This document shows positions 1 to 64,000 of a stretch of DNA of 64,000 nt, piece after piece. The stretch is from Psychrobacter sp. NG25. GTDB taxonomy: Bacteria > Pseudomonadota > Gammaproteobacteria > Pseudomonadales > Moraxellaceae. A program made the translations under genes and the position numbers. Each line of letters begins with the position of its first letter. The first letter of the stretch is position 1. The notes under the pieces were generated by a model. It did not search any database. It was not told where the DNA came from and saw only the letters and a list, made by a program, of their open reading frames with translations. The stretch is taken from contig NZ_JADGMV010000003.1 in NCBI RefSeq assembly GCF_015234355.1, positions 62,001 through 126,000 on the forward strand. The letters are read 5' to 3'.

Positions 1-629
1 AGGGAATACCAACCAAATCCTGATGAAAGCGCTAAGCCTTTCGTCCACGATACATCACTGAACATCAGCGCAAATATTAAGCCACCTGCCAATACTGCTA
101 TCGTAAAGACAACACTCATCTCAACGCCACGTTTATTGAGTAGCACTTCTTTGAGCGTAATGCCTGAACCCTTTAAACCAATACCAACCAGTAAAATCAA
201 AATCATCAGTAGGACGGTCATGGTATTTTCAGGCGGCATATAGTTCGCTGGTAGGAAATAGCCAATTACCATGCCAATCAATACGCAAACGACTTGGGCG
301 AGGCTACCGCGAATACTGACGCGGTGTTCTTTAGATTTTACGCTGGGTTTTTTGGCCTGCCATGGTCGCATGTTATCGAAAATCATCAAAGCTAGTAGAC
401 CAGAGCCGATAGTGAGGATTGAAAGCACAGCAACATAAAGCGCAATCTCACCTACTTGACCGCCTAAGCCCTCGACTTGCGATAGCTCAATGCCAATTAG
501 GGCTAAAATGACAAACACTAAATAAGATAAGCCCTTATCCGCAAGCCTTGTCATAGTGGGATTAGAAGGAATGGCAAAGCCAATAAACATTGGCATTAAG
601 ACCAAAATAAGGGTAACTATGCTTTGCAT
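1..629 (-). CDS. lysO: Lysine exporter LysO (YbjE family), 3' part outside window
   Basis: This is the first 209 codons of an inner-membrane protein read leftward from the ATG at 627-629; the gene runs off the left edge. The translation is strongly hydrophobic, with about five membrane segments visible. It matches the E. coli LysO (YbjE) pattern, including the conserved stretch SGFGWYS just before the cut and a GIxLK/LNKRG stretch in the middle. In E. coli this family exports L-lysine. It is divergent from the lipid gene at 835, so the 200-bp gap probably holds both promoters. A second basic amino acid exporter candidate (ArgO type) lies at 14842-15444. Confidence 0.85.
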   Translation of the reverse strand, partial: MQSIVTLILVLMPMFIGFAIPSNPTMTRLADKGLSYLVFVILALIGIELSQVEGLGGQVGEIALYVAVLSILTIGSGLLALMIFDNMRPWQAKKPSVKSKEHRVSIRGSLAQVVCVLIGMVIGYFLPANYMPPENTMTVLLMILILLVGIGLKGSGITLKEVLLNKRGVEMSVVFTIAVLAGGLIFALMFSDVSWTKGLALSSGFGWYS

Positions 630-747
630 AACGGCAGACTCGTGGATTTTAATAAGGCATTTTTAAGAAGCTGAAGATTGTATCATATCAAGTTACAAAT
701 GCTGGTATCGGCAAACCATATTCTTTATAAAGCCCAATTTTATGGAC

Positions 748-786
748 TATAATTAGATTTATAGCTATGGTTAAGTATTTACTTAA
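748..786 (+). promoter_or_regulatory. Possible promoter -10 and 16-bp palindrome upstream of the lipid module
   Basis: TATAAT at 748-753 is a consensus -10 hexamer, but no good -35 is visible 16-18 bases upstream. Just downstream, 771-786 is a perfect inverted repeat (TTAAGTA, two bases, TACTTAA). Its position after the -10 and about 50 bases before the ATG at 835 would suit a repressor operator. No regulator gene is adjacent, so the binding protein is unknown. Confidence 0.35.
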
Positions 787-834
787 TAAACTTTTGTTGC
801 TAAATTAAGACACCGAAGATACGTGGTTGGCATT

Positions 835-3486
835 ATGTCGCTATATCAGCTCAAGCCTAAATTTCAAGATCAGCTGCGACCAGTCAGTAATTCGTTGGTC
901 GCGCACAATTTTACTGCCAATCAAGTCACTGTGTCTGCGGTACTATTAAGTGTGGGCACGGCTTATGTTATTGCGAAGCCTGCAACCGAGCAGCAAGCGT
1001 TATGGCTTTTATTGCCTTCATCATTGTTCGTACGGATGGCACTGAACGCCATTGACGGCATGATGGCACGCGAGCATGGTCAAGCTACTAAACTGGGTGC
1101 AGTACTAAATGAGGCGGGCGATATTTTTGCTGATACGGCACTCATTGCCAGTTTGGTTCCGCATATAGCTAAACATGATTTACGAATTAATTCTGAACGA
1201 CAAATTCGCACGAGTAAGTCGCCAACCACTCAGCGGCATATCAGCAGTATTGTAGCGTTGAGTATTAGTAGTGAGCTACTTGGTATCGCTAGCAATACGA
1301 TGCTAGGGGTAAGAGCAAACCAAGGGCCTTTAGGGAAAAGCGACCGTGCTCTAGTGCTAGGTATACTTGGTACCGTTATGGGTAGCAAGATACCGTTATC
1401 ACTTTCTCCTAAAAGAATCGTGCAGTTGTCCCTGTTGGTAGAGACGCTATTACTAAAAACGTGCCTGAACCGTTTACGCTATATGGCAAATCTATATCTG
1501 ATGCATCAGCCACCAGCACTTCGAGCAGTAACGTGTGAGTCAATAAACAACTCGCTATCTCTCAATACTGTTTTACCAAATAATCTTACTGATAACGCGC
1601 GCCCATTGGAGTTCAAAGAAATGCCAACCACTGTTAATAGTCAAAAATTAAAAGAACAGGCTAGTGTTAGTTTTGAGCAGTCATCACCAAAAATCATTAA
1701 TGGTGAAAGTTGCTACAACGCTTATGATGGCACGGCTATTTATTATCGCTATTGGTTAACGATGCCTTTAACAGATATGAAAAAATCAGCCATTGAAAAA
1801 CCGACTCAGCCATTACGTCAAGTGATCTTATTACATCGTGGGCATGAGCATTCGGGTCGATTGGCAGAGTTAGGAGAGCAGTTTGCAAAAGCTGGTTATC
1901 AAGTCTTTGCTTGGGATGCACGCGGTAATGGGCGCTCAGGGGGTATCAAAGATCATGCTGAGAGTGTTACCGAGCTTGAACGAGATTTAGATGGCTTTGT
2001 GCAATTGGTTATTGGGCAGACAGGCATTGCTATTGAAGATACCTTAATCGTCGCCAGTAGTATCGGCGCGGTATTGGCAGCAGCATGGGTGCATGACTAT
2101 GCGCCCAATATTCGCGGGATGATACTCGGTACGCCTGCGCTAAGCATTCGCTTGTATATGCCTTTTGCGATACCGTCATTAAAGGTAGCACGGACACTGG
2201 GTCTGATGTCACGTGTTAGTAGCTATGTCAAAGCGCAAGTATTGACGCATGATAAAGACGCGCAGCAAGCCTATAATGCCGATCCATTGATATCGAATAG
2301 TATTTCAACTGACTTACTCATCGATACCCATGCGACGGGTCAGCGCTTGCTCGACGATGCTGGGGCTATCACTGTACCGACGTTTGTCTTATGTGCAGGT
2401 AAGGACTACGTGGTGGATAAGCAGGCTGAACGCGCGTTTTATGAAGCGATCAATACACCTACGAAACGCTGGCAATTGTATCCAGACAGTTATCATGCAA
2501 TCTTTCATGAGACCAATAAAGCCGATGTCTTTGCCGACTGTATTGATTTCGCTGAGCACGTATTTAGCACACAAGTCCAAGCACCTGATTTGAGTACCGC
2601 TCATTTGAATAGCGCCAGTAAAGACAAGGTAGACCGCTTAGCGATTAAGCCATTCAATCCAAGCTTCGCGATTACCCGTTTTGCGATGCAGAAGTTCGGT
2701 CATGTTAGCGATGCGATTGCGACAGGGCTTGAACATGGGTTTGATTCTGGTCACTCGCTTGATCACGTCTATTACAATCAGCCCAGCGGTCAGAATAAAT
2801 TTGGGCAAGCAATCGATAAATTTTATTTAAGTAATATTGGCTGGCAAGGCATTCGTATACGCCGCGCACATATCTTAGAGCTGGCACGCTTAGCATTCGC
2901 AGATATTGAAGATAAAAATCAGAGTAACGCCAAGCCATACCAACCAAAATTATTAGATATCGCTAGTGGCCATGGTTTTTATGCCTTTGATCTGCTAACA
3001 GAGTTTACAGACTTGCATGCGGAGCTACGAGATTATGAGATGCATAATATTCAAGCATTGCAAGCAAAGGCGGAGCAGTTAGCGATTTCTGATCGAGTCA
3101 TTGCGTGTCAAAAAGATGCTTTTGACGTAGCAAGTTATCCTGATTCTGATAACACAAAATTTGATGTGGCCATCAGCTCAGGCGTGTTTGAGCTGTTTTC
3201 TGATAATGTGTTACCAGCGGCAGCATTGGCAGGTATTTATGACAGTTTAAAAGCGGGCGGTTATTTAATTTATACCAATCAGCCGTGGCATCCTGAGCAA
3301 GAGTTCATCAGTAAAACCTTAAACAACCACCGTGGCAGCAGTTGGGTGATGCGTTGTCGATCACAAGCCGAGATGGATCAATTGGTTGAGCGTGCAGGCT
3401 TTAAAAAGGTTGCCATGCGTATCGACCGCTTTGGTATCTTTACCGTGTCATTGGCGATTAAAACGGCACCAATCGATGATAAGTAA
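835..3486 (+). CDS. YnbA-YnbC fusion: CDP-alcohol phosphatidyltransferase, alpha/beta hydrolase and methyltransferase
   Basis: This 883-residue protein joins three domains. Residues 1 to about 220 are a CDP-alcohol phosphatidyltransferase-like membrane domain (NAIDGMMAR, then G-x3-N-x3-D). The first and third aspartates of the usual motif are Asn, as I recall also for E. coli YnbA. After a polar linker, about 295-595 is an alpha/beta hydrolase of the lysophospholipase type, with nucleophile Ser409 in ASSIG and a late Asp/His pair. About 610-880 is a class I SAM-dependent methyltransferase with LDIASGHG near 707-714. In E. coli the same parts are the separate proteins YnbA and YnbC. The ATG at 835 is preferred over the GTG at 823 because MSLYQLKP matches the YnbA N-terminus. 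The substrate is unknown. The gene is followed after three bases by the patatin-like gene. Confidence 0.85.
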   Translation: MSLYQLKPKFQDQLRPVSNSLVAHNFTANQVTVSAVLLSVGTAYVIAKPATEQQALWLLLPSSLFVRMALNAIDGMMAREHGQATKLGAVLNEAGDIFADTALIASLVPHIAKHDLRINSERQIRTSKSPTTQRHISSIVALSISSELLGIASNTMLGVRANQGPLGKSDRALVLGILGTVMGSKIPLSLSPKRIVQLSLLVETLLLKTCLNRLRYMANLYLMHQPPALRAVTCESINNSLSLNTVLPNNLTDNARPLEFKEMPTTVNSQKLKEQASVSFEQSSPKIINGESCYNAYDGTAIYYRYWLTMPLTDMKKSAIEKPTQPLRQVILLHRGHEHSGRLAELGEQFAKAGYQVFAWDARGNGRSGGIKDHAESVTELERDLDGFVQLVIGQTGIAIEDTLIVASSIGAVLAAAWVHDYAPNIRGMILGTPALSIRLYMPFAIPSLKVARTLGLMSRVSSYVKAQVLTHDKDAQQAYNADPLISNSISTDLLIDTHATGQRLLDDAGAITVPTFVLCAGKDYVVDKQAERAFYEAINTPTKRWQLYPDSYHAIFHETNKADVFADCIDFAEHVFSTQVQAPDLSTAHLNSASKDKVDRLAIKPFNPSFAITRFAMQKFGHVSDAIATGLEHGFDSGHSLDHVYYNQPSGQNKFGQAIDKFYLSNIGWQGIRIRRAHILELARLAFADIEDKNQSNAKPYQPKLLDIASGHGFYAFDLLTEFTDLHAELRDYEMHNIQALQAKAEQLAISDRVIACQKDAFDVASYPDSDNTKFDVAISSGVFELFSDNVLPAAALAGIYDSLKAGGYLIYTNQPWHPEQEFISKTLNNHRGSSWVMRCRSQAEMDQLVERAGFKKVAMRIDRFGIFTVSLAIKTAPIDDK

Positions 3487-3489
3487 TAA

Positions 3490-4686
3490 ATGAATAATAA
3501 ACCCATCAAGCCCTATGAGCGTGTCCAACTTTTTTCCGGAGGAGGCTCGCGTTTTGGCTATTATTTAGGTAGCTATGCGGCGTTGGTCGAGCATGACCTA
3601 AAGCCGGATATTATCGTTGGTACTTGCGGTGGGAGCTTATCAGCTTATCTGGTCAACCTAGCTCCTGACCCCAAGGATTTGCAAGCGCTGATGTACAGCC
3701 GCGAGCTATACTCAGTCATCAAAGCGATTCGCCATGTTAGCCCTGATGAAGCTAACAGGCGTGCAAAAATGCGTTATATGACTCATGCACTCAAACGTTG
3801 GCATCTGTCACAGCGTACATCTAATGGGCAAAAGCAACGACAAGCAGACAGCTATGCGCGACTCTTAGATGAGCTGCAGCAGTTAGCGATGTTTCGTATT
3901 GATAATGAAGTGCAGTGGCTTGATGAGTTGTCTAGCTTTGCATCTATCGAAAATGGCAGTAGCCAGCCTAATGCTAGTACCCCTGAAATAGCCATCATTG
4001 CCAGCCGACTGTATCAAGCGCCTATCGATGGTTCATCTGATGAAAAGCTAATGCTGCAAGAATTGTTATTTGCGCCGTCGCGCTTAGCAAATTTGCCAAG
4101 TTCTGTATCAGATCTGGCTGACGAGCAACTGATATCACCTGCGCATACATTTGCAAATGGTCGTATACATCAGGCGGTAGAGATACGGACTCAATGGGAT
4201 TTTGCGTCAGTGGTTCGTGCTTCTATGGCCGACATGTATTATCTACCGCCTATACATATTACAGAGCTTGGTTGGTGCTTAGGTGGGGTCATCAATCTCA
4301 CACCGATTGAGCTAGCCTGTCAGTTGGGTGATAGCGTATTTGCAGAGACTAAGGCAGGTTACGACTCGTGGCTGGCTGTTCCCGCGATTCAGCGGGTTTT
4401 TGGTTTTGACCCTAATGAGCGATTGGCAGCAGTACACGGTTATCAACCGATGGAAGTAACGTCGCACACTAATACCGCTAGCAACAACCATCAGCTACAT
4501 TGGTTACCGTTTGCCGATAATGAACAGCAGTTAGTAGGTCAGAATGTGCAGAAGCGTTTTAATATAAAGCAAATGACTATTGAGCTGATACACGCTGACT
4601 ATGACGGTTTTGTGCAGCAAATGCAGGCGCAATGGAAGTACGGTTACCAGCGTACAGCTGACTATATACAGCAGCATAATTTGTGA
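3490..4686 (+). CDS. Patatin-like phospholipase family protein with altered catalytic residues
   Basis: This 398-residue protein carries the patatin oxyanion-loop motif (GGGSRFG, residues 17-23). Next comes a nucleophile elbow that reads G-T-C-G-G at 44-48, so Cys46 stands where patatins carry Ser. The usual DGG/DGA catalytic Asp motif reads Leu264-Gly-Gly before VINLTPIELA. Family members are lipid acyl hydrolases that use a Ser-Asp dyad. This copy either uses Cys or is a non-catalytic relative. It starts three bases after the YnbA-YnbC fusion gene and overlaps the next gene by four bases, so the three are translationally linked. There is no signal peptide or clear membrane segment. Confidence 0.8.
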   Translation: MNNKPIKPYERVQLFSGGGSRFGYYLGSYAALVEHDLKPDIIVGTCGGSLSAYLVNLAPDPKDLQALMYSRELYSVIKAIRHVSPDEANRRAKMRYMTHALKRWHLSQRTSNGQKQRQADSYARLLDELQQLAMFRIDNEVQWLDELSSFASIENGSSQPNASTPEIAIIASRLYQAPIDGSSDEKLMLQELLFAPSRLANLPSSVSDLADEQLISPAHTFANGRIHQAVEIRTQWDFASVVRASMADMYYLPPIHITELGWCLGGVINLTPIELACQLGDSVFAETKAGYDSWLAVPAIQRVFGFDPNERLAAVHGYQPMEVTSHTNTASNNHQLHWLPFADNEQQLVGQNVQKRFNIKQMTIELIHADYDGFVQQMQAQWKYGYQRTADYIQQHNL

Positions 4687-5498
4687 AAACCCTCGTAGAA
4701 GATACCGCCGAAAATCATACGCCGCATATTATTATCGTCGGTGGCACGAGTGGTCTTGGTTTGGCACTGGCTGTGTATCATCTACAGCTTGGTTGGCAGG
4801 TGAGCGTTGTTGGTAGTAACGTTGCAAAGATAGAACATATCAACGGTCAGTATCCGACTATCAAGACTTATGCTTGTGATTTGACTGATAGTGTCCAAAC
4901 ACAGAGTCTATTAGATAAATTGTCAGCTACAAGCTTTCACAGACTTATCTATAGTGCAGGTAGTTACACCAATGAGCGTGTTCATCATCTAAATCAAGCA
5001 GAGAGCGACCAAATGCTAGCGATTAACTTGCAGGCATTTGAGCAGGTTTTTAGGTGGGCAAGCGTGAAGTCAAAGCAGCAACATCAGTCATTGGACTTTG
5101 CTAAAGACTGTAGATCAAGCCTTATCTGTATCGCCTCTATCGCTGGCACGATGGATTATCCTTACGCCAGTTTTTATGCAAAAAGCAAGCGAGCAATGAT
5201 AGCGACTGCTAGCGCTTATCGAGCGGCACTTGCGCCTTATAATATCCAAGTGAATTGTATTGCATCAGGCTATATCGATACCCAAGCATTGCGTGATTTG
5301 AATAATGGTGATGCCAGTCATAAACCATTTATCATGAGTTTGCAGACTGCTGTGGTAGAGGTTATGCAGGCGATTGATAATGATGTTGAGTTAGCCGTGT
5401 TTCCACGATCTATGCGCTATATTACTCGGGTGTTAAATCACTTACCCAAGCCATTACTCAACTTAATATTGCGCAGTAAATTGGATAAGCCTTCTTAA
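4683..5498 (+). CDS. Short-chain dehydrogenase/reductase
   Basis: This 271-residue classical SDR has a glycine-rich nucleotide site (GGTSGLG, residues about 15-21), a catalytic Ser in the CIASIAG stretch and a Tyr-x3-Lys pair in FYAKSK. The family performs NAD(P)H-linked reduction or oxidation of carbonyl or hydroxyl groups; the substrate cannot be read from sequence. It starts at a GTG that overlaps the patatin stop (GTGA), so it belongs to the lipid module and may reduce a lipid intermediate. Only about 30 bases separate its end from the convergent CdsA-like gene. Confidence 0.85.
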   Translation: MKTLVEDTAENHTPHIIIVGGTSGLGLALAVYHLQLGWQVSVVGSNVAKIEHINGQYPTIKTYACDLTDSVQTQSLLDKLSATSFHRLIYSAGSYTNERVHHLNQAESDQMLAINLQAFEQVFRWASVKSKQQHQSLDFAKDCRSSLICIASIAGTMDYPYASFYAKSKRAMIATASAYRAALAPYNIQVNCIASGYIDTQALRDLNNGDASHKPFIMSLQTAVVEVMQAIDNDVELAVFPRSMRYITRVLNHLPKPLLNLILRSKLDKPS

Positions 5499-5529
5499 AC
5501 GAATACTGCCTTAATCAAAAATGGGCAGC

Positions 5530-6405
5530 TCAGCCAAATAGCCAATAGAGCAGAGTGAATACTGGCACACCAATCAGCAAGCTATCTATCCGATCTAATA
5601 CGCCGCCATGTCCAGCGAGCATCGTTCCGGTATCTTTTACCCCGTGTTGGCGTTTAAATGCTGACTCCAATAAATCTCCTGCGATACCACTTACTGCCAA
5701 ACCATAGGCGGCTAATAAACAAAGCCACCCGCTAAAAGGCGTGAGCCATAGTCCCAGTAACGACGCCAATACAGCGGCACACAAACTACCAAAGACCGCG
5801 CCTTCAATGCTTTTATTTGGGCTAACGGTAGGAGCGAGACCTCGCTTAAACAGTTTGCGTCCCAGTAATCGTCCGCATAAGTATTGGGCAATATCGTTGA
5901 ACTGACTGGCGAAGAAGACAAAAAGTAAGACGCCATATTGCTCACGTTGCCACGTCAATTGCTGCAATACAATAAGGCTTAAAATTAGTGAAATAAAGGC
6001 ACTGCTAAACACGATATCCAGTAGATTGAGACGCGTATAAGACTGTGTCAGTGCTGAGTTTTTTTCGTCAGATATTATTTGTGGTTGTAGCCCGCGTGCT
6101 TGGAGTTTGCTAATCAGCCCCGCTTTGTCGTATATGCACCATACGCGCTTAATCTCATAGCAGCCGCGTAGACCAATTAACATAAAAAACGTAACGAGAA
6201 CCCATTGATAGGGATAATCATCCTGACTATTATTTATTTTGGCGATGACATAGCACACGCACAGAGCCACTAGCATGAGCCACCAAGAGCGTGCAATCAG
6301 ATAAATCTTAGGCAAGCGAGTACGTAGACGAGGGATAGCCAGTATGCCCCAAACCAAACTTACTACCATCATAAGTCCGATAACAAACAGCGTATCAGTA
6401 GACAT
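5530..6405 (-). CDS. CdsA/YnbB-like phosphatidate cytidylyltransferase
   Basis: This 291-residue multi-membrane-span protein ends with a full CDP-diglyceride synthase signature: S-A-F-K-R, then K-D, then H-G-G-V-L-D-R-I-D (residues about 250-275). Such enzymes make CDP-diacylglycerol from CTP and phosphatidate. Because it sits tail to tail with a YnbA-YnbC fusion, it is more likely the YnbB paralogue than the housekeeping CdsA, which normally lies next to uppS, dxr and rseP. The E. coli YnbB paralogue has, to my recollection, been connected with MPIase glycolipid synthesis. It lies downstream of nadB on the same strand, but an inverted repeat separates them. Confidence 0.85.
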   Translation of the reverse strand: MSTDTLFVIGLMMVVSLVWGILAIPRLRTRLPKIYLIARSWWLMLVALCVCYVIAKINNSQDDYPYQWVLVTFFMLIGLRGCYEIKRVWCIYDKAGLISKLQARGLQPQIISDEKNSALTQSYTRLNLLDIVFSSAFISLILSLIVLQQLTWQREQYGVLLFVFFASQFNDIAQYLCGRLLGRKLFKRGLAPTVSPNKSIEGAVFGSLCAAVLASLLGLWLTPFSGWLCLLAAYGLAVSGIAGDLLESAFKRQHGVKDTGTMLAGHGGVLDRIDSLLIGVPVFTLLYWLFG

Positions 6406-6427
6406 GTTTTTAACACTTTGAGAGATA

Positions 6428-6484
6428 AAAAGCAGTCATCAACCACTTTAGTAATGACTAGAATGCCAGTTGACTACTGCTTTT
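6428..6484 (-). terminator. Likely nadB intrinsic terminator overlapping the nadB stop codon
   Basis: Arms at 6428-6443 and 6469-6484 pair over 16 bases with two mismatches. Read on the minus strand, the stem is followed by a run of T. The 5' arm includes the first base of the nadB stop codon. It should end nadAB transcription before the CdsA-like gene. Confidence 0.6.
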
Positions 6485-8393
6485 AGGTGGCAGTAGTCAC
6501 TTTTATTTTTCTAGCTCCTGAGTGAACAATTATAGGCTGAATAAGCCAGTCAATACTACCTTCTCTTGGGTCTATTAATGGATTAATCACACTTGTTCGA
6601 GTTGTGGCGGCTAGATTTGGATAGTCTTTTCTATAATGCCCACCGCGACTTTCAAGACGTTGAGAAGCTGATTGAATAATTAATGTCGCTAATTGTAACT
6701 GTCTTGCCAACTGTAAATATGTAAGGTCATCAATGCTGACCGTGCTATTTTTGCGATTGATATTGCTATTACTATCACTGCCATTAAATGAACTTAACTC
6801 AGGTTGTTTCAACCATTGCTGCCATTGTTGTATCTGTTCAAGCGCTTCCTCTAACTCTCTGGCACTACGTGTGATACCCATATTGGTAGTCATTAGCGCT
6901 TTTAGTTTTACGATGACTTCTGTCATATCGGCATCATTATGGCAGTGCTTAATAGCCTCGTTATGCTCATATAACGTTGATGTCGACGATGTAAAATAGG
7001 GAAGATTAATCGATTGGGTGTTCTTCAGTACGGGTGTTTTCCAAATGTCATCGGCACTTGCATTCAAATTAAGATGATATGCCGTAGTATGTAGATTGAT
7101 ATCTAGCTTTGCATCTAGTGCTTCCATTTCTGCCAAGTAACGAGGCAAGTCGGTAGCGATATTACGTCCTACTACCACGCACTCTAATAGCGAGTTGCTC
7201 GCCAAACGGTTGGCACCATGCAAGCCTGTATGAGCAACTTCGCCTGCTGCATAGAGACCTGCCACATCGGTCATACCGTTTACCGATGTGACAACGCCAC
7301 CGCAACTATAATGTGCGGTAGGGGCGACTGGTATCGGATCCGTCGTGATATCAATGCCAAGCGTTATCAACGTCTGATAAATTTGTGGGAAATGCTCCTG
7401 TAAAAATGGCGCTGGTAGATGACTGACATCAAGATGTACATAGCCAAGTCCATTTACACTAATCTGCTCAGCGATTGCTCGTGCGACGATATCTCTTGGA
7501 GCCAATTCAGCACGCTCATCAACGTCTAGCATAAATCGTCGACCTGTCTGCGGACAGTATAGGCATCCACCTTCTCCGCGTAGCGCTTCAGAGATTAAAA
7601 AACTGCTGTCGCCTAATGCGAGACCAGTCGGATGGAATTGCACAAACTCCAAGTTTGCCAGACGGCAGCCCGCTTGCCACGCCATCATCACGCCATCACC
7701 GACACAGACATTCGGTGCACTGGCACGTTGAAACAGCTGCCCCAAACCGCCACTGGCCAGTACGACTGCGCGACTATAAATGGTCAGCTGACAATGGTTA
7801 TTGTGATCAAAAATGCGTGCACCTTTGCAGTGGCTGTTAGTAATAGGATCCTTCAAAAGGCTTAATGCTTCATGATACGGTAATATCGTGATATTACTTG
7901 CAGCATGGGCCCTTATGGTTAGGGCTTCCATAACGTGCCGACCTGTTGCATCATCCGCATGGGCCACTCGTCTGCAGCCATGACCACCTTCCTTGGTTAG
8001 ATGTAAGTTGTTAATTTCTAAGTCAGTACTATTTAAATCAGTTAAGGTTTTTTGCGTGACATCTTGTTGTGGATTCTGAGTAAAAGGGACACCTTGTTCG
8101 CACAGCCACTGTATCGCTTGCTGTCCTTCACTTAGTATCTCAGTCGTATTAGTAGCATCGCATAACCCTGCGCCTGCGATCAAGGTATCAGCGACATGGT
8201 CAGTCACGGAGTCATTTTGGTCCAAACTTGCAGCGATACCACCTTGTGCGTAATGGCTTGAGCAAACCTCCAAAGCGGCTTTACTCAGTACCATGATACT
8301 CAGCGATTTTGGTAGTGATAATGCAGTACTTAGACCGGCCAATCCTGCACCGATAATAAGTACGTCTGTTTGCCTGACATGATCCGCGCTCAT
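6483..8393 (-). CDS. nadB: L-aspartate oxidase
   Basis: This 636-residue flavoprotein oxidises L-aspartate to iminoaspartate in de novo NAD synthesis. It has the N-terminal FAD dinucleotide motif (IIGAGLAGL), the family stretches SSHYAQGGIAA, HxxTGRHVM and EFVQFHPTGL, and the AAGEVAHTGLHGANRLASNSLLE segment. The ATG at 8393 begins one base after the nadA stop and fits the family N-terminus; an upstream in-frame start would lie inside nadA. It is roughly 90 residues longer than typical NadB of about 540. Most of the excess is Ser/Asn-rich material in the C-terminal helical region, which looks like an insertion rather than a new domain. Confidence 0.95.
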   Translation of the reverse strand: MSADHVRQTDVLIIGAGLAGLSTALSLPKSLSIMVLSKAALEVCSSHYAQGGIAASLDQNDSVTDHVADTLIAGAGLCDATNTTEILSEGQQAIQWLCEQGVPFTQNPQQDVTQKTLTDLNSTDLEINNLHLTKEGGHGCRRVAHADDATGRHVMEALTIRAHAASNITILPYHEALSLLKDPITNSHCKGARIFDHNNHCQLTIYSRAVVLASGGLGQLFQRASAPNVCVGDGVMMAWQAGCRLANLEFVQFHPTGLALGDSSFLISEALRGEGGCLYCPQTGRRFMLDVDERAELAPRDIVARAIAEQISVNGLGYVHLDVSHLPAPFLQEHFPQIYQTLITLGIDITTDPIPVAPTAHYSCGGVVTSVNGMTDVAGLYAAGEVAHTGLHGANRLASNSLLECVVVGRNIATDLPRYLAEMEALDAKLDINLHTTAYHLNLNASADDIWKTPVLKNTQSINLPYFTSSTSTLYEHNEAIKHCHNDADMTEVIVKLKALMTTNMGITRSARELEEALEQIQQWQQWLKQPELSSFNGSDSNSNINRKNSTVSIDDLTYLQLARQLQLATLIIQSASQRLESRGGHYRKDYPNLAATTRTSVINPLIDPREGSIDWLIQPIIVHSGARKIKVTTAT

Positions 8394-8394
8394 A

Positions 8395-9534
8395 CTAGGC
8401 AGCTCCAACGTTGGCGAACAGTGTACGGTCTTTGACAATATCACCACTAGCGGCCACACGTTGTTTCTGTGATTCGGCAAAATCAAGCATGCGCTGTAAA
8501 GGTTTTTTGGCTGCTACTGCTAGCTCATGTGTCATTAGAACCTCACCGCTTTGATTGGTCAAGCACTGCTCGATACCTTTTAATCCGTTCATTGCCATCC
8601 AAGGGCAAAACGCACAGCTTTTGCAATTGGCACTTTCACCAGCAGTAGGCGCCGCCAAAAATCGCTTAGTGGGCGAGCGCTTTTGCATTTCGTGTAATAT
8701 GCCCAAATCGGTAGCGACGATAAAGGTATCTGCATCCATCTCATAGGTTGACTGTAATAGTTTGCTGGTAGAGCCGACCACATCTGCCAACTCAACAACG
8801 CTATCAGGCGACTCAGGATGTACCAAGACTTTGGCGTTTGGATACTCCTCTTTTAATTGCAGGAGTTCGGTTGCCTTAAACTCATTATGTACGAGGCAAG
8901 ACCCTTGCCAAAGCAACATATCTGCACCAGTCTCACGCGCGATGTATTTACCCAAATGACGGTCAGGTCCCCAAATGATAGCTTCACCTTGAGCATGTAA
9001 GTGACGGACGATGTCGATACCAACAGACGAGGTCACTACCCAGTCTGCACGTGCTTTGACCGCGGCGCTGGTATTGGCATACACCACCACAATACGCTCA
9101 GGATGCGCATCACAAAAGGCTGAAAACTCATCAGCAGGGCAGCCCAAATCAAGCGAACACTCGGCTTCCAAATCTGGCATCAGTACGGTCTTTTCCATAC
9201 TTAAAATTTTTGCCGACTCACCCATAAAGCGCACACCTGCGACTACCAATGTCTGTGCACTGTGCGCTTGACCAAAGCGTGCCATCTCAAGCGAATCACC
9301 GACACAGCCACCAGTCGCCAATGCCAAATCCTGAATAAAAGGATCGACATAATAATGTGCGACCAGTACGGCGTTATTGTCTTTTAATAATTGCTTAATA
9401 TTTTCTTCAACCACGATACGCTCTGAACGCGGCAGATCTGCTGGCATCTTAGCTTTGGCATACTCGATATTCATTTTAGTCGCAATGCGGTTGTCATTGC
9501 TCATGATGGGTGCGTCATAGGGATAAGTTTTCAT
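8395..9534 (-). CDS. nadA: Quinolinate synthase NadA
   Basis: This 379-residue iron-sulfur enzyme condenses iminoaspartate with dihydroxyacetone phosphate to quinolinate. Recognisable motifs are [16 protein letters not shown], the FMGESAKIL segment, [14 protein letters not shown] and the C-terminal [10 protein letters not shown] cysteines that help hold the 4Fe-4S cluster. The ATG at 9534 has an AAGG about nine bases upstream; a TTG at 9597 would add 21 poorly conserved residues and overlap a repeat. It is the first gene of nadA-nadB. Upstream lie a dispersed repeat and an NrtR-type palindrome, which suggests NAD-responsive repression. Confidence 0.95.
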
Positions 9535-9584
9535 AAGTGCAAACCTTGTGTGCGATAACGACACGTTATATGCCGCTAAAAATG

Positions 9585-9675
9585 ATACCAACCTCAAAAA
9601 TATGATTAGCCGTATTAAACTCGTTCAGTCTACTAGGCGTAGTGCTGACGATCGTTCTGCTTACTATTGTTATTT
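9585..9675 (-). repeat. Dispersed intergenic repeat, copy 1 (subfamily A)
   Basis: Read on the minus strand it has the core ACTACGCCTAGTAGACT followed by a GAGTTTAATACGGCTAAT stretch shared with copies at 17996-18091 and 41617-41710. It lies between the NrtR palindrome and nadA, so it would be part of the nadA leader. Confidence 0.7.
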
Positions 9676-9727
9676 TAAGGAGTAATAAAAGTCGCCTAAA
9701 TACAGCTTTAAAGTAAACAAGCTTTTA

Positions 9728-9748
9728 TTATGCTCATTTTGAGCATAA
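9728..9748. promoter_or_regulatory. NrtR-type operator palindrome between nadA and nrtR
   Basis: A perfect inverted repeat with arms TTATGCTCA and TGAGCATAA around a three-base spacer. It lies in the divergent nadA/nrtR intergenic region. A near copy lies upstream of nadC at 11074-11094. The shared sequence, NAD gene context and adjacent nrtR make this the probable NrtR binding site. Confidence 0.75.
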
Positions 9749-9952
9749 ATACAAGTGGTTTTTTATATTCTGCTTTCTGTACAGTAGGTATTTATGAAAA
9801 ATATGCTCTATCACTTTTGCCTTCAGCCGCTTATATTTACATCGGTAGACTATGATATTTTCAGATTCAAGCTATACTGATTCGTACTATAAATAACAAG
9901 TGTAATGGATTTCTTATTGCACGCTCAAAGTTAAAAGGTAATTACTAACATC

Positions 9953-10969
9953 ATGACGTTGTCTTATTCACATGCGCATCAGCAGGGTAGCGGTACTACT
10001 GAGGTTGTTGCGGTTTTGGTTGCGATTACGGATCATACCGCCCGAGTTTTAACAGTTGATCAAGGCAAGTTATTGCCCAATGGACCACTCATGCCATTAC
10101 ATCGCTCACTGCAAGCTGGTGTGCGCCAATGGGTTGAGGAACAGACGCAGCAACCGCTTGGCTATTTGGAACAGTTATATACCTTTGTTGATACCAATAG
10201 GCGTAATATTGACGGCCATGCATTGGTTTACGTAAGCTACTTGGGCTTGGTGCAAGAGACGCAAATGCAGGCGCTCCAAAGCAAAGCCCTATGGCGAGAT
10301 TGGTATGATTATTTTCCATGGGAAAATCACCTAGATGGTATGCCAAATATCATTATGGATTTTATTGTGCCGGCATTATTGGACTGGGCAAATAGTGCAC
10401 CAGACTCAATTGCTCAGCAGCGCCGTCGTCAGCGTATTCATTTATGTTGGGGTGTGGATACTGAGCTCTTAGACTCAGCTCAAGATAAAAATACCTATCA
10501 TCAATCAAGTACCATTAACGGTTATGATTGGGTCTCAGAGCATGTATTACTGCGCTATGAGATGCTTTATGAAGCAGGCTTAATTCCAGAATCATCTAAC
10601 TATCAGCCGCAAAAACTGCCAAAGAATTGGGCACAAATCATAGGTACACCGATGTACTATGATCATCGCCGCGTCATTGCAACTGCCATCTCAAGGCTAC
10701 GTGCCAAGATTGAATACCGACCACTTATTTTTGGTCTCATTCCAGATGTCTTTACGTTGTCGCAACTGCAGCAGAGTGTCGAAGCGCTCTCAGGAGTGCG
10801 CTTGCACAAGCAAAATTTCCGCCGTCTGCTAGATTCACAAAACTTAGTGACAGAAACCGGTCAGAGTAGCAGTGCCCAACGTGGTCGTCCTGCCAAGCTT
10901 TATCGATTTTGCCATGATATCGAACTGCAAAGTTTATTGATGGACAGCAAGTTGCCTAAACGTAAGTAG
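9953..10969 (+). CDS. nrtR: NrtR-type transcriptional regulator of NAD metabolism
   Basis: This 338-residue protein has an N-terminal Nudix-like domain (residues about 15-150) and a C-terminal winged-helix part (about 230-330). The Nudix box is degenerate: the region around GPLMPLHRS and RQWVEEQT lacks the catalytic glutamate pattern. That fits NrtR regulators, which bind ADP-ribose or related ligands instead of hydrolysing them. It stands between nadAB (divergent) and nadC (downstream, same strand), and identical palindromes precede both targets. The expected role is repressor of NAD synthesis genes. An ADP-ribose hydrolase is the alternative but is less likely given the motif loss. Confidence 0.85.
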   Translation: MTLSYSHAHQQGSGTTEVVAVLVAITDHTARVLTVDQGKLLPNGPLMPLHRSLQAGVRQWVEEQTQQPLGYLEQLYTFVDTNRRNIDGHALVYVSYLGLVQETQMQALQSKALWRDWYDYFPWENHLDGMPNIIMDFIVPALLDWANSAPDSIAQQRRRQRIHLCWGVDTELLDSAQDKNTYHQSSTINGYDWVSEHVLLRYEMLYEAGLIPESSNYQPQKLPKNWAQIIGTPMYYDHRRVIATAISRLRAKIEYRPLIFGLIPDVFTLSQLQQSVEALSGVRLHKQNFRRLLDSQNLVTETGQSSSAQRGRPAKLYRFCHDIELQSLLMDSKLPKRK

Positions 10970-11073
10970 GTTTAAATAAGCGGTAAGTGCTCTCATGTTT
11001 TTATGACTATTCGCTTTTAGCAGCTGCATGAAATACTTCATTTCCTTGCAGTACTGTCAACTTTACGCTATAT

Positions 11074-11094
11074 TTATGCTCATTTTGAGTTTAA
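11074..11094. promoter_or_regulatory. NrtR-type operator upstream of nadC
   Basis: TTATGCTCA, three bases, TGAGTTTAA: the left arm and the inner TGAG are identical to the nadA/nrtR palindrome, and the right arm departs at two positions. It overlaps the expected -35 region of the nadC promoter, a good place for repression. Confidence 0.7.
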
Positions 11095-11114
11095 TTAAAT
11101 TGAACCGATATCAA

Positions 11115-11120
11115 TATAAT
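11115..11120 (+). promoter_or_regulatory. Probable nadC promoter -10
   Basis: A consensus TATAAT lies 19 bases before the nadC ATG. A weak -35-like TTTAAT at 11091-11096 lies 18 bases upstream and overlaps the operator. The transcript leader would be very short. Confidence 0.5.
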
Positions 11121-11139
11121 GCGTATATAGGGGTGACAA

Positions 11140-12000
11140 ATGACTGTTAAAAAAGAACCTGCATTGGATGAGGTATTACTTAAACCACTGATTGAAGCGG
11201 CCTTGACTGAAGACTTGGGTAGACGTGGTGATATAACATCGCAAGCGACTATCCCTGCTGATTTGCAAGCAAAACTAGAGATTAAGGCGCGGCAAGCAGG
11301 CGTGATATGCGGTATGGACTTAGCGCGTTTATCATTCGCTTTGGTTGATGCTCAGATTGAGTTTATCGCTCAAGTAGATGATGGTGAATTGGTGGATGCT
11401 GGCACAGTATTGGCCAGTGTTAGTGGGAACGCCCGTCATCTATTGACAGCCGAACGTACCGCGCTCAATTTCTTGACGCATCTCAGTGGCATTGCTACAG
11501 ATACCCGAAAAATCGTAGACAGTGTGGCGAAATATCCTGCGCGAATCACTTGTACACGTAAAACCATACCAGGCTTACGAATTGTACAAAAATACGCGGT
11601 ACGCTGCGGTGGTGGGCGCAATCATCGTCTAGGGTTGGATGATGCTATTTTAATCAAAGACAATCATATTGCCATCGCTGGCGATATAAAAACGGCCATT
11701 CAACAAGCCCAAAATTTTGCTGGTCATCTAATTCCTGTGGAAGTGGAAGTAGATACTTTAGAGCAACTTGAGCAAGCGTTAGATGCTGGTGTGAGTTTGG
11801 TGCTTTTGGACAATATGTCACCTGAGGTACTATCAAAGGCAGTAGCAATGTGTAAAGGGCGAGCCAAAACGGAAGCATCAGGTGGTATTACCCCTGCAAC
11901 CGTGGAAGCAGCAGCACAGACAGGCGTTGATTTTATCGCGATGGGTTATCTAACGCACAGTACCACTGCATTGGATATTGGCTTGGATTTTAGCGCATAG
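11140..12000 (+). CDS. nadC: Nicotinate-nucleotide pyrophosphorylase (carboxylating)
   Basis: This 286-residue quinolinate phosphoribosyltransferase converts quinolinate and PRPP to nicotinate mononucleotide, the third step after NadB and NadA. Family signatures are AERTALNFLTHLSGIAT, TRKTIPGLR, the RCGGGRNHR active-site stretch, ILIKDNHI, and the C-terminal EASGGI and IAMGYLTHS segments. A strong ribosome-binding site (AGGGG) precedes the ATG. Length is normal for the family. It is transcribed apart from nadAB, with its own operator and promoter. Confidence 0.97.
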   Translation: MTVKKEPALDEVLLKPLIEAALTEDLGRRGDITSQATIPADLQAKLEIKARQAGVICGMDLARLSFALVDAQIEFIAQVDDGELVDAGTVLASVSGNARHLLTAERTALNFLTHLSGIATDTRKIVDSVAKYPARITCTRKTIPGLRIVQKYAVRCGGGRNHRLGLDDAILIKDNHIAIAGDIKTAIQQAQNFAGHLIPVEVEVDTLEQLEQALDAGVSLVLLDNMSPEVLSKAVAMCKGRAKTEASGGITPATVEAAAQTGVDFIAMGYLTHSTTALDIGLDFSA

Positions 12001-12109
12001 GTAAGTGACTGAATTTTCATGGTAAAAAATCTATTTATCTTATGTATAAAGCTGATTAGAAGCGTTGCTCTGCACTTAACTTTTTTAATGAGATGGTACA
12101 GAGGAATTA

Positions 12110-12168
12110 GGGCGTGTCTTCATTTTTAACCCATTTAACAGTTATGATTCGAATTGAGGACACGCGTT
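12110..12168. repeat. Short inverted-repeat element with GCGTGTC ends (MITE or IS-remnant-like), copy 1
   Basis: About 59 bases begin with GGGCGTGTCTTC and end with GAGGACACGCGT, giving inverted ends that share GCGTGTC. TA lies on both sides. A related element lies at 36304-36351. There is no coding capacity. The rest of the nadC-marC gap (12001-12332) shows nothing else convincing. Confidence 0.55.
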
Positions 12169-12332
12169 AAGCAAAGTTAATGATTTTATTAGCTTATCTG
12201 CCTATGTTACAATACAAGCTACAATGCTATTTTTAATCAGATATAGTTTTAGTCAGATACTGGGTCATCGTTGCACTCGCACGATGGCCTTACTTTTTTC
12301 AGCAGTTGTATCAATAAACAAGCGAGCGCTCA

Positions 12333-12974
12333 GTGAATACTGAAATCATCAAGATAATCTTAGCCTTTTTGGTACTGATTAATCCCTTTAGCGCTTTGAC
12401 GTTATTTTTGGATTTGACCCGCGGTTATTCAATGAATAACCGACGTAAAGTCGCGCGTGTGGCTTGTTTAACGATTTTTATTACGATTAGCTTTTTTACC
12501 GTAGCAGGTGAGTCATTACTCAAGATATTGGGAATCTCTATTGGTTCGTTCCAGCTGGCGGGCGGTATTTTAGTGTTCTTGATTGCCCTGAATATGATGA
12601 ATGGTGAAGGTAATCCAGTTAAACCTGACCAAGAAAATTTCGATGTCGATCATGTACAGGACTCCCCAGTCTCAATGGCAGCAGCCGTCGTTCCACTCGC
12701 TATTCCAATGATGATTGGGCCGGGCGGTATCTCAACGGTGATTATTTATTCTTCACAAGTTTCTGGTGTACTACAAGTATCGGCCATATTAATAGCTGGG
12801 TTGTTGATCAGTTTGTTTTGTTATTTGGCATTGATGGCAGCAGGTCGTATTAGCCGTTTATTGGGTGATACAGGACTCAACATTATGAGTAGAATCATGG
12901 GTATGTTATTGGCGGCAGTTTCTATTGAAATCATCGTTAATGGCCTACGCACGCTGTTTCCTGCTTTGGTCTAA
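12333..12974 (+). CDS. MarC family inner-membrane protein
   Basis: This 213-residue protein has about six hydrophobic segments and the MarC/YhgN family pattern. The N-terminal half has LVLINPFSAL with a polar residue inside the helix, and this is echoed by the PLAIPMMIGPGGIST segment in the second half. The family is annotated as possible transporters, but the substrate is unsettled. Translation starts at a GTG; no better start lies upstream in frame. It stands alone between nadC and the monooxygenase gene. Confidence 0.85.
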   Translation: MNTEIIKIILAFLVLINPFSALTLFLDLTRGYSMNNRRKVARVACLTIFITISFFTVAGESLLKILGISIGSFQLAGGILVFLIALNMMNGEGNPVKPDQENFDVDHVQDSPVSMAAAVVPLAIPMMIGPGGISTVIIYSSQVSGVLQVSAILIAGLLISLFCYLALMAAGRISRLLGDTGLNIMSRIMGMLLAAVSIEIIVNGLRTLFPALV

Positions 12975-13107
12975 CGAAAAGATTGGTTCCCTATACGCTT
13001 GCCTAAAATATTTAGAATTACCCCCTCAATTTTTAGGTTGTAAAAAAAGCTTACCGCTTACTCCTACTATCAGCTAAAAACCTCTAAAACTCTTCAAAAC
13101 TTTTGAA

Positions 13108-13146
13108 TATTCTATAAAAGTGGCTAAAAGCGATTTTTATAGAATA
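13108..13146. promoter_or_regulatory. Large inverted repeat upstream of the FMO gene
   Basis: Two perfect 12-base arms (TATTCTATAAAA at 13108-13119 and its complement at 13135-13146) are separated by 15 bases. It lies about 105 bases before the monooxygenase start and about 130 bases after the marC stop. It could be a two-site operator or an AT-rich terminator hairpin for marC. Confidence 0.4.
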
Positions 13147-13250
13147 GCTATGTCTAAAATAACGGTATCAATCACCAAAAGTATGCGAAAAAACACAACC
13201 CATAAAAATATGTTACAGTGGAGGAACAACTAATATCATAGGAGTTAATT

Positions 13251-14633
13251 TTGAGTAACAAAAGAATTGCTATTTTAGGGGCAGGTCCAAGTGGTTTAGC
13301 ACAATTACGCGCTTTTGAGGCGGCACGATTGGCTGGTGCAACCGACTTACCTGAGATAGTTTGTTATGAAAAGCAAAATGCTATTGGCGGTATGTGGAAC
13401 TATAGTTGGCGTACTGGTTTAGATAGAAACGGTGAACCCGTCCACGGTAGTATGTACCGTTATTTGTGGTCCAATGGTCCAAAAGAGTGCTTAGAGTTTG
13501 CCGACTATTCGTTTGATGAACACTTTGGAGAAGCCATCCCTTCATACCCGCCACGTGAAGTCTTAAAAGACTACATCATGGGGCGTATCGATAAACAAGA
13601 TATCCAAAAATACATCCGTTTTGAATGCCCTGTACGTTGGGTATCATTTGACGATGACACACAAAAATTCACCGTGACGGTGATGAATCATAAAACCAAT
13701 GAGCAAGAAGTTGAAGAGTTTGATTATGTGGTGGTAGCGACTGGTCACTTTTCAACGCCAAATATGCCATATTTTGAAGGACTGGAAACGTTCCCAGGTC
13801 GTATCCTACATGCTCATGATTTCCGTGATGCATTAGAGTTCAAAGATGAAGACATTCTACTGATTGGTAGTAGTTATTCAGCCGAAGATATTGGCACGCA
13901 GTGTTATAAGTATGGCACCAAATCAGTAACCATTAGCTATCGCACACAAGCACTGGGTTATGACTGGCCAGAGGGTATCAAAGAGGTTCCTTTAGTCACT
14001 CATTTTGAAGATGACGTGGCGCATTTTGCTGACGGTACGAGTCAAAAGTTTGACGCTATTATCATGTGTACTGGTTATTTGTTCCACTTTCCGTTTATGC
14101 CAGACGAATTGCGCTTGCAGACGCATAACTGCTTGTATCCAGAAAATCTATACAAAGGTGTCTTTTGGCAGCCCAATCCAAAGCTTATTTATTTAGGTAT
14201 GCAGGATCAGTATTTCACCTTCAATATGTTTGATGCCCAAGCATGGTATGCACGTGACGTCATCATGGATGATATCGAGCTGCCTGACTTGGCGACACGG
14301 ACAGCCGATGAGCAAGAGTGGGTGGCAACCTATGCTAAATGTGTCACAGTTAGCGATTCGATTGACTTTCAGGCGGCTTATATCCGTGATTTGACCAATG
14401 CGACAGACTATCCAGAATTCGCGGTAGAAAAGCAGGGTGAAATCCTAAAAGAGTGGCAAGAAGATAAAACCGACAATATCATGACCTTTAGAGAAAAGGG
14501 CTATCGTTCGACTTTGACAGGTATATTATCTCCTGAGTTACCGGAGCCTTGGTTAGATGTTCTTGATGATTCGCTTGAGCATTTTTTGAATATGTCGCTT
14601 GTGAAGCCTAAAAAATGCAAAAAAGCATCGTAA
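13251..14633 (+). CDS. tmm: Flavin-containing monooxygenase, trimethylamine monooxygenase (Tmm) type
   Basis: This 460-residue FMO has the FAD motif GAGPSG (residues 8-13), the FMO fingerprint FPGRILHAHDF and the NADPH-site stretch IGSSYSAEDIG. The segment MYRYLWSNGPKECLEFADY is characteristic of bacterial Tmm, which oxidises trimethylamine to trimethylamine N-oxide. Length is typical of Tmm. Translation begins at a TTG preceded by AGGAG at a good distance. No TMAO demethylase or transporter gene is nearby, so the enzyme seems to work alone here, perhaps making TMAO as a cold or salt protectant. Other small amines or indole remain possible substrates. Confidence 0.85.
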   Translation: MSNKRIAILGAGPSGLAQLRAFEAARLAGATDLPEIVCYEKQNAIGGMWNYSWRTGLDRNGEPVHGSMYRYLWSNGPKECLEFADYSFDEHFGEAIPSYPPREVLKDYIMGRIDKQDIQKYIRFECPVRWVSFDDDTQKFTVTVMNHKTNEQEVEEFDYVVVATGHFSTPNMPYFEGLETFPGRILHAHDFRDALEFKDEDILLIGSSYSAEDIGTQCYKYGTKSVTISYRTQALGYDWPEGIKEVPLVTHFEDDVAHFADGTSQKFDAIIMCTGYLFHFPFMPDELRLQTHNCLYPENLYKGVFWQPNPKLIYLGMQDQYFTFNMFDAQAWYARDVIMDDIELPDLATRTADEQEWVATYAKCVTVSDSIDFQAAYIRDLTNATDYPEFAVEKQGEILKEWQEDKTDNIMTFREKGYRSTLTGILSPELPEPWLDVLDDSLEHFLNMSLVKPKKCKKAS

Positions 14634-14673
14634 ATAATTGGCATCGCTAACAGTTAGTATTGTCTAAAAAGAT

Positions 14674-14711
14674 AAAAAACCAAATACGTTTCAGCGTGTT
14701 TGGTTTTTTTG
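14674..14711 (+). terminator. Intrinsic terminator after the FMO gene
   Basis: ACCAAATACG and CGTGTTTGGT pair with one G-U around a short loop, flanked by A and T runs. It suits termination on either strand. Confidence 0.85.
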
Positions 14712-14731
14712 TGCACGGTACATTCAGCTAC

Positions 14732-14839
14732 TATAGTCGGTTTAATATTATTTGGATACAAGGAAGGAGAGCGAAAGTACTACAAGTAGTAGAATAAGCG
14801 AGACTGACACAGTATCCAGTTTATAGAGGATTGACTATA
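14732..14839 (+). repeat. Dispersed intergenic repeat, copy 2
   Basis: It begins TATAGTC and ends TTGACTATA (terminal inverted repeats), with the core AGTACTACAAGTAGTAGAAT and AAGCGAGACTGACACAGTA. It ends two bases before the argO stop codon on the other strand. Confidence 0.8.
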
Positions 14840-14841
14840 TA

Positions 14842-15444
14842 TTAACTATTATATAAGTGCCAAGCCAAATACAGCATCAGTATGCCGACTAGAGCATCGA
14901 GGATATTCCATGATTTTGGCTTTGCAAACAAAGGTCTGAGTAGTCGTGCCGCATAACCCAATGCAAAAAAGAAAAAGAATGAAGCACTAACGGCACCCAC
15001 ACCAAAGGCCAATTTGCTACTAGCACCCGTTGAAACCATGCCAACGAGTACCAAGGTATCTAAATAGACGTGTGGGTTGAGCCACGTAAAGCCAAAGCAT
15101 AGCAATAGTGCTTTTTTTAAGCTGGTGACAACTTGACCATCGACAGTCATTGCATGTGAGCGTCGGACGCTGGCATATAAGCTTTGTAGTCCGTAGACCA
15201 GCAAAAACAGCGCGCCTGCTAGTCGGGCTATATTTACCGCTTGTGGATAGCGAGCGGTTACAGCACCAAATCCAGCAACGCCTGCCGAGATCAATAACGC
15301 ATCACTAACGGCACAGAATAAGCAGATGAAAAAGACGTGTTCACGTTTGATACCCTGTTTAAGTACAAAGGCGTTTTGTGATCCAATCGCTAAGATGAGC
15401 GATAGACCAAGTAAAAAGCCAGAAGTATAGTCAGTCGCATTCAT
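14842..15444 (-). CDS. argO: LysE/ArgO family amino acid exporter
   Basis: This 200-residue inner-membrane protein has about six hydrophobic segments. The N-terminus has the LysE/ArgO hallmark GLSLILAIGSQNAFVLKQG, followed by the CAVSDALLISAG segment and FTWLNPHVYLDT in the middle. ArgO of E. coli exports arginine and canavanine, and LysE exports lysine and arginine. The NPHVYLDT pattern is that of the ArgO side, but the exact substrate is inferred. No LysR-type regulator (ArgP) lies beside it. Confidence 0.85.
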   Translation of the reverse strand: MNATDYTSGFLLGLSLILAIGSQNAFVLKQGIKREHVFFICLFCAVSDALLISAGVAGFGAVTARYPQAVNIARLAGALFLLVYGLQSLYASVRRSHAMTVDGQVVTSLKKALLLCFGFTWLNPHVYLDTLVLVGMVSTGASSKLAFGVGAVSASFFFFFALGYAARLLRPLFAKPKSWNILDALVGILMLYLAWHLYNS

Positions 15445-15590
15445 AGTAATGTACTTATTCTTTTGAAGAGTAGGAATATTGACACTTTGCTTACTGGCAG
15501 TGCCAAAAAAAGCTGTTAAGATACGTTATTGAATTAATATATGCAATACGAGCTCAATTTGAGTGCACGGAATGAGAGGCAAGGTAGGTC

Positions 15591-16379
15591 ATGGTGGTAA
15601 GTTTGACGAGAATACTACAATCATTTGGACAAGCGCCAGATGACTTGCCAACACAAGCGGCCAAGCACGCTCAGGAAATGGGTGCCAGTCAAGTGACAGA
15701 TTCGACGGATATTAGCTCGACTGATATTAGTATGAATCATGACAGTATAAATGATGACAGCGAGCAAGCTGATAGAACGCCTTCTGTATTGACACCGCCC
15801 GAACGTGCCAACCGTATTTGTGATGCATTGGCACAAGTGAGTGATATTCGAACGCCCACGCCTTTGACTGATCGCTATTTGTCCAATCGTGCTCAGATGC
15901 GCCCGACCAATAGACCTCCTTTCGACCCAGATACTTTATGGTATCTCAAACATGGATGCTGTCCGATTATGACTGAGCTTATTGATGTGGTCGATGAGGC
16001 CACGCTAAACGCCATGCCCATTGAGGCTGTGGCAATCCTAGACCGAATCAATGGTAAGTTAAAGCGTTACCGTGAATGGAGCAGCGAGCTCAACGAGCAG
16101 CAACAGCAGCAACATAATGAGCGTCAGTTTGTCATAGATAAGCTGGTGTCCGAGAGTATTCCAGAAGCGCTACATCATTATGAGCAACTACAGCGGTTCA
16201 GCCCGCATCGTACCAAAAACAATATGGTACAAGGCAAGATGACGGCAGGGGATATGCTGACCGATTTGTTTCTTGAGATTGATTATGAGCTTGATGAGTT
16301 GCTAGATGAGTTGCATCAAACGGTGATGAACCGTTTGGCCTCCACGCATCGTTATGTTAAAAGCCGCACGAAAAGTTAG
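15591..16379 (+). CDS. Uncharacterised protein, first of three tandem paralogues
   Basis: I do not recognise this 262-residue protein. It has no signal peptide or membrane helix. Residues 30-70 are Ser/Asp/Thr-rich and probably disordered. The C-terminal half is helical: a Gln-rich coil (NEQQQQQHNE), then RQFVIDKLVSESIPEALHHY and LFLEIDYELDELLDEL, ending HRYVKSR. The same C-terminal pattern recurs in the two following genes, so all three share one domain. It has some likeness to XpaC-type helical domains, but that is a guess. A terminator separates it from the second paralogue. Confidence 0.75.
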   Translation: MVVSLTRILQSFGQAPDDLPTQAAKHAQEMGASQVTDSTDISSTDISMNHDSINDDSEQADRTPSVLTPPERANRICDALAQVSDIRTPTPLTDRYLSNRAQMRPTNRPPFDPDTLWYLKHGCCPIMTELIDVVDEATLNAMPIEAVAILDRINGKLKRYREWSSELNEQQQQQHNERQFVIDKLVSESIPEALHHYEQLQRFSPHRTKNNMVQGKMTAGDMLTDLFLEIDYELDELLDELHQTVMNRLASTHRYVKSRTKS

Positions 16380-16465
16380 TTAGTAATGGCTTAAATGATC
16401 ATTGTCAATTTAAGACAGCTAAGTACCATTAAATCCAATCGACTCACTATGATGCATAATAATAT

Positions 16466-16492
16466 AGGGCTTTAACAAAGCCTTATTTTTTT
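16466..16492 (+). terminator. Intrinsic terminator between the first and second paralogues
   Basis: AGGGCTTT and AAAGCCTT form a short stem with a three-base loop, followed by a run of T. It suggests that the first paralogue gene is transcribed separately from the next two. Confidence 0.75.
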
Positions 16493-16599
16493 GTTTAATA
16501 ATAGCAATTCATAAAAATATGAAAGGCCTAAGCATCAAGATGTATCAAAAATAATAATAAGCTTGCCATAAAATTCTGCTAAATAATAAGGACAGTCTA

Positions 16600-17283
16600 A
16601 TGACCCAAGTTACTGCGATGTTTGTCATGTTTGTTTTATATGGGCTGTTGCCGGTCGCTGGATTATACCTAGGGTATCGTGGTATCAAAAAATTCACCGC
16701 GCCCAAAATGCTTGAATATAAAGCGATGCCGCAGTTGGGTTATATTCCTGAAAAGAGTCTACCTATGGAAGTTAAAACAGCTCTTGAGCAAATCAATAAA
16801 AAAGGTGAGAAGCTGCGTGTCATTTATGGTGATACTAATAATGATGGAAGAATTGATGATAAGGATACTGTCACCGAAACGTATATTATGATTCAAAACC
16901 TAATGGACAGGCATGTGCCACTTGCCGTGACGGACTATCGCCGCTTGCATGATTTAGATGGTAGGGATGGTGCACTCGCTGATACAACCAAGATTAAGTA
17001 TTCTAATGTCACTGGTAAAGAGGCGCTATTAGATGTATTAAGTACGATTAATACGCAGTTTGATGATTTACTCAATGCCTCCTATCATCAAGATGGACAA
17101 AAGCTACTCGCGACCAATCGCTATCTACAAAAGCGCTTTGATAATCCTGCTGGTAATACAGAGTTTCAAAAGCTCGATAGCAGTGTGAGTAGTGCCAGTA
17201 ATGATGTGAGCGGTGATACAAATATTCAAGCGATTGAAAGTCCAACGGGTACAAATGTGAGTGCTGAAGATATTAAACTATAA
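16600..17283 (+). CDS. Uncharacterised membrane-anchored protein with EF-hand-like loop, second paralogue
   Basis: This 227-residue protein has one N-terminal membrane helix (residues about 5-25). At residues about 86-97 it has the sequence D-T-N-N-D-G-R-I-D-D-K-D, which fits an EF-hand or dockerin-type calcium loop (Asp/Asn at 1, 3, 5, Gly 6, Ile 8, Asp 12). After it come the shared helical parts: ETYIMIQNLMDRHVPLAVTDY, ALLDVLSTINTQFDDLL and a terminal NRYLQKRF. The tail is Ser/Thr-rich. It is followed 45 bases later by the third paralogue. Function is unknown; calcium binding is inferred from the loop only. Confidence 0.75.
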   Translation: MTQVTAMFVMFVLYGLLPVAGLYLGYRGIKKFTAPKMLEYKAMPQLGYIPEKSLPMEVKTALEQINKKGEKLRVIYGDTNNDGRIDDKDTVTETYIMIQNLMDRHVPLAVTDYRRLHDLDGRDGALADTTKIKYSNVTGKEALLDVLSTINTQFDDLLNASYHQDGQKLLATNRYLQKRFDNPAGNTEFQKLDSSVSSASNDVSGDTNIQAIESPTGTNVSAEDIKL

Positions 17284-17328
17284 ATGCAGAATTTTATGAT
17301 TAAAGGGCAGAATGAAGAGTAAGCGTAT

Positions 17329-17880
17329 ATGAGTATTTTAATAGGCATTGGCATTGTAACGACAGTTACTACCTTTTATCTGGGTAAAAAAGGCTGGCAA
17401 GCTTTCCATAAAGCTGTTGGTATTACGCCAGGTGTGCTCGTCTATCAGAATGATAATGAACAATTGTCATTATCCAAGCTCAGTTGGCAACAATTAAATT
17501 TAAATAAGAAACATCTAAAAAATCTGCCAGAGCAGCAACTGCACCAATTAAAACGTATTGATGAAAAAGTGAATCACTATCAAGCGTATCAGAAATCACT
17601 AAAAGCTCAGCATAAGACGCCTGAGGTAACAGAGCAGCAGTTTGTATTGAATAAGATGCTGCATACTCGGCTTCCAGAAATTTTAGCCAGTCATTACCAT
17701 TTAACAAACATAGGCGCTAATAATAGGAACGACGAAAAGAAAATAGAAGCCAATGAATTATTACAGAGCGTGTTAAATAATATTGAGCAGCGTTTAGATA
17801 AGTTACTGGCGCAGTTGGATACGCAGCAGTTGCAGGAATTACGAGTCATGAAAAACTATATCAACAGTCACGATAGCTAA
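17329..17880 (+). CDS. Uncharacterised membrane-anchored protein, third paralogue
   Basis: This 183-residue protein has one N-terminal membrane helix (residues about 2-20). The body is helical: LPEQQLHQLKRIDEKVNHYQ, then QQFVLNKMLHTRLPEILASHY and LLQSVLNNIEQRLDKLLAQL, ending KNYINSHD. These align with MPIEAVAILDRINGKLKRY, RQFVIDKLVSESIPEALHHY and LDELLDEL of the protein at 15591-16379. It lacks the EF-hand-like loop of the second paralogue. It is probably co-transcribed with the gene at 16600 and ends at a good terminator. Function is unknown. Confidence 0.75.
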   Translation: MSILIGIGIVTTVTTFYLGKKGWQAFHKAVGITPGVLVYQNDNEQLSLSKLSWQQLNLNKKHLKNLPEQQLHQLKRIDEKVNHYQAYQKSLKAQHKTPEVTEQQFVLNKMLHTRLPEILASHYHLTNIGANNRNDEKKIEANELLQSVLNNIEQRLDKLLAQLDTQQLQELRVMKNYINSHDS

Positions 17881-17924
17881 GCCTAGATTGTCATATTTAT
17901 CACGACTTGCTATAAACGACCCAC

Positions 17925-17967
17925 AAAAAAGCTGCCAGTGATGAATAATCAATGGCAGCTTTTTTTA
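17925..17967. terminator. Bidirectional intrinsic terminator
   Basis: AAAAAAGCTGCCA and TGGCAGCTTTTTTT pair perfectly around a 15-base loop, with A and T runs outside. It ends the paralogue operon and, on the other strand, rluB. Confidence 0.9.
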
Positions 17968-17995
17968 TGCGTCACTTTAAAACGATACCATTCAC

Positions 17996-18091
17996 AAAAA
18001 TTAGAGTAGCAGGGAAAACAAGTGCAAGTACTACGAAGGGTAGACTAAACGAGTTTAACACAGCTAATCGTATTTTTTGGGTTTGGTATCA
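17996..18091 (+). repeat. Dispersed intergenic repeat, copy 3 (subfamily A)
   Basis: The core AGTACTACGAAGGGTAGACT is followed by GAGTTTAACACAGCTAATCG and a TTTTTTGG stretch, matching copies at 9585 and 41617 in reverse complement. It ends two bases before the rluB stop codon. Confidence 0.75.
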
Positions 18092-18092
18092 C

Positions 18093-19040
18093 TTAGCGCT
18101 TATCGTTGCGGTCACGAGTGTTACGCGTACCACGGCTGGCAGGGCTAGCACTGCTCTTAGGTTTTGCACTGCTGTTGCGATTGTCGCTACCACTGCGGCT
18201 ATCGCCACGACTGTCAGTAGCGCGACGCGCTTTAAGCGGCTTGCTTCTGATACGTTCTTGCTTCTCTTTCGCTGCGCCATGCAGACCCGTACCATAACGA
18301 GGACGCAAGCTTACTAAATCGGTCAACGTATTGATGTCTTTTCTGTCGAGTTCTAAGAAGCGACCAGTACGCAACTCTTTTGGTAGAGCAATCGTGCCAT
18401 AGCGCGTGCGTAGTAGACGGCTAACTTTTAGGCCTTGCGACTCAAACAAGCGACGTACTTCACGGTTACGACCTTCTTTTAGCTGGACATGATACCACTT
18501 ATTGACGCCTTCACCGCCACCGTCTTTGATATCTTCAAACTTTGCAAGGCCATCTTCTAGCATGACGCCAGCCGTTAATGCACGGGCAATCTCAGGCGTC
18601 ACTTCACCCAATACACGTACCGCATATTCACGAGTGACTTCACCAGATGGATGCATCAAGCGATGCGCCATTTCACCATCATTGGTAAACAATAACAGAC
18701 CCGTTGAGTTGATATCCAAGCGTCCGACCATTACCCAACGGTCATGAGTCAGCTTTGGCAAACGCTCAAAAACGGTTGGACGACCTTCTGGGTCTTTAGC
18801 AGAGCAGACTTCGCCTTCAGGCTTGTAGTAAGCGATAACACGGCGACGCTTCTCATTTTCAGAAGTGTATTTGATCTGACGGCCATCAACGCGAATCTCA
18901 TCGCCTTGTTCAACACGATCACCAATAGTTGCTGGGCCGTTATTGACAGTGACGCGACCAGCTTTGATGACTTCTTCCATCTGACGGCGTGAACCAAGAC
19001 CCATGCGGGCGAGGGCTTTCTGTAATTTTTCGTCTTTCAT
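18093..19040 (-). CDS. rluB: 23S rRNA pseudouridine synthase RluB
   Basis: This 315-residue RluB/E/F-family enzyme has an N-terminal S4 RNA-binding domain (LQKALARMGLGSRRQMEE). Its RsuA-type catalytic domain contains GRLDINSTGLLLFTNDG, where the Asp is the nucleophile. The RNRE-VRRLFES segment follows. A basic, Arg/Ser/Asp-rich disordered tail of about 70 residues ends the protein, as in many RluB homologues. It would make the pseudouridine at position 2605 (E. coli numbering) of 23S rRNA. The ATG at 19040 has AAGG eight bases upstream; the ATG at 19046 is too close to that site. Confidence 0.92.
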   Translation of the reverse strand: MKDEKLQKALARMGLGSRRQMEEVIKAGRVTVNNGPATIGDRVEQGDEIRVDGRQIKYTSENEKRRRVIAYYKPEGEVCSAKDPEGRPTVFERLPKLTHDRWVMVGRLDINSTGLLLFTNDGEMAHRLMHPSGEVTREYAVRVLGEVTPEIARALTAGVMLEDGLAKFEDIKDGGGEGVNKWYHVQLKEGRNREVRRLFESQGLKVSRLLRTRYGTIALPKELRTGRFLELDRKDINTLTDLVSLRPRYGTGLHGAAKEKQERIRSKPLKARRATDSRGDSRSGSDNRNSSAKPKSSASPASRGTRNTRDRNDKR

Positions 19041-19593
19041 AATCATAACCTTGAGTCGGTGGGTTTACATTTCTCAATGTAAAAAAATTTGGATTGACTA
19101 TTCTACGCTATTTTGATGGCTTTAGCACGCAAACCTGTTGTTACTAATTATATAAGTTGTTGTTATGAAAATAAAATTGAATAAAAGTTCATTAGTTATA
19201 TACAGCTATTTCAACTAGATGTCGGCTCAATTATATCGAGAGTTGTATTTTGATAACAGATAGCCTTGTTTAATTGATACTAAATTATCGGTTGAAATAT
19301 AAAGTGCGACATCAATTTTTAAAAGTTACAGAATTATTACTTATATTCTTTGCTATCTGCTCACTATTTTATCGTTCCAGTTGTGTCTACTTCTAAAGAA
19401 ATTGGTTAGGCATTGTTGTAAAAGGGCTGTATTGAAAATGGTAAATGATCACACATTGTTATATGAGAATTTATAAATATTGCGTTGTGTATAGTTTGAG
19501 TGTATATTTGATATATAAATTCTTTTTAGTGAATATATTTATCATAGTGAGCGGCTTCGATTTTATGCAATATTATAAATATGAGTAACTGTT
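19041..19593. other. AT-rich intergenic region before the polysaccharide locus
   Basis: This is about 550 bases without a credible gene. It is unusually AT-rich and probably contains the divergent rluB and polysaccharide-locus promoters. I could not identify a JUMPstart/ops element, a riboswitch or a clear operator. Confidence 0.6.
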
Positions 19594-20685
19594 ATGGTTT
19601 ATAAATACATCATTTCTGTACGCAAGCGCTTTTTAATGACGAGCATTGTTGGCTTGTTATTAGCACTCTCACTTGCGAGTTGCACAGTCAATTCAGGACT
19701 TCAGTCTGGAGATGTGCCGGAATCAGGTGCGTTTACTGCAGAAAATGGCCTACAGTTTTATATTCAACCTTTGAATTTGGCGACCTTGCCACGTACAGAA
19801 GCCATTACCCCAGATCAGGATTTGTATCATTTAATTAAAACGTCTGGTCGAGTCAGTTATGGAATTGCTAAAGGCGACATTCTCAATATCATACTCACCA
19901 GTTATCCAGATATTAATGCATCGACATCTAGCCTAACCGTTGATCAGCAAGGCTTTATACAGTTCCCATTGATAGGACGCATTCAAGCCAGCGGAATGAG
20001 TGTTCCGCAATTTACCGCAACCTTACAAAGTAAACTACAACGCTATCTAAAATACTCAGATCCTCAGGTCAAAATTATCAACTATCGTGGCAGCAAGTTT
20101 TTCGTTGATGGTGAAGTCAAAGAGTCTGGTGAGTTTACGATTGCTGATGTGCCAATCTCCGTATATGGGGCAATCTCTATGGCAGGTGGTACCACTGATG
20201 CTGGTGATTCAAACCATATTGTATTAAATCGCCAAGGCAAGAGTTACAAGCTAGGTATCCAATCATTACAGCAAATGGGACTGTCTGCCAATCAAATATA
20301 TTTACAAGATGGTGACGCCATTCATGTCAACAGCCAAAGTCGTAATAGAGTCTATGTATTGGGTGAGTTTGGCAAAATTGAACCAGTTTCTATTCCTGAG
20401 CAAGGGCTGAGCTTGGCACATGTGTTAGGCGAGTCGAACGGGTTAAATTCCAATACCGCCAATGCTGCAAAAGTATACATCGTTCGTGATAACCCGCAAT
20501 CACAATATACACATATTTATTATGTCGATATGCAGAGCATCACAAGTTTGGCATTGGCTAGCCGTTTTGACATGCAGGCCAACGACATACTTTATGTAGA
20601 TCCAACAGGTTTAGCACGCTGGAATCGTATTATCAGCGCCATTCTTCCCTCAACATCAGCAATCAATCTGATTTCAGGGATATAG
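19594..20685 (+). CDS. wza: Outer-membrane polysaccharide export lipoprotein Wza
   Basis: This 363-residue lipoprotein has a basic n-region, a hydrophobic stretch and a lipobox ending LASC (cysteine near residue 29). It is followed by a Poly_export (SLBB) domain with DILNIILTSYPD and two later SLBB-like repeats (KFFVDGEVKESGEF; RVYVLGEFGKIEPV). The family forms the octameric outer-membrane channel for group 1-type capsule or exopolysaccharide. It is the first gene of a collinear cluster that continues to 37632, with wzb nine bases downstream. Confidence 0.92.
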   Translation: MVYKYIISVRKRFLMTSIVGLLLALSLASCTVNSGLQSGDVPESGAFTAENGLQFYIQPLNLATLPRTEAITPDQDLYHLIKTSGRVSYGIAKGDILNIILTSYPDINASTSSLTVDQQGFIQFPLIGRIQASGMSVPQFTATLQSKLQRYLKYSDPQVKIINYRGSKFFVDGEVKESGEFTIADVPISVYGAISMAGGTTDAGDSNHIVLNRQGKSYKLGIQSLQQMGLSANQIYLQDGDAIHVNSQSRNRVYVLGEFGKIEPVSIPEQGLSLAHVLGESNGLNSNTANAAKVYIVRDNPQSQYTHIYYVDMQSITSLALASRFDMQANDILYVDPTGLARWNRIISAILPSTSAINLISGI

Positions 20686-20694
20686 GAGTCAATC

Positions 20695-21171
20695 ATGAAT
20701 ACGTTTGACAGTATCTTAGTCGTCTGCGTTGGCAATATATGCCGTAGCCCGATGGCCGCTGCTATTTTGAGAGAGCGCTATCCAGACAAGCACGTAGACT
20801 CTGCAGGTCTGTCAGCGTTAGTAGGTCATTCTGCGGATACTAAAGCCATAGAATTGATGGCCATGCACGATATCGACATCAGCTCACATATCGCCAAACC
20901 CATCAGCGAAGCATTAGTCAGTCATGCAGATTTAATTTTGACTATGTCAGTGAGTCAAACCAAGTGGATTGAGAATCGGTGGCCGCATTGCCGTGGTAGA
21001 ACTTTTCGAATTGGACATTGGATTGATAAAGATATTGCAGATCCTTATCAGCAGGATAACTCGGTGTTTGAGACGAGTAGACAAGATATTGACGACAGTC
21101 TTGAGCAATGGGCTATCAAGATGAGTGAGGCGATTGTCATAAAAGAATTGAAGGTTAGTGAGTGCTATTAA
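20695..21171 (+). CDS. wzb: Low-molecular-weight protein-tyrosine phosphatase Wzb
   Basis: This 158-residue cytoplasmic phosphatase has the CX5R catalytic loop at its N-terminus (CVGNICRSPMAA) and the general-acid DPY motif (DIADPYQQD). It dephosphorylates the tyrosine kinase Wzc; the phosphorylation cycle is needed for capsule or exopolysaccharide assembly. An AGGAG-type site precedes the ATG. It lies between wza and wzc, the classic order. Confidence 0.95.
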   Translation: MNTFDSILVVCVGNICRSPMAAAILRERYPDKHVDSAGLSALVGHSADTKAIELMAMHDIDISSHIAKPISEALVSHADLILTMSVSQTKWIENRWPHCRGRTFRIGHWIDKDIADPYQQDNSVFETSRQDIDDSLEQWAIKMSEAIVIKELKVSECY

Positions 21172-21202
21172 GCGGTAAACATTGAGTAGTGAGTATATGG
21201 TT

Positions 21203-23464
21203 ATGAATAAAACAGATTCAAAAAACCTATCAATGCCTACGGGCAAAAAAGACACTGACGACATCGACTTAATGGCGCTGGCTTTAGCATTGCTGCGCGG
21301 TTGGAAAATAATAGCACTCATGGTTTTATTGGGTTTGTTGATAGGTTTTTTGTATACCCGCCATGTCAATCCAACGTTTAAATCTGATGCGCTGATACAG
21401 ATTGAAGAAAATGCGCAAGGGGTGGAAGCACTTGGCGCGAGCATCTCAGAGTTGGTCGGTGCAGAAACAAGCAAAGCAGAAACAGAGGCAGAGCTTATAA
21501 GATCACGCATGATACTAGAGCCTGTAGTCGATCTACTGAATCTGCGTATTAGGCTCACGGATCCTAATATTGGATATATTGATACGATCAAAAGAAACTA
21601 TATAGAGACTCAAGTTAATACAACTGATGAAGTGTCACTGAATACCGAAAATGGCGTAGTGGAAATCAGTCAGTTTGATGTGTCGAAAGCTTATTTGAAC
21701 CAATATTTTACTTTGAGTAGATCTGCCACCGGATTTGTTTTGAGCAATGGTTTGGATAACTTTAAAGGTCAGCTTGGTCAGCCGTATCAGTTTAAAGGAT
21801 CAAAAGGTCAGATTAAGATTACCGTTACCGGATTACCGACGGGTAATTACCCGATTAGTATTAGTAAACAGACATTAAAAGCCACGACAGATGGTATCAA
21901 TAGCGCACTAACGGTTGAAGAAAAAGGTCAAAGCACGGGCATTATTCAGCTATCGATGACGGGTACAAACCAAGAGCAAATCACGACTATACTCAATCAA
22001 ATAGTTCGATCTTATGTGGATCAAAACCAGTCACGCGGCTCTGAAGAAACCACTAAAACGCTCACCTTTATGGAAACGCAGATACCGCTATTAAAAGGGA
22101 AGCTAGAAGCGTCTGAAGCACTATTTAATGACTTTCGTAAAAAACACGGCACTATCGATGTGGCTCAAGAGGCTGAGTTGCTATTGAACGAAAAATCCCG
22201 AATCGATGGGCAGCTCAACGATCTTAAGCTCAGAAAAGCAGATTTGACCACTTATTATACTGAAGAACATCCCTTGGTCGTTCAAATTAATGAGCAGCTC
22301 AAAGTGCTGAGTAATAGAACGAGACAAATCGAAAATACGGTATCAGGCCTACCTGAAATCCAGCGAGAGTTTTTAAGGCTATCAGAAGACACCGCCATTA
22401 ATAGAGAAATCTATCTGACGCTACTCAAGAATTATGAACAACTAAAAATCGTCAAAGCGGGCCAAATCGGCTATGCCCGTGTCATCGATACACCCACCAG
22501 TACCTTTAATGCCATTGCCCCTAATAAGCCACAAATCATGATACTAGCCATAATGGCAGGTGCGATGCTTGGGGTGATATTGGTTTTACTCAGAAACTTA
22601 ATGGGGACGGTTGTAAAAGATCCAGAGCGTTTAGAGTCTAAGACAGGTATTCCTGTCATTGCCACGATTCTGCGCTCACCTTTATTATTCAGACTGAGTA
22701 AAAATAAAAAGACCACCGATCGAATGCTTGCTCATGTTGACCACAGTAGTTTGAGCTATGAAGCCATTAAAAGTTTGAGAACAAACCTGATGTTTGGCAT
22801 GCCAACAGGCGCAGGGGTCGGAGAGTCCGCACAAGTCATATTGATTACTGGAGAAAGCCCAGGTGTCGGTAAGTCCTTTATCGCAGCCAATTTATCTGAA
22901 GTGTTTGCACAGCTCGATAAAAAGATTTTGGTCATTGATGGCGACATGCGTTTAGGTGCGCTGCATAAGATGTTTAAACTGGGCCCGCAGGAGGGTCTTG
23001 CAGATTATCTGTTGCAGGATAAAAAGAGCGCATCTCCCATTAACGGTACTCAAGCCACTAGCGAGATATCTGCTCCAAGGATTGAAGGTTTTATTCATCC
23101 TACTGGTATGGAGAATATTGACTTTCTATCGCGAGGACAGTCATCAAACAATCCTACTTCACTATTAATAGGTCAAAAGTTCAACCAGCTAATAGCAGTG
23201 CTGAAGACGCAATATGACTATATTGTCATTGACTCGCCACCGATATTGGCAGCTTCAGATGCGATGGTGTTGGCGCAACATGCAGACAAAGTGCTTATCG
23301 TTACTAAATTTAATCGCTCAGTAGAAGGTCAGCTGATGTATGCGGTCAAGCAGATGAGTAAAGCCAATGTGCAAGTAGATGGCATTATTCTCAATGATGT
23401 ACAGCAAAGCCGTATGAATAAATACAGCTATCATTACCATTATGCCTATGGAAATAACCGCTAA
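21203..23464 (+). CDS. wzc: Polysaccharide co-polymerase and tyrosine autokinase Wzc
   Basis: This protein of about 753 residues has a Wzz-type domain with two membrane segments (about 35-55 and 440-460), a periplasmic coiled-coil part and a C-terminal BY-kinase domain. The kinase shows Walker A ESPGVGKSF (Lys near 557), Walker A' VIDGDMRLG and Walker B IVIDSPP. The tail is a tyrosine cluster (YSYHYHYAYG) that is autophosphorylated in this family. It controls chain length and export together with Wza. Several starts are possible (TTG 21182, ATG 21197, ATG 21203); GAG nine bases before 21203 favours the last. Confidence 0.93.
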   Translation: MNKTDSKNLSMPTGKKDTDDIDLMALALALLRGWKIIALMVLLGLLIGFLYTRHVNPTFKSDALIQIEENAQGVEALGASISELVGAETSKAETEAELIRSRMILEPVVDLLNLRIRLTDPNIGYIDTIKRNYIETQVNTTDEVSLNTENGVVEISQFDVSKAYLNQYFTLSRSATGFVLSNGLDNFKGQLGQPYQFKGSKGQIKITVTGLPTGNYPISISKQTLKATTDGINSALTVEEKGQSTGIIQLSMTGTNQEQITTILNQIVRSYVDQNQSRGSEETTKTLTFMETQIPLLKGKLEASEALFNDFRKKHGTIDVAQEAELLLNEKSRIDGQLNDLKLRKADLTTYYTEEHPLVVQINEQLKVLSNRTRQIENTVSGLPEIQREFLRLSEDTAINREIYLTLLKNYEQLKIVKAGQIGYARVIDTPTSTFNAIAPNKPQIMILAIMAGAMLGVILVLLRNLMGTVVKDPERLESKTGIPVIATILRSPLLFRLSKNKKTTDRMLAHVDHSSLSYEAIKSLRTNLMFGMPTGAGVGESAQVILITGESPGVGKSFIAANLSEVFAQLDKKILVIDGDMRLGALHKMFKLGPQEGLADYLLQDKKSASPINGTQATSEISAPRIEGFIHPTGMENIDFLSRGQSSNNPTSLLIGQKFNQLIAVLKTQYDYIVIDSPPILAASDAMVLAQHADKVLIVTKFNRSVEGQLMYAVKQMSKANVQVDGIILNDVQQSRMNKYSYHYHYAYGNNR

Positions 23465-23518
23465 TTAGTATTTTGTGGTTGTTCATTATCATCAATACAA
23501 CTTAAGTGGGTGGATCTT

Positions 23519-25522
23519 ATGTTTATAAAAACAGAGTCTGACAATGCTTATCGGTCGACTGGTGAGTTGCATCAATGGTCGAAGCGTGCGGCTCTGCTTT
23601 TATTGTCATTACCACGGTTTGTCAAATGCTCTATTTTATTTAGCATAGATTATGCTGTATCGATTTCTTGCTTATTTTTAGCGTTGGCATTACGACAAGG
23701 ATATATGGCGCATCATGTCAGCCCTATAATATTAGTTTCGTATGCCTTTATTCCTGTGGCGAGCTTGTACCTTATAGGGTTTTATAGAGGGGCTTCTAGA
23801 GGTTTTTTTGATGCGGTAATGGGTCGTGTATTGCAGTTGTTTTTGTTGCTTATTATCGTTTACCAAGTGCTTATCTATGTAAATCCCCTATCAATGATAC
23901 CGCGCTCAGTACCCATCATATTTCTATTTTCTTTTTTTATCTGGTTATGGAACAGTAGGCTGATAATACGTACCTTTTTGAAAAGGCTGCAGAAAACAGA
24001 CGAAGAACGTCGTTCAAATGATTGCTGTGATAACGTGATTATTTATGGCGCAGGAGAAGCGGGTAGAGAGCTGCTAGAAAGCTTGAGACATTCCCATAAA
24101 TATAACGTGGTGGCATACATCGATGATGATCAACAGCTGAGAGGTGCTTACTTACATGGTAGAAAAATCTATGCCGGTCATGCGCTGCCCTCGTTAATAG
24201 AGAAGTTTGATGTGGCACAGGTGATTTTGGCGATGCCTTCTATGAGCCGTGCCCGCAAAAAGCAGATTATGGATAGCCTATCAGGTATTTCTGTCAAGAT
24301 AAAAGACTTACCGAGCTTACGAGAGTTGGCAGACGAGCGAGTGACAGTCAGTCATATACGACCCGTTGATATTTTGGATGTCCTTGAACGCGATACAGTC
24401 GAGCCAGTTGCTGAGTTGCTGCAAAAAAATATTACTGGCAAAAACGTCCTCGTGACAGGTGCTGGTGGCTCTATCGGTAGTGAATTGTGTCGGCAAATTA
24501 TTAAGAATAAGCCTAAATGCTTGGTGTTGTATGAGCAGTCTGAATATGCTCTATATACGATAGATCAAGAGCTCAGAAATAAAAAGATAGAAAATATCGA
24601 TTATCAAGATATTGAGATTATTAGTATCATCGGAAGCGTGAGCAATGAAAAAAAATTAATTAATATATTCAAAATTAACCATATAAATACAATTTACCAT
24701 GCAGCAGCCTACAAGCATGTCCCGATTGTTGAGTCCAATCCCTTTGAAGGCACGATTAACAATACCAAAGGTACCTATCACTGTGCTCGTGCGGCGATAC
24801 AGGCTAAAGCAGACACCTTTGTATTGATCTCTACGGACAAAGCAGTGCGACCTACTAATATCATGGGAGCATCCAAACGCTTGGCTGAGTTGGTTTGTCA
24901 AGGATTGAGCCAGCATAGTAGTCATACTTGTTTTAGCATGGTGCGTTTTGGCAATGTATTGGGGTCTTCAGGCTCTGTCGTACCATTATTTACTAAACAG
25001 ATTGAGCAGGGTGGTCCGATTACCATCACCCATCCAGACATAACACGCTACTTTATGACGATTCCCGAAGCGGCCAGTTTGGTGATTCAGGCAGGTGCTA
25101 TGGCATTTGGTGGGGAAGTGTTTGTACTTGATATGGGTGCACCTGTCAAAATTGTAGACCTTGCCAAGCGTATGATTCGTTTGACTGGCTGCGAGCTAAA
25201 AGATGCGAGTAACCCTAACGGAGATATCGAAATTGTGTTTACTGGATTGAGGCCGGGCGAAAAGCTCTACGAGGAATTGATTATAGGTGAGGATAATATC
25301 GAAACCACCTTTCATCCGTTAATCATGCAAGCAATGGAGCACAGCTTTCCCTTAGAAGATATCGAAAATATTTTGTTTGAATTTATAGAAAAAGCCAAAC
25401 AACAGGATGTGGCATGGCTAAAAACACAATTTAGAGCGTTTGTGGAAGGCTATCGTGAAGGTGATGATGTCAGGATTAAGGTTGAAAAACTGACATCACC
25501 GCTGGTGGATGAAATTGGTTAA
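23519..25522 (+). CDS. UDP-GlcNAc 4,6-dehydratase, PglF/WbpM/CapD type
   Basis: This 667-residue membrane enzyme has four N-terminal membrane helices (about 25-145). A first Rossmann domain follows (IIYGAGEAGREL). The catalytic dehydratase domain starts at VTGAGGSIGSELCRQI and contains STDKAVRPTNIMGASKR. It should convert UDP-GlcNAc to the 4-keto-6-deoxy sugar, the first step toward bacillosamine or QuiNAc-type residues, with the aminotransferase at 36433 acting next. The ATG at 23519 has a GGTGG site upstream and is preferred to the GTG at 23510. Confidence 0.92.
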   Translation: MFIKTESDNAYRSTGELHQWSKRAALLLLSLPRFVKCSILFSIDYAVSISCLFLALALRQGYMAHHVSPIILVSYAFIPVASLYLIGFYRGASRGFFDAVMGRVLQLFLLLIIVYQVLIYVNPLSMIPRSVPIIFLFSFFIWLWNSRLIIRTFLKRLQKTDEERRSNDCCDNVIIYGAGEAGRELLESLRHSHKYNVVAYIDDDQQLRGAYLHGRKIYAGHALPSLIEKFDVAQVILAMPSMSRARKKQIMDSLSGISVKIKDLPSLRELADERVTVSHIRPVDILDVLERDTVEPVAELLQKNITGKNVLVTGAGGSIGSELCRQIIKNKPKCLVLYEQSEYALYTIDQELRNKKIENIDYQDIEIISIIGSVSNEKKLINIFKINHINTIYHAAAYKHVPIVESNPFEGTINNTKGTYHCARAAIQAKADTFVLISTDKAVRPTNIMGASKRLAELVCQGLSQHSSHTCFSMVRFGNVLGSSGSVVPLFTKQIEQGGPITITHPDITRYFMTIPEAASLVIQAGAMAFGGEVFVLDMGAPVKIVDLAKRMIRLTGCELKDASNPNGDIEIVFTGLRPGEKLYEELIIGEDNIETTFHPLIMQAMEHSFPLEDIENILFEFIEKAKQQDVAWLKTQFRAFVEGYREGDDVRIKVEKLTSPLVDEIG

Positions 25523-25595
25523 TACAGTAGGTAGCTAACCGCGAGACTGTTAATTCTTTATAAGTTCTATGAAGTATCAAATTGGATGATGAGCA

Positions 25596-26912
25596 ATGGC
25601 CTCTGAAGTGTTGTTATCGATACAGAGCGTAATCAGTCGATTGAAAACCAGTCACTTTGTACGAGATGTGGCCATGGTTGGCGGCGGTATTGCGGCTGGT
25701 CAGGCAATCGCTATGGTCTTTATGCCGTTTCTCACCAGATTATATAGCCCTGAAGATTTTGGTATTGCTGCCACCTTTGCCGCAATCATCAGTATTATTA
25801 CTCCGATTGCGACCATGGGTTATGCCAATGCCATTGTGATGCCTGATAGTGACGAGGATGCTGCAGCCATTATCAGGTTGTCTGTGTTACTCAGTTTGTT
25901 TGTCGCTGCTATATCGTTCATCGTTGTCTATTTTGGTAATGTTTATTTGGCACGATGGACGGGTATGGAAAGTACACCATACATGTTGTATCTCATACCG
26001 TTGACGCTATTGGCAGGCGCGTTTCTATCTGTTGCTGATCAATCTGCTATCAGAGTAGGTTTGTTTAAAGCCAAAGCTCGTGCATATGTAGAGAGCAAGC
26101 TTGTGACAGATACCAGTAAGTTGATAGGTGGTGTATTGGCACCTTCTGGTATGTTGCTTATTTTATTAACGATAGCAGGGCAGCTCACGAATTTTATAAT
26201 GCAAATGCTCCGTGTGCCTAGGATTGGTGTATTAAATGTCCGAAACTGGTTTGGCACGGTTGGTATTCGTAACGCTGCTATATCGCAGCGTGACTTTGCC
26301 ATATACCGCATGCCACAGAGTATGCTTAATGCTGCTTCAGTAGGGTTGCCCACTATCCTGTTAGCATCGTTATTTAGTGCTTCTTCTGCAGGGCAGTATT
26401 CACTGGCTGTTCTTGTGCTCGGCGCACCAGCGATGTTGTTAGGCCAAGCTGTTGGAGAGGTTTTCTATCCTAAGATTACGCGTGCGATCACATCAAACTC
26501 ACCAGAGGCTTATCAATTTTTATTAAAAGTGACGGTAATTCTATTGGTGGTTGGTATTGTTCCATTCGGTACAGTGTTCGTTTTTGGCGATTATCTTTTT
26601 TCTTTAGTGTTTGGAGCAGAGTGGGCATTAGCAGGTAGTTATTCGCAGTGGCTTTCTATTTGGCTTTTGACCAGCTTGGTATCGGGTGCGAGTACTGCGG
26701 CATTGCCAGCATTACGTTTGCAGCGTTTTCTTTTAATTAGAGAAGTGTTTGCAGTGATATTTCGTGCTGCAGCGCTGTATATAGGTTTTTACGTTTTTGA
26801 GTCAGATATGGTCGCTATTGCCCTGTTCTCATTTGTTGGGGTCTTGCTTAGTTTATCTATCGTTTATGTCGCTTTTCGGCGTCTTGTTCATATCCATGAA
26901 GTGCAGCAGTAG
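25596..26912 (+). CDS. wzx: Polysaccharide flippase, Wzx-like
   Basis: This 438-residue integral membrane protein has about 12 hydrophobic segments and the polysaccharide-synthase (MOP superfamily) start pattern: VGGGIAAGQAIAMVFMPFLTRLYSPEDFG. It should flip undecaprenyl-diphosphate-linked repeat units across the inner membrane. It follows the dehydratase gene and precedes the first glycosyltransferase. The wzx symbol is by role; flippases of this family diverge strongly. Confidence 0.87.
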   Translation: MASEVLLSIQSVISRLKTSHFVRDVAMVGGGIAAGQAIAMVFMPFLTRLYSPEDFGIAATFAAIISIITPIATMGYANAIVMPDSDEDAAAIIRLSVLLSLFVAAISFIVVYFGNVYLARWTGMESTPYMLYLIPLTLLAGAFLSVADQSAIRVGLFKAKARAYVESKLVTDTSKLIGGVLAPSGMLLILLTIAGQLTNFIMQMLRVPRIGVLNVRNWFGTVGIRNAAISQRDFAIYRMPQSMLNAASVGLPTILLASLFSASSAGQYSLAVLVLGAPAMLLGQAVGEVFYPKITRAITSNSPEAYQFLLKVTVILLVVGIVPFGTVFVFGDYLFSLVFGAEWALAGSYSQWLSIWLLTSLVSGASTAALPALRLQRFLLIREVFAVIFRAAALYIGFYVFESDMVAIALFSFVGVLLSLSIVYVAFRRLVHIHEVQQ

Positions 26913-26981
26913 GTAAATATCTTGACTGCGTTGGATGGCACAAAGGATATGCATTAGAAGTCTCAACTCAAGAGGCTCACT

Positions 26982-27998
26982 ATGATTTCAGTTATTATCG
27001 CCGCATTTAATGCCGCTGCTACTATTGATCGTTGTATTAGTAGTATTGACGTTGCGAAAAAAAGCCATGAGATTGAGTTGATAGTCATTGACGATGGTTC
27101 TAAAGATGAGACTGCTAGATTATTGCATAGCTGGGAAAGTGCTAAGGTCTGGATTACGGTGAAATATCAAAGAAATAGTGGTGTGGCAGACGCTCGTAAT
27201 ACTGGGCTTGATATCGCGACTGGTAACTACATCGTCTTTATAGATGCGGACGACAGTATCGACGATTGGTATTTTGACTTTGTCGTTGAACAGGCTGTTG
27301 ATCGGGATATCGAGATGTTGGCGTTTGGTCATAAGCGAATCATGCTAAATGGTGATGTAATCGAGCGCCATAACATTTCGGCAGAATATTCACGGCAAGA
27401 TATTGAGAGTTTGCAACTGAGAGTGACAGAGAATAGAAATATATATTGGTATGTAACTACCAAAGTTTATAGTAAAAGCCTGATAGCGGATTTACGGTTT
27501 AATTGTGACGTAAAGCTTGGTGAAGATGGTATTTTTAATATTGAGTGCTTGGATAAAGCGAGCCATCTATCTGTCGTACCCGACTGTCCATATAACTACT
27601 ATGAAAATGCTACTTCGATGACGAGTTTGCGATATAAGCCAGGGCTGTTGGAGTCTATTGAAGCAGACTATAAAGCCAGAATTAAGATACATGACTGGTC
27701 TATCAGTGCTACTGAGAAGCAAGTGCTACTATCAGATTTTGCTCGTAGTTATATCGAGCATATGCTGCCATATTTACTCAATAATTTGGCTCATATTGAG
27801 GTTTGGAAACGTCGTACAGAGTTGATGAGAATACGTCAGTCTTTCGTTTATCAGAACTGTTTGCCACATTACTATCAACAACACCCATCGCGCGGCATTC
27901 GTATCTTGATTTCATGTTTTTCACGACATTGGTATGTTATGACATTGGTTTTTCTTCAACTGTCTTGGACTAAAGCAAAGGTAAAAAGACATGTTTAA
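26982..27998 (+). CDS. Family 2 glycosyltransferase
   Basis: This 338-residue GT-A fold enzyme opens with ISVIIAAFNAAATIDRCISSI, followed by the nucleotide-sugar site VIDDGSKDET and the metal-binding region FIDADDSIDDWY. GT2 enzymes add a sugar to the lipid-linked repeat unit on the cytoplasmic side; donor and acceptor cannot be told. The stop overlaps the next gene's start by eight bases, so translation is coupled to the PP-loop gene. Confidence 0.9.
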   Translation: MISVIIAAFNAAATIDRCISSIDVAKKSHEIELIVIDDGSKDETARLLHSWESAKVWITVKYQRNSGVADARNTGLDIATGNYIVFIDADDSIDDWYFDFVVEQAVDRDIEMLAFGHKRIMLNGDVIERHNISAEYSRQDIESLQLRVTENRNIYWYVTTKVYSKSLIADLRFNCDVKLGEDGIFNIECLDKASHLSVVPDCPYNYYENATSMTSLRYKPGLLESIEADYKARIKIHDWSISATEKQVLLSDFARSYIEHMLPYLLNNLAHIEVWKRRTELMRIRQSFVYQNCLPHYYQQHPSRGIRILISCFSRHWYVMTLVFLQLSWTKAKVKRHV

Positions 27999-29181
27999 TA
28001 TTGATTTGTTTCCTCAGGCATTAAAGAGTGACGAAAGCAGACAGACTCGTTATTGTTTGCTGAAACAAACTGCTGCGAGCGAAAGTGTCACCGAGCAAGA
28101 ATTGTGGTTTGCGTATCCTATTGATCTACCCATGCCGGAAGACGATGATTGCGACTCTTATTTGTTAGCCACATTGTTGCCTGCGATGCAGTTGCGTGCG
28201 GCTATTCGTGTCCATGGTAGCGTGTCCCACGAGCTATTAGCCAACCTGACAGAACTACAGTATGTCTGGAATAAATGGTTACCAGAGCGTTATTTTTTGA
28301 TTAATATACAAGTTGATCGTATTAGAGAGAGCGACGTACAAGTTGATGGTACGATTGCTGCATTTTCTGGTGGTGTGGATGCTCAGTTTACCGCTTATCG
28401 TCATGCGACAGGCAGAGCAGGATATGCCACACGAGATATCAAAGCAGGGGTTTTTGTCCACGGCTTTGATATACCTTTAGATGATACAGAAGGTTTTAGC
28501 AGTGCGGCAAAAATAGCGGCAAAAGCACTTGCAGATATCAATATCGAGCTACTGCCAGTTGAAACGAATATTCGCACGCTTTGGTCTATCAATTGGGAGG
28601 ACTATCATGCTGCTGCTATCGCTTCAGTATTATGCGGCTTGAAACGATATGCAGGAATTGGGCTCATCGGTAGCGGTGACTCTTATGATGTATTAATTAG
28701 CCCTTGGGGCTCACATCCAATTACTGATCCGCTGCTGAGTTCTGGCGACTTTAGAGTAATTCATGATGGGGCAGGGTTTAGTCGTTCAGAGAAGCTTCAA
28801 GCTCTTTCAGCATGGCCCTTGGGTATTGAAAACCTACGTTTTTGCTGGGCGGGTGACCAGAATGATAGCAACTGTGGCCACTGTGAGAAATGTGTTAGAA
28901 CGCGTCTCAATTTTTTGGTTGCAGGTATAGATAACCCTCAATGTTTTAGTGAGCCCATTGACTCATCACTCTTTAAATCTATGATTTTAAAAAACGAAAT
29001 AGTACGTATAGATTGGAATTTTATTCGTCATGAGATGATTAAAACGGGCAGAGGCCTTGAATGGCTGCCATACATTGAAAAAGCACTCAAACGTAAACCG
29101 CTTCCTAACTTGAATAGATTGTTTCCTTTTGGTTCAAGACGTCGTATGTGGGTGAAAAAAATGTTAATGAGAAACAAATAA
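27991..29181 (+). CDS. QueC-like PP-loop ATPase-type protein in the polysaccharide locus
   Basis: This 396-residue protein has a PP-loop ATP-pyrophosphatase motif, S-G-G-V-D, at residues 126-130. Near residues 285-301 it has C-x9-C-x2-C-x2-C (Cys285, 295, 298, 301), very like the zinc site of QueC (C-x8-C-x2-C-x2-C). PP-loop enzymes adenylate a carboxyl, carbonyl or tRNA base before amidation or thiolation. I know of no settled role in polysaccharide synthesis. It starts inside the end of the upstream glycosyltransferase gene and is followed by the pyruvyltransferase-like gene. A sugar-tailoring amidation is one guess; true queuosine synthesis is unlikely in this setting. Confidence 0.75.
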   Translation: MFNIDLFPQALKSDESRQTRYCLLKQTAASESVTEQELWFAYPIDLPMPEDDDCDSYLLATLLPAMQLRAAIRVHGSVSHELLANLTELQYVWNKWLPERYFLINIQVDRIRESDVQVDGTIAAFSGGVDAQFTAYRHATGRAGYATRDIKAGVFVHGFDIPLDDTEGFSSAAKIAAKALADINIELLPVETNIRTLWSINWEDYHAAAIASVLCGLKRYAGIGLIGSGDSYDVLISPWGSHPITDPLLSSGDFRVIHDGAGFSRSEKLQALSAWPLGIENLRFCWAGDQNDSNCGHCEKCVRTRLNFLVAGIDNPQCFSEPIDSSLFKSMILKNEIVRIDWNFIRHEMIKTGRGLEWLPYIEKALKRKPLPNLNRLFPFGSRRRMWVKKMLMRNK

Positions 29182-29194
29182 GGGAGTGTCGAAA

Positions 29195-30277
29195 ATGAAT
29201 ACTACCGCTATAAAAAAACTCATACCACTCAGACTAAAAAAACATTTAGCAACCTATATGGGCACACGCGAATTACCACTTCCGAGCAGTAATCGATGCT
29301 TCATTTTTCTGGCTGCTGACTATGGCAATATTGGTGATATTGCTATCTCTCATGCTCAAAAGCAATACTTGCAACATGTGATGACCGATTATGAGGTGGT
29401 TAGTATTCCTATTAGTCAAACCAGATTGGTGCTGAATTCAATTAAACAGCAAATCAAAGAGAATGATATCGTCACTATTATCGGCGGCGGTAATATGGGT
29501 GGCACATATCCTGATATTGAGGAGCTGCGCCAAGTAGTCATTAAGGCGTTTCCTGCGAATCGCATTGTTTGTTTTCCTCAGACATTAGATTGGAGTAATT
29601 CTGCTAAGTCTAAGCGTGTATTGCATCGTATCGTAAACGTCTATGCCAAGCATCCAGATATACATATTTTTGCCAGAGAGTCGATGACAGCGGCCAAGCT
29701 TATTAAGCTTTTTACTGAGCATAGCAATGTCCATATTGGTCTTGTGCCAGATATCGTTATGAGTGCCAACGCAGCAATACTTGGAGCGAGAGATGGCTTA
29801 GTACCTTCAGGTATTTTACGATGCTTACGAGATGACAAAGAAGCTGCACTATCGACTGAGCAATATGCAATGATAGACAAAGCCTTGGCAGATACTGGCT
29901 ATCAGATTGAAAAAACAGACACCCATGCTGGTGGCTCTCAATTAGACGAGGCACATTGTTTAAAGTTGCTGACTGATAAGCTCAGCCAGTTTCGTGCTGC
30001 ACAATTGGTGGTGACTGACCGTCTGCATGGCATGATTTTATGTTTGCTATCGGGCACGCCATGCTTGGTATTGCCGAACTCCAATCATAAGATAAGACAG
30101 ACGCAGTTGGACTGGCTACGTAATCATCCAAGACTCGTTTTTTTAGAATTAGATGAGATTATGGAGATTCCAAAATTCATCGATAGGCTTCTTTCCCTGA
30201 CTCACGGTACGATGACTGAGTCTCCCGTTCACATCAATGAGTACAATGATTTAAAAAAATCGGTGGCCAGAATATGA
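29195..30277 (+). CDS. Polysaccharide pyruvyl transferase family protein
   Basis: This 360-residue protein matches the PS_pyruv_trans family. Near the N-terminus it has DYGNIGDIAISHAQ, then IIGGGNMGGTYPD and the late TDRLHGMILCLLSGTP segment that is the family hallmark. Members transfer pyruvate from phosphoenolpyruvate to sugars as ketals, adding negative charge; some are glycosyltransferase-like instead. AGGGAG eight bases before the ATG at 29195 favours that start over the GTG at 29186. The stop overlaps the next gene by ATGA. Confidence 0.87.
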   Translation: MNTTAIKKLIPLRLKKHLATYMGTRELPLPSSNRCFIFLAADYGNIGDIAISHAQKQYLQHVMTDYEVVSIPISQTRLVLNSIKQQIKENDIVTIIGGGNMGGTYPDIEELRQVVIKAFPANRIVCFPQTLDWSNSAKSKRVLHRIVNVYAKHPDIHIFARESMTAAKLIKLFTEHSNVHIGLVPDIVMSANAAILGARDGLVPSGILRCLRDDKEAALSTEQYAMIDKALADTGYQIEKTDTHAGGSQLDEAHCLKLLTDKLSQFRAAQLVVTDRLHGMILCLLSGTPCLVLPNSNHKIRQTQLDWLRNHPRLVFLELDEIMEIPKFIDRLLSLTHGTMTESPVHINEYNDLKKSVARI

Positions 30278-31266
30278 CCATTGCAGCCGAGCCATTAGTG
30301 AGCATTATCGTGCCAGTATATAACGTCGCGTCATATATTGACGCCTGCTTAGCATCTATCAAGCAGCAGACTTATAAAAATATTGAAATTATTGTCGTTG
30401 AAGATTGCTCCACTGATGACTCAAAACAAGCACTAACCCCACATCTCACAGATAAGCGCATAAAAGTCATTCAACATAATGAAAACAGTGGCCTTTCTGC
30501 TGCTCGTAATACCGGCATTAAATCTGCGATAGGCGAGTATATGATGTTCGTTGATTCCGATGATATCGTAGATATTCGCTTGGTGGCAGCTTGTGTAGAT
30601 TGTGCCCTCACTACGAACGCAGAAGTGGTGACGTATGGCTTTGTACCGTTTAAAGAGGGCATAGCAGAAACAGAACTGCCGTACCCAGTTGCTAATTTGA
30701 CATTCAATGCTACTAAAATAGACGATTTGTATTTTAGCCTACCGCATTTTGCATGGCTCAAATTTATTCGATCTAGTATCGTGCACTCTGCCTCGTTACA
30801 TTTCCCAGTAGGTCTGTATTACGAGGATTGGCCGTTTCATTGGTATCTTGGTTTATCTGCTCAGGTTAGGTATCAACTGCCTATTGATTTTTATCTGTAT
30901 AGACAGCGAGGTACGTCGATCACAGGTTCAACAGATAAAAAACTATTAGACCTCTTCGTTATTCACTCAGAAGTCATCAGTCTAGTAGAGAGTTATCAAG
31001 CGGATACAGTTAAAGAAATACTCGCCAATAAAATCAGACAAAGTCATTGGAGTATTCTTACTCGTATAGACAATGAATATTTAACAGCTGCATTAGCACA
31101 AGCCAAAAAAGCAGATAAGACGCTACGATTAAAAGGCTATGAGAGCGATTTAACATTAAGACATCTAGTGATCAGCAATATAGTACGTCTGCCAAGCCAA
31201 GCCGCTTTGGCTATGTTGCAGGTACTTCGTCAAGCACTAGATAAAAAAGCAAGAATGAAAGCTTAA
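30274..31266 (+). CDS. Family 2 glycosyltransferase
   Basis: This 330-residue GT-A enzyme has VSIIVPVYNVASYIDACLASI, the VEDCSTDDS nucleotide site and FVDSDDIVD at the metal-binding position. The first site has Glu before Asp where many have Asp-Asp. It overlaps the pyruvyltransferase-like gene by four bases. The exact linkage made is unknown. Confidence 0.9.
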   Translation: MTIAAEPLVSIIVPVYNVASYIDACLASIKQQTYKNIEIIVVEDCSTDDSKQALTPHLTDKRIKVIQHNENSGLSAARNTGIKSAIGEYMMFVDSDDIVDIRLVAACVDCALTTNAEVVTYGFVPFKEGIAETELPYPVANLTFNATKIDDLYFSLPHFAWLKFIRSSIVHSASLHFPVGLYYEDWPFHWYLGLSAQVRYQLPIDFYLYRQRGTSITGSTDKKLLDLFVIHSEVISLVESYQADTVKEILANKIRQSHWSILTRIDNEYLTAALAQAKKADKTLRLKGYESDLTLRHLVISNIVRLPSQAALAMLQVLRQALDKKARMKA

Positions 31267-31332
31267 GAGAAGACAGGTTAAAAATAGTTTGGAAAAATAC
31301 GTTTGGCTTTATGTTTCTTAATAGGTAAAGAG

Positions 31333-32445
31333 ATGGCTATTCAGAGGGTACTGCACATAGTGGGTAAAATGGATCGTGCTGGGGCAGAGACCATGCTCAT
31401 GAATCTATATCGCCATATAGATCATAGTCAGATTCAATTTGATTTTATTACCTTTACCGATGAGGTCTGTGACTACGATGCTGAGATAAGAGCGTTGGGC
31501 GGTAAAATTATACCCATTTTAGCCAGCAATCCAATTAAGCGTATGCTAAAGCTTAAACGATTTTTTAAACAGCACCCTGACTATCAAATCGTTCATGCTC
31601 ATATGCTATTAAACAATGCTTTTCATCTATTAGCTGCTAAAAGTGCTGGCGTGCGGCATCGCATTTCACACTCTCATAGTACCAGTAATGGTAAAACTAA
31701 CATCGTCAAAAAAATATATGAGCAATGGGCATTAATTACCAATCGTACATTAGCCACTAAGAGAATTAGCTGCGGTGACCATGCTGCAAATTACCTATTT
31801 GGTACTACAAAAGATGTGTGGCTACTGCCCAATGCTGTTGATATACAGAAGATGATGACAGTCGCCAACCAATCACGACATTATATCGATCATGAGTTGG
31901 GTGCTAAAGGACTTGGATATAAAGGATTAAAAATTATCCAAGTCGGTCGTCTCAATGAGGTTAAAAACCATCAGTTTTCTTTAGAAGTCGCTGAGGAGTT
32001 AAAAAAACGTCATGTTGACTTTACCTTATATATTGTCGGACAAGGTCCATTGGATGTGATGCTCAGGCAGCAAGTAACTGATAAGTCACTACTGGATACG
32101 GTCAAGTTTTTGGGGCTGCGTACGGATATCACAGAACTGATGGCCAGCGCAGATTATATGATCATGCCTTCTTTGCATGAGGGCTTTCCAGTTGTATTGG
32201 TAGAGAGTCAAACCGTTGGGTTAACAACGCTGGTCTCTGATCAAGTATCACCTGAAGTGGATTTGGGGCTTGGACTGGTGAAGTTTTTACCGATTCATTC
32301 GGTCAAGGAGTGGGTCGATTGTTTATTGAAACCTAAAGACATACGGCCTAATGAAAAAGAAATAACAGAAGCACTAAATCTATATGGATTCAGTGCTGTG
32401 ACAAACGCGCAAAAATTAACGCAAATGTATTTGAATATGAAATGA
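31333..32445 (+). CDS. Family 4 glycosyltransferase
   Basis: This 370-residue GT-B enzyme begins RVLHIVGKMDRAGAETMLMNLYR, typical of EpsF/CapM-like GT4 proteins. Its C-terminal half has IIQVGRLNEVKNH, LYIVGQGP and the EX7E-type region around MPSLHEGFPVVLVES. It is a retaining transferase with unknown sugar. The ATG at 31333 has AGG at a suitable distance (GGTAAAGAG precedes it); the upstream TTG at 31303 would add ten residues that do not fit the family. A repeat lies just downstream. Confidence 0.9.
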   Translation: MAIQRVLHIVGKMDRAGAETMLMNLYRHIDHSQIQFDFITFTDEVCDYDAEIRALGGKIIPILASNPIKRMLKLKRFFKQHPDYQIVHAHMLLNNAFHLLAAKSAGVRHRISHSHSTSNGKTNIVKKIYEQWALITNRTLATKRISCGDHAANYLFGTTKDVWLLPNAVDIQKMMTVANQSRHYIDHELGAKGLGYKGLKIIQVGRLNEVKNHQFSLEVAEELKKRHVDFTLYIVGQGPLDVMLRQQVTDKSLLDTVKFLGLRTDITELMASADYMIMPSLHEGFPVVLVESQTVGLTTLVSDQVSPEVDLGLGLVKFLPIHSVKEWVDCLLKPKDIRPNEKEITEALNLYGFSAVTNAQKLTQMYLNMK

Positions 32446-32464
32446 CAGCTTTTGCTGTTCATCT

Positions 32465-32574
32465 ATAGCAGGTTCAGCGTTATTTAAGTACAAGGAACGA
32501 GAGTAAAAGTGCGACACATATAATAGGCTGAGCGAGCCTGCAACCATATCTGATTGATATAGAGTTGATTATAT
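32465..32574 (+). repeat. Dispersed intergenic repeat, copy 4, inside the polysaccharide locus
   Basis: It begins TATAGCAGG and ends GTTGATTATA. The inner part has TACAAGGAACGAGAGTAAAAG and GAGCGAGCCTGCAACC. It fills the gap between the GT4 gene and the polymerase gene, the widest break between genes inside the cluster. Confidence 0.65.
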
Positions 32575-32593
32575 CTACCTTATCGAGGGTTAA

Positions 32594-33634
32594 ATGCTTC
32601 CATACCTATTGGTTCTTAGCCTTGTTATCTTTTGGATCGTACTGGAGAAAAAATCTCTCAATCGTACGTCTTTTTGGTTGCCGTTAATTATTTTGACATT
32701 ATTTGCAGGCGCTCGAAGTTATCGTGTTGGTACAGATACAGGAAACTATACAAGAAATTTTAACAGTCAATTGAATGTCGAGTATTTTAGATTTAACGAA
32801 GACATTGAGTTTGGTTATCAAGCTTTAGAGTATGCGTTGTTAAATGTGACAAGCAGCTACTTTTGGCTTCTGACGATTACCAGCTTAATCATTGTGTACT
32901 GCTATCTTAAGATTATTAAAAGATACAGCGTCAACTATTGGTTTTCAGTATTTTTATTCATCACATTAGGTGTTTATACGTTTTTTTTCAACGGATTGCG
33001 TCAAGGGTTAGCGATGGCACTATTTGCCTTGGCCGTTCCCTATTTATTAGAAAAAAGACTTATCCCATACCTACTAGTGTGTGGGGTCGCCTCATTATTT
33101 CACGTTACCGCCTTATTCATGATCCCATTTTATTTTATCGTCAACTTAAGGGTAAGGCCTTTATATAAAATTTTGGCAACATTTTTAGGGTCGTTATTGG
33201 TAAGTGGGGTACTGGTCTCTTATATTGCTTCTACCAATGATAGGTACGAGGGTTATGCAAAAGCTTCTGAAGAGGCAGGTGGGTTTTTAACGCTCGGATT
33301 TTATACCGCTATCATGATTTTAATTATGTTTGTGAGTTACATATATAAAATTAAAGATGAAAACTACCAGAAGCTAATAACGTTTTATGCATCAGGCGTA
33401 GTTTTTATCATACCGCTAGCGATGTTGGGTACGAGTCCTTCAGGGCCGCAAAGGTTACTGGCGTACTTTACATGGACATTAGTTCTAATACTTCCTGTGA
33501 TGTTGAAAAAAATAAATAATGTTTACCTTTATATCGCTAGTGTGCTGTTGTTTCTCACTTACTTTATGTTGACGACATCGAGATTTAGCAACTTGAGTCC
33601 GTATATTCTCAATCCGATATTTGAGGTTTTCTAA
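32594..33634 (+). CDS. EpsG-family polysaccharide polymerase (Wzy role)
   Basis: This 346-residue protein has about ten membrane segments. It has the EpsG-family pattern FAGARSYRVGTDTGNY near the N-terminus, then FFFNGLRQGLAMALF and the SLFHVTALFMIPFYF segment. In Wzx/Wzy pathways this is the expected polymerase that joins repeat units at the periplasmic face. GAGGG precedes the ATG. Its stop overlaps the next start by one base (TAATG). Base composition looks more AT-rich than the flanking housekeeping genes, usual for wzy genes. Confidence 0.85.
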   Translation: MLPYLLVLSLVIFWIVLEKKSLNRTSFWLPLIILTLFAGARSYRVGTDTGNYTRNFNSQLNVEYFRFNEDIEFGYQALEYALLNVTSSYFWLLTITSLIIVYCYLKIIKRYSVNYWFSVFLFITLGVYTFFFNGLRQGLAMALFALAVPYLLEKRLIPYLLVCGVASLFHVTALFMIPFYFIVNLRVRPLYKILATFLGSLLVSGVLVSYIASTNDRYEGYAKASEEAGGFLTLGFYTAIMILIMFVSYIYKIKDENYQKLITFYASGVVFIIPLAMLGTSPSGPQRLLAYFTWTLVLILPVMLKKINNVYLYIASVLLFLTYFMLTTSRFSNLSPYILNPIFEVF

Positions 33635-34497
33635 TGAAAAATAAGCCGTACATATCCATTGGCATCCCTATTTATAACGCTGAAGCATACTTGGAAGATG
33701 CTATAAAGTCGGTATTGGCTCAAACGTATGAGCTATGGGAGTTGATATTAATTGATGATGGTTCTACGGATGGTTCATTGGCCATCGCTCGACGTTTCCA
33801 GAAAGCGGATAATAGAATAAAAGTCATCTCGGATGGGAAAAACAAAAAATTGCCAACTCGCTTAAATCAGCTTATTGATGAATCGCAATATGATTATATT
33901 GCCCGCATGGATGCAGATGATCTCATTCACCCAGACAGATTGACCATTCAAATGGCATTCTTAGCAAGTAATACAGATTGTGACCTAGTGTCCACGGGTG
34001 TGGTATCTATTGATAATCATAATAAGGTATATGGCTGTCGTCATGTAGACCGTATTTATACGAAGTTCGACGAAATCGCGCCAGCATATCCTATTGTACA
34101 TGCCTCTATTTTGGCAAGAAAGACTTGGTATGAACGCAACAGATATGATGAGAATTATCCAAGATCTGAAGATTACGACCTATGGTGTAGAGCCGTAGCC
34201 AGTCGAGATTTAAGATTGGCGGTATTGCCAGACTTACTATATTACTATCGAGAAGAGGGCAACTTATCCTTAGCAAAAATCATTCGATCATACAAAGACA
34301 GCTTCAAGACCTACCGTGAATATAAAGGAAGTAGTGCATTAGGATCTTTGAAACTCAACGCAAAAATAGCAACGGTTAGGTTATTGGACTCGATGGGTTT
34401 GTTGCAACGAATAGCCAATAAAAGAAATAAATTAATGATGTCTAATGAACTTAAAACGCAGCATCAAGCTGTCGTTGATAGCATCTGTGCTGAGTGA
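33634..34497 (+). CDS. Family 2 glycosyltransferase
   Basis: This 287-residue GT-A enzyme has ISIGIPIYNAEAYLEDAIKSV, the LIDDGSTDGS nucleotide site, ARMDADDLIHPDR at the metal site and the acceptor-side stretch SEDYDLWCR, a typical GT2 ED motif. It overlaps the polymerase gene by one base, so the two are translationally coupled. Donor and acceptor are unknown. Confidence 0.9.
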   Translation: MKNKPYISIGIPIYNAEAYLEDAIKSVLAQTYELWELILIDDGSTDGSLAIARRFQKADNRIKVISDGKNKKLPTRLNQLIDESQYDYIARMDADDLIHPDRLTIQMAFLASNTDCDLVSTGVVSIDNHNKVYGCRHVDRIYTKFDEIAPAYPIVHASILARKTWYERNRYDENYPRSEDYDLWCRAVASRDLRLAVLPDLLYYYREEGNLSLAKIIRSYKDSFKTYREYKGSSALGSLKLNAKIATVRLLDSMGLLQRIANKRNKLMMSNELKTQHQAVVDSICAE

Positions 34498-34528
34498 GTT
34501 CACTAATGAGAAACAATGAGGTGCTTAA

Positions 34529-35710
34529 ATGAGTTTCAAAATATGCTTTCTTGTGACAGATGCCGTTTCATTTAATGCTCTATACCGCAATCAGCTTGAG
34601 TATATGAGAGACAACTCAGATTTTGATATTACGCTAATCTGTGGGGGTAATGACGAGCAGCTAGATACTTTACGTGCGCGTAATATAGGTAACGTGGTCA
34701 ATTTAAACTTTCAACGCAAACCTTCTTTATTTAAAGATACTAAATCACTGGCGCTGCTAACTCGTTACTTTCTATTGAATCGTTTTGATGTGGTGGTTTA
34801 TCTAACCCCCAAAGCTCTATTATTAGGAAGTATTGCAAGTGCATTTACTTTGCAAAAGAGGCGGATTGCTTTTAGTGTGGGTAGAGCTTATGAGAATTTT
34901 TCAGGTTTTAAAAAGCGAGTATTTCAGGGTTTTGATACATTAAGTTTTGCCTTGTCTCATGACGTTTTATTTGTGTCTGAGTCACTATTGGCTGTGTGTT
35001 TGGAAGAAAGGATTTTAAAAAATAGTAAAGCAACCGTCATCGATAATGGCTCATTTAATGGGATAGATATTGATTTGCTTAGTCCTATAGATCAGCAGCA
35101 AAAAAATGCGTTAAGAGAAAAATATAAAGTGCCTTTAGACTGTTTTTTAATTTGTGTGGTAGGACGAGTATGTGAAGATAAAGGTCTGACAGACATTGGT
35201 TATATATCTGAAACACTCAAAGAAGAAAACGTCCACTTTATTTTTATTGGAGGTTTTGAAGATGATGTGGGGCAAGCCGTCGTAGAAAAAATGGTTAAAG
35301 ACAATAGAGCTGTATATATACCCGCTAATCCCAATGTGCAAGAAATTTTTCAGTGTGCTGATCTGCATTTATTTTTGAGCTATCGAGAAGGATTTGGCAG
35401 TGTGGCGATTGAAGCGGCAAGTTGCGGTATTCCTACATTTGCCTATGATGTCGTTGGTGTAAAGGACAGTGTAAAAGAAGGTGTTAGCGGTCAGAAATTT
35501 ACATTTAAAGATGTGCAAGCGGTGGCAACTGCAATTAGTAATGCCGCTACTGATGAGAGTTTCAAAAATAGATACCCTGACGCAAGAGACTGGGCCACTG
35601 CACATTTCGAACAAAAAAAGTTGTGGCAAAGTTTTTTAAGTTTTTATTTGCGAAGTGTCGATGACGTTATAGATACTAGCGTAGATGGAAGAAAGCGGGT
35701 GGAACAATGA
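34529..35710 (+). CDS. Family 4 glycosyltransferase
   Basis: This 393-residue GT-B enzyme resembles PglA/WbnK-like GT4 proteins. The C-terminal half has LICVVGRVCEDKGL, HFIFIGGFEDD and the donor-site region LSYREGFGSVAIEAASCGIP with the EX7E glutamates. Because it lies directly before the PglC-like initiating transferase (four-base overlap), it probably adds the second sugar, as PglA does. That role is inferred from position only. Confidence 0.88.
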   Translation: MSFKICFLVTDAVSFNALYRNQLEYMRDNSDFDITLICGGNDEQLDTLRARNIGNVVNLNFQRKPSLFKDTKSLALLTRYFLLNRFDVVVYLTPKALLLGSIASAFTLQKRRIAFSVGRAYENFSGFKKRVFQGFDTLSFALSHDVLFVSESLLAVCLEERILKNSKATVIDNGSFNGIDIDLLSPIDQQQKNALREKYKVPLDCFLICVVGRVCEDKGLTDIGYISETLKEENVHFIFIGGFEDDVGQAVVEKMVKDNRAVYIPANPNVQEIFQCADLHLFLSYREGFGSVAIEAASCGIPTFAYDVVGVKDSVKEGVSGQKFTFKDVQAVATAISNAATDESFKNRYPDARDWATAHFEQKKLWQSFLSFYLRSVDDVIDTSVDGRKRVEQ

Positions 35711-36330
35711 TAAAACGACTATTCGATATCGTAGGTGCAACAACTGCTCTAGTAGTGCTGTCTCCTGTCTATGTTGCAACTGCCTACAAAGTTAGCAAAA
35801 ATCTTGGTACCCCTGTCTTGTTCCGTCAGACTCGCCCGGGCCTGCATGGTCAGCCGTTCGAGATGATAAAATTTCGCTCAATGAAAGACAGTGTAGATAC
35901 AGACGGTAATCTGTTAGAAGACGCTGAGCGTCTCACGGGATTTGGTAAAGCATTGCGTAATACCAGTCTGGATGAGCTGCCTGAGTTATGGAATGTGGTT
36001 AAAGGTGACATGAGCTTGGTTGGTCCGCGCCCGTTATTGATGGAGTATCTGCCATTATATAGCGAGGAGCAAGCTCGCCGTCATAAGGTACGACCAGGTA
36101 TTACAGGGTACGCACAAATTAACGGTCGTAATGCTATTGGTTGGCAAGAGCGATTTGAGCTTGATAACTGGTATGTGGACAATCAATCGCTATGGTTAGA
36201 TATAAAAATCTTACTCAAAACAGTAAAAAAAGTCATCGTAAAGGATGGTATTAGCGCAGAAGGTGAGGCGACCATGAGCAAGTTTACGGGTAATAGCACT
36301 AGGGCGTGTCCTAGCAAAAATATGCTTTAA
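35707..36330 (+). CDS. Undecaprenyl-phosphate sugar phosphotransferase, PglC type (initiating transferase)
   Basis: This 207-residue protein belongs to the small bacterial sugar transferase family. It has one N-terminal re-entrant helix (IVGATTALVVLSPVYVATAY), then RPGLHGQPFEMIKFRSM, the catalytic pair region NTSLDELPELWNVVKGDMSLVGPRPLL and RPGITGYAQINGRN. It puts the first sugar phosphate on undecaprenyl phosphate; a bacillosamine-type sugar fits the neighbouring dehydratase and aminotransferase. The last nine codons and the stop lie within an inverted-repeat element (36304-36351), so the C-terminal tail comes from inserted DNA. Confidence 0.9.
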   Translation: MIKRLFDIVGATTALVVLSPVYVATAYKVSKNLGTPVLFRQTRPGLHGQPFEMIKFRSMKDSVDTDGNLLEDAERLTGFGKALRNTSLDELPELWNVVKGDMSLVGPRPLLMEYLPLYSEEQARRHKVRPGITGYAQINGRNAIGWQERFELDNWYVDNQSLWLDIKILLKTVKKVIVKDGISAEGEATMSKFTGNSTRACPSKNML

Positions 36331-36351
36331 TAGATTGAGAACACGCTCTAG
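36304..36351. repeat. Short inverted-repeat element with GCGTGTC ends, copy 2, at the 3' end of the sugar transferase gene
   Basis: It starts GGCGTGTCCT and ends AGAACACGCTCTA, giving inverted ends that match over about ten bases with few differences. Its right arm shares GCGTGTYCTCAATY with the element at 12110-12168. It provides the stop codon of the initiating transferase. TA borders are present on both sides. Confidence 0.55.
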
Positions 36352-36432
36352 CTATTCAATCAAGTCTTTGAGTATTAAAAGTGTTGTGTAAGAAGCAATA
36401 AACCATTAGACATAAGTACCATAGAGGAACAT

Positions 36433-37632
36433 ATGCTAAATACCCCTTTTTCACCTTGGCCAAGTTTTACGCAACAAGAGGCCGATGCCGTTAGCCAAGT
36501 ATTGTTATCCAACAAGGTTAATTATTGGACAGGGCAAGAATGTCGTCAGTTTGAGCAGGAGTTCGCTGATTGGTCAGGCAGCAAGTACGCGATTGCAATG
36601 GGTAATGGTACCTTAGCCCTAGATGTGGCCTTGCAAGCCCTTGGAATAGGAGCAGGTGATGAAGTAATTGTTACATCGCGCACTTTCATTGCCAGTATTT
36701 CATCGGTAGTCAATGTGGGTGCGACACCTATTTTTGCAGATGTTGATAATGCGACAGGTAATATCACAGCCGATACCATCGCTGCTGTATTGACTGATAA
36801 AACCAAAGGTATCGTGTGCGTGCATCTGTCTGGTTGGCCGTGTGATATGGACGACATCATGGCACTCGCAGATGAGTATGGTTTGTATGTTATTGAGGAT
36901 TGTGCACAGGCGCATGGTGCACAGTACAAAGGCCGCAGTGTTGGCAGCATCGGTCATATTGGTGCATGGAGCTTTTGTCAGGATAAAATCATGACGACAG
37001 GTGGTGAAGGCGGTATGGTCACGACCAATGACGAGCAGCTATGGCGTAAAATGTGGGCGTATAAAGATCATGGTAAAAGCTATGCAGCGGTCTATGAGAC
37101 TGAGCATGAACCTGGTTATAATTGGCTGCATGAGAGCTTTGGCACCAATTGGCGCATGACGGAGATGCAAGGTGTCATAGGGCGGATTCAATTGGAGAGG
37201 ATGAGTGATTGGACGGCCAAGCGTACTGCCAATGCACAAGCGATACTAGATGCGTGTGCTGATTGGGAAGAACAAGGCTATCTTTCGGTGCCAAGGCTAG
37301 AGGCGTCTGCTCAGTTTTCAGGTTCTACACATGCGTACTATAAACTGTATGTATATGTGCAACCGGATAATCTACCTAATGATTGGTCCAGAGATCGTAT
37401 TATTCAAATGATAAATGAGCAAGGCGTACCTTGTTTTTCTGGATCTGCTTCAGAGGTTTATTTGGAAAAAGCGTTTGATGATACAGGGTTACGCCCAGAG
37501 ACTAGATTGCCAGTCGCAAAACAGTTGGGTGAGACCAGCTTAATGTTTTTGGTTCATCCTACACTGACCACCGCAGAGATAGAGCAAACCGTTCAAGCTA
37601 TCGATAGTGTGTTTGGTTCAATAGCCAGATGA
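36433..37632 (+). CDS. DegT/DnrJ/EryC1 sugar aminotransferase, PglE type
   Basis: This 399-residue PLP enzyme has WTGQECRQFEQEFADWSGSKY and AMGNGTLALDVAL. The VIEDCAQAHGA segment is the PLP ring-stacking region. The internal-aldimine lysine stretch reads SFCQDKIMTTGGEGG. It should aminate the 4-keto sugar made by the PglF-like dehydratase. No PglD-type acetyltransferase gene is present in the locus. It is the last gene of the cluster; an AGAGGA site precedes the ATG. Confidence 0.9.
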   Translation: MLNTPFSPWPSFTQQEADAVSQVLLSNKVNYWTGQECRQFEQEFADWSGSKYAIAMGNGTLALDVALQALGIGAGDEVIVTSRTFIASISSVVNVGATPIFADVDNATGNITADTIAAVLTDKTKGIVCVHLSGWPCDMDDIMALADEYGLYVIEDCAQAHGAQYKGRSVGSIGHIGAWSFCQDKIMTTGGEGGMVTTNDEQLWRKMWAYKDHGKSYAAVYETEHEPGYNWLHESFGTNWRMTEMQGVIGRIQLERMSDWTAKRTANAQAILDACADWEEQGYLSVPRLEASAQFSGSTHAYYKLYVYVQPDNLPNDWSRDRIIQMINEQGVPCFSGSASEVYLEKAFDDTGLRPETRLPVAKQLGETSLMFLVHPTLTTAEIEQTVQAIDSVFGSIAR

Positions 37633-37923
37633 AATGGGGACATACCCTAGTATTTCATGCCAAAACGCCAGTCTAATATCAGTTTTATGGTTTATTGAGT
37701 TGTTAATTAAAGATTATTAGCGTTTTATTAATCATAATGCGACACTGCTTAATAGAGTCTTTATAGAAATTTATGAGTATCTAACCTTATGCCATGCTAG
37801 GATTTTTAGACGCAGGCAGGTACAATATCACTATCAATCATACCTTGATTAAGGATAAGACAGGCATGCAAGCAATTGCGGCGCTGTCTTTATTTTTTTG
37901 TCATACCCTCTATTGGAGTTCCT

Positions 37924-38802
37924 ATGTCTATTGCGTCTACTACCCAAGAGTCAGCCACCATTTTGGACGGCAAAGCACTTGCCAAACAAATAGAACAACA
38001 ACTACGCACGCGCGTAGATGCTATCAAAGAAAAGACAGGACGTACGCCGAGCTTGGCGACTATATTAGTTGGTGCAGACCCCGCATCTGCGACTTATGTG
38101 CGTATGAAAGGCAATGCCTGTAAGCGTGTCGGCATGGACTCTATAAAAGTTGAGATGCCAAGTGAGACAACCACTGAGCAGCTTATGGCAAAGATAGACG
38201 AGCTGAATAATAATCCAGACGTACATGGTATTTTGCTACAGCATCCTGTCCCTGCGCATATCGATGAACGTGCTTGTTTTGAGCAGATCGATTTGGCAAA
38301 AGACGTCGATGGCGTCACCTGCCTTGGCTTTGGTCGCATGGGTATGCAGCAGTCAGCCTATGGTTCATGTACGCCGCAAGGTATCATGCATTTGCTAGAG
38401 CATCACAATATTGAGCTCTCAGGTAAAGAAGCAGTCGTCGTCGGTCGCAGTGCCATCTTGGGCAAACCAATGGCGATGATGCTATTGAACGCCAACTGTA
38501 CCGTGACCATTTGCCATTCTAGAACTCAGGATTTGGCGGCGCATATTAAGCGCGCTGATATCGTGGTTGGCGCTGTAGGTGTACCAGAATTGATTAAAGC
38601 AGAATGGATCAAAGCGGGCGCGGTCGTCATCGATGCAGGGTTCCATCCTACTGATAATGGCGGCGTGGGTGATATCGAGCTAGAAGGTGTAGAGAATATC
38701 GCTAGTGCTTATACGCCAGTGCCGGGCGGTGTTGGACCAATGACCATCAATACCTTGATTCGTCAGACTGTTGATGCCGCTGAAAAGTCAGCAGGTTTGT
38801 AG
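37924..38802 (+). CDS. folD: Bifunctional methylenetetrahydrofolate dehydrogenase/cyclohydrolase
   Basis: This 292-residue cytoplasmic enzyme interconverts 5,10-methylene- and 10-formyl-tetrahydrofolate. It has [27 protein letters not shown] with the catalytic Tyr and Lys, [19 protein letters not shown] and the C-terminal [14 protein letters not shown] and [11 protein letters not shown] signatures. The ATG at 37924 follows a GGAG site and suits the family; upstream codons to 37876 do not. It lies just after the polysaccharide locus, a common chromosomal flank. Confidence 0.95.
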
Positions 38803-38851
38803 TTCGATTAAAAAGAGTGCGATAGGAATACTGATTGCCGATATATAAGGG

Positions 38852-38875
38852 GCCTGAGGTAATAATAACTCAGGC
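38852..38875 (+). terminator. Possible folD terminator hairpin
   Basis: A perfect seven-base stem (GCCTGAG/CTCAGGC) with a ten-base loop lies 50 bases after folD. There is no T run, so termination efficiency is doubtful. Confidence 0.35.
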
Positions 38876-38910
38876 TAAATCAACCACATTTCAGTTGATA
38901 GGACCTAAAC

Positions 38911-39429
38911 ATGGCTAAAAAAAACGTAGGTATTCATGAGCGACTACAGAGTATCGGTAGAGAGTTTGTCGATATTTGCCACTACGTTATCTTATTTCTA
39001 ATCAGTGTGGTGGTGGTGTGGACGGCAGGCAAGGAGTTTATTGAGATCGTCCAAAAAGGCTCAGCGGACTTAAAAGATATCTTGATGTTATTTATTTATC
39101 TTGAGCTACTAGCCATGATAGGGATTTATTTTAAAACTCACCGTCTGCCAGTACAGTTTTTGATATTCATTGCGATAACGGCGTTGTCACGGCATTTGGT
39201 GGTCGATGTACAGGCCGTCTCAGATTATTTTCATTTGTGGCTGCTGGCGACAATTTCTGTGGCTATTATGCTATTAAGTGCTTCTATCGTAATACTGACA
39301 TGGACAGCAAAAACCTTTGGCCGCCCAGAGGACAATCTTGATAAACAGCATGCAAACTTAACGGTTAAAGCACTGTTGCCTGATAATGCGCAAGCGCCCG
39401 ATAGCCATACCAAGCATCGTCGCGAATGA
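38911..39429 (+). CDS. psiE: PsiE family membrane protein (phosphate-starvation-inducible)
   Basis: This 172-residue protein has four membrane segments and the PsiE pattern LFIYLELLAMIGIYFKTHRLPVQFLIFIAITALSRHLVVD. E. coli PsiE is induced by phosphate starvation and cAMP-CRP, but its biochemical role is unknown. No Pho box was recognised upstream. It stands alone with its own terminator. Confidence 0.88.
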   Translation: MAKKNVGIHERLQSIGREFVDICHYVILFLISVVVVWTAGKEFIEIVQKGSADLKDILMLFIYLELLAMIGIYFKTHRLPVQFLIFIAITALSRHLVVDVQAVSDYFHLWLLATISVAIMLLSASIVILTWTAKTFGRPEDNLDKQHANLTVKALLPDNAQAPDSHTKHRRE

Positions 39430-39451
39430 TACTTTGACTGGCTGATGTGAC

Positions 39452-39485
39452 AAAAAAAGGGCTACCAACGGATAGCCCTTTTTTA
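39452..39485. terminator. Intrinsic terminator after psiE
   Basis: AAAAAAGGGCTA and TAGCCCTTTTTT form a strong stem with A and T runs. It can serve psiE and the minus-strand lipoprotein gene. Confidence 0.9.
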
Positions 39486-39688
39486 TTGCCTGCTCAAACT
39501 CTATGTTTTACCTTTAAGAATTTAAATATCTTCCGAGGGTGTCAACTTAGGTCAAGCGCATTAACTTAGGCATAATTATTAATATTCTAATCATACACCT
39601 GACTATTATTACGCAACTAACCATTATATAAAGCAGTACTATGTAAGCCATCTGCGGCGACAGTACTTTTTAAATAAACACCTCATAA

Positions 39689-40090
39689 TTAAGCACTTTC
39701 TAAATAATTATTTTCTACATAAATCGTTTTGGTTGAGCGCATGATATTACCGGCATTGTCTGTGGCTTCTAAGAGAATAGTATTGCTACCTAAAGCCAAT
39801 AAGATACGATCCTTAAAATGACCTTCAGTATCCACTTCCAAGGTATGTGCTGACTCTTCGTTAAGCGTATAAGTTAGCGATTTAACACCATTGCTGTCTT
39901 GTACTTGGCCTGAGACAAATAAGTCTGCAGTCGTGCTATAGCCATCCGTAAAGTTACTATCGGTGGTTAATAAAGGCGGCGTTCCATCAATGATAGCGAC
40001 GGCCATGTCAGAACCATCATCGCCACAAGCTGCAACTACCAAAGCAGTGGCAACGAAAGTCATGGTTGGAATAAGGTGAGATAAGCGCAT
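39689..40090 (-). CDS. Small lipoprotein with one Ig-like domain
   Basis: This 133-residue protein has a signal peptide ending in the lipobox VVAAC (cysteine near residue 22), followed by GDDGSD. The +2 Gly, not Asp, suggests outer-membrane sorting. The rest looks like one bacterial Ig-like beta-sandwich (FVSGQVQDSNGVKSLTYTLN; GSNTILLEATDNAGN), as in glucodextranase-B-like domains. The ATG at 40090 has AAGG six bases upstream and is better than the GTG at 40111. Function is unknown; a role in adhesion or binding at the cell surface is only a guess. Confidence 0.7.
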   Translation of the reverse strand: MRLSHLIPTMTFVATALVVAACGDDGSDMAVAIIDGTPPLLTTDSNFTDGYSTTADLFVSGQVQDSNGVKSLTYTLNEESAHTLEVDTEGHFKDRILLALGSNTILLEATDNAGNIMRSTKTIYVENNYLESA

Positions 40091-40381
40091 AAAAAACCTT
40101 AATAAATTCACAGTAGTATCATGTCAAAGCATCAAGATAGCGAGCAGTAGAGGTGCAATCACTATATTTGATAGGCTTAGCACGTTTGACGTGGCTCATC
40201 ACATTTTTACAATTGAGGTTACATCAATCATGAGACAAGCTTAATAATAATATTGCAAATAGGAAATATTATCAATAAATAAATGAGAAGGCAGTATCAT
40301 TATTAGCAATATCATTATCAGCAATACGGCCTTCTCACTTAACGATTGATAAAACATCACGTATCTATTATGAAACGCATG

Positions 40382-41596
40382 CTATAACCATTTGAGTCTT
40401 TTGAAGTTATAAAATAGATAGCCACATAACGAACCAATAATGAGCATAATCACAAGGTAAGAATACTGCCAGTGTAGCTCAGGCATAAAGTCAAAATTCA
40501 TCCCATAGATACCAGCGATGGCCGTCGGTACAGCTAAAATACCTGCCCAAGCTGCCAACTTACGCACCACTTCATTCTGTCCCATATTGACCATGGCCAT
40601 ATAAGTGTTCATGACCACGCTGAGCATTTCATTAAGCCCGTTGATCGCATCTAGAGAGTGTAATAGATGGTCATTAACGTCACGAAAGTAGGGCTTTGCC
40701 GCTTGAGAGAAGCCAGAGACCAGTTCGCTTTTTTTATGATTGATAAAAAAACTACAGATGTCTTGTACCGGTAAAATAATGGCACGCATATGTACCAATT
40801 GCGATTTTAGCTCATAAAGGTTTTTTAGCGTGCTCTTGTCAAACTCAGAGGTAAAAACGTAGCGCTCTTGCTCACGTAGGTATCGGCCCAAGCGATCGGT
40901 GACTGGCATATAGTTATCAACGATAAAATCGAGGATGGCATGCAGCACAAATATGGGTCCCATACGCAGCTTTTCAGGTCGACGATTACAATGCTCACGG
41001 ACAGGTGCGTAGGAGTTTGATGGGCCATTGCGAATAGTGATTAGGTAGTTTTTACCCATAAATATCGCTGTCGTACCATAACGAATAACTTTGTCTTCCA
41101 GCTTGGCCGTACGCAATACGACGAAGACCATGTCGTTGTCATAATTCTCGACTTTGGCGCGTTGATGATCAGCGAAAGCATCTTCAATCGCCAGTTCATG
41201 CAGACCAAATGCTTCTTTGACTTTGACCATGGTCTCTAGGCTAGGATCGTATAAACCCAGCCAAACAAACTGACCGTTGTTACTCAAAGCGCGACTCACA
41301 TCGTTCAGGGCGACTTTATTAAGTTTTTCGCCCGTCTTACGCGAATAAGCATAGCAATTGACAACCTCATCCTCACTCGACAAGTCAATATCTTCATAGC
41401 GCTCAGAATCAGGATCGTAGACCGTCATGGTCTCGATGGTATCTTCGTTCGTTGCGTCAGTATCGCCGTAGATATAACTGCCGTTATTGTCTAAATATAA
41501 ATGTGAGTCATTCATATCGGCATAAAGACGGCTGATATTGGAGTCGGGTGCAATACGCGCTGTTTTCTGAATCAACTGATCATTATTGTTTTCCAT
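40382..41596 (-). CDS. corA: CorA family magnesium/cobalt transporter
   Basis: This 404-residue protein has a long acidic cytoplasmic N-terminal domain and two C-terminal membrane helices. Between them is the signature YGMNFDFMPEL, the GMN selectivity motif at the pore mouth. It forms a pentameric Mg2+ channel in the inner membrane. The N-terminus is rich in Asp and Glu and somewhat extended relative to E. coli CorA of 316 residues. The ATG at 41596 has a very strong AAAGGAGGG site. A dispersed repeat lies just upstream. ZntB-type zinc transport is a less likely alternative. Confidence 0.9.
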   Translation of the reverse strand: MENNNDQLIQKTARIAPDSNISRLYADMNDSHLYLDNNGSYIYGDTDATNEDTIETMTVYDPDSERYEDIDLSSEDEVVNCYAYSRKTGEKLNKVALNDVSRALSNNGQFVWLGLYDPSLETMVKVKEAFGLHELAIEDAFADHQRAKVENYDNDMVFVVLRTAKLEDKVIRYGTTAIFMGKNYLITIRNGPSNSYAPVREHCNRRPEKLRMGPIFVLHAILDFIVDNYMPVTDRLGRYLREQERYVFTSEFDKSTLKNLYELKSQLVHMRAIILPVQDICSFFINHKKSELVSGFSQAAKPYFRDVNDHLLHSLDAINGLNEMLSVVMNTYMAMVNMGQNEVVRKLAAWAGILAVPTAIAGIYGMNFDFMPELHWQYSYLVIMLIIGSLCGYLFYNFKRLKWL

Positions 41597-41616
41597 ACAC
41601 CCTCCTTTAATAAGTA

Positions 41617-41710
41617 GTACCAATCCCAAAAAATACGATTAGCTGTGTCAAACTTGTTTAGTCTACAATGCGTAGTACTTGCACTCGTTTTCCTTGCGAC
41701 TATAATTTTT
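41617..41710 (-). repeat. Dispersed intergenic repeat, copy 5 (subfamily A)
   Basis: On the minus strand it reads CAAGGAAAACGAGTGCAAG, TACTACGCATTGTAGACTAA, ACAAGTTTGACACAGCTAAT. It is nearly the same as copy 3 and has the same orientation relative to its downstream gene as copy 1 has to nadA. Confidence 0.8.
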
Positions 41711-41781
41711 GTAAATGGTATAAAAAAATATATCGATACCGCAATTCATGTCATAACTAATGTCACAACTTATGCCACGCT

Positions 41782-42171
41782 CTAAAGGGCATAGCGCTTT
41801 AACGTCTCAATATCCACTAAGCTCAATAAACTCTCATGACACGCTTCGAGTTTGATTTGCGGTGCAATATCGAAGTCTAGCGCTTCAACCCAGCGTAGGG
41901 CACAGATACACCAGTAGTCACCAGGTTTGAGGCCCGCAAAATTATATTCAGGGAGCGGCGTAATAAGGTCATTGCCACGACTGGCAGAAAAGTTTAAAAA
42001 CTCGCTGGTCATCTTGACGCAAACAGTATGCTGACCGACGTCGTGATTGCCAGTATGACAAAAGCCATTGCGGTAGTAGCCAGTGATAGGATCAAAGCAG
42101 CAGCTGGCAAGCGCTGTACCTAAAACATTGGTTTGATTGATGGCTGGGTTTGGGTGATAATCAGATGACAT
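41782..42171 (-). CDS. DUF2237 family protein
   Basis: This 129-residue cytoplasmic protein matches the DUF2237 pattern closely: NVLGTALASCCFDPITGYYRNG, DVGQHTVCVKMT, the SASRGNDLITP stretch, GLKPGDYWCICALRW and LEACHESLL. The family has several conserved cysteines and no known function. Length is standard. It is likely monocistronic and divergent from hisZ. Confidence 0.88.
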   Translation of the reverse strand: MSSDYHPNPAINQTNVLGTALASCCFDPITGYYRNGFCHTGNHDVGQHTVCVKMTSEFLNFSASRGNDLITPLPEYNFAGLKPGDYWCICALRWVEALDFDIAPQIKLEACHESLLSLVDIETLKRYAL

Positions 42172-42652
42172 AAGGCTTCCGAGATAAAAGTATGCGTTAG
42201 TGTATCATGAGTCTGCCGCAAAGGCGTTGTTCTAACCATGCTCATGATTGTCTTTATTGTATAGAATGATTGTGACATTTCTGAATCGAACTATTACTTA
42301 TATAGGGTATAGATAATCTTCATCGTTTTAGTGTTGATAAGGCGTAATTAGATAGTGATTGTGGCCAATTGTCACTAGGCGAACCTTAACTGCTATGCTA
42401 AACTAAAACCGTAAAGCGCCTTGATTATTTATCGCCGTTTATTAGCGTATAAAGATACTCGTCTTATCATTCTAAATAATACTTATTACTCACCCTTTTG
42501 CGGTTACCTAGTTTGTTTATAAATAATTGGGTCAATGATGTTGTGCGTTAAAAATAAAAAATGCGTGACGTCAATGCAATTGTAAATATAACCTTTAAGT
42601 ACCGCATCAGTACCGCGTTTTTGGTAAGCGATACGCCAAACAAGGATTTATT
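42172..42652. other. Intergenic region between the DUF2237 gene and hisZ
   Basis: About 480 bases without a credible gene. A weak promoter-like pair, TTGTCA at 42369-42374 and TATGCT at 42394-42399 with a 19-base spacer, points toward hisZ. The stretch is otherwise featureless to my reading. Confidence 0.4.
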
Positions 42653-43960
42653 GTGTCTGTCAGTCCTGATTTTGCAAAACCTGCCCCGTCAAATACTACC
42701 AATCAAGCAGCGACTCAGCATGCCAACGATGCTGCTGCATCTAATAGCACGCCGTATCTCAGCCATTTTTCTAGCGATGTTGCCAACAGCTGGCTATTGC
42801 CTGATGGTGTGGTCGATGTGTTGTTTGAAGATGCGCATAAGCAAGAAGTGCTTAGGCATCAATTGACTAAGCAGCTTATCTCTCATGGCTATCAGCTCGT
42901 AAGCCCACCAATGATTGAGTTCACTGAGTCATTGCTAAGTGGCGCCTCAGAAGATTTAAAACGTCAAACCTTTAAAATTATCGATCAACTAACAGGTCGA
43001 TTGATGGGGTTGCGTGCTGATATCACACCACAGATTTTGCGTATCGATGCACATCATGGTGGTACAGGTATTGCGCGTTATTGCTATGCAGGCGATGTCA
43101 TTCATACTTTGCCATCAGGCCTATTTGGCTCACGTACACCTTTGCAGCTCGGTGCTGAGATATTTGGTTGTGCCTCGCTTGCCGCAGATATTGAGCTGAT
43201 AGATGTGTTATTCACGATGGTGAATACACTGAATATGAGTGCTGCGCTACATATAGACTTGGGCCACGTCGCCATATTTAAGCGTTTAGCAGCGTTGGCT
43301 CAATTGTCTGATAATGACACTGAGCAACTGATGCATTTATATGCCAATAAAAACTTGCCAGAGCTGAAGCGTGTCTGTCAGTCATTGCCATTGGGTGATG
43401 ATTTTTATGCATTGGCACGCTTTGGCCATGACATTACCAACCTGTTGGCAAGGTTGTCAGAGAGTGCACAGCAAGACACGCAAGTCGCGACTGCTATCAA
43501 TGAATTACAACGTCTAAAAACACATCTACAAGAGCAGTGGCAGTGCCCTGTGAGTATCGATGTGACGGAACTATCAGGCTATCATTATCACACTGGTATC
43601 ATATTCAACGGCTATATCAATAGTGAGACTCAGCCACTGGTACGTGGCGGTCGTTTCGACGGTATGCAAAGCGGCAATCAGTTAGCACTCAATCAGCCAC
43701 GTGAAGCCACTGGCTTTAGTATGGATGTCAGTCGTTTGCTAGCACACACGCAGCTCGAGGCGCCAATTATCGTATTGGTCGACTATGAAGCATTGAGCAG
43801 TGCTAGCCAAGAGCAAATGCAGACGCTGTTGCAGCAAGTTGAGAGTTTACGCCAGCAAGGCTATCGAGTCACCATGCCATTGGATATAGCAGATTGCCCA
43901 GTTGGCATGACGCATCGCTTGAGCTTTGTCGATAATCATTGGCAGTTACAGAATATTTAA
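42653..43960 (+). CDS. hisZ: ATP phosphoribosyltransferase regulatory subunit
   Basis: This 435-residue HisRS-like protein lacks tRNA-charging capacity. It pairs with short-form HisG to start histidine synthesis and confers feedback control. Features are SWLLPDGVVDVLFEDAHKQE, LMGLRADITPQILRI in motif 2, YCYAGDVI and GRFDGM near the end. A 35-residue Asn/Ala/Thr-rich extension precedes the domain. Translation begins at a GTG with AAGGA six bases upstream. The hisZ-purA order is common in gammaproteobacteria. hisG itself is not in the window. Confidence 0.93.
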   Translation: MSVSPDFAKPAPSNTTNQAATQHANDAAASNSTPYLSHFSSDVANSWLLPDGVVDVLFEDAHKQEVLRHQLTKQLISHGYQLVSPPMIEFTESLLSGASEDLKRQTFKIIDQLTGRLMGLRADITPQILRIDAHHGGTGIARYCYAGDVIHTLPSGLFGSRTPLQLGAEIFGCASLAADIELIDVLFTMVNTLNMSAALHIDLGHVAIFKRLAALAQLSDNDTEQLMHLYANKNLPELKRVCQSLPLGDDFYALARFGHDITNLLARLSESAQQDTQVATAINELQRLKTHLQEQWQCPVSIDVTELSGYHYHTGIIFNGYINSETQPLVRGGRFDGMQSGNQLALNQPREATGFSMDVSRLLAHTQLEAPIIVLVDYEALSSASQEQMQTLLQQVESLRQQGYRVTMPLDIADCPVGMTHRLSFVDNHWQLQNI

Positions 43961-44019
43961 GCATTAATTTTAATAGTATTATCATTTTTTAACGTTTTTA
44001 AAATCAAGGTAACGAAAGT

Positions 44020-44125
44020 TATAGTTGATTCAGTTTAAAAGAGAGTCGAGTCAACCAAGCGCAGAGGTATATGTATACTTCAAGCGAGGTTAACGCTGTC
44101 ACTCTTTTATATAAGATTGACTATA
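44020..44125 (+). repeat. Dispersed intergenic repeat, copy 6
   Basis: Bounded by TATAGTTGA and TTGACTATA. The inner AGTTTAAAAGAGAG pairs with CTCTTTTATA near the other end, so the transcript would fold into a long hairpin. Very similar to copy 10 at 54973. It lies between hisZ and purA. Confidence 0.85.
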
Positions 44126-44172
44126 TCACCGTTTTAAACCGTTATTGCACACACCTCAATACATAAAGGTAA

Positions 44173-45471
<1,299 letters not shown>

Positions 45472-45473
45472 GG

Positions 45474-45572
45474 ATAGTGAACCAACTATGAAGCTGTTAC
45501 TGTGTCAGACTCGCTTAATGTACTAATTGTACAATTCGCACTCGTCTTCATTGTATCAGCTTTATATTTGTT
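45474..45572 (-). repeat. Dispersed intergenic repeat, copy 7
   Basis: Reverse complement reads GAAGACGAGTGCGAATTGTA, then TACATTAAGCGAGTCTGACA and CAGTAACAGC. It begins three bases after the purA stop codon. Confidence 0.75.
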
Positions 45573-45603
45573 ACACTCTCAACAGACTAAATAACCGAAT
45601 GAC

Positions 45604-45634
45604 AAAACCCTAGTGCTAAGCATTGGGGTTTTTG
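45604..45634 (+). terminator. Intrinsic terminator after purA
   Basis: AAAACCCTAGTGC and GCATTGGGGTTTT pair with two G-U pairs around a three-base loop, followed by T. The remaining 270 bases to ndk are AT-rich leader or promoter sequence without other clear signals. Confidence 0.8.
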
Positions 45635-45905
45635 CTTTTAGCATGTTTTATGGTTTATGAATAATTTATACATATTAAATAGCATCTATCAAATTTATAG
45701 TTATGCAAGGTGCGGTCATAAATTAACCCTATCATTTATGGTCTCAATCATTATAATAGGCAGCAATCCTATGTTGGCGCTCAGGTTTTAGATTTGACTA
45801 ACAATAAGTTAGTTAAGTCAGCCCAAGTCAACATTGTGGCCAAAGATAAAACAAAGCATTTACCATTTTATTTTTATCCAATTTATCATTTATTAGGAGC
45901 TTTTC

Positions 45906-46337
45906 ATGGCTAACGAACGTACTTTATCTATCATCAAACCTGACGCAGTTGCTGGCAACCACATCGGTGCTATCTACAGCCGCTTTGAGCAAGCTGGTCT
46001 AAAAATTGTTGCTGCTAAAATGATGCAACTTGATGATGAAAAAGCAGGCGGTTTCTACGCTGAGCACGCTGAGCGTCCATTTTACAATGACCTAAAATCT
46101 TTCATGATGTCAGGCCCAGTATTGGTATCAGTATTAGAAGGCGAAAACGCTATCGCTAAGCATCGTGAAATCATGGGCGCAACTAACCCTAAAGACGCTG
46201 CTGAAGGTACTATCCGTGCTGATTTTGCTAATAGCATCGATGAAAACGCCGTTCATGGTTCAGATTCTGCAGAGTCAGCAGCACGTGAAATCAGCTACTT
46301 CTTCAATGAAGAAGACGTTTGTGCACGTACGCGCTAA
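45906..46337 (+). CDS. ndk: Nucleoside diphosphate kinase
   Basis: This 143-residue enzyme equalises nucleoside triphosphate pools. It has [11 protein letters not shown] at the N-terminus, the active-site histidine in [12 protein letters not shown] and the Arg-rich nucleotide region typical of Ndk. Length is standard. AGGAG lies nine bases before the ATG. It stands just upstream of the rlmN-pilW-rodZ block, a conserved order in Pseudomonas and relatives. Repeats flank it on both sides. Confidence 0.97.
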
Positions 46338-46458
46338 TATAGTAAACCAACTATAAACGATGACGGCATTAGACTTGTTTGCTGTAACTGCTATAATTAG
46401 CTAGTTACGATTTATCCTGGTCTTATTCGTACTGGTTTTATATTTGATTCACTGTATA
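46338..46458 (-). repeat. Dispersed intergenic repeat, copy 8 (diverged)
   Basis: It starts TATAGTAAACCAACTATAAAC, like copy 7, and ends TTTGATTCACTGTATA. The centre is diverged from the consensus. It begins at the ndk stop. Confidence 0.5.
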
Positions 46459-46501
46459 CGACTGACGTAGCAAATTAGCTGTCAATCAGTCGTATCGCGA
46501 G

Positions 46502-46533
46502 ACGGCTTATATCTTATGGGTATAAGCCGTTTT
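46502..46533 (+). terminator. Intrinsic terminator after ndk
   Basis: A perfect ten-base stem ACGGCTTATA/TATAAGCCGT with a nine-base loop is followed by TTT. It lies between repeat copies 8 and 9. Confidence 0.75.
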
Positions 46534-46550
46534 AGCTATTATAATAATCT

Positions 46551-46660
46551 TATAGTCAAAGAATTATTAAACTGCTACGGCGTTACCCTCCTTAGATGTA
46601 CTACTTGTACAATCTGCAGTCGGCTGCCTTGTATCCGCTTTAGAGTTCTTTAACCATATT
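46551..46660 (-). repeat. Dispersed intergenic repeat, copy 9
   Basis: On the minus strand it reads GATACAAGGCAGCCGACTGC, then TTGTACAAGTAGTACATC, and ends TTGACTATA. The remaining 180 bases up to rlmN show no other feature. Confidence 0.75.
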
Positions 46661-46845
46661 ATTCATTGAAATTTTTAATGGCTTGCCTCATTATTAATTT
46701 TACTGAGCGTTATCAATCCTTTATCAGCATGTTTTTATCGAATGCGCTCATAACGGATTGCTCATGCATTCATATATCATGTATGACAACATTCATATAA
46801 ACAATTGCACCGCTTATCTAAGCTTATGCAAAAAGGTTATCTATT

Positions 46846-48075
46846 ATGTCCACTGTTCAATCACCGATCCAACATGTCCCTGCTAAGCTGACAGATAGCA
46901 TCAAGCTAGTTGATGAAGCTCAGGCAAAAACCAATCTATTAGGAATGACGCAGGCCCAACTTGCAGAGTATTTTAAGAGCATTGGCGAAAAGCCTTTTCG
47001 CTCAACGCAGGTAGTTAGATGGATATATCAGCAGGGCGTGACAGACTTTGAGCAAATGACCAATCTTAGCAAATCATTGCGTGATAAATTATCACTCAAT
47101 GCTTGTGTCATTCCGCCAAAAGTGATTCATCGTCAATATAGTGATGATGGCACGCGTAAATGGGTGTTTGAAGTCACGGGTGGCTCATTGGTTGAGACCG
47201 TTCTTATTCCTGCAGATGACAGCAAATTGAATGGCCGTAAGACATTGTGTGTGTCTTCGCAAGTGGGCTGTGCGCTAGACTGTAGTTTTTGTAGTACGGG
47301 CAAGCAAGGGTTTGAGCGTGACTTAACCGCTGCTGAGATTATTGGACAGCTGTGGGTGGCCAATGCTTCTTATATGACTGACGAGAATGACAGCTTAGAA
47401 AACGTCGATCATAGTCTATGGGAAAATAACGTCACCAACGTCGTGATGATGGGTATGGGCGAACCGCTATTGAATTATAAGCCAGTGGTTGGCTCAATGG
47501 AGCTGATGCTCAGCGATCATGCTTACGGTTTGTCAAAGCGTCGCGTCACATTGTCAACTTCAGGCGTCGTACCTAAGATGTATCAGCTTGCGCAAGATAT
47601 CGATGTAGCATTGGCCATTTCATTACATGCACCCAATGATGAGCTACGCAATGAGCTAGTGCCAATCAATAAAAAGTACCCGTTAGCAGAGCTTATCGCT
47701 GCGGCAAAAAACTATGTGTTTGATGTCAATCCACGTCACAAAAAACACGTCACGATTGAGTATGTGATGCTTGATGGCGTCAATGACAGCAACGAGCATG
47801 CTCATCAGTTAGTCGCATTATTAGAAGGGCTACCAAGTAAGATTAACTTGATTCCGTTCAATCCGTTCCCGCATGCAAACTATGACAAATCAAGCAACAA
47901 CCGCATTCACGCTTTTAGCAACATACTAAGCGAAGCAGGTTTTGTTTGTACCATTCGTCAAACCCGCGGTGATGATATTGATGCGGCCTGTGGTCAATTG
48001 GTTGGACAAGTGGCAGATCGTACTAGACGCTCAGCCGCTTGGCAGCAAAGTATTAAAGACCGTGAAAATGTTTAA
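46846..48075 (+). CDS. rlmN: 23S rRNA/tRNA adenine-C2 methyltransferase RlmN
   Basis: This 409-residue radical-SAM enzyme methylates A2503 of 23S rRNA and A37 of some tRNAs. The cluster motif C-x3-C-x2-C is seen in [15 protein letters not shown], followed by [26 protein letters not shown] and the C-terminal [15 protein letters not shown], whose Cys forms the transient protein-RNA bond. The N-terminal accessory domain ([14 protein letters not shown]) is intact. It starts the rlmN-to-der block. Confidence 0.96.
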
Positions 48076-48356
48076 TATGGTCTTAAACAGGTAGGTTTAG
48101 TGTTTAATTGTCTTCGAAGATAAGCTGTCTTTTATCTGTCACAATGGTAATAGAAATGTAGCGATAACAATAAGTATTGATGAGTACAGCAATTAATCAC
48201 AACTAAATTGTACTTATGGGGGTTAAATCTATTAAACTGATGTTTCTTTGATCGAACGCATTGAATCACAGTTTTATGATGGCGGCTATGATGACTTCTA
48301 AAAATTCTTGTCAGTTCAAATATCAAACATTATTTTCTAAAGATGGTAAGCAGTTG

Positions 48357-49223
48357 ATGACAGCAACTTCCCAAATGGCGACGTCGAAGCATATGATGCT
48401 GGCAACGGCATTTGCGGGGGTTCTACTGACTGGTTGTCAAAGCACATCGACCAATGAGTTGATTAATAATACGGCTTATCAGACATCCACACGGTCCAGC
48501 GATAACCGCAAGTCGGATCAACAAGAAGTCGCTCGTGTGCGCACCTCACTTGCTGCACAATATATTCGCGAAAAAGACCTCGACACTGCCCAACGCCAAC
48601 TCGAAAAAGCCTTTATTGCTGATAGCCGTTACGCGCCAGCCTATGATATGATGGGCGTTTTGCTGCAGCAAGAGGGCAGTCAGCGCAATCTCGAAAAAGC
48701 CGATGAGTATTTCAAAAAAGCGATCTCACTCGATAAAGATTTTGAGCAAGCAAATAATAACTACGGCGTTTATCTGTCACAGATGAAGCGCTATAGTGAA
48801 GCGGCTGAGCAGTTTCAGATTGCAGGTTCAGCATTGGGTTACGAAGGGCGGATTGGTGCGTTAGAGAACTTAGGACGTACTTATTTACAGCTAGGTGACC
48901 GCAGTGCGGCTTCCAAAGCATTTTTACGTGCGCTTGATGGCAATCGTAATAGTATTATTGCTCATATCGAATTGGTAGATTTGTTGCTTGAGCAACAGCG
49001 TATTCCTCAGGCTCAAAGGCTCTATGATGAAACATTGGTGATAGTACAAAGACAGGGTGTTAGCCCGCGCGTACTATTACAAGGTATCAAACTTGCTGCT
49101 GCGCAAAACAATATACCGACACGTCAAAGATTAGCACAGCAACTTTTATCCGCTTATCCATTAAGTGATGAAGCAAAAAAACTTAAGACTTGGCTTAACA
49201 ATCCAGAGGCACCATGGAAATGA
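48357..49223 (+). CDS. pilW: Type IV pilus biogenesis lipoprotein PilW/PilF
   Basis: This lipoprotein of about 288 residues has a lipobox LLTGC (cysteine near residue 27 from the chosen start) and at least four TPR motifs (AAQYIREKDLDTAQRQLEKA; YAPAYDMMGVLLQQ; ANNNYGVYLSQMKRYSEAAEQF; LENLGRTYLQLGDRS). PilW/PilF is the pilotin for the secretin PilQ in type IV pili. The open frame reaches back to a TTG at 48261, but ATG 48357 or 48375 gives a proper signal peptide. It overlaps rodZ by about ten bases. Confidence 0.85.
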   Translation: MTATSQMATSKHMMLATAFAGVLLTGCQSTSTNELINNTAYQTSTRSSDNRKSDQQEVARVRTSLAAQYIREKDLDTAQRQLEKAFIADSRYAPAYDMMGVLLQQEGSQRNLEKADEYFKKAISLDKDFEQANNNYGVYLSQMKRYSEAAEQFQIAGSALGYEGRIGALENLGRTYLQLGDRSAASKAFLRALDGNRNSIIAHIELVDLLLEQQRIPQAQRLYDETLVIVQRQGVSPRVLLQGIKLAAAQNNIPTRQRLAQQLLSAYPLSDEAKKLKTWLNNPEAPWK

Positions 49224-50035
49224 CCACCCCATCATTAAACACTCAATCTAACGCTCAGGGATCATTTGGTGCCATGTTGCAGCAAGCCCGAAAATCTAAG
49301 CAAGTCAGTTTAGAAGAGGCGGCCGCCGAGTTATTTATTTTAAAGCGTCATTTACAAGCGCTAGAAAATGAGAATTTTGCTGATTTACCACAAGCAACGT
49401 TTGCTCGTGGTTTTGCAATAAACTATGCCAAATTTTTGGGATTGGATGCAACCAAAGTCGCTAGTAGTTTTGATGCGGCTTATCCCAGTGAGCTTAAAGC
49501 TAAATCAGTTAATAATACCAATACACCACTGCGTCCAATGGGCACATTGCAGCGCGATACTCGCAACCGTATTCGCTTTAACCCATTACTGATTTTGGCG
49601 GTTATTGGCGTTATTGTTTTGGCAATTTTCTTATTCCGTATGGTAAGCAATGCCAGCAAAGAAAACAATGCAGAATCAGTACCTACAGTAGACGACGTAT
49701 CTGAGATAGAACAAGCCCAAGGCGCTTCGATTGATAGCACGACTGGTGTTGGTGCGTCTGGCTCCGCATTAAATTTAGGCGGCGCTGAAGTAGGCCCAGC
49801 TGCGTTAGAAGTCAAACTGACTGATACTGCGGTCATTAGTATCATTGATGCCTCTGGTAGCACTTTAATAGAGGGTTCGCAAACTTCGGGTGATTATCAG
49901 TTGTCAGGCACGCCGCCGTTCAGTGTGAAAATCGATAACGTCGATAATGTTAGCTTAATGCTAAATCAAGAAGCGGTTGCGCTAGACACTTATGCAGCAA
50001 CTGATAAGCAAGCCAGTTTTGAGTTAGCACCTTAA
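49214..50035 (+). CDS. rodZ: RodZ-like cytoskeletal membrane protein
   Basis: This 273-residue protein has an N-terminal helix-turn-helix (FGAMLQQARKSKQVSLEEAA, residues about 15-80), a basic stretch, one membrane helix (about 120-140, LLILAVIGVIVLAIFLF) and a periplasmic domain of the DUF4115 type (LEVKLTDTAVISIIDASGS). RodZ links MreB to the cell-wall elongation machinery. Two starts six bases apart are possible; both overlap the pilW end. The order pilW-rodZ-ispG is conserved in many gammaproteobacteria. Confidence 0.9.
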   Translation: MEMTTPSLNTQSNAQGSFGAMLQQARKSKQVSLEEAAAELFILKRHLQALENENFADLPQATFARGFAINYAKFLGLDATKVASSFDAAYPSELKAKSVNNTNTPLRPMGTLQRDTRNRIRFNPLLILAVIGVIVLAIFLFRMVSNASKENNAESVPTVDDVSEIEQAQGASIDSTTGVGASGSALNLGGAEVGPAALEVKLTDTAVISIIDASGSTLIEGSQTSGDYQLSGTPPFSVKIDNVDNVSLMLNQEAVALDTYAATDKQASFELAP

Positions 50036-50132
50036 TTGTCAAAACTAACAGCTGTTTAAAGCCAATAGCTGTTCATAGTTATTATAAACATGTGTCTTCT
50101 ATATTTTTTTGCTCTAATGAAAGGGTTTGTCT

Positions 50133-51248
50133 ATGTCAACGTCAGCGCCTATTAACCGCCGCCTTACCAAAAAAATATATGTCGGTGATGTCGCGATTGG
50201 TGGTGATGCGCCGATCAGTGTGCAAAGTATGACAAACACTGATACTTGTGATGTTGCAGCAACTGTCGCGCAGATCGAACGCTGTGTTGAAGCAGGCGCT
50301 GACCTGATGCGTGTCTCGACGCCCACGATGGATACCGTCAAAGCGTTTGGTGAAATTCGTAAATTGGTCAGTGTTCCATTGATTGCCGACGTGCATTTTG
50401 ATCATAAGATTGCATTGGCAGTGGCCGAAGCAGGAGCGGACTGTCTACGTATCAACCCAGGTAACATTGGCAGCGATGCCAAAGTACGTGAAGTCGTCGC
50501 TTGTGCCAAACATTATAATATTCCTATTCGCATTGGTGTGAATGCTGGCTCTTTAGAAAAAGACATTCAGCGTAAATATACTGAGCCAACTGGCGCTGCC
50601 ATGCTCGAATCTGCGATGCGTCATATTGATATATTAGAGCGTCTCAATTTTGATCAATATAAAGTATCGGTCAAAGCCAGTAATGTGTTTTTAACATTGG
50701 ACGCTTATCGTCTTATATCGGCTCAAATCGACAATCCATTACATTTGGGCGTGACCGAAGCTGGCGTCTATCGTACGGGTGCCGTGAAGTCTGCGATTGC
50801 GTTAGGTGGCCTACTGTTAGATGGTATCGGCGACACCATTCGTATCTCTTTAGCTGCAGAGCCTGAAGAAGAAATCAAAATCGGTTTTGATATTTTAAAA
50901 TCGTTAAATATTCGTTCTAATGGCGTTAACTTTATCGCTTGTCCAAGTTGCTCACGCCAAGAGTTTGACGTGATTAGAGTGATGACGGCTTTAGAGTCAC
51001 GCTTAGAAGATGTACGCGAACCGATGAATTTGTCAGTGATTGGCTGTAAAGTGAATGGCCCAGGTGAGGCGAAGGAATCTGATATAGGTATCGTTGGCGC
51101 TGCACGTAAATCACTAGTCTATCGTATGGGTGAAAAAAGTCATCTTATAGACACCAATAACTTGGTTGACGAAATAGAAGGTATGGTACGCGCTCACGCC
51201 GCAGACCTCGCCAAACAGCGTGAAAATGAGATCATTCGAGTAAAATAA
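50133..51248 (+). CDS. ispG: 4-hydroxy-3-methylbut-2-enyl diphosphate synthase
   Basis: This 371-residue 4Fe-4S enzyme of the MEP isoprenoid pathway has [20 protein letters not shown] at the start, [22 protein letters not shown] and the cluster cysteines in [13 protein letters not shown] and [10 protein letters not shown]. It uses flavodoxin or ferredoxin electrons to make HMBPP. The ATG at 50133 with AAGGG seven bases upstream is preferred over the TTG at 50127. Confidence 0.96.
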
Positions 51249-51313
51249 CACGCTACTGTTAGTAAAAAAACTATAGATATACTTGTTAAAAATTTTAAGG
51301 ATACGACCGTACC

Positions 51314-52603
51314 ATGATTAAAGCTATCAAAGGGTTCAATGATATTTTGCCTGACCAGTCCGCAAAATGGTTACATTTAGAGGCAATACTGGCTGACGTT
51401 TTGGGCAGATACGGCTATGAGCACATTCGTTTGCCAATCGTTGAGCAGACCGATTTATTTGCACGTGCTATCGGCGGTGCAACAGACATCGTCGAAAAAG
51501 AGATGTATAGCTTTACTGATAAATCTGATCCACCAACGCCATTGGCGCTACGTCCTGAAGGTACCGCTGGTGCAGTACGTGCAGTGATTGAGCACAACCT
51601 ACTGCGCGGTGATACACCAAAATTATGGTATATCGGTCCGATGTTCCGCTACGAGCGTCCACAAAAAGGCCGTTATCGTCAGTTTCATCAGCTGGGTGTC
51701 GAAAGCTTCGGTAGCGCATTGCCAGATGCTGATGCTGAATTGATTGCGATGACCCATTTAATGTGGCAAGAATTGGGTCTAAAAGACGAGATGCATTTGC
51801 AGCTGAATAGTCTAGGGGAGCTGGATGAGCGTTACGCTTATCGCGAAGCACTCGTGGCTTATTTGACGGATAAAAAAGATCAGCTTGATGAAGACAGCAA
51901 GCGCCGCTTGACGACCAATCCGCTACGCATTCTAGATAGCAAAGAAGCGAGCACCCAAGCCGTATTGGCAGACGCGCCAAAGTTGGCTGAGTTTTTGGGT
52001 GCAGAAAGTATGGCGCACTTCGAGCAAGTACAAGCGTATCTGACGACACTCGGTATCAAATTTGAGATTAATCCGCATCTGGTACGTGGACTTGATTATT
52101 ATAATAAAACTGTTTTTGAATGGGTGACAGACAAGCTTGGTAGCCAAGCCACTGTGTGTGCTGGCGGCCGTTATGATGGTCTGATTGGACAGCTAAAATC
52201 AATCGGTACAGATGCCAATAAGCCAGTCAAATCTGAGCCCGGTGTTGGCTTTGCGATGGGGCTTGAGCGTCTATTATTATTGATGGAAGCGGTAGCACCG
52301 ATTTCTGATATACCTGCTTGTGATGTATTTGTAGTTGCTCATCCAGAGGTCTATAGTGCTGGTATCGGCTATGCACAGAACTTGCGTTACAGTCGTCCAG
52401 ATGTACGAGTCAAGATGGCTAGTGCAACCAGCCTAAAAGCGCAAATGAAAAAAGCGGATAAGTCAGGTGCTGCATTGACGGTTATTATTGCTCAGCAAGA
52501 ATTGGACGATAATACTATTAGTGTGAAAGATATGCAGACGGGTGAGCAACAGACGGTTGCGACAGATTGGTTGTCGAATAAAGACAATTTTTCTCGTAAC
52601 TGA
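51314..52603 (+). CDS. hisS: Histidyl-tRNA synthetase
   Basis: This 429-residue class II synthetase charges tRNA-His. It has motif 1 around [17 protein letters not shown], motif 2 [20 protein letters not shown], the histidine-A box [15 protein letters not shown] and motif 3 [12 protein letters not shown], followed by an anticodon-binding domain. Its paralogue hisZ lies at 42653. Length and order (ispG-hisS-yfgM-bamB-der) are typical. Confidence 0.97.
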
Positions 52604-52666
52604 TCGGTTTCGGTTTCCTTAGTTTTAGTATCAGCAATTTAATATAAATTTATCAGGTAAATAGAT

Positions 52667-53467
52667 ATGGCTCTGACACCCAATTCGCCGAATGCAGACA
52701 ACTCAATGCAAGCGTTAAAGCAATATGGCAGCTACATTGTCACTGCGATTTTATTGGCATTGGCAGCCTATTTTGGTTGGACGTACTGGCAGGACAATCA
52801 TGCACGGGTAGATACTGTGGCGGCTGATAGTTATGCCGATATTCAGCGGTTGAATGAAGAAGTCAGTCTGTCCTCACAAAACCCTGATTTAGAAGCAGAG
52901 GCACAAGCAGCGCTAGAACAGAGCCGTACACAATTGAGCAGCGATATTGATACGCTGGTGAGTACGCATGGTGAGTCAGTCTACGCATGGCAAGCATTGA
53001 TGATTAAAGCTCGTCATGAAGTTGATAATGACGATTTCGCTGCTGCTACAGAGACTTTTAAGAAAGCACTGGCAATCGATTTGGGTGATGCAGGCTTAGA
53101 GGCTATTACTCGTTTACGTTATGCGAAGACGTTGTTGGCGACAGGTGATACAGATGCTGCATTGGCAGAAGCTAAAAATGACATGCCAAGCTCTTTTGAA
53201 GCCAGTCAGCAAGAACTACTAGGTGATATCTACTTAGCACAAGACAATAAAGAATCAGCAGTCAAATCGTACAACAATGCTTGGGAGCTGTTACGTAGCC
53301 GTCAGGAAACGCGTGCAGTATTGGCGTTAAAGATGGAAAGTTTGGGCACGGTACCTGAGCCTATCGAAGACCAAGCCAGTCTTATTCAAACAGCAAACAC
53401 TGCTGTCCAACTACCAGTAGCGGCTGATTCTTCTATAGAAGCTCCTGCTGCTGAGGTTACGCAATAG
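52667..53467 (+). CDS. yfgM: YfgM-like membrane-anchored TPR protein
   Basis: This 266-residue protein has one N-terminal membrane helix (YIVTAILLALAAYFGWTYW, about 22-40) and a periplasmic part with TPR-like repeats (WQALMIKARHEVDNDDFAAA; LEAITRLRYAKTLLATGDTD). In E. coli, YfgM binds SecYEG and periplasmic chaperones. Here it sits between hisS and bamB in the conserved order. The last 35 residues are Ala/Pro/Val-rich. Confidence 0.88.
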   Translation: MALTPNSPNADNSMQALKQYGSYIVTAILLALAAYFGWTYWQDNHARVDTVAADSYADIQRLNEEVSLSSQNPDLEAEAQAALEQSRTQLSSDIDTLVSTHGESVYAWQALMIKARHEVDNDDFAAATETFKKALAIDLGDAGLEAITRLRYAKTLLATGDTDAALAEAKNDMPSSFEASQQELLGDIYLAQDNKESAVKSYNNAWELLRSRQETRAVLALKMESLGTVPEPIEDQASLIQTANTAVQLPVAADSSIEAPAAEVTQ

Positions 53468-53722
53468 TCGTATCGTCGTAAATATTATTGACTAATAATG
53501 GCACTTGTATTCTACTTAGCACTTGATAATAGCTAACTGATAGTCAGTACCTAACATTGTTCCATATACCAGTTCCATATACTAAATGGCGCAGTAAATC
53601 AGCAGCACATTACGACACAGGGCGCTGATTTGACGTGCTTTGCTAATACTATTCGTTGACTAGTTATTTATCGATAGCTAATTTGCTTATTAATAATAAT
53701 TTATTTGTAGTGAGAACTTATA

Positions 53723-54931
53723 ATGACTCAATCTATTCACTCTAGCAAAACCTCAAAAGCTAAAACCATCAAAACGACGGTTATGCATGTGGCCGTACTG
53801 GCAGTAATGAGCACTGCAGTGATTGGGTGTAATCGCGGTATCAAACCCGTTGTCAATGATCCGGTAAAGCTAGTACAGATTGCTCAGCCTATTAGTGTAC
53901 TACAATCTGTTTTTAGTACGGACGTCGGTAATAAAAAAGCCAGTAAAAAAGATCCACTAGATTTGCAGGTTGGTTATACCAATGAACAAATCGTTACTGC
54001 ATCACGCGGTGGTGAATTGACTGGTTTTAATAATACAGGTGAGCGTCTATGGTCAGTGAATGTTGACGAACAAATCACCGGTGGTGTCGCTTTAGATGCA
54101 TTGAGCCAAACCGCAATTATTAGCACGCGCAGTGGTAAAATAATGGCGTTTGATAGTGCCACTGGTGAAAAACGCTGGCAACAACAGCTATCAGGTTCAG
54201 TGTTGACACCAGCGCTCATTACCAATAATCGTGTCGTTTTATCAGCAAACAACGGCTTTTTACATGGCTTATCACTACAAACTGGACAGTCTGTATGGCA
54301 GTTTGCCACACAAGTACCCGCTATCAGCGTGCGTGGTAGTGCTGCACCGACATTATTAGATAGCAAGACGGCACTATTGGCCACTGCCGATGGACGTCTA
54401 CATGCAGTGACAGCGGATAATGGCTTACCACAGTGGTCAAGACGTGTTGGCGTTGGTGCTGGCAGCAGTGAAGTTGAGCGCATGAGTGATGTTGATGGCG
54501 CGCCTATCGTTGATAAAAATCAGATGTTCGCCATTAGTTATAGTGGTCAATTATTAGGTATTGATTTGGCATCGCGTCAAGTGATGTTCGTCAATGAACA
54601 AGCCAGCTTAGAAGCGCTTGCCGTCAACACTCAGCAAGTCATTGCGACTGGTTTAGATGGTAAAGTTGTGGCTTACGATCGCAACACTGGTGCAGTATTG
54701 TGGGAAAGTGAAGAGTTGGCTTATCGTCATTTGACCAATCCTGTGATGATTGGCAACTATATTGCAGTTGGTGACTTAGACGGTGTGGTACATTTATTTG
54801 ACCCTGCTAGTGGTAAAATCGTCAGCCGCGTAGAAACCAAAGGTGCGTTAAGCAGCTTGCAGGTACAAGGCAGTCGTTTGATGACTCAAAGTACTTCAGG
54901 ACAAGTCGCAATCTGGCAGTTGGCACGCTAA
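53723..54931 (+). CDS. bamB: Outer-membrane protein assembly lipoprotein BamB
   Basis: This 402-residue lipoprotein has a signal peptide with lipobox VIGC (cysteine near residue 36) and a beta-propeller of PQQ-type repeats (GELTGFNNTGERLWSVNVDE; GKIMAFDSATGEKRWQQQL; GKVVAYDRNTGAVLWES). BamB is a scaffold of the BAM complex that inserts outer-membrane proteins. It precedes der, the conserved neighbour. A repeat follows it. Confidence 0.94.
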   Translation: MTQSIHSSKTSKAKTIKTTVMHVAVLAVMSTAVIGCNRGIKPVVNDPVKLVQIAQPISVLQSVFSTDVGNKKASKKDPLDLQVGYTNEQIVTASRGGELTGFNNTGERLWSVNVDEQITGGVALDALSQTAIISTRSGKIMAFDSATGEKRWQQQLSGSVLTPALITNNRVVLSANNGFLHGLSLQTGQSVWQFATQVPAISVRGSAAPTLLDSKTALLATADGRLHAVTADNGLPQWSRRVGVGAGSSEVERMSDVDGAPIVDKNQMFAISYSGQLLGIDLASRQVMFVNEQASLEALAVNTQQVIATGLDGKVVAYDRNTGAVLWESEELAYRHLTNPVMIGNYIAVGDLDGVVHLFDPASGKIVSRVETKGALSSLQVQGSRLMTQSTSGQVAIWQLAR

Positions 54932-54972
54932 GGTATTGATTGATAAGTATTAAATTGAATAATATGTTTTAA

Positions 54973-55079
54973 TGTAGTTGACTCAGTTTAAAAGAGAGAT
55001 AAGGCAACCGAGTGCAGATGTATATCTGATACGTCAAGCGAGGCTAACGCTATTACTCTTTTATAGAGGATTGACTATA
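54973..55079 (+). repeat. Dispersed intergenic repeat, copy 10
   Basis: It starts GTAGTTGACTCAGTTTAAAA and ends TTGACTATA, with the inner GAGTGCAGATGTATATCTGA and GTCAAGCGAGGCTAACGC. It is the closest relative of copy 6 and has the same hairpin-forming AAAAGAGAG/CTCTTTT pairing. It lies between bamB and der. Confidence 0.85.
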
Positions 55080-55410
55080 GTGTTATTATGAGATTTGATT
55101 GATCATGATATTGTAAAATACAAACGCTGCTTAGTCAGCGTTTAGTGCCTTGTGTAAATGACTTGTTTAAACACAGGCTTTCGCGTACTCTATGCGACCG
55201 ATACGCCATAGGCGTTATCTATATATTATTTATACGACATGTAGTCCCCCTTATATAGTATGCATTAATTGCAAAATAGGTGATTATTGTTTTTGCTATC
55301 GTTTTATTATTTATTTTAATTTACGGTCAAGTGCGGTAAGTTCGCTGTTATGTTTTGGTTATCAGAATAACTGTACTGTCCGTCATTTTGCCTTTCACTG
55401 AGAGTAATCC
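55080..55410. other. Intergenic region between repeat copy 10 and der
   Basis: About 330 AT-rich bases. A 69-codon open frame here has a composition unlike a protein and no ribosome-binding site, so I do not call it. It probably contains the der promoter; no clear hexamers were chosen. Confidence 0.4.
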
Positions 55411-56835
55411 ATGAGTATCAAGCCTGTGGTCGCCTTAATTGGTCGTCCAAACGTCGGTAAATCCACCTTATTTAATCAGTTCACAAAAAGTCGGCAGGCA
55501 TTGGTTGCTGATTTATCAGGACTGACTCGTGACCGTCAATACGGTGATGCTACTTATGAAGACAAGTCTTTCATTGTTGTAGACACTGGTGGTATCGGTG
55601 AGGCGGATGATGGTAGCGGTAATATCGATGATTATATGTCTGAACAGTCGCATACTGCGATTCACGAAGCCGATATCATTGTATTCGTCGTTGATGCTCG
55701 TGCTGGTATGATTGGTGCCGACGCTGAGATTGGTAAGTTTTTGCACACACTTGGCAAGCCAGTATATGTCGTCGCCAACAAAGTCGATGGCGTCCATGAT
55801 GCTGCGCCTGCAGAATTCTATGCATTAGGATTGGGCGAGCCGTACCCAATGGCTGCCAGTCATGGTCGCGGTGTTGGTAATTTGCTTGAAGTGTTGACAG
55901 CGGATATGCCTGAGCAAGATAATATTGTAGAGCCAAGAGGTTTGAAGCTTGCTATTATTGGTCGTCCAAATGTTGGTAAATCAACGCTAGTGAACCGTTT
56001 ATTAGGTGAAGATCGAGTCGTGGTTTTCGATATGCCTGGTACCACACGCGACAGTATTTACATTCCTTATAAGCGTGAAGGTAAAGACTACGTATTGATT
56101 GACACCGCTGGTGTACGTCGCCGCGGTAAAATCGATGAAAAAGTAGAGAAGTTCTCTGTCATCAAAACCTTGCAAGCAATCGAAGATTCTAACGTGACCG
56201 TCATTGTAATTGATGCCCACGAAGGTATCGTCGACCAAGATTTGCATATGATTGGCTATGCACTGGATGCGGGCCGTGCATTGGTAGTGGCGATTAATAA
56301 ATGGGATGGTCTGACTCAAGATCAAAGAGATTACATTAAAATTGAGATGGATCGTCGTTTCAATTTTATCCCTTATGTGAAAATTCATTTGATATCGGCG
56401 CTGCATGGTACTGGTGTGGGTAATTTATATCCGTCTATCTTACGTGCTTATAAATCATCTATGTTTGAAGTGTCAACCAACCGTTTGACTCAGATTCTAC
56501 AGGATGCTGTGACTGCGAACCCGCCACCAACCGTGTCTGGTCGCCGCATTAAATTACGTTATGCGCATATTGGTGGTCACAACCCACCAGTCATTGTTAT
56601 TCATGGTAACCAGACCAGCTCATTACCTAAGAGCTATCAGCGCTATCTTGAAAACCAGTTCCGTCAGGTATTCAAGCTCGAAGGTACGCCACTTAATGTC
56701 ATTCTTAAACAAAATGACAATCCATATGCGAACAAGAGCGATACTCCTACCAAAGCGAAAGAACAGCAGTTGCGTCAACGTGAGCGCAACCGAGCACAAA
56801 AATTCACTACCAAAGATAAAAAACCTCGTAAATAG
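55411..56835 (+). CDS. der: Ribosome-assembly GTPase Der (EngA)
   Basis: This 474-residue protein has two tandem GTPase domains, each with a P-loop: [14 protein letters not shown] near residue 10 and [14 protein letters not shown] near 186. Both have DTGG or DTAG switch II motifs and N/TKxD specificity motifs (NKVDG; NKWDG). A C-terminal KH-like domain follows ([17 protein letters not shown]), ending in a basic tail. It is essential for 50S subunit maturation. Length is normal. Confidence 0.97.
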
Positions 56836-56862
56836 ATAAGATAGTTGACTCATTCACTACTG

Positions 56863-56890
56863 CTTTATCGTGCCATAGAGCACGATAAAG
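56863..56890 (+). terminator. Perfect hairpin after der
   Basis: An 11-base perfect stem (CTTTATCGTGC/GCACGATAAAG) with a six-base loop lies 28 bases after the der stop. It has no T run, so it may be a transcript-end stabiliser or weak terminator. Confidence 0.5.
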
Positions 56891-57019
56891 TAAGCTGTAC
56901 GCTACTGTATCTGTGGTTGCTTTAGCTGTCATGAAGAGTGAGTATCTATCAGTTTCACCTATCACACCTTCCTAGTAGCTGTAGTATAAATCAATGTTAT
57001 CTTAACTTAGTTGAGTGAT

Positions 57020-58951
57020 ATGAACAGCCGTTCACCGCGAACCATCTCTGTGCTAATCCGGCGTTCTGTCGCACAGGCCCTTATACTAGCTGTGTTAGTA
57101 GGCTTTTTATTGTCTTTTATTTATGGTTTAGTCTATCACTACACAGAAAAATATAGGCATGTGCAACAGCTAGCCACATTATTAACGACTAGTGCATCGA
57201 CGGCTGATAGCGCTGATGTTGTGTCTGAGCAAGTGAAATTCCTGTTAGAGAATGAACCAAGTATCAGAAGTATCTTGTTTTATTCAACACCTCAGCCTTT
57301 TGATGATGATGTCAGCCAATCAAAGAATGATTGGAGAACGGCATTGTTTGCAGATACCGTCAGCTTTAACTATCCGGTAACTAGCAACTATATTAATATC
57401 GATAGTGACGTCAATGCATTAAAGCCTAAACAGCAATCGGCTACCACTTTATTAGGCAATAAAAATGAACCGTCAGCAGCCGATAAAGACAGTGCACTAG
57501 TTGGCTATATTAATATCACTTTAGATGTGCAACAACTTCGGTCGCATTGGTATCGTAGCAACTTGCTGCTATGGCTCTTTACTACCATACTGGCAGTGCT
57601 TTGGGCTTTATATCTTTTACGTAAACTCAAATGGCCAGTCAGAGATATTGAATCTCTGACCGAAGCCTGTGACATCGTGTTAAAAAACACAGAGCTTGAG
57701 CAGTTACCAGTTATTCCGCAACATTTTAATTTTCAAGAGCTGATGCTAATCAAAGAAGCCTTTATAGCTTTGTTTAATCGTTTACAAAAAGTTAGGCTAG
57801 ATTATGAATCGCTTGCGACTTTTGAAAAGCAGTTGCATAGCAAAGATTTGTCTCTCGATGTGCAGCTGCATAATTTTCAAAGTATGATAACCCATGAGTT
57901 GAAAACCTCGCTAAATGCTATCGTGGGCGGTTTGCAGTTATTGGATCACGACCTACTCAATAGAGAGCAAAAAGATGCTATTGAAATCATTAGTAGTGGT
58001 AGTGATAAATTGGTATCGTCGCTTGACCATATTATCCAGTTGAATCAAATACAAAAAGGTCAGGTAACTATCGATTCTATCGAATTCAATCCATTACAAT
58101 TGATTGCAGATATCTTGGCAGATTTTGAACCAGTTGCTCAGAAAAAAGGCTTAGTATTAACCAGCCGTATTCATCATATCGACTATAGTCTTACGGGCGA
58201 TGCTGAAAAGATACAACAAATTCTATCGATGTTACTCAGTAATGCAATCAAGTTTACGCCTGCTGGACAAGTGATTATTACGTCGCAATTGACCCATTTT
58301 GATAAAAGTAATCGTTGGCAAATCAGTGTGAAAGATACCGGTATTGGTATCGATCGCAATCATATAGAGGATATCTTTAATCCATTTTTTCAGGTAGATT
58401 CATCACAAACTCGGCAGTATGAAGGGTCAGGTGTTGGGTTGCCTGTCGTTAAGCAGATAGCGCAGCTTATGGGTGCCACTATCGAAGTAGATAGTACGCT
58501 AGGACTAGGTACAGAGTTTACGCTGACGGTCATAATGCCTAACCAGCATCAGTCTCAGCAGCAACAGCTATTGGCTGGGTTGACGGTCATTTATTATTAC
58601 TATCATGAGGTGGGTTTTTTAGGGAATGAATTGGAGCGTTTGGGCGCGACAGTCATCTATCATCAGCATGAACAGCTGGTTATGGATGAGATGAGCGTCA
58701 AAAAAATAAATATGGTTATGTTTGCAGAGGATATCGTGGTAAATAAAGCCGAATCCTTAGCCGATCTCATCCGTCGATCTGAAAGCGAGCACCGTGCGTT
58801 ATTAGTGTATTGGTACTCACCGCATCGAGCCCAGTATTTAGACAGTTTTGAGCATGGTTTGAAGGTTGCAGGTATCGATTACTGTCGTAGTGCTACTTAT
58901 AAGGGTAAGGCTTTGAGTGATTTGCTGCAACGTTGGTTGCTATGGAAATAA
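57020..58951 (+). CDS. Orphan sensor histidine kinase with degenerate C-terminal receiver-like domain
   Basis: This 643-residue membrane kinase has two membrane helices (about 17-38 and 180-198) around a periplasmic sensor of about 140 residues. A HAMP-like linker and a HisKA domain follow, with His292 in MITHELKTSLNAIVGG. The HATPase domain shows LSNAIKFT, KDTGIGI and GSGVGLPVV. The last 125 residues have the alternating pattern of a receiver but lack the N-terminal acidic pair and the clear Asp and Lys-Pro sites. No response regulator gene is adjacent. The ATG at 57020 is chosen over the TTG at 57011. Confidence 0.88.
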   Translation: MNSRSPRTISVLIRRSVAQALILAVLVGFLLSFIYGLVYHYTEKYRHVQQLATLLTTSASTADSADVVSEQVKFLLENEPSIRSILFYSTPQPFDDDVSQSKNDWRTALFADTVSFNYPVTSNYINIDSDVNALKPKQQSATTLLGNKNEPSAADKDSALVGYINITLDVQQLRSHWYRSNLLLWLFTTILAVLWALYLLRKLKWPVRDIESLTEACDIVLKNTELEQLPVIPQHFNFQELMLIKEAFIALFNRLQKVRLDYESLATFEKQLHSKDLSLDVQLHNFQSMITHELKTSLNAIVGGLQLLDHDLLNREQKDAIEIISSGSDKLVSSLDHIIQLNQIQKGQVTIDSIEFNPLQLIADILADFEPVAQKKGLVLTSRIHHIDYSLTGDAEKIQQILSMLLSNAIKFTPAGQVIITSQLTHFDKSNRWQISVKDTGIGIDRNHIEDIFNPFFQVDSSQTRQYEGSGVGLPVVKQIAQLMGATIEVDSTLGLGTEFTLTVIMPNQHQSQQQQLLAGLTVIYYYYHEVGFLGNELERLGATVIYHQHEQLVMDEMSVKKINMVMFAEDIVVNKAESLADLIRRSESEHRALLVYWYSPHRAQYLDSFEHGLKVAGIDYCRSATYKGKALSDLLQRWLLWK

Positions 58952-58991
58952 GCTAAGCTGCCTTTATCTCTTATCCCTTATCACAACCAAT

Positions 58992-59025
58992 AAAAAAGAC
59001 GCCCTATATCAGGGCGTCTTTTTTA
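58992..59025. terminator. Bidirectional intrinsic terminator between the kinase gene and dacC
   Basis: AAAAAAGACGCCCT and AGGGCGTCTTTTTT form a strong stem with a short loop. It ends both convergent genes. Confidence 0.93.
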
Positions 59026-59026
59026 T

Positions 59027-59057
59027 TGAACAACCTGCTTATCAGGCAGGTTGTTCA
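59027..59057. other. Second perfect hairpin after dacC
   Basis: A perfect 12-base stem (TGAACAACCTGC/GCAGGTTGTTCA) with a seven-base loop lies between the dacC stop and the terminator. It has no T run and is transcribed with dacC. Confidence 0.6.
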
Positions 59058-59072
59058 TATCTCATCTGATGC

Positions 59073-60239
59073 TTAAAAGAGGTTCTGTACCCAACGTGCA
59101 AGACGCTGCCAAGTACGGCTCATAAAGCCTGATTCTTCAATATCGCTAGTGGCAATGATAGGCACTGATGCTACGGCCTTACCATCAATGACAGCCATCA
59201 TTTTACCAATTTCTTGACCTTTTTTGATAGGTGCTTCTAGGCTTTCAGGGATATCAACCACAGTCGTGATTTTATTCTTTTGAGTTTTGCTGGTCAAAAT
59301 CTGTAAATTATCACCAGTAGTCAGCTCAACTTCGTCCGCTTCACCGAACCATACTGGGACTTTGCTGACGAATTGTCCAGCAGGTGCTTTGGTAACGGTA
59401 GTGAAGTGGCCAAAGCCCCAATTGAGAAGTTCACGTGATTGATCAGCACGGGCTTGTTGGCTCTTGGTGCCCATGATGACAGAAATCAGACGCATACCAT
59501 CGCGATTGCTTGAAGCAACTAAGCAATAGCCCGCCGCATCAGTGTGGCCAGTTTTTAGGCCATCAACGGTGGGGTCAGTAATGAGCAAAGCATTACGGTT
59601 ACCTTGGGTAATACCATTATAGGTAAATTCTTTTTCTGAATAAATGTTGTAATAGTCGCCACTGTTTTTGATGATAGCGCGAGCGAGTTTAGATAAATCT
59701 AAAGCAGATGCTAAGTGGCCTTCATCAGGCATACCGGTAGCATTGACAAAATTAGAGTTCTCCATGCCAATTTTTTCTGCTTGTTCATTCATTAAGATAG
59801 CAAATGATGCTTCGCTACCAGCAATGTGCTCAGCCATCGCTTTTGACGCATCATTACCTGATTGAATGATAATACCGCGTAGCATGTCAATGACGCTGGC
59901 TGTTTTGTTTACTGGCACATACATACAAGACTGACTGCTACTGCCACGGCACCAAGAATTTGGGCTCATTAACACTTGCTCGTCTTCTTTGAGATCGCCC
60001 GATGCTAAGCGTTGCTCAATGATATAACTGGTCATCATCTTGGTGAGAGACGCTGGTGGTAGTGATTCATTGGCATTTTTTTGTGCCAAGATTTCACCAG
60101 TGTTGTAGTCCATTAATACATAGGCGGTATTGTCCATCTCGGGTGGCTGTATGGCAGCACTTGCCATCACTGCACTCATTGAGATACTTACACCAACTAC
60201 CAGCTGTACAAGCTGATTTTTTACACGCTTTACTGTCAT
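59073..60239 (-). CDS. dacC: D-alanyl-D-alanine carboxypeptidase (PBP5/6 family)
   Basis: This 388-residue penicillin-binding protein has a cleavable signal peptide (ending near ASA), the S-x-x-K motif SLTK, the SGN motif QSGNDAS and the KTG motif GLKTGHTDAAGYC. After the catalytic domain comes the C-terminal beta domain and an amphipathic membrane anchor (RTWQRLARWVQNLF). It trims the terminal D-Ala from peptidoglycan pentapeptides. The gene symbol could equally be dacA. Confidence 0.93.
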   Translation of the reverse strand: MTVKRVKNQLVQLVVGVSISMSAVMASAAIQPPEMDNTAYVLMDYNTGEILAQKNANESLPPASLTKMMTSYIIEQRLASGDLKEDEQVLMSPNSWCRGSSSQSCMYVPVNKTASVIDMLRGIIIQSGNDASKAMAEHIAGSEASFAILMNEQAEKIGMENSNFVNATGMPDEGHLASALDLSKLARAIIKNSGDYYNIYSEKEFTYNGITQGNRNALLITDPTVDGLKTGHTDAAGYCLVASSNRDGMRLISVIMGTKSQQARADQSRELLNWGFGHFTTVTKAPAGQFVSKVPVWFGEADEVELTTGDNLQILTSKTQKNKITTVVDIPESLEAPIKKGQEIGKMMAVIDGKAVASVPIIATSDIEESGFMSRTWQRLARWVQNLF

Positions 60240-60707
60240 ATATCGTTACACCGCATCATGGAACCAAATGTATCTATTGCTTGTATCCTGTATTAATTTT
60301 CATACATTATTTTAAGCAGCATATCTTAAATGCAATGTTTAAAATAATGTATCGACGAAAATATGAATCACTGCGCAATAGACATAAAATTAACGCCTTA
60401 TCTTAGCAAAATGACAACCGATGGGGAATCGATAAATACAAAAAATAAGGCGCGACTAAAAACAAAGAAGAATATTTATGGAAGATTTGGTTATAGCCAC
60501 AAAAAAGCCTGCTGCACCGTCTATTATTTTGAGCGGGGCTACAGCAAGCTTTTATTGTACAAATTAAATCACACAGTTTTTAAGTCTATTTCTATATAGA
60601 GATGACATAATCTATTCTATAGAGCCAATACCGCTATTTTATTATCGTTAATGGTAGCGGGTTTTATCAAGCGACTGTTTAGTAAACCAGTTATTAATAT
60701 CTAGCGA
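60240..60707. other. Intergenic region upstream of dacC
   Basis: About 470 AT-rich bases between dacC and the small secreted-protein gene. Short open frames here have no ribosome-binding site or recognisable product. The stretch holds the dacC promoter region and the hairpin at 60501-60553. Confidence 0.5.
60501..60553 (-). terminator. Probable terminator of the small secreted-protein gene
   Basis: AAAAGCCTGCTG and CAGCAAGCTTTT pair with one mismatch, flanked by A and T runs, with a loop of about 27 bases. It lies downstream of the minus-strand gene at 60708. Confidence 0.5.
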
Positions 60708-61142
60708 CTAATATTCAGCATTCGCTAAATCTTCACATAGTGCTTTGTTTTCTTGCTTTGAGAAGCCCATTGTCCAACTACGAATACCTTGTAGGATTTG
60801 ACGGTAGTCTTGTTGAGTTGATAGATATTGAATAGCCGCTTTCGGATCTTCTAGAGATGGCATAAGTTCGTGCAGCTGCACACCATAGGATTTATAAAAA
60901 CGCTGTTTTTGGTTGCCATTCAGCATCGGTGGACATATCTCTGACAACACTTGCATTACCGCAATTTCATGCTTGGTTATGTTTACGCCAGCCATATCTA
61001 AAGGTATGGTTGTATCAGGGTTATTCGCCGCAAAAGATGCTTGAGATAGCATAGCAGCAGACGTTATTAGTCCTGCAAGACCAAATTTTGGTCCAGTTTT
61101 CACTATGACAGAAGCTATAGATAATATCGATTGATTTTTCAT
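60708..61142 (-). CDS. Small secreted protein, possibly the MCR_0457 family
   Basis: This 144-residue protein has a long signal peptide (cleavage probably after ASFA near residue 38). A mature domain of about 105 residues has two cysteines that could pair (in EICPPML and ALCEDL). The mature part is helical. It resembles a Moraxellaceae family that I recall as MCR_0457 from Moraxella catarrhalis, with no known function; this identification is from memory and uncertain. It is monocistronic. Confidence 0.65.
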   Translation of the reverse strand: MKNQSILSIASVIVKTGPKFGLAGLITSAAMLSQASFAANNPDTTIPLDMAGVNITKHEIAVMQVLSEICPPMLNGNQKQRFYKSYGVQLHELMPSLEDPKAAIQYLSTQQDYRQILQGIRSWTMGFSKQENKALCEDLANAEY

Positions 61143-61627
61143 TTAGCATTACACTCGCTTATCTTTATTTGATGGTCATATGTTAATGGCTAAAAAAACA
61201 AAAGTCACATAAAATATTGACTTATGTGTAGATGTCTTGTGAGCCAAAGGCATTTCTTAGCAACATATCAGCAGCATATACTTGTAAGTTACGTCAGCAT
61301 AAAAATATAAGTTTATATTGTTGTCCGTTGTTGCCTATTGTAACGTAGAGAGCAATGTTTTTGCCTCTGCCGATTCAGCGACTATACGGATAAAGTCGTT
61401 AGTAAAATAACAAATCAGCTAGATTCTGAGCAAAGACAGGGTTCGTGTCAGGATACTATGTAGGGTATAATCTTTCATCATTATGATTGCACCATAGCCT
61501 TGATATACTGAACTAATATCGTGAAGTTTTTTCATGGCTGTGATGTTTCCGGTTCTAATTATAGCAATTTTATGCCGATAAAGTTCATAAGTGGACAGGC
61601 GGTCATTTATAAATATATTGAGTAGCA
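61143..61627. other. Intergenic region upstream of surE
   Basis: About 485 bases between two divergent genes. No repeat copy, terminator or credible gene was found; it is probably promoter sequence for both sides. Confidence 0.4.
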
Positions 61628-62440
61628 ATGAAATTTTTGATTAGTAATGATGATGGGGTTTATGCGCCAGGGTTGTTGGCACTGTATCAGGCATTGTCTT
61701 CCATCGGGGAAGTGATGGTAGTTGCGCCAAATAGTGAGCAGAGTGGTTACGCGAGTGCATTGAGTGTGACCACGCCATTGCATACTCATGAACTGCCATC
61801 TGGTTTTATCGCTGTGAATGGCTCGCCTGCGGACTGTATTTATTTAGCATTACATGAGTTGTATCGTCATACGCGCTTTGATTTTGTGATTACAGGCATT
61901 AATTCAGGTGCTAATTTAGGGCAGGATGTAATGTTTTCTGGCACCTTTGGGGCAGCCTTAACCGCGCAGCTTTTTGGTGTACCAGCCATCGCAACTTCTT
62001 TAGTAGGCGGCGGTGCCAAAAGGGATGGGCAAGAGCAAGTCAGTGATTATCAGCTGGCGGCAAATGAGATAGTTAAGTTATTAGCTGAAACGTCACTATT
62101 AGATGCCTGCAAAAATTTGCCCTATCACGTATTAAACGTTAATATTCCGGATGTTAATCATGCCGATGAGATCAAAGGTCGCAAGATAACCTCGTTGGGG
62201 CATCGTCAGGTTGCCCGTCCTGTGCACCATGTGGTTGATCCACGCGGGCGAGATGCCTATTGGCTGTCGCTACGCAAATGTAAACATGAGTTGCCAGAAA
62301 AAACGGAAGATATGCCGTCATCTGCCATACAATTAACAGATGACCAAGCAGTGGCAGCGGGTTATATTAGCCTATCACCAGTGCGACTCCATCATACGCC
62401 AGCCGCTGCGCTAGACAGTTTATCTGCGTTAGTCTTATAA
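61628..62440 (+). CDS. surE: 5'/3'-nucleotidase SurE
   Basis: This 270-residue phosphatase opens with the metal-binding FLISNDDGVYAPGL, then APNSEQSGYAS, the INSGANLG motif and the VNGSPADC segment, all standard for SurE. It hydrolyses nucleoside monophosphates and short polyphosphate. The SurE-NlpD neighbourhood is conserved in gammaproteobacteria, although pcm and rpoS are not seen in the window. Confidence 0.95.
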   Translation: MKFLISNDDGVYAPGLLALYQALSSIGEVMVVAPNSEQSGYASALSVTTPLHTHELPSGFIAVNGSPADCIYLALHELYRHTRFDFVITGINSGANLGQDVMFSGTFGAALTAQLFGVPAIATSLVGGGAKRDGQEQVSDYQLAANEIVKLLAETSLLDACKNLPYHVLNVNIPDVNHADEIKGRKITSLGHRQVARPVHHVVDPRGRDAYWLSLRKCKHELPEKTEDMPSSAIQLTDDQAVAAGYISLSPVRLHHTPAAALDSLSALVL

Positions 62441-62617
62441 ATGCGCTGTATAAAACGATGAATGGCGCTAGGTAAGTGGTGAAAGGTAAAAGAATGCATT
62501 GATTATCAAATGATGGATAATGGTTATTGTCAAATATTTAAGTAGTATAAAAGTTAGCAACATGCTTGTGAGTCACACAAGACGTTTGTGAATAACGTAA
62601 AAAATAGGAAACCTTGT

Positions 62618-63409
62618 ATGAAGAAGCTTATTGCTGGATCACGCTTTACAACAGCGGCATTGATTGGCACTTTAACAGTCGCAACCTTAACGATAGTCGG
62701 TTGTGCCACCAAACCTACTTACCAATCAGCTAATCAAGCTGGTCCTACGATTGTCACCAATGCACAAGGCATTCCTAACTATCATCGCGTGCAACGCGGC
62801 GATACGGTCAGTCAAATCGCCGAGCGCTATCGTGTCAGTTACCGTCAAATCGGCGCACTTAATAACTTAGATAGCAAGTATACGATTTATAGTGGTCAGT
62901 GGCTCAAGCTATGGCAAGGCAGCCAAGAGACGACAGCGAATAACACGTATACACAGCCTAAGCAAACCTATACACCTCCTGTAACTAGTGCGCCTCAGAA
63001 TAACTCGCAAAACCCTGTCTATGCAGTGACGGCAAACGCAACGTCAGGTTATGAATATCCAAGTCGCAATCAAGTCACTCGTAACTTCGATGTGGCAGCT
63101 GGCACGATGGGTATGTGGTTTGCTGGTAACGTTGGTGATCCAGTGCTTGCCAGTCAGTCTGGAACAGTGCTTTACTCAGGTAATGGTCTGACAGAATATG
63201 GCAACCTTATTATGATTCGTCATAGTGATAACTACATCACCGCCTATGCACACAATAGTGAACTACTTGTCAAAGAAGGCGATACGGTACAGTTGGGTCA
63301 ACGTATTGCAAATATGGGCAATAGTGGTACAACCAACCAAGTGGGATTGGAGTTCCAAGTACGTTTAAATGGTAATCCTATCGACCCACGTGCGGTATTG
63401 GGACGTTAA
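62618..63409 (+). CDS. nlpD: NlpD-like LysM/M23 lipoprotein
   Basis: This 263-residue lipoprotein has a signal peptide with lipobox IVGC (cysteine near residue 29), one LysM domain (YHRVQRGDTVSQIAERYRVS, about 54-97), a Thr/Pro/Gln-rich linker and a C-terminal M23 (LytM) domain. The LytM part has WFAGNVGDPVLASQSGTVLY, where a zinc-binding His and Asp would be expected, and later AYAHNSELLVKEGD; like NlpD and EnvC it seems degenerate. Such proteins activate cell-wall amidases at division. The ATG at 62618 has AGGAA upstream and is preferred over the GTG at 62588. Confidence 0.87.
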   Translation: MKKLIAGSRFTTAALIGTLTVATLTIVGCATKPTYQSANQAGPTIVTNAQGIPNYHRVQRGDTVSQIAERYRVSYRQIGALNNLDSKYTIYSGQWLKLWQGSQETTANNTYTQPKQTYTPPVTSAPQNNSQNPVYAVTANATSGYEYPSRNQVTRNFDVAAGTMGMWFAGNVGDPVLASQSGTVLYSGNGLTEYGNLIMIRHSDNYITAYAHNSELLVKEGDTVQLGQRIANMGNSGTTNQVGLEFQVRLNGNPIDPRAVLGR

Positions 63410-63533
63410 GTTTGACACCGTGTTTTTAATTGCTTGGCGAATTTAGTGGCGTTACTGACATTGCTTTATGAACGCGATTTGAATAAAGTTATGTTGTTTG
63501 AGTCACTTTACTTATTCATACCTGAGAATTTTT

Positions 63534-64000
63534 ATGATGTTAAAAAAACAGTACATTGCTTTTTTCCCAGCCTTAGTAATGGTTGGGTGTACGAGCCAAC
63601 AGGCCATGCAAGAGTCTAACAAGCCCGTGCGTCAAGGCAATGTTGAGATTACCCAGACTCAAACAATACAAGTGAAACCAACACCAAAGCCAGTAGTTAC
63701 GCCGCCACCAGTGGCAAAGCCAAGCTATAACAGTTTCTATGATTGGAAGTCGGATTTTTCCATGCGTGCGATTGCATCAGGCAATGATGCGGCAACCGTT
63801 CGTCGTCTGCTTGACTCAGCTTACTTAAATCAGCAAGTGATTTCGCTAGACTCAGGACAGCCAGAGTTCTCCAAGATGCCATGGGAATATGTAGATTCTG
63901 CCGTATCTGATGGACGCGTGAGTACGGGTAAGCGTAAGTTTTCCGAGCAACGTGCGTATCTGTCACAGTTAGAGTCACAGTATGGTGTAAGTGCAGAAAC
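63534..64000 (+). CDS. Lytic murein transglycosylase, MltB type, 5' part
   Basis: The first 155 codons of a gene cut by the right edge. It has a lipoprotein signal with MVGC (cysteine near residue 19), a Thr/Gln/Pro-rich linker and the start of an SLT_2 domain: FYDWKSDFSMRAIASGND, VISLDSGQPEFSKMPWEYV and SDGRVSTGK. MltB-family enzymes cleave peptidoglycan to anhydromuropeptides. The catalytic Glu lies beyond the edge. ATG codons at 63534 and 63537 are both possible starts. Confidence 0.85.
   Translation, partial: MMLKKQYIAFFPALVMVGCTSQQAMQESNKPVRQGNVEITQTQTIQVKPTPKPVVTPPPVAKPSYNSFYDWKSDFSMRAIASGNDAATVRRLLDSAYLNQQVISLDSGQPEFSKMPWEYVDSAVSDGRVSTGKRKFSEQRAYLSQLESQYGVSAE

Follow-up and report, generated by a model that had tools for sequence, protein, structure and literature searches.

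The window analysed here is a stretch of 64,000 nucleotides from Psychrobacter sp. NG25. Near its beginning, between lysO and nadB, it carries four genes, three on the forward strand and one convergent with these. The features are as follows.

1..629, reverse strand: lysO (LysO), truncated where the window begins; borders the occupied site on the left
835..3486, forward strand: ynbA-ynbC fusion gene (ORF1)
835..1506, forward strand: domain of YnbA-like CDP-alcohol transferase type, residues 1-224, modelled as helical
1045..1122, forward strand: altered CDP-alcohol motif N71-x2-D74-G ... G88-x3-N92-E93-x2-D96, with Asn at the family's D1 and D3
1507..1683, forward strand: linker, residues 225-283, variable and of low confidence
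1696..2568, forward strand: YnbC-like alpha/beta hydrolase domain, residues 288-578, monoglyceride-lipase-like, Ser-Asp-His present
2617..3462, forward strand: Methyltransf_20 SAM methyltransferase domain, residues 595-876
3490..4686, forward strand: patatin-fold protein (ORF2, 398 aa), Cys at the nucleophile position, catalytic Asp absent
3625..3627, forward strand: codon for Cys46, which occupies the nucleophile position in the patatin-fold protein
4279..4281, forward strand: codon for Leu264 of the patatin-fold protein, catalytic Asp position
4683..5498, forward strand: short-chain dehydrogenase/reductase (SDR; ORF3, 271 aa, GTG start), catalytic residues intact
5530..6405, reverse strand: CdsA/YnbB-like phosphatidate cytidylyltransferase (CDS) paralogue (ORF4, 291 aa), convergent
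6483..9597, reverse strand: nadB (6483-8486) and nadA (8395-9597); border the occupied site on the right

Our reading of the sequence confirms an expanded ynb-like lipid module and the gene arrangement that had been described for it, including the convergent orientation of the CdsA/YnbB-like gene. ORF1 opens already at GTG 823 (823..3486, forward strand, 887 aa), while the conserved start is ATG 835. Only 3 bp lie between the fusion stop and the patatin ATG, and the patatin stop and the SDR start overlap in a GTGA. This spacing suits the earlier claim that the three genes are translationally linked, the coupling itself being plausible. Promoter and terminator scans at the locus gave results at chance level.

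Pfam recognises CDP-OH_P_transf (24.3 bits, cut-off 22), Hydrolase_4 (191.5 bits) and Methyltransf_20 (289.9 bits) on ORF1. The first of these scores is weak (E. coli YnbA reaches 39.2 bits), but it is supported by a BLASTP match of residues 5-219 to E. coli YnbA (39%, E 4e-35). The remainder of ORF1 matches E. coli YnbC (39%, E 2e-149). Pfam and BLASTP thus agree on the fusion of a YnbA-type domain to a YnbC-type hydrolase/methyltransferase that the earlier note had reported. The gene cluster of E. coli, where ynbA, ynbB and ynbC are separate as it had stated, also has ynbD as a separate gene. As hydrolase and methyltransferase already form one protein in E. coli YnbC, the novel join is that of YnbA to YnbC. 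The fused frame is intact in 43 of the 46 Psychrobacter loci fetched and broken in the other three, which places the fusion beyond chance; four Moraxella loci have separate ynbA and ynbC genes. We consider the fusion strong evidence that both parts act in one path.

The YnbC-type part has the features of its type: a hydrolase followed by Methyltransf_20, the catalytic triad and the SAM motif. Among 63 homologues, the hydrolase Ser is found in 62 (one gap), and the hydrolase Asp and His as well as the methyltransferase Asp in all; the homologue sets compared here and below for SDR and CDS include four genomes twice (L063-L066 and L129, L130, L133, L134). With its active site intact, the methylation that had been suggested earlier is plausible. 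The fusion as a whole was modelled with moderate confidence (mean pLDDT 67.8, pTM 0.58), and the relative placing of its domains was therefore left unused. In a Foldseek search with this model the hydrolase domain resembled monoglyceride lipases, and the 50 matches listed concern hydrolase and methyltransferase, with none to the membrane part. Literature searches on Methyltransf_20, and on three of the four domain names jointly, found no paper.

The YnbA domain has an altered metal site. In the class I CDP-alcohol phosphotransferase signature, D1xxD2G1xxAR...G2xxxD3xxxD4, the four Asp have been termed absolutely conserved in an account of the family (PMC4634129), and the genome's three further CDP-alcohol enzymes keep all four. 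In the window protein N71 and N92 replace D1 and D3, while D2 (D74) and the general base D4 (D96) are retained. The same Asn/Asn form occurs in all 17 YnbA sequences aligned, E. coli YnbA included, and in all 30 YnbA loci that scored best in a phylum draw, in which 63 genomes gave a match; an invariant Glu adjoins N92 in the YnbA sequences examined. Owing to the two replacements, we regard YnbA as a homologous subclass and not as a canonical class I CDP-alcohol phosphotransferase. The domain is helical in the model of moderate confidence, six transmembrane helices being a family feature.

In the PDB, the YnbA profile finds its best sequence match in 6h53, a phosphatidylinositol-phosphate (PIP) synthase of class I (E 5e-11; 5 alignments inspected among the 12 chains matching YnbA). 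In addition to D2 and D4, YnbA shares with it an Arg pair, as Arg171 and Arg213 align with Arg155 and Arg195 of the M. tuberculosis enzyme, for which a role in binding the phosphate group of inositol phosphate has been proposed and which are described as required for activity (PMC4634129). It differs by Asn at D1 and D3, and the nearest NCBIfam models, archaetidylinositol-phosphate (AIP) synthase (48.3 of 180 bits) and PIP synthase (43.8 of 170), both stay far below their cut-offs. For Candida Cho1, Ala mutants at the positions matching D1 and D3 are reported to grow poorly, resembling the knockout (PMC8727905), so that YnbA possibly does not catalyse phosphatidyl transfer. The earlier idea of head-group transfer is thus favoured by the retained D4 and acceptor-site Arg residues and disfavoured by Asn at two of the four signature Asp. 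If YnbA is active, the rule of four conserved Asp in the CDP-alcohol enzyme family needs revising.

The second altered site is found in the patatin-fold protein. ORF2 scores 57.2 bits with Patatin (cut-off 27.7), and its predicted structure matches PlpD (Z 18.6, 233 residues, rmsd 3.5). It shares the fold and the glycine-rich loop with the patatin-like phospholipases PlpD, CapE, CapV and VipD. However, where PlpD and VipD have the nucleophile Ser, Cys is present in 53 of 53 sequences (the window protein and 52 loci), and the position of the catalytic Asp, kept in PlpD, is occupied by Leu (42), Met (4), Ile (4), Phe (2) or Ser (1). This count omits 6 of 58 loci (L146, L148, L169, L179, L181, L182), which were unmatched or have a broken frame. 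Another residue, D248, is invariant in the same 53 sequences. With the Ser-Asp dyad replaced, a classical patatin phospholipase was rejected as a candidate: acyl-chain hydrolysis of this kind is unlikely judging from the residues, and the earlier proposal that the protein remodels acyl chains loses its basis in the dyad.

The remaining two proteins look conventional at the residues compared. ORF3 scores 96.6 bits with adh_short, and its Asn, Ser, Tyr and Lys are invariant in 56 of 56 homologues, the glycines in 55 with one gap. By glycine motif and Asn-Ser-Tyr-Lys it is a classical SDR, and the reduction step proposed for it is plausible. ORF4 scores 144.1 bits with CTP_transf_1 (cut-off 24), and nine residues of the C-terminal CDS signature are invariant in 64 of 64 homologues, which likewise makes the proposed activation with CTP plausible. 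Its BLAST match to E. coli YnbB (46%) covers residues 167-283 only. A second, higher-scoring CTP_transf_1 gene elsewhere in the genome presumably codes for CdsA.

The earlier note had suggested a search for co-occurrence of the five domains in other genomes, and this co-occurrence was found: all five parts are present together in 50 of the 57 loci obtained with the patatin query, namely in 49 of the 50 Moraxellaceae loci and in one locus from a metagenome-assembled genome (MAG) of Oxalobacteraceae (L174), which carries ynbD as well. In three loci (L081, L110, L131) fusion and patatin genes occur, and no SDR or CDS gene was found nearby. Among 199 genomes of the family, YnbC (PF12147) is present in 56 and a strong match to the patatin profile in 41, all of them YnbC-positive; two weak matches (G169, G192; E about 4e-7, 57 positions) are omitted from the 41. 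Genome G161 has YnbC and lacks the patatin. In all 14 members of the genus that are devoid of the module, nadB and lysO adjoin. The five-part set has three chromosomal settings in Psychrobacter (the nadB site, L079 with L109, and L115), and a related copy of it resides on Moraxella osloensis plasmid pNP7-2, its fused gene being cut by one in-frame stop. For the window copy, the location between lysO and nadB in a contig of 421,669 bases speaks against a plasmid origin; the window is free of tRNA genes.

A YnbD homologue with an intact HCx5R motif is encoded on another contig (G000:C12:24870-26429), so that ynbD does not adjoin the other ynb genes here, unlike in the ynbABCD system. YnbD matches occur in 47 of the 199 family genomes, 43 of them YnbC-positive. 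This genus has 38 YnbC-positive genomes, of which 13 lack YnbD, and in two YnbC-positive Moraxella genomes it is split (G130, G171), from which we conclude that the module can do without a phosphatase step or that another enzyme carries it out. In the YnbC-negative genomes, YnbD has two internal stops (G024), is split (G053), is stopped only late, with 479 aa and HCx5R remaining (G215), or is represented by a partial PAP2-type match only (G132). There may be a hint of YnbD decay after YnbC loss; the G215 copy with its single late stop, the partial match in G132 and the split genes of YnbC-positive G130 and G171 weaken this reading. YnbD, the separate-gene form of Moraxella and the acyltransferase of related modules were all missing from the earlier reading of the locus.

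We propose, with a probability of about one half, that the locus specifies a pathway at the membrane which leads to a minor, modified (methylated) glycerophospholipid. Parts, order, conservation, linkage and intact or altered residues are taken from the sequence; we infer the chemical steps, their order, the acceptor type and the product. The convergent CdsA/YnbB paralogue would make CDP-diacylglycerol beside its user. Via its Asn-containing metal site, the YnbA domain would hand the phosphatidyl group on to a small acceptor that bears a phosphate, probably of polyol-phosphate type given the Arg pair shared with PIP synthase and the AIP and PIP synthases as nearest NCBIfam models. The unlinked YnbD homologue (PAP2 and dual-specificity phosphatase) would take off the extra phosphate. 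The YnbC domains, which should share a path with YnbA since the two are fused, and which a flexible linker would tether to the transferase, would hydrolyse an ester and then methylate the product on the cytoplasmic side, while the SDR would reduce a carbonyl. The patatin-fold protein may bind lipid or acyl chains or hold an acyl group on Cys46, and possibly stands in for the lysophospholipid acyltransferase of related modules. More tentatively, YnbA, that of E. coli included, may represent an unrecognised CDP-alcohol transferase subclass with an Asn/Asn/Glu metal site. In Moraxella, Psychrobacter and some Betaproteobacteria its partners in making an undescribed membrane lipid would be an SDR, a patatin-fold acyltransferase that depends on Cys, and a hydrolase-methyltransferase, the last being tethered in Psychrobacter.

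The altered sites also allow the reading that neither YnbA nor the patatin-fold protein is catalytic and that both are lipid-binding pseudoenzymes, which place CDP-diacylglycerol or a lipid for hydrolase, methyltransferase and SDR, so that an existing lipid would be modified and no new head-group link formed. Catalytic positions are indeed replaced in both proteins in every sequence examined, while SDR, hydrolase and CDS are intact at the residues tested. Yet Asn is able to bind metal, YnbA keeps D2, the general base and both acceptor Arg residues, and with the invariant Glu next to N92 the site looks re-tuned and not dead; we consider this reading unlikely. It is still less probable that acyl chains are remodelled by the patatin-fold protein, acting as a cysteine acyltransferase or lipase that forms an acyl-Cys thioester and relies on D248 or a different residue as the partner of Cys46. 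The fold is clear, Cys46 and D248 never vary, and the protein seems interchangeable with the acyltransferase, which occurs in 8 of 8 loci of genus g51 and 4 of 9 class loci without patatin and for which no homologue was found in the 57 patatin loci (one reference protein as query, which distant ones could escape). However, the dyad Asp is lost, a literature search on patatins with a nucleophilic cysteine gave no paper, and the E. coli cluster has neither a patatin nor an acyltransferase gene.

A different product is envisaged if the module is devoted to a glycolipid with a pyrophosphate link, for which MPIase is an example, with the CdsA/YnbB paralogue making GlcNAc-PP-diacylglycerol and the other proteins processing it. 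Over-production of E. coli YnbB is reported to raise MPIase, and YnbB is described as no substitute for CdsA in phospholipid synthesis (PMC6362211; PMC7018664), but the ynbB deletion is reported to leave growth and MPIase unaffected (PMC6362211). Moreover, YnbB is paired with YnbA and YnbC, in several cases with an acyltransferase, which the MPIase path is not known to need, and the window protein matches YnbB in its C-terminal part only, so that we hold this reading to be rather improbable. Finally, the genes might be neighbours by chance or regional inheritance and have unrelated jobs. The compared genomes are related, Fisher tests ignore phylogeny, and five Undibacterium/Oxalobacteraceae loci have a patatin and no ynb gene in the DNA fetched (two start near a contig end). 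Nevertheless, the conserved five-part set, the empty lysO-nadB site, the multiple chromosomal settings and the plasmid copy led us to reject chance neighbourhood as highly improbable. In Oxalobacteraceae, where the set is found again, YnbC is a distant one, whose placement is unsure since several long branches meet in the YnbC tree (27 loci and the window).

Judged by its gene content, the locus is a Psychrobacter form of a widespread and already known ynb module, with YnbA and YnbC fused and patatin and SDR added. With E. coli ynbABCD it shares homologues of YnbA, YnbB and YnbC, intact YnbC and CDS residues, and the Asn-Asn form of YnbA. It differs in having YnbA and YnbC in one protein, in the convergent CDS gene and unlinked ynbD, and in the patatin and SDR genes which the E. 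coli cluster lacks. Of the 5426 complete E. coli genomes searched, 4236 have the ynb genes (at least 80% of a 4,000-base query). Functional work among the literature matches listed concerns ynbB only, ynbA appearing just in screens and expression data. The locus therefore offers a way into the function of the related E. coli genes, and the two altered active sites supply exact residues to test, one set of them in E. coli K-12. In the best 30 YnbA loci of the phylum draw, YnbC lies beside YnbA in 23 and YnbB with an acyltransferase in the other seven. Modules of this acyltransferase type (genus g51 of the family, other Gammaproteobacteria and a Pseudanabaena plasmid; PF01553 in two g51 loci checked) share YnbA, YnbB and YnbC or its methyltransferase part with the window, but carry a lysophospholipid acyltransferase and gave no match to the patatin or the SDR, whereas the Psychrobacter module combines its fused YnbA-YnbC with both.

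The module lies on contig C18 of the 3.39 Mb genome to which the window belongs. The earlier note had read it, from the sequence, as an expanded ynb-like module with a three-domain fusion, a patatin-like protein, an SDR and a CdsA/YnbB-like gene on the opposite strand. This reading is borne out by Pfam domains and by matches to E. coli YnbA, YnbC and YnbB (the last by its C-terminal part only):

ORF1, 823 or 835 to 3486, forward strand: CDP-OH_P_transf, Hydrolase_4 and Methyltransf_20 domains (ynbA-ynbC fusion)
ORF2, 3490-4686, forward strand: patatin domain
ORF3, 4683-5498, forward strand: SDR
ORF4, 5530-6405, reverse strand: CTP_transf_1 domain (CdsA/YnbB-like)

As E. coli YnbC already unites hydrolase and methyltransferase within one protein, the new join is that of YnbA to YnbC. 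The fusion linker is variable in sequence and modelled with very low confidence. The module is flanked by lysO on the left and by nadB and nadA on the right. All 14 genus members that lack the module have nadB directly beside lysO, and thus the module is a unit which has been gained or cleanly lost.

The ynb module is real, conserved and expanded, and the fusion is retained across Psychrobacter. The module itself is patchily distributed across the genomes. Both the YnbA and the YnbC part of the fused protein were matched, whole or in pieces, in 37 of 60 genus genomes. When genomes were scanned with the patatin as query, the fused frame proved intact in 43 of 46 Psychrobacter loci (it is broken in L159, L179 and L181), and the genes were separate in all four Moraxella loci. 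The frame is also split within the YnbA part in genome G035, and one in-frame stop interrupts the fused form on Moraxella osloensis plasmid pNP7-2 (L186:8983-16926). The pNP7-2 module sits among transposases, and a transposase ORF adjoins its PAP2 gene. In the YnbC tree, Psychrobacter and Moraxella are separated from genus g51, E. coli and others (support 100/100; long branches), and the named YnbC sequences nearest to the window's come from Psychrobacter.

Three Psychrobacter loci (L079, L109, L115) carry the five parts at settings other than that of the window. L079 and L109 have common flanks, and this second chromosomal site is shared by two genomes (L079:790-2342 and L109:13186-14723). 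Only fusion and patatin are found at a third chromosomal site common to L081 and L110, which in L081 lies next to the gamma-glutamyltranspeptidase and DNA polymerase III alpha genes. In genome G004 (L078:10719-14268) the stretch after the patatin gene holds an IS605 OrfB-type transposase ORF along with an incomplete second copy of the patatin.

The YnbC marker PF12147 is present in 56 of 199 family genomes (38 Psychrobacter, 4 Moraxella, 14 g51). Every one of the 41 genomes with a strong patatin match is among these 56, as are 43 of the 47 with a YnbD match (Fisher tests over the 199 genomes, kinship uncorrected: 2.6e-30 and 2.7e-27, respectively). In the four YnbD-matching genomes without YnbC, the YnbD gene has two internal stops (G024), is split (G053), is shortened by one late stop (G215; these three, all members of the genus, are loci L240-L242) or is matched only partially (G132). 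Split YnbD genes also occur in two YnbC-positive Moraxella genomes. A YnbD gene is found near the module in L109, L115 and L080.

Beyond the family, PF12147 matched in 16 of 369 class genomes, 10 of them strongly, including the window's own. In the nine other strong genomes YnbC is accompanied by YnbB (8/9), YnbA (7/9), YnbD (5/9) or an acyltransferase (4/9), and neither patatin nor SDR was found beside it in any of the nine, one contig stopping near YnbC. The patatin profile matched two of the 369 genomes, the window's own and one with a weak partial match. The patatin-query scan yielded 57 loci, all with patatin by construction, from Moraxellaceae (50) and Betaproteobacteria (7). Co-occurrence of all five domains in other genomes, a check proposed in the earlier note, was found in 49 of the 50 Moraxellaceae loci and in betaproteobacterial L174, which also has YnbD. 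L175, on a small contig, has patatin and SDR. The other five betaproteobacterial loci, from Undibacterium and relatives (L172, L173, L177, L178, L185), show the Cys-patatin alone, with no ynb gene in the DNA that was fetched; in four of these five it is adjoined by an ORF that by eye resembles a homocysteine-type sulfhydrylase. Pseudanabaena plasmid ABRG53d (L187:5001-8156) carries YnbA, YnbB, an acyltransferase and a methyltransferase beside nif genes; this methyltransferase, with 314 aa, is too short to include the hydrolase domain.

Two altered active sites, in YnbA and in the patatin-fold protein, are the most telling new facts, the former being common to E. coli. In the patatin-fold protein the fold is that of patatins, while all 53 sequences have Cys46 at the Ser position of PlpD and VipD, and L, M, I, F or S at the Asp position of PlpD; in patatins this Ser and this Asp are the catalytic residues. 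D248 is invariant, and one might guess that it partners Cys46.

Two sequence sets, both of which include the window's YnbA, show the motif N-x2-DG ... G-x3-N-E-x2-D without exception (17/17 and 30/30; the 30 come from the best-scoring of 63 matching genomes in a phylum draw). Aligned with M. tuberculosis PIP synthase, N71, D74 and N92 correspond to the magnesium ligands D68, D71 and D89, and D96 to the presumed base D93 (excerpt of PMC6506517). R171 and R213 correspond to R155 and R195, proposed acceptor-phosphate ligands whose loss cripples activity (excerpt of PMC4634129). Three other CDP-alcohol enzymes of the window's genome retain all four Asp; the third (L190:1423-2909) adjoins a membrane fatty acid hydroxylase-like ORF and has ABC transporter-like ORFs nearby (both by eye). 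The retained base and acceptor Arg pair, along with the invariant Glu93, suggest that YnbA is not a dead enzyme but a transferase re-tuned to use a phosphorylated acceptor.

We infer a scheme in which the re-tuned YnbA would transfer to a phosphorylated acceptor, so that a YnbD-type lipid phosphatase would be expected to act after it. An unlinked YnbD homologue is present far from the module (G000:C12:24870-26429, L192 and L193; 541 aa), with its HCx5R motif intact. The hydrolase domain, whose closest fold is that of monoglyceride lipases, may fittingly trim an ester of a glycerolipid. Single gaps aside, the SDR, hydrolase and CDS proteins keep the residues that were tested. The patatin possibly takes the place of an acyltransferase, since the 57 patatin loci yielded no homologue of an acyltransferase, while one is present in all eight g51 modules and four of nine class modules.

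In E. coli, over-production of YnbB increases the glycolipid MPIase, while ynbB deletion leaves growth and MPIase unchanged and YnbB does not substitute for CdsA (excerpts of PMC6362211 and PMC7018664); ynbB is also dispensable for phosphoglyceride-linked ECA (excerpt of PMC8609368). In further excerpts, ynbA is among the genes tabulated in a c-di-GMP mapping screen (PMC13031359), is the only one down-regulated when plutonium exposure had lasted 15 days (PMC10134817) and is activated by BglJ-RcsB as an acid-stress gene (PMC12871917). Among the literature matches listed, a partial set with subscription journals mostly outside it, none concerned the product of ynbA, ynbC or ynbD. The E. coli ynb cluster has neither acyltransferase nor patatin. 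The ynb genes represent a known kind of module, and the Psychrobacter form is a new variation on it.
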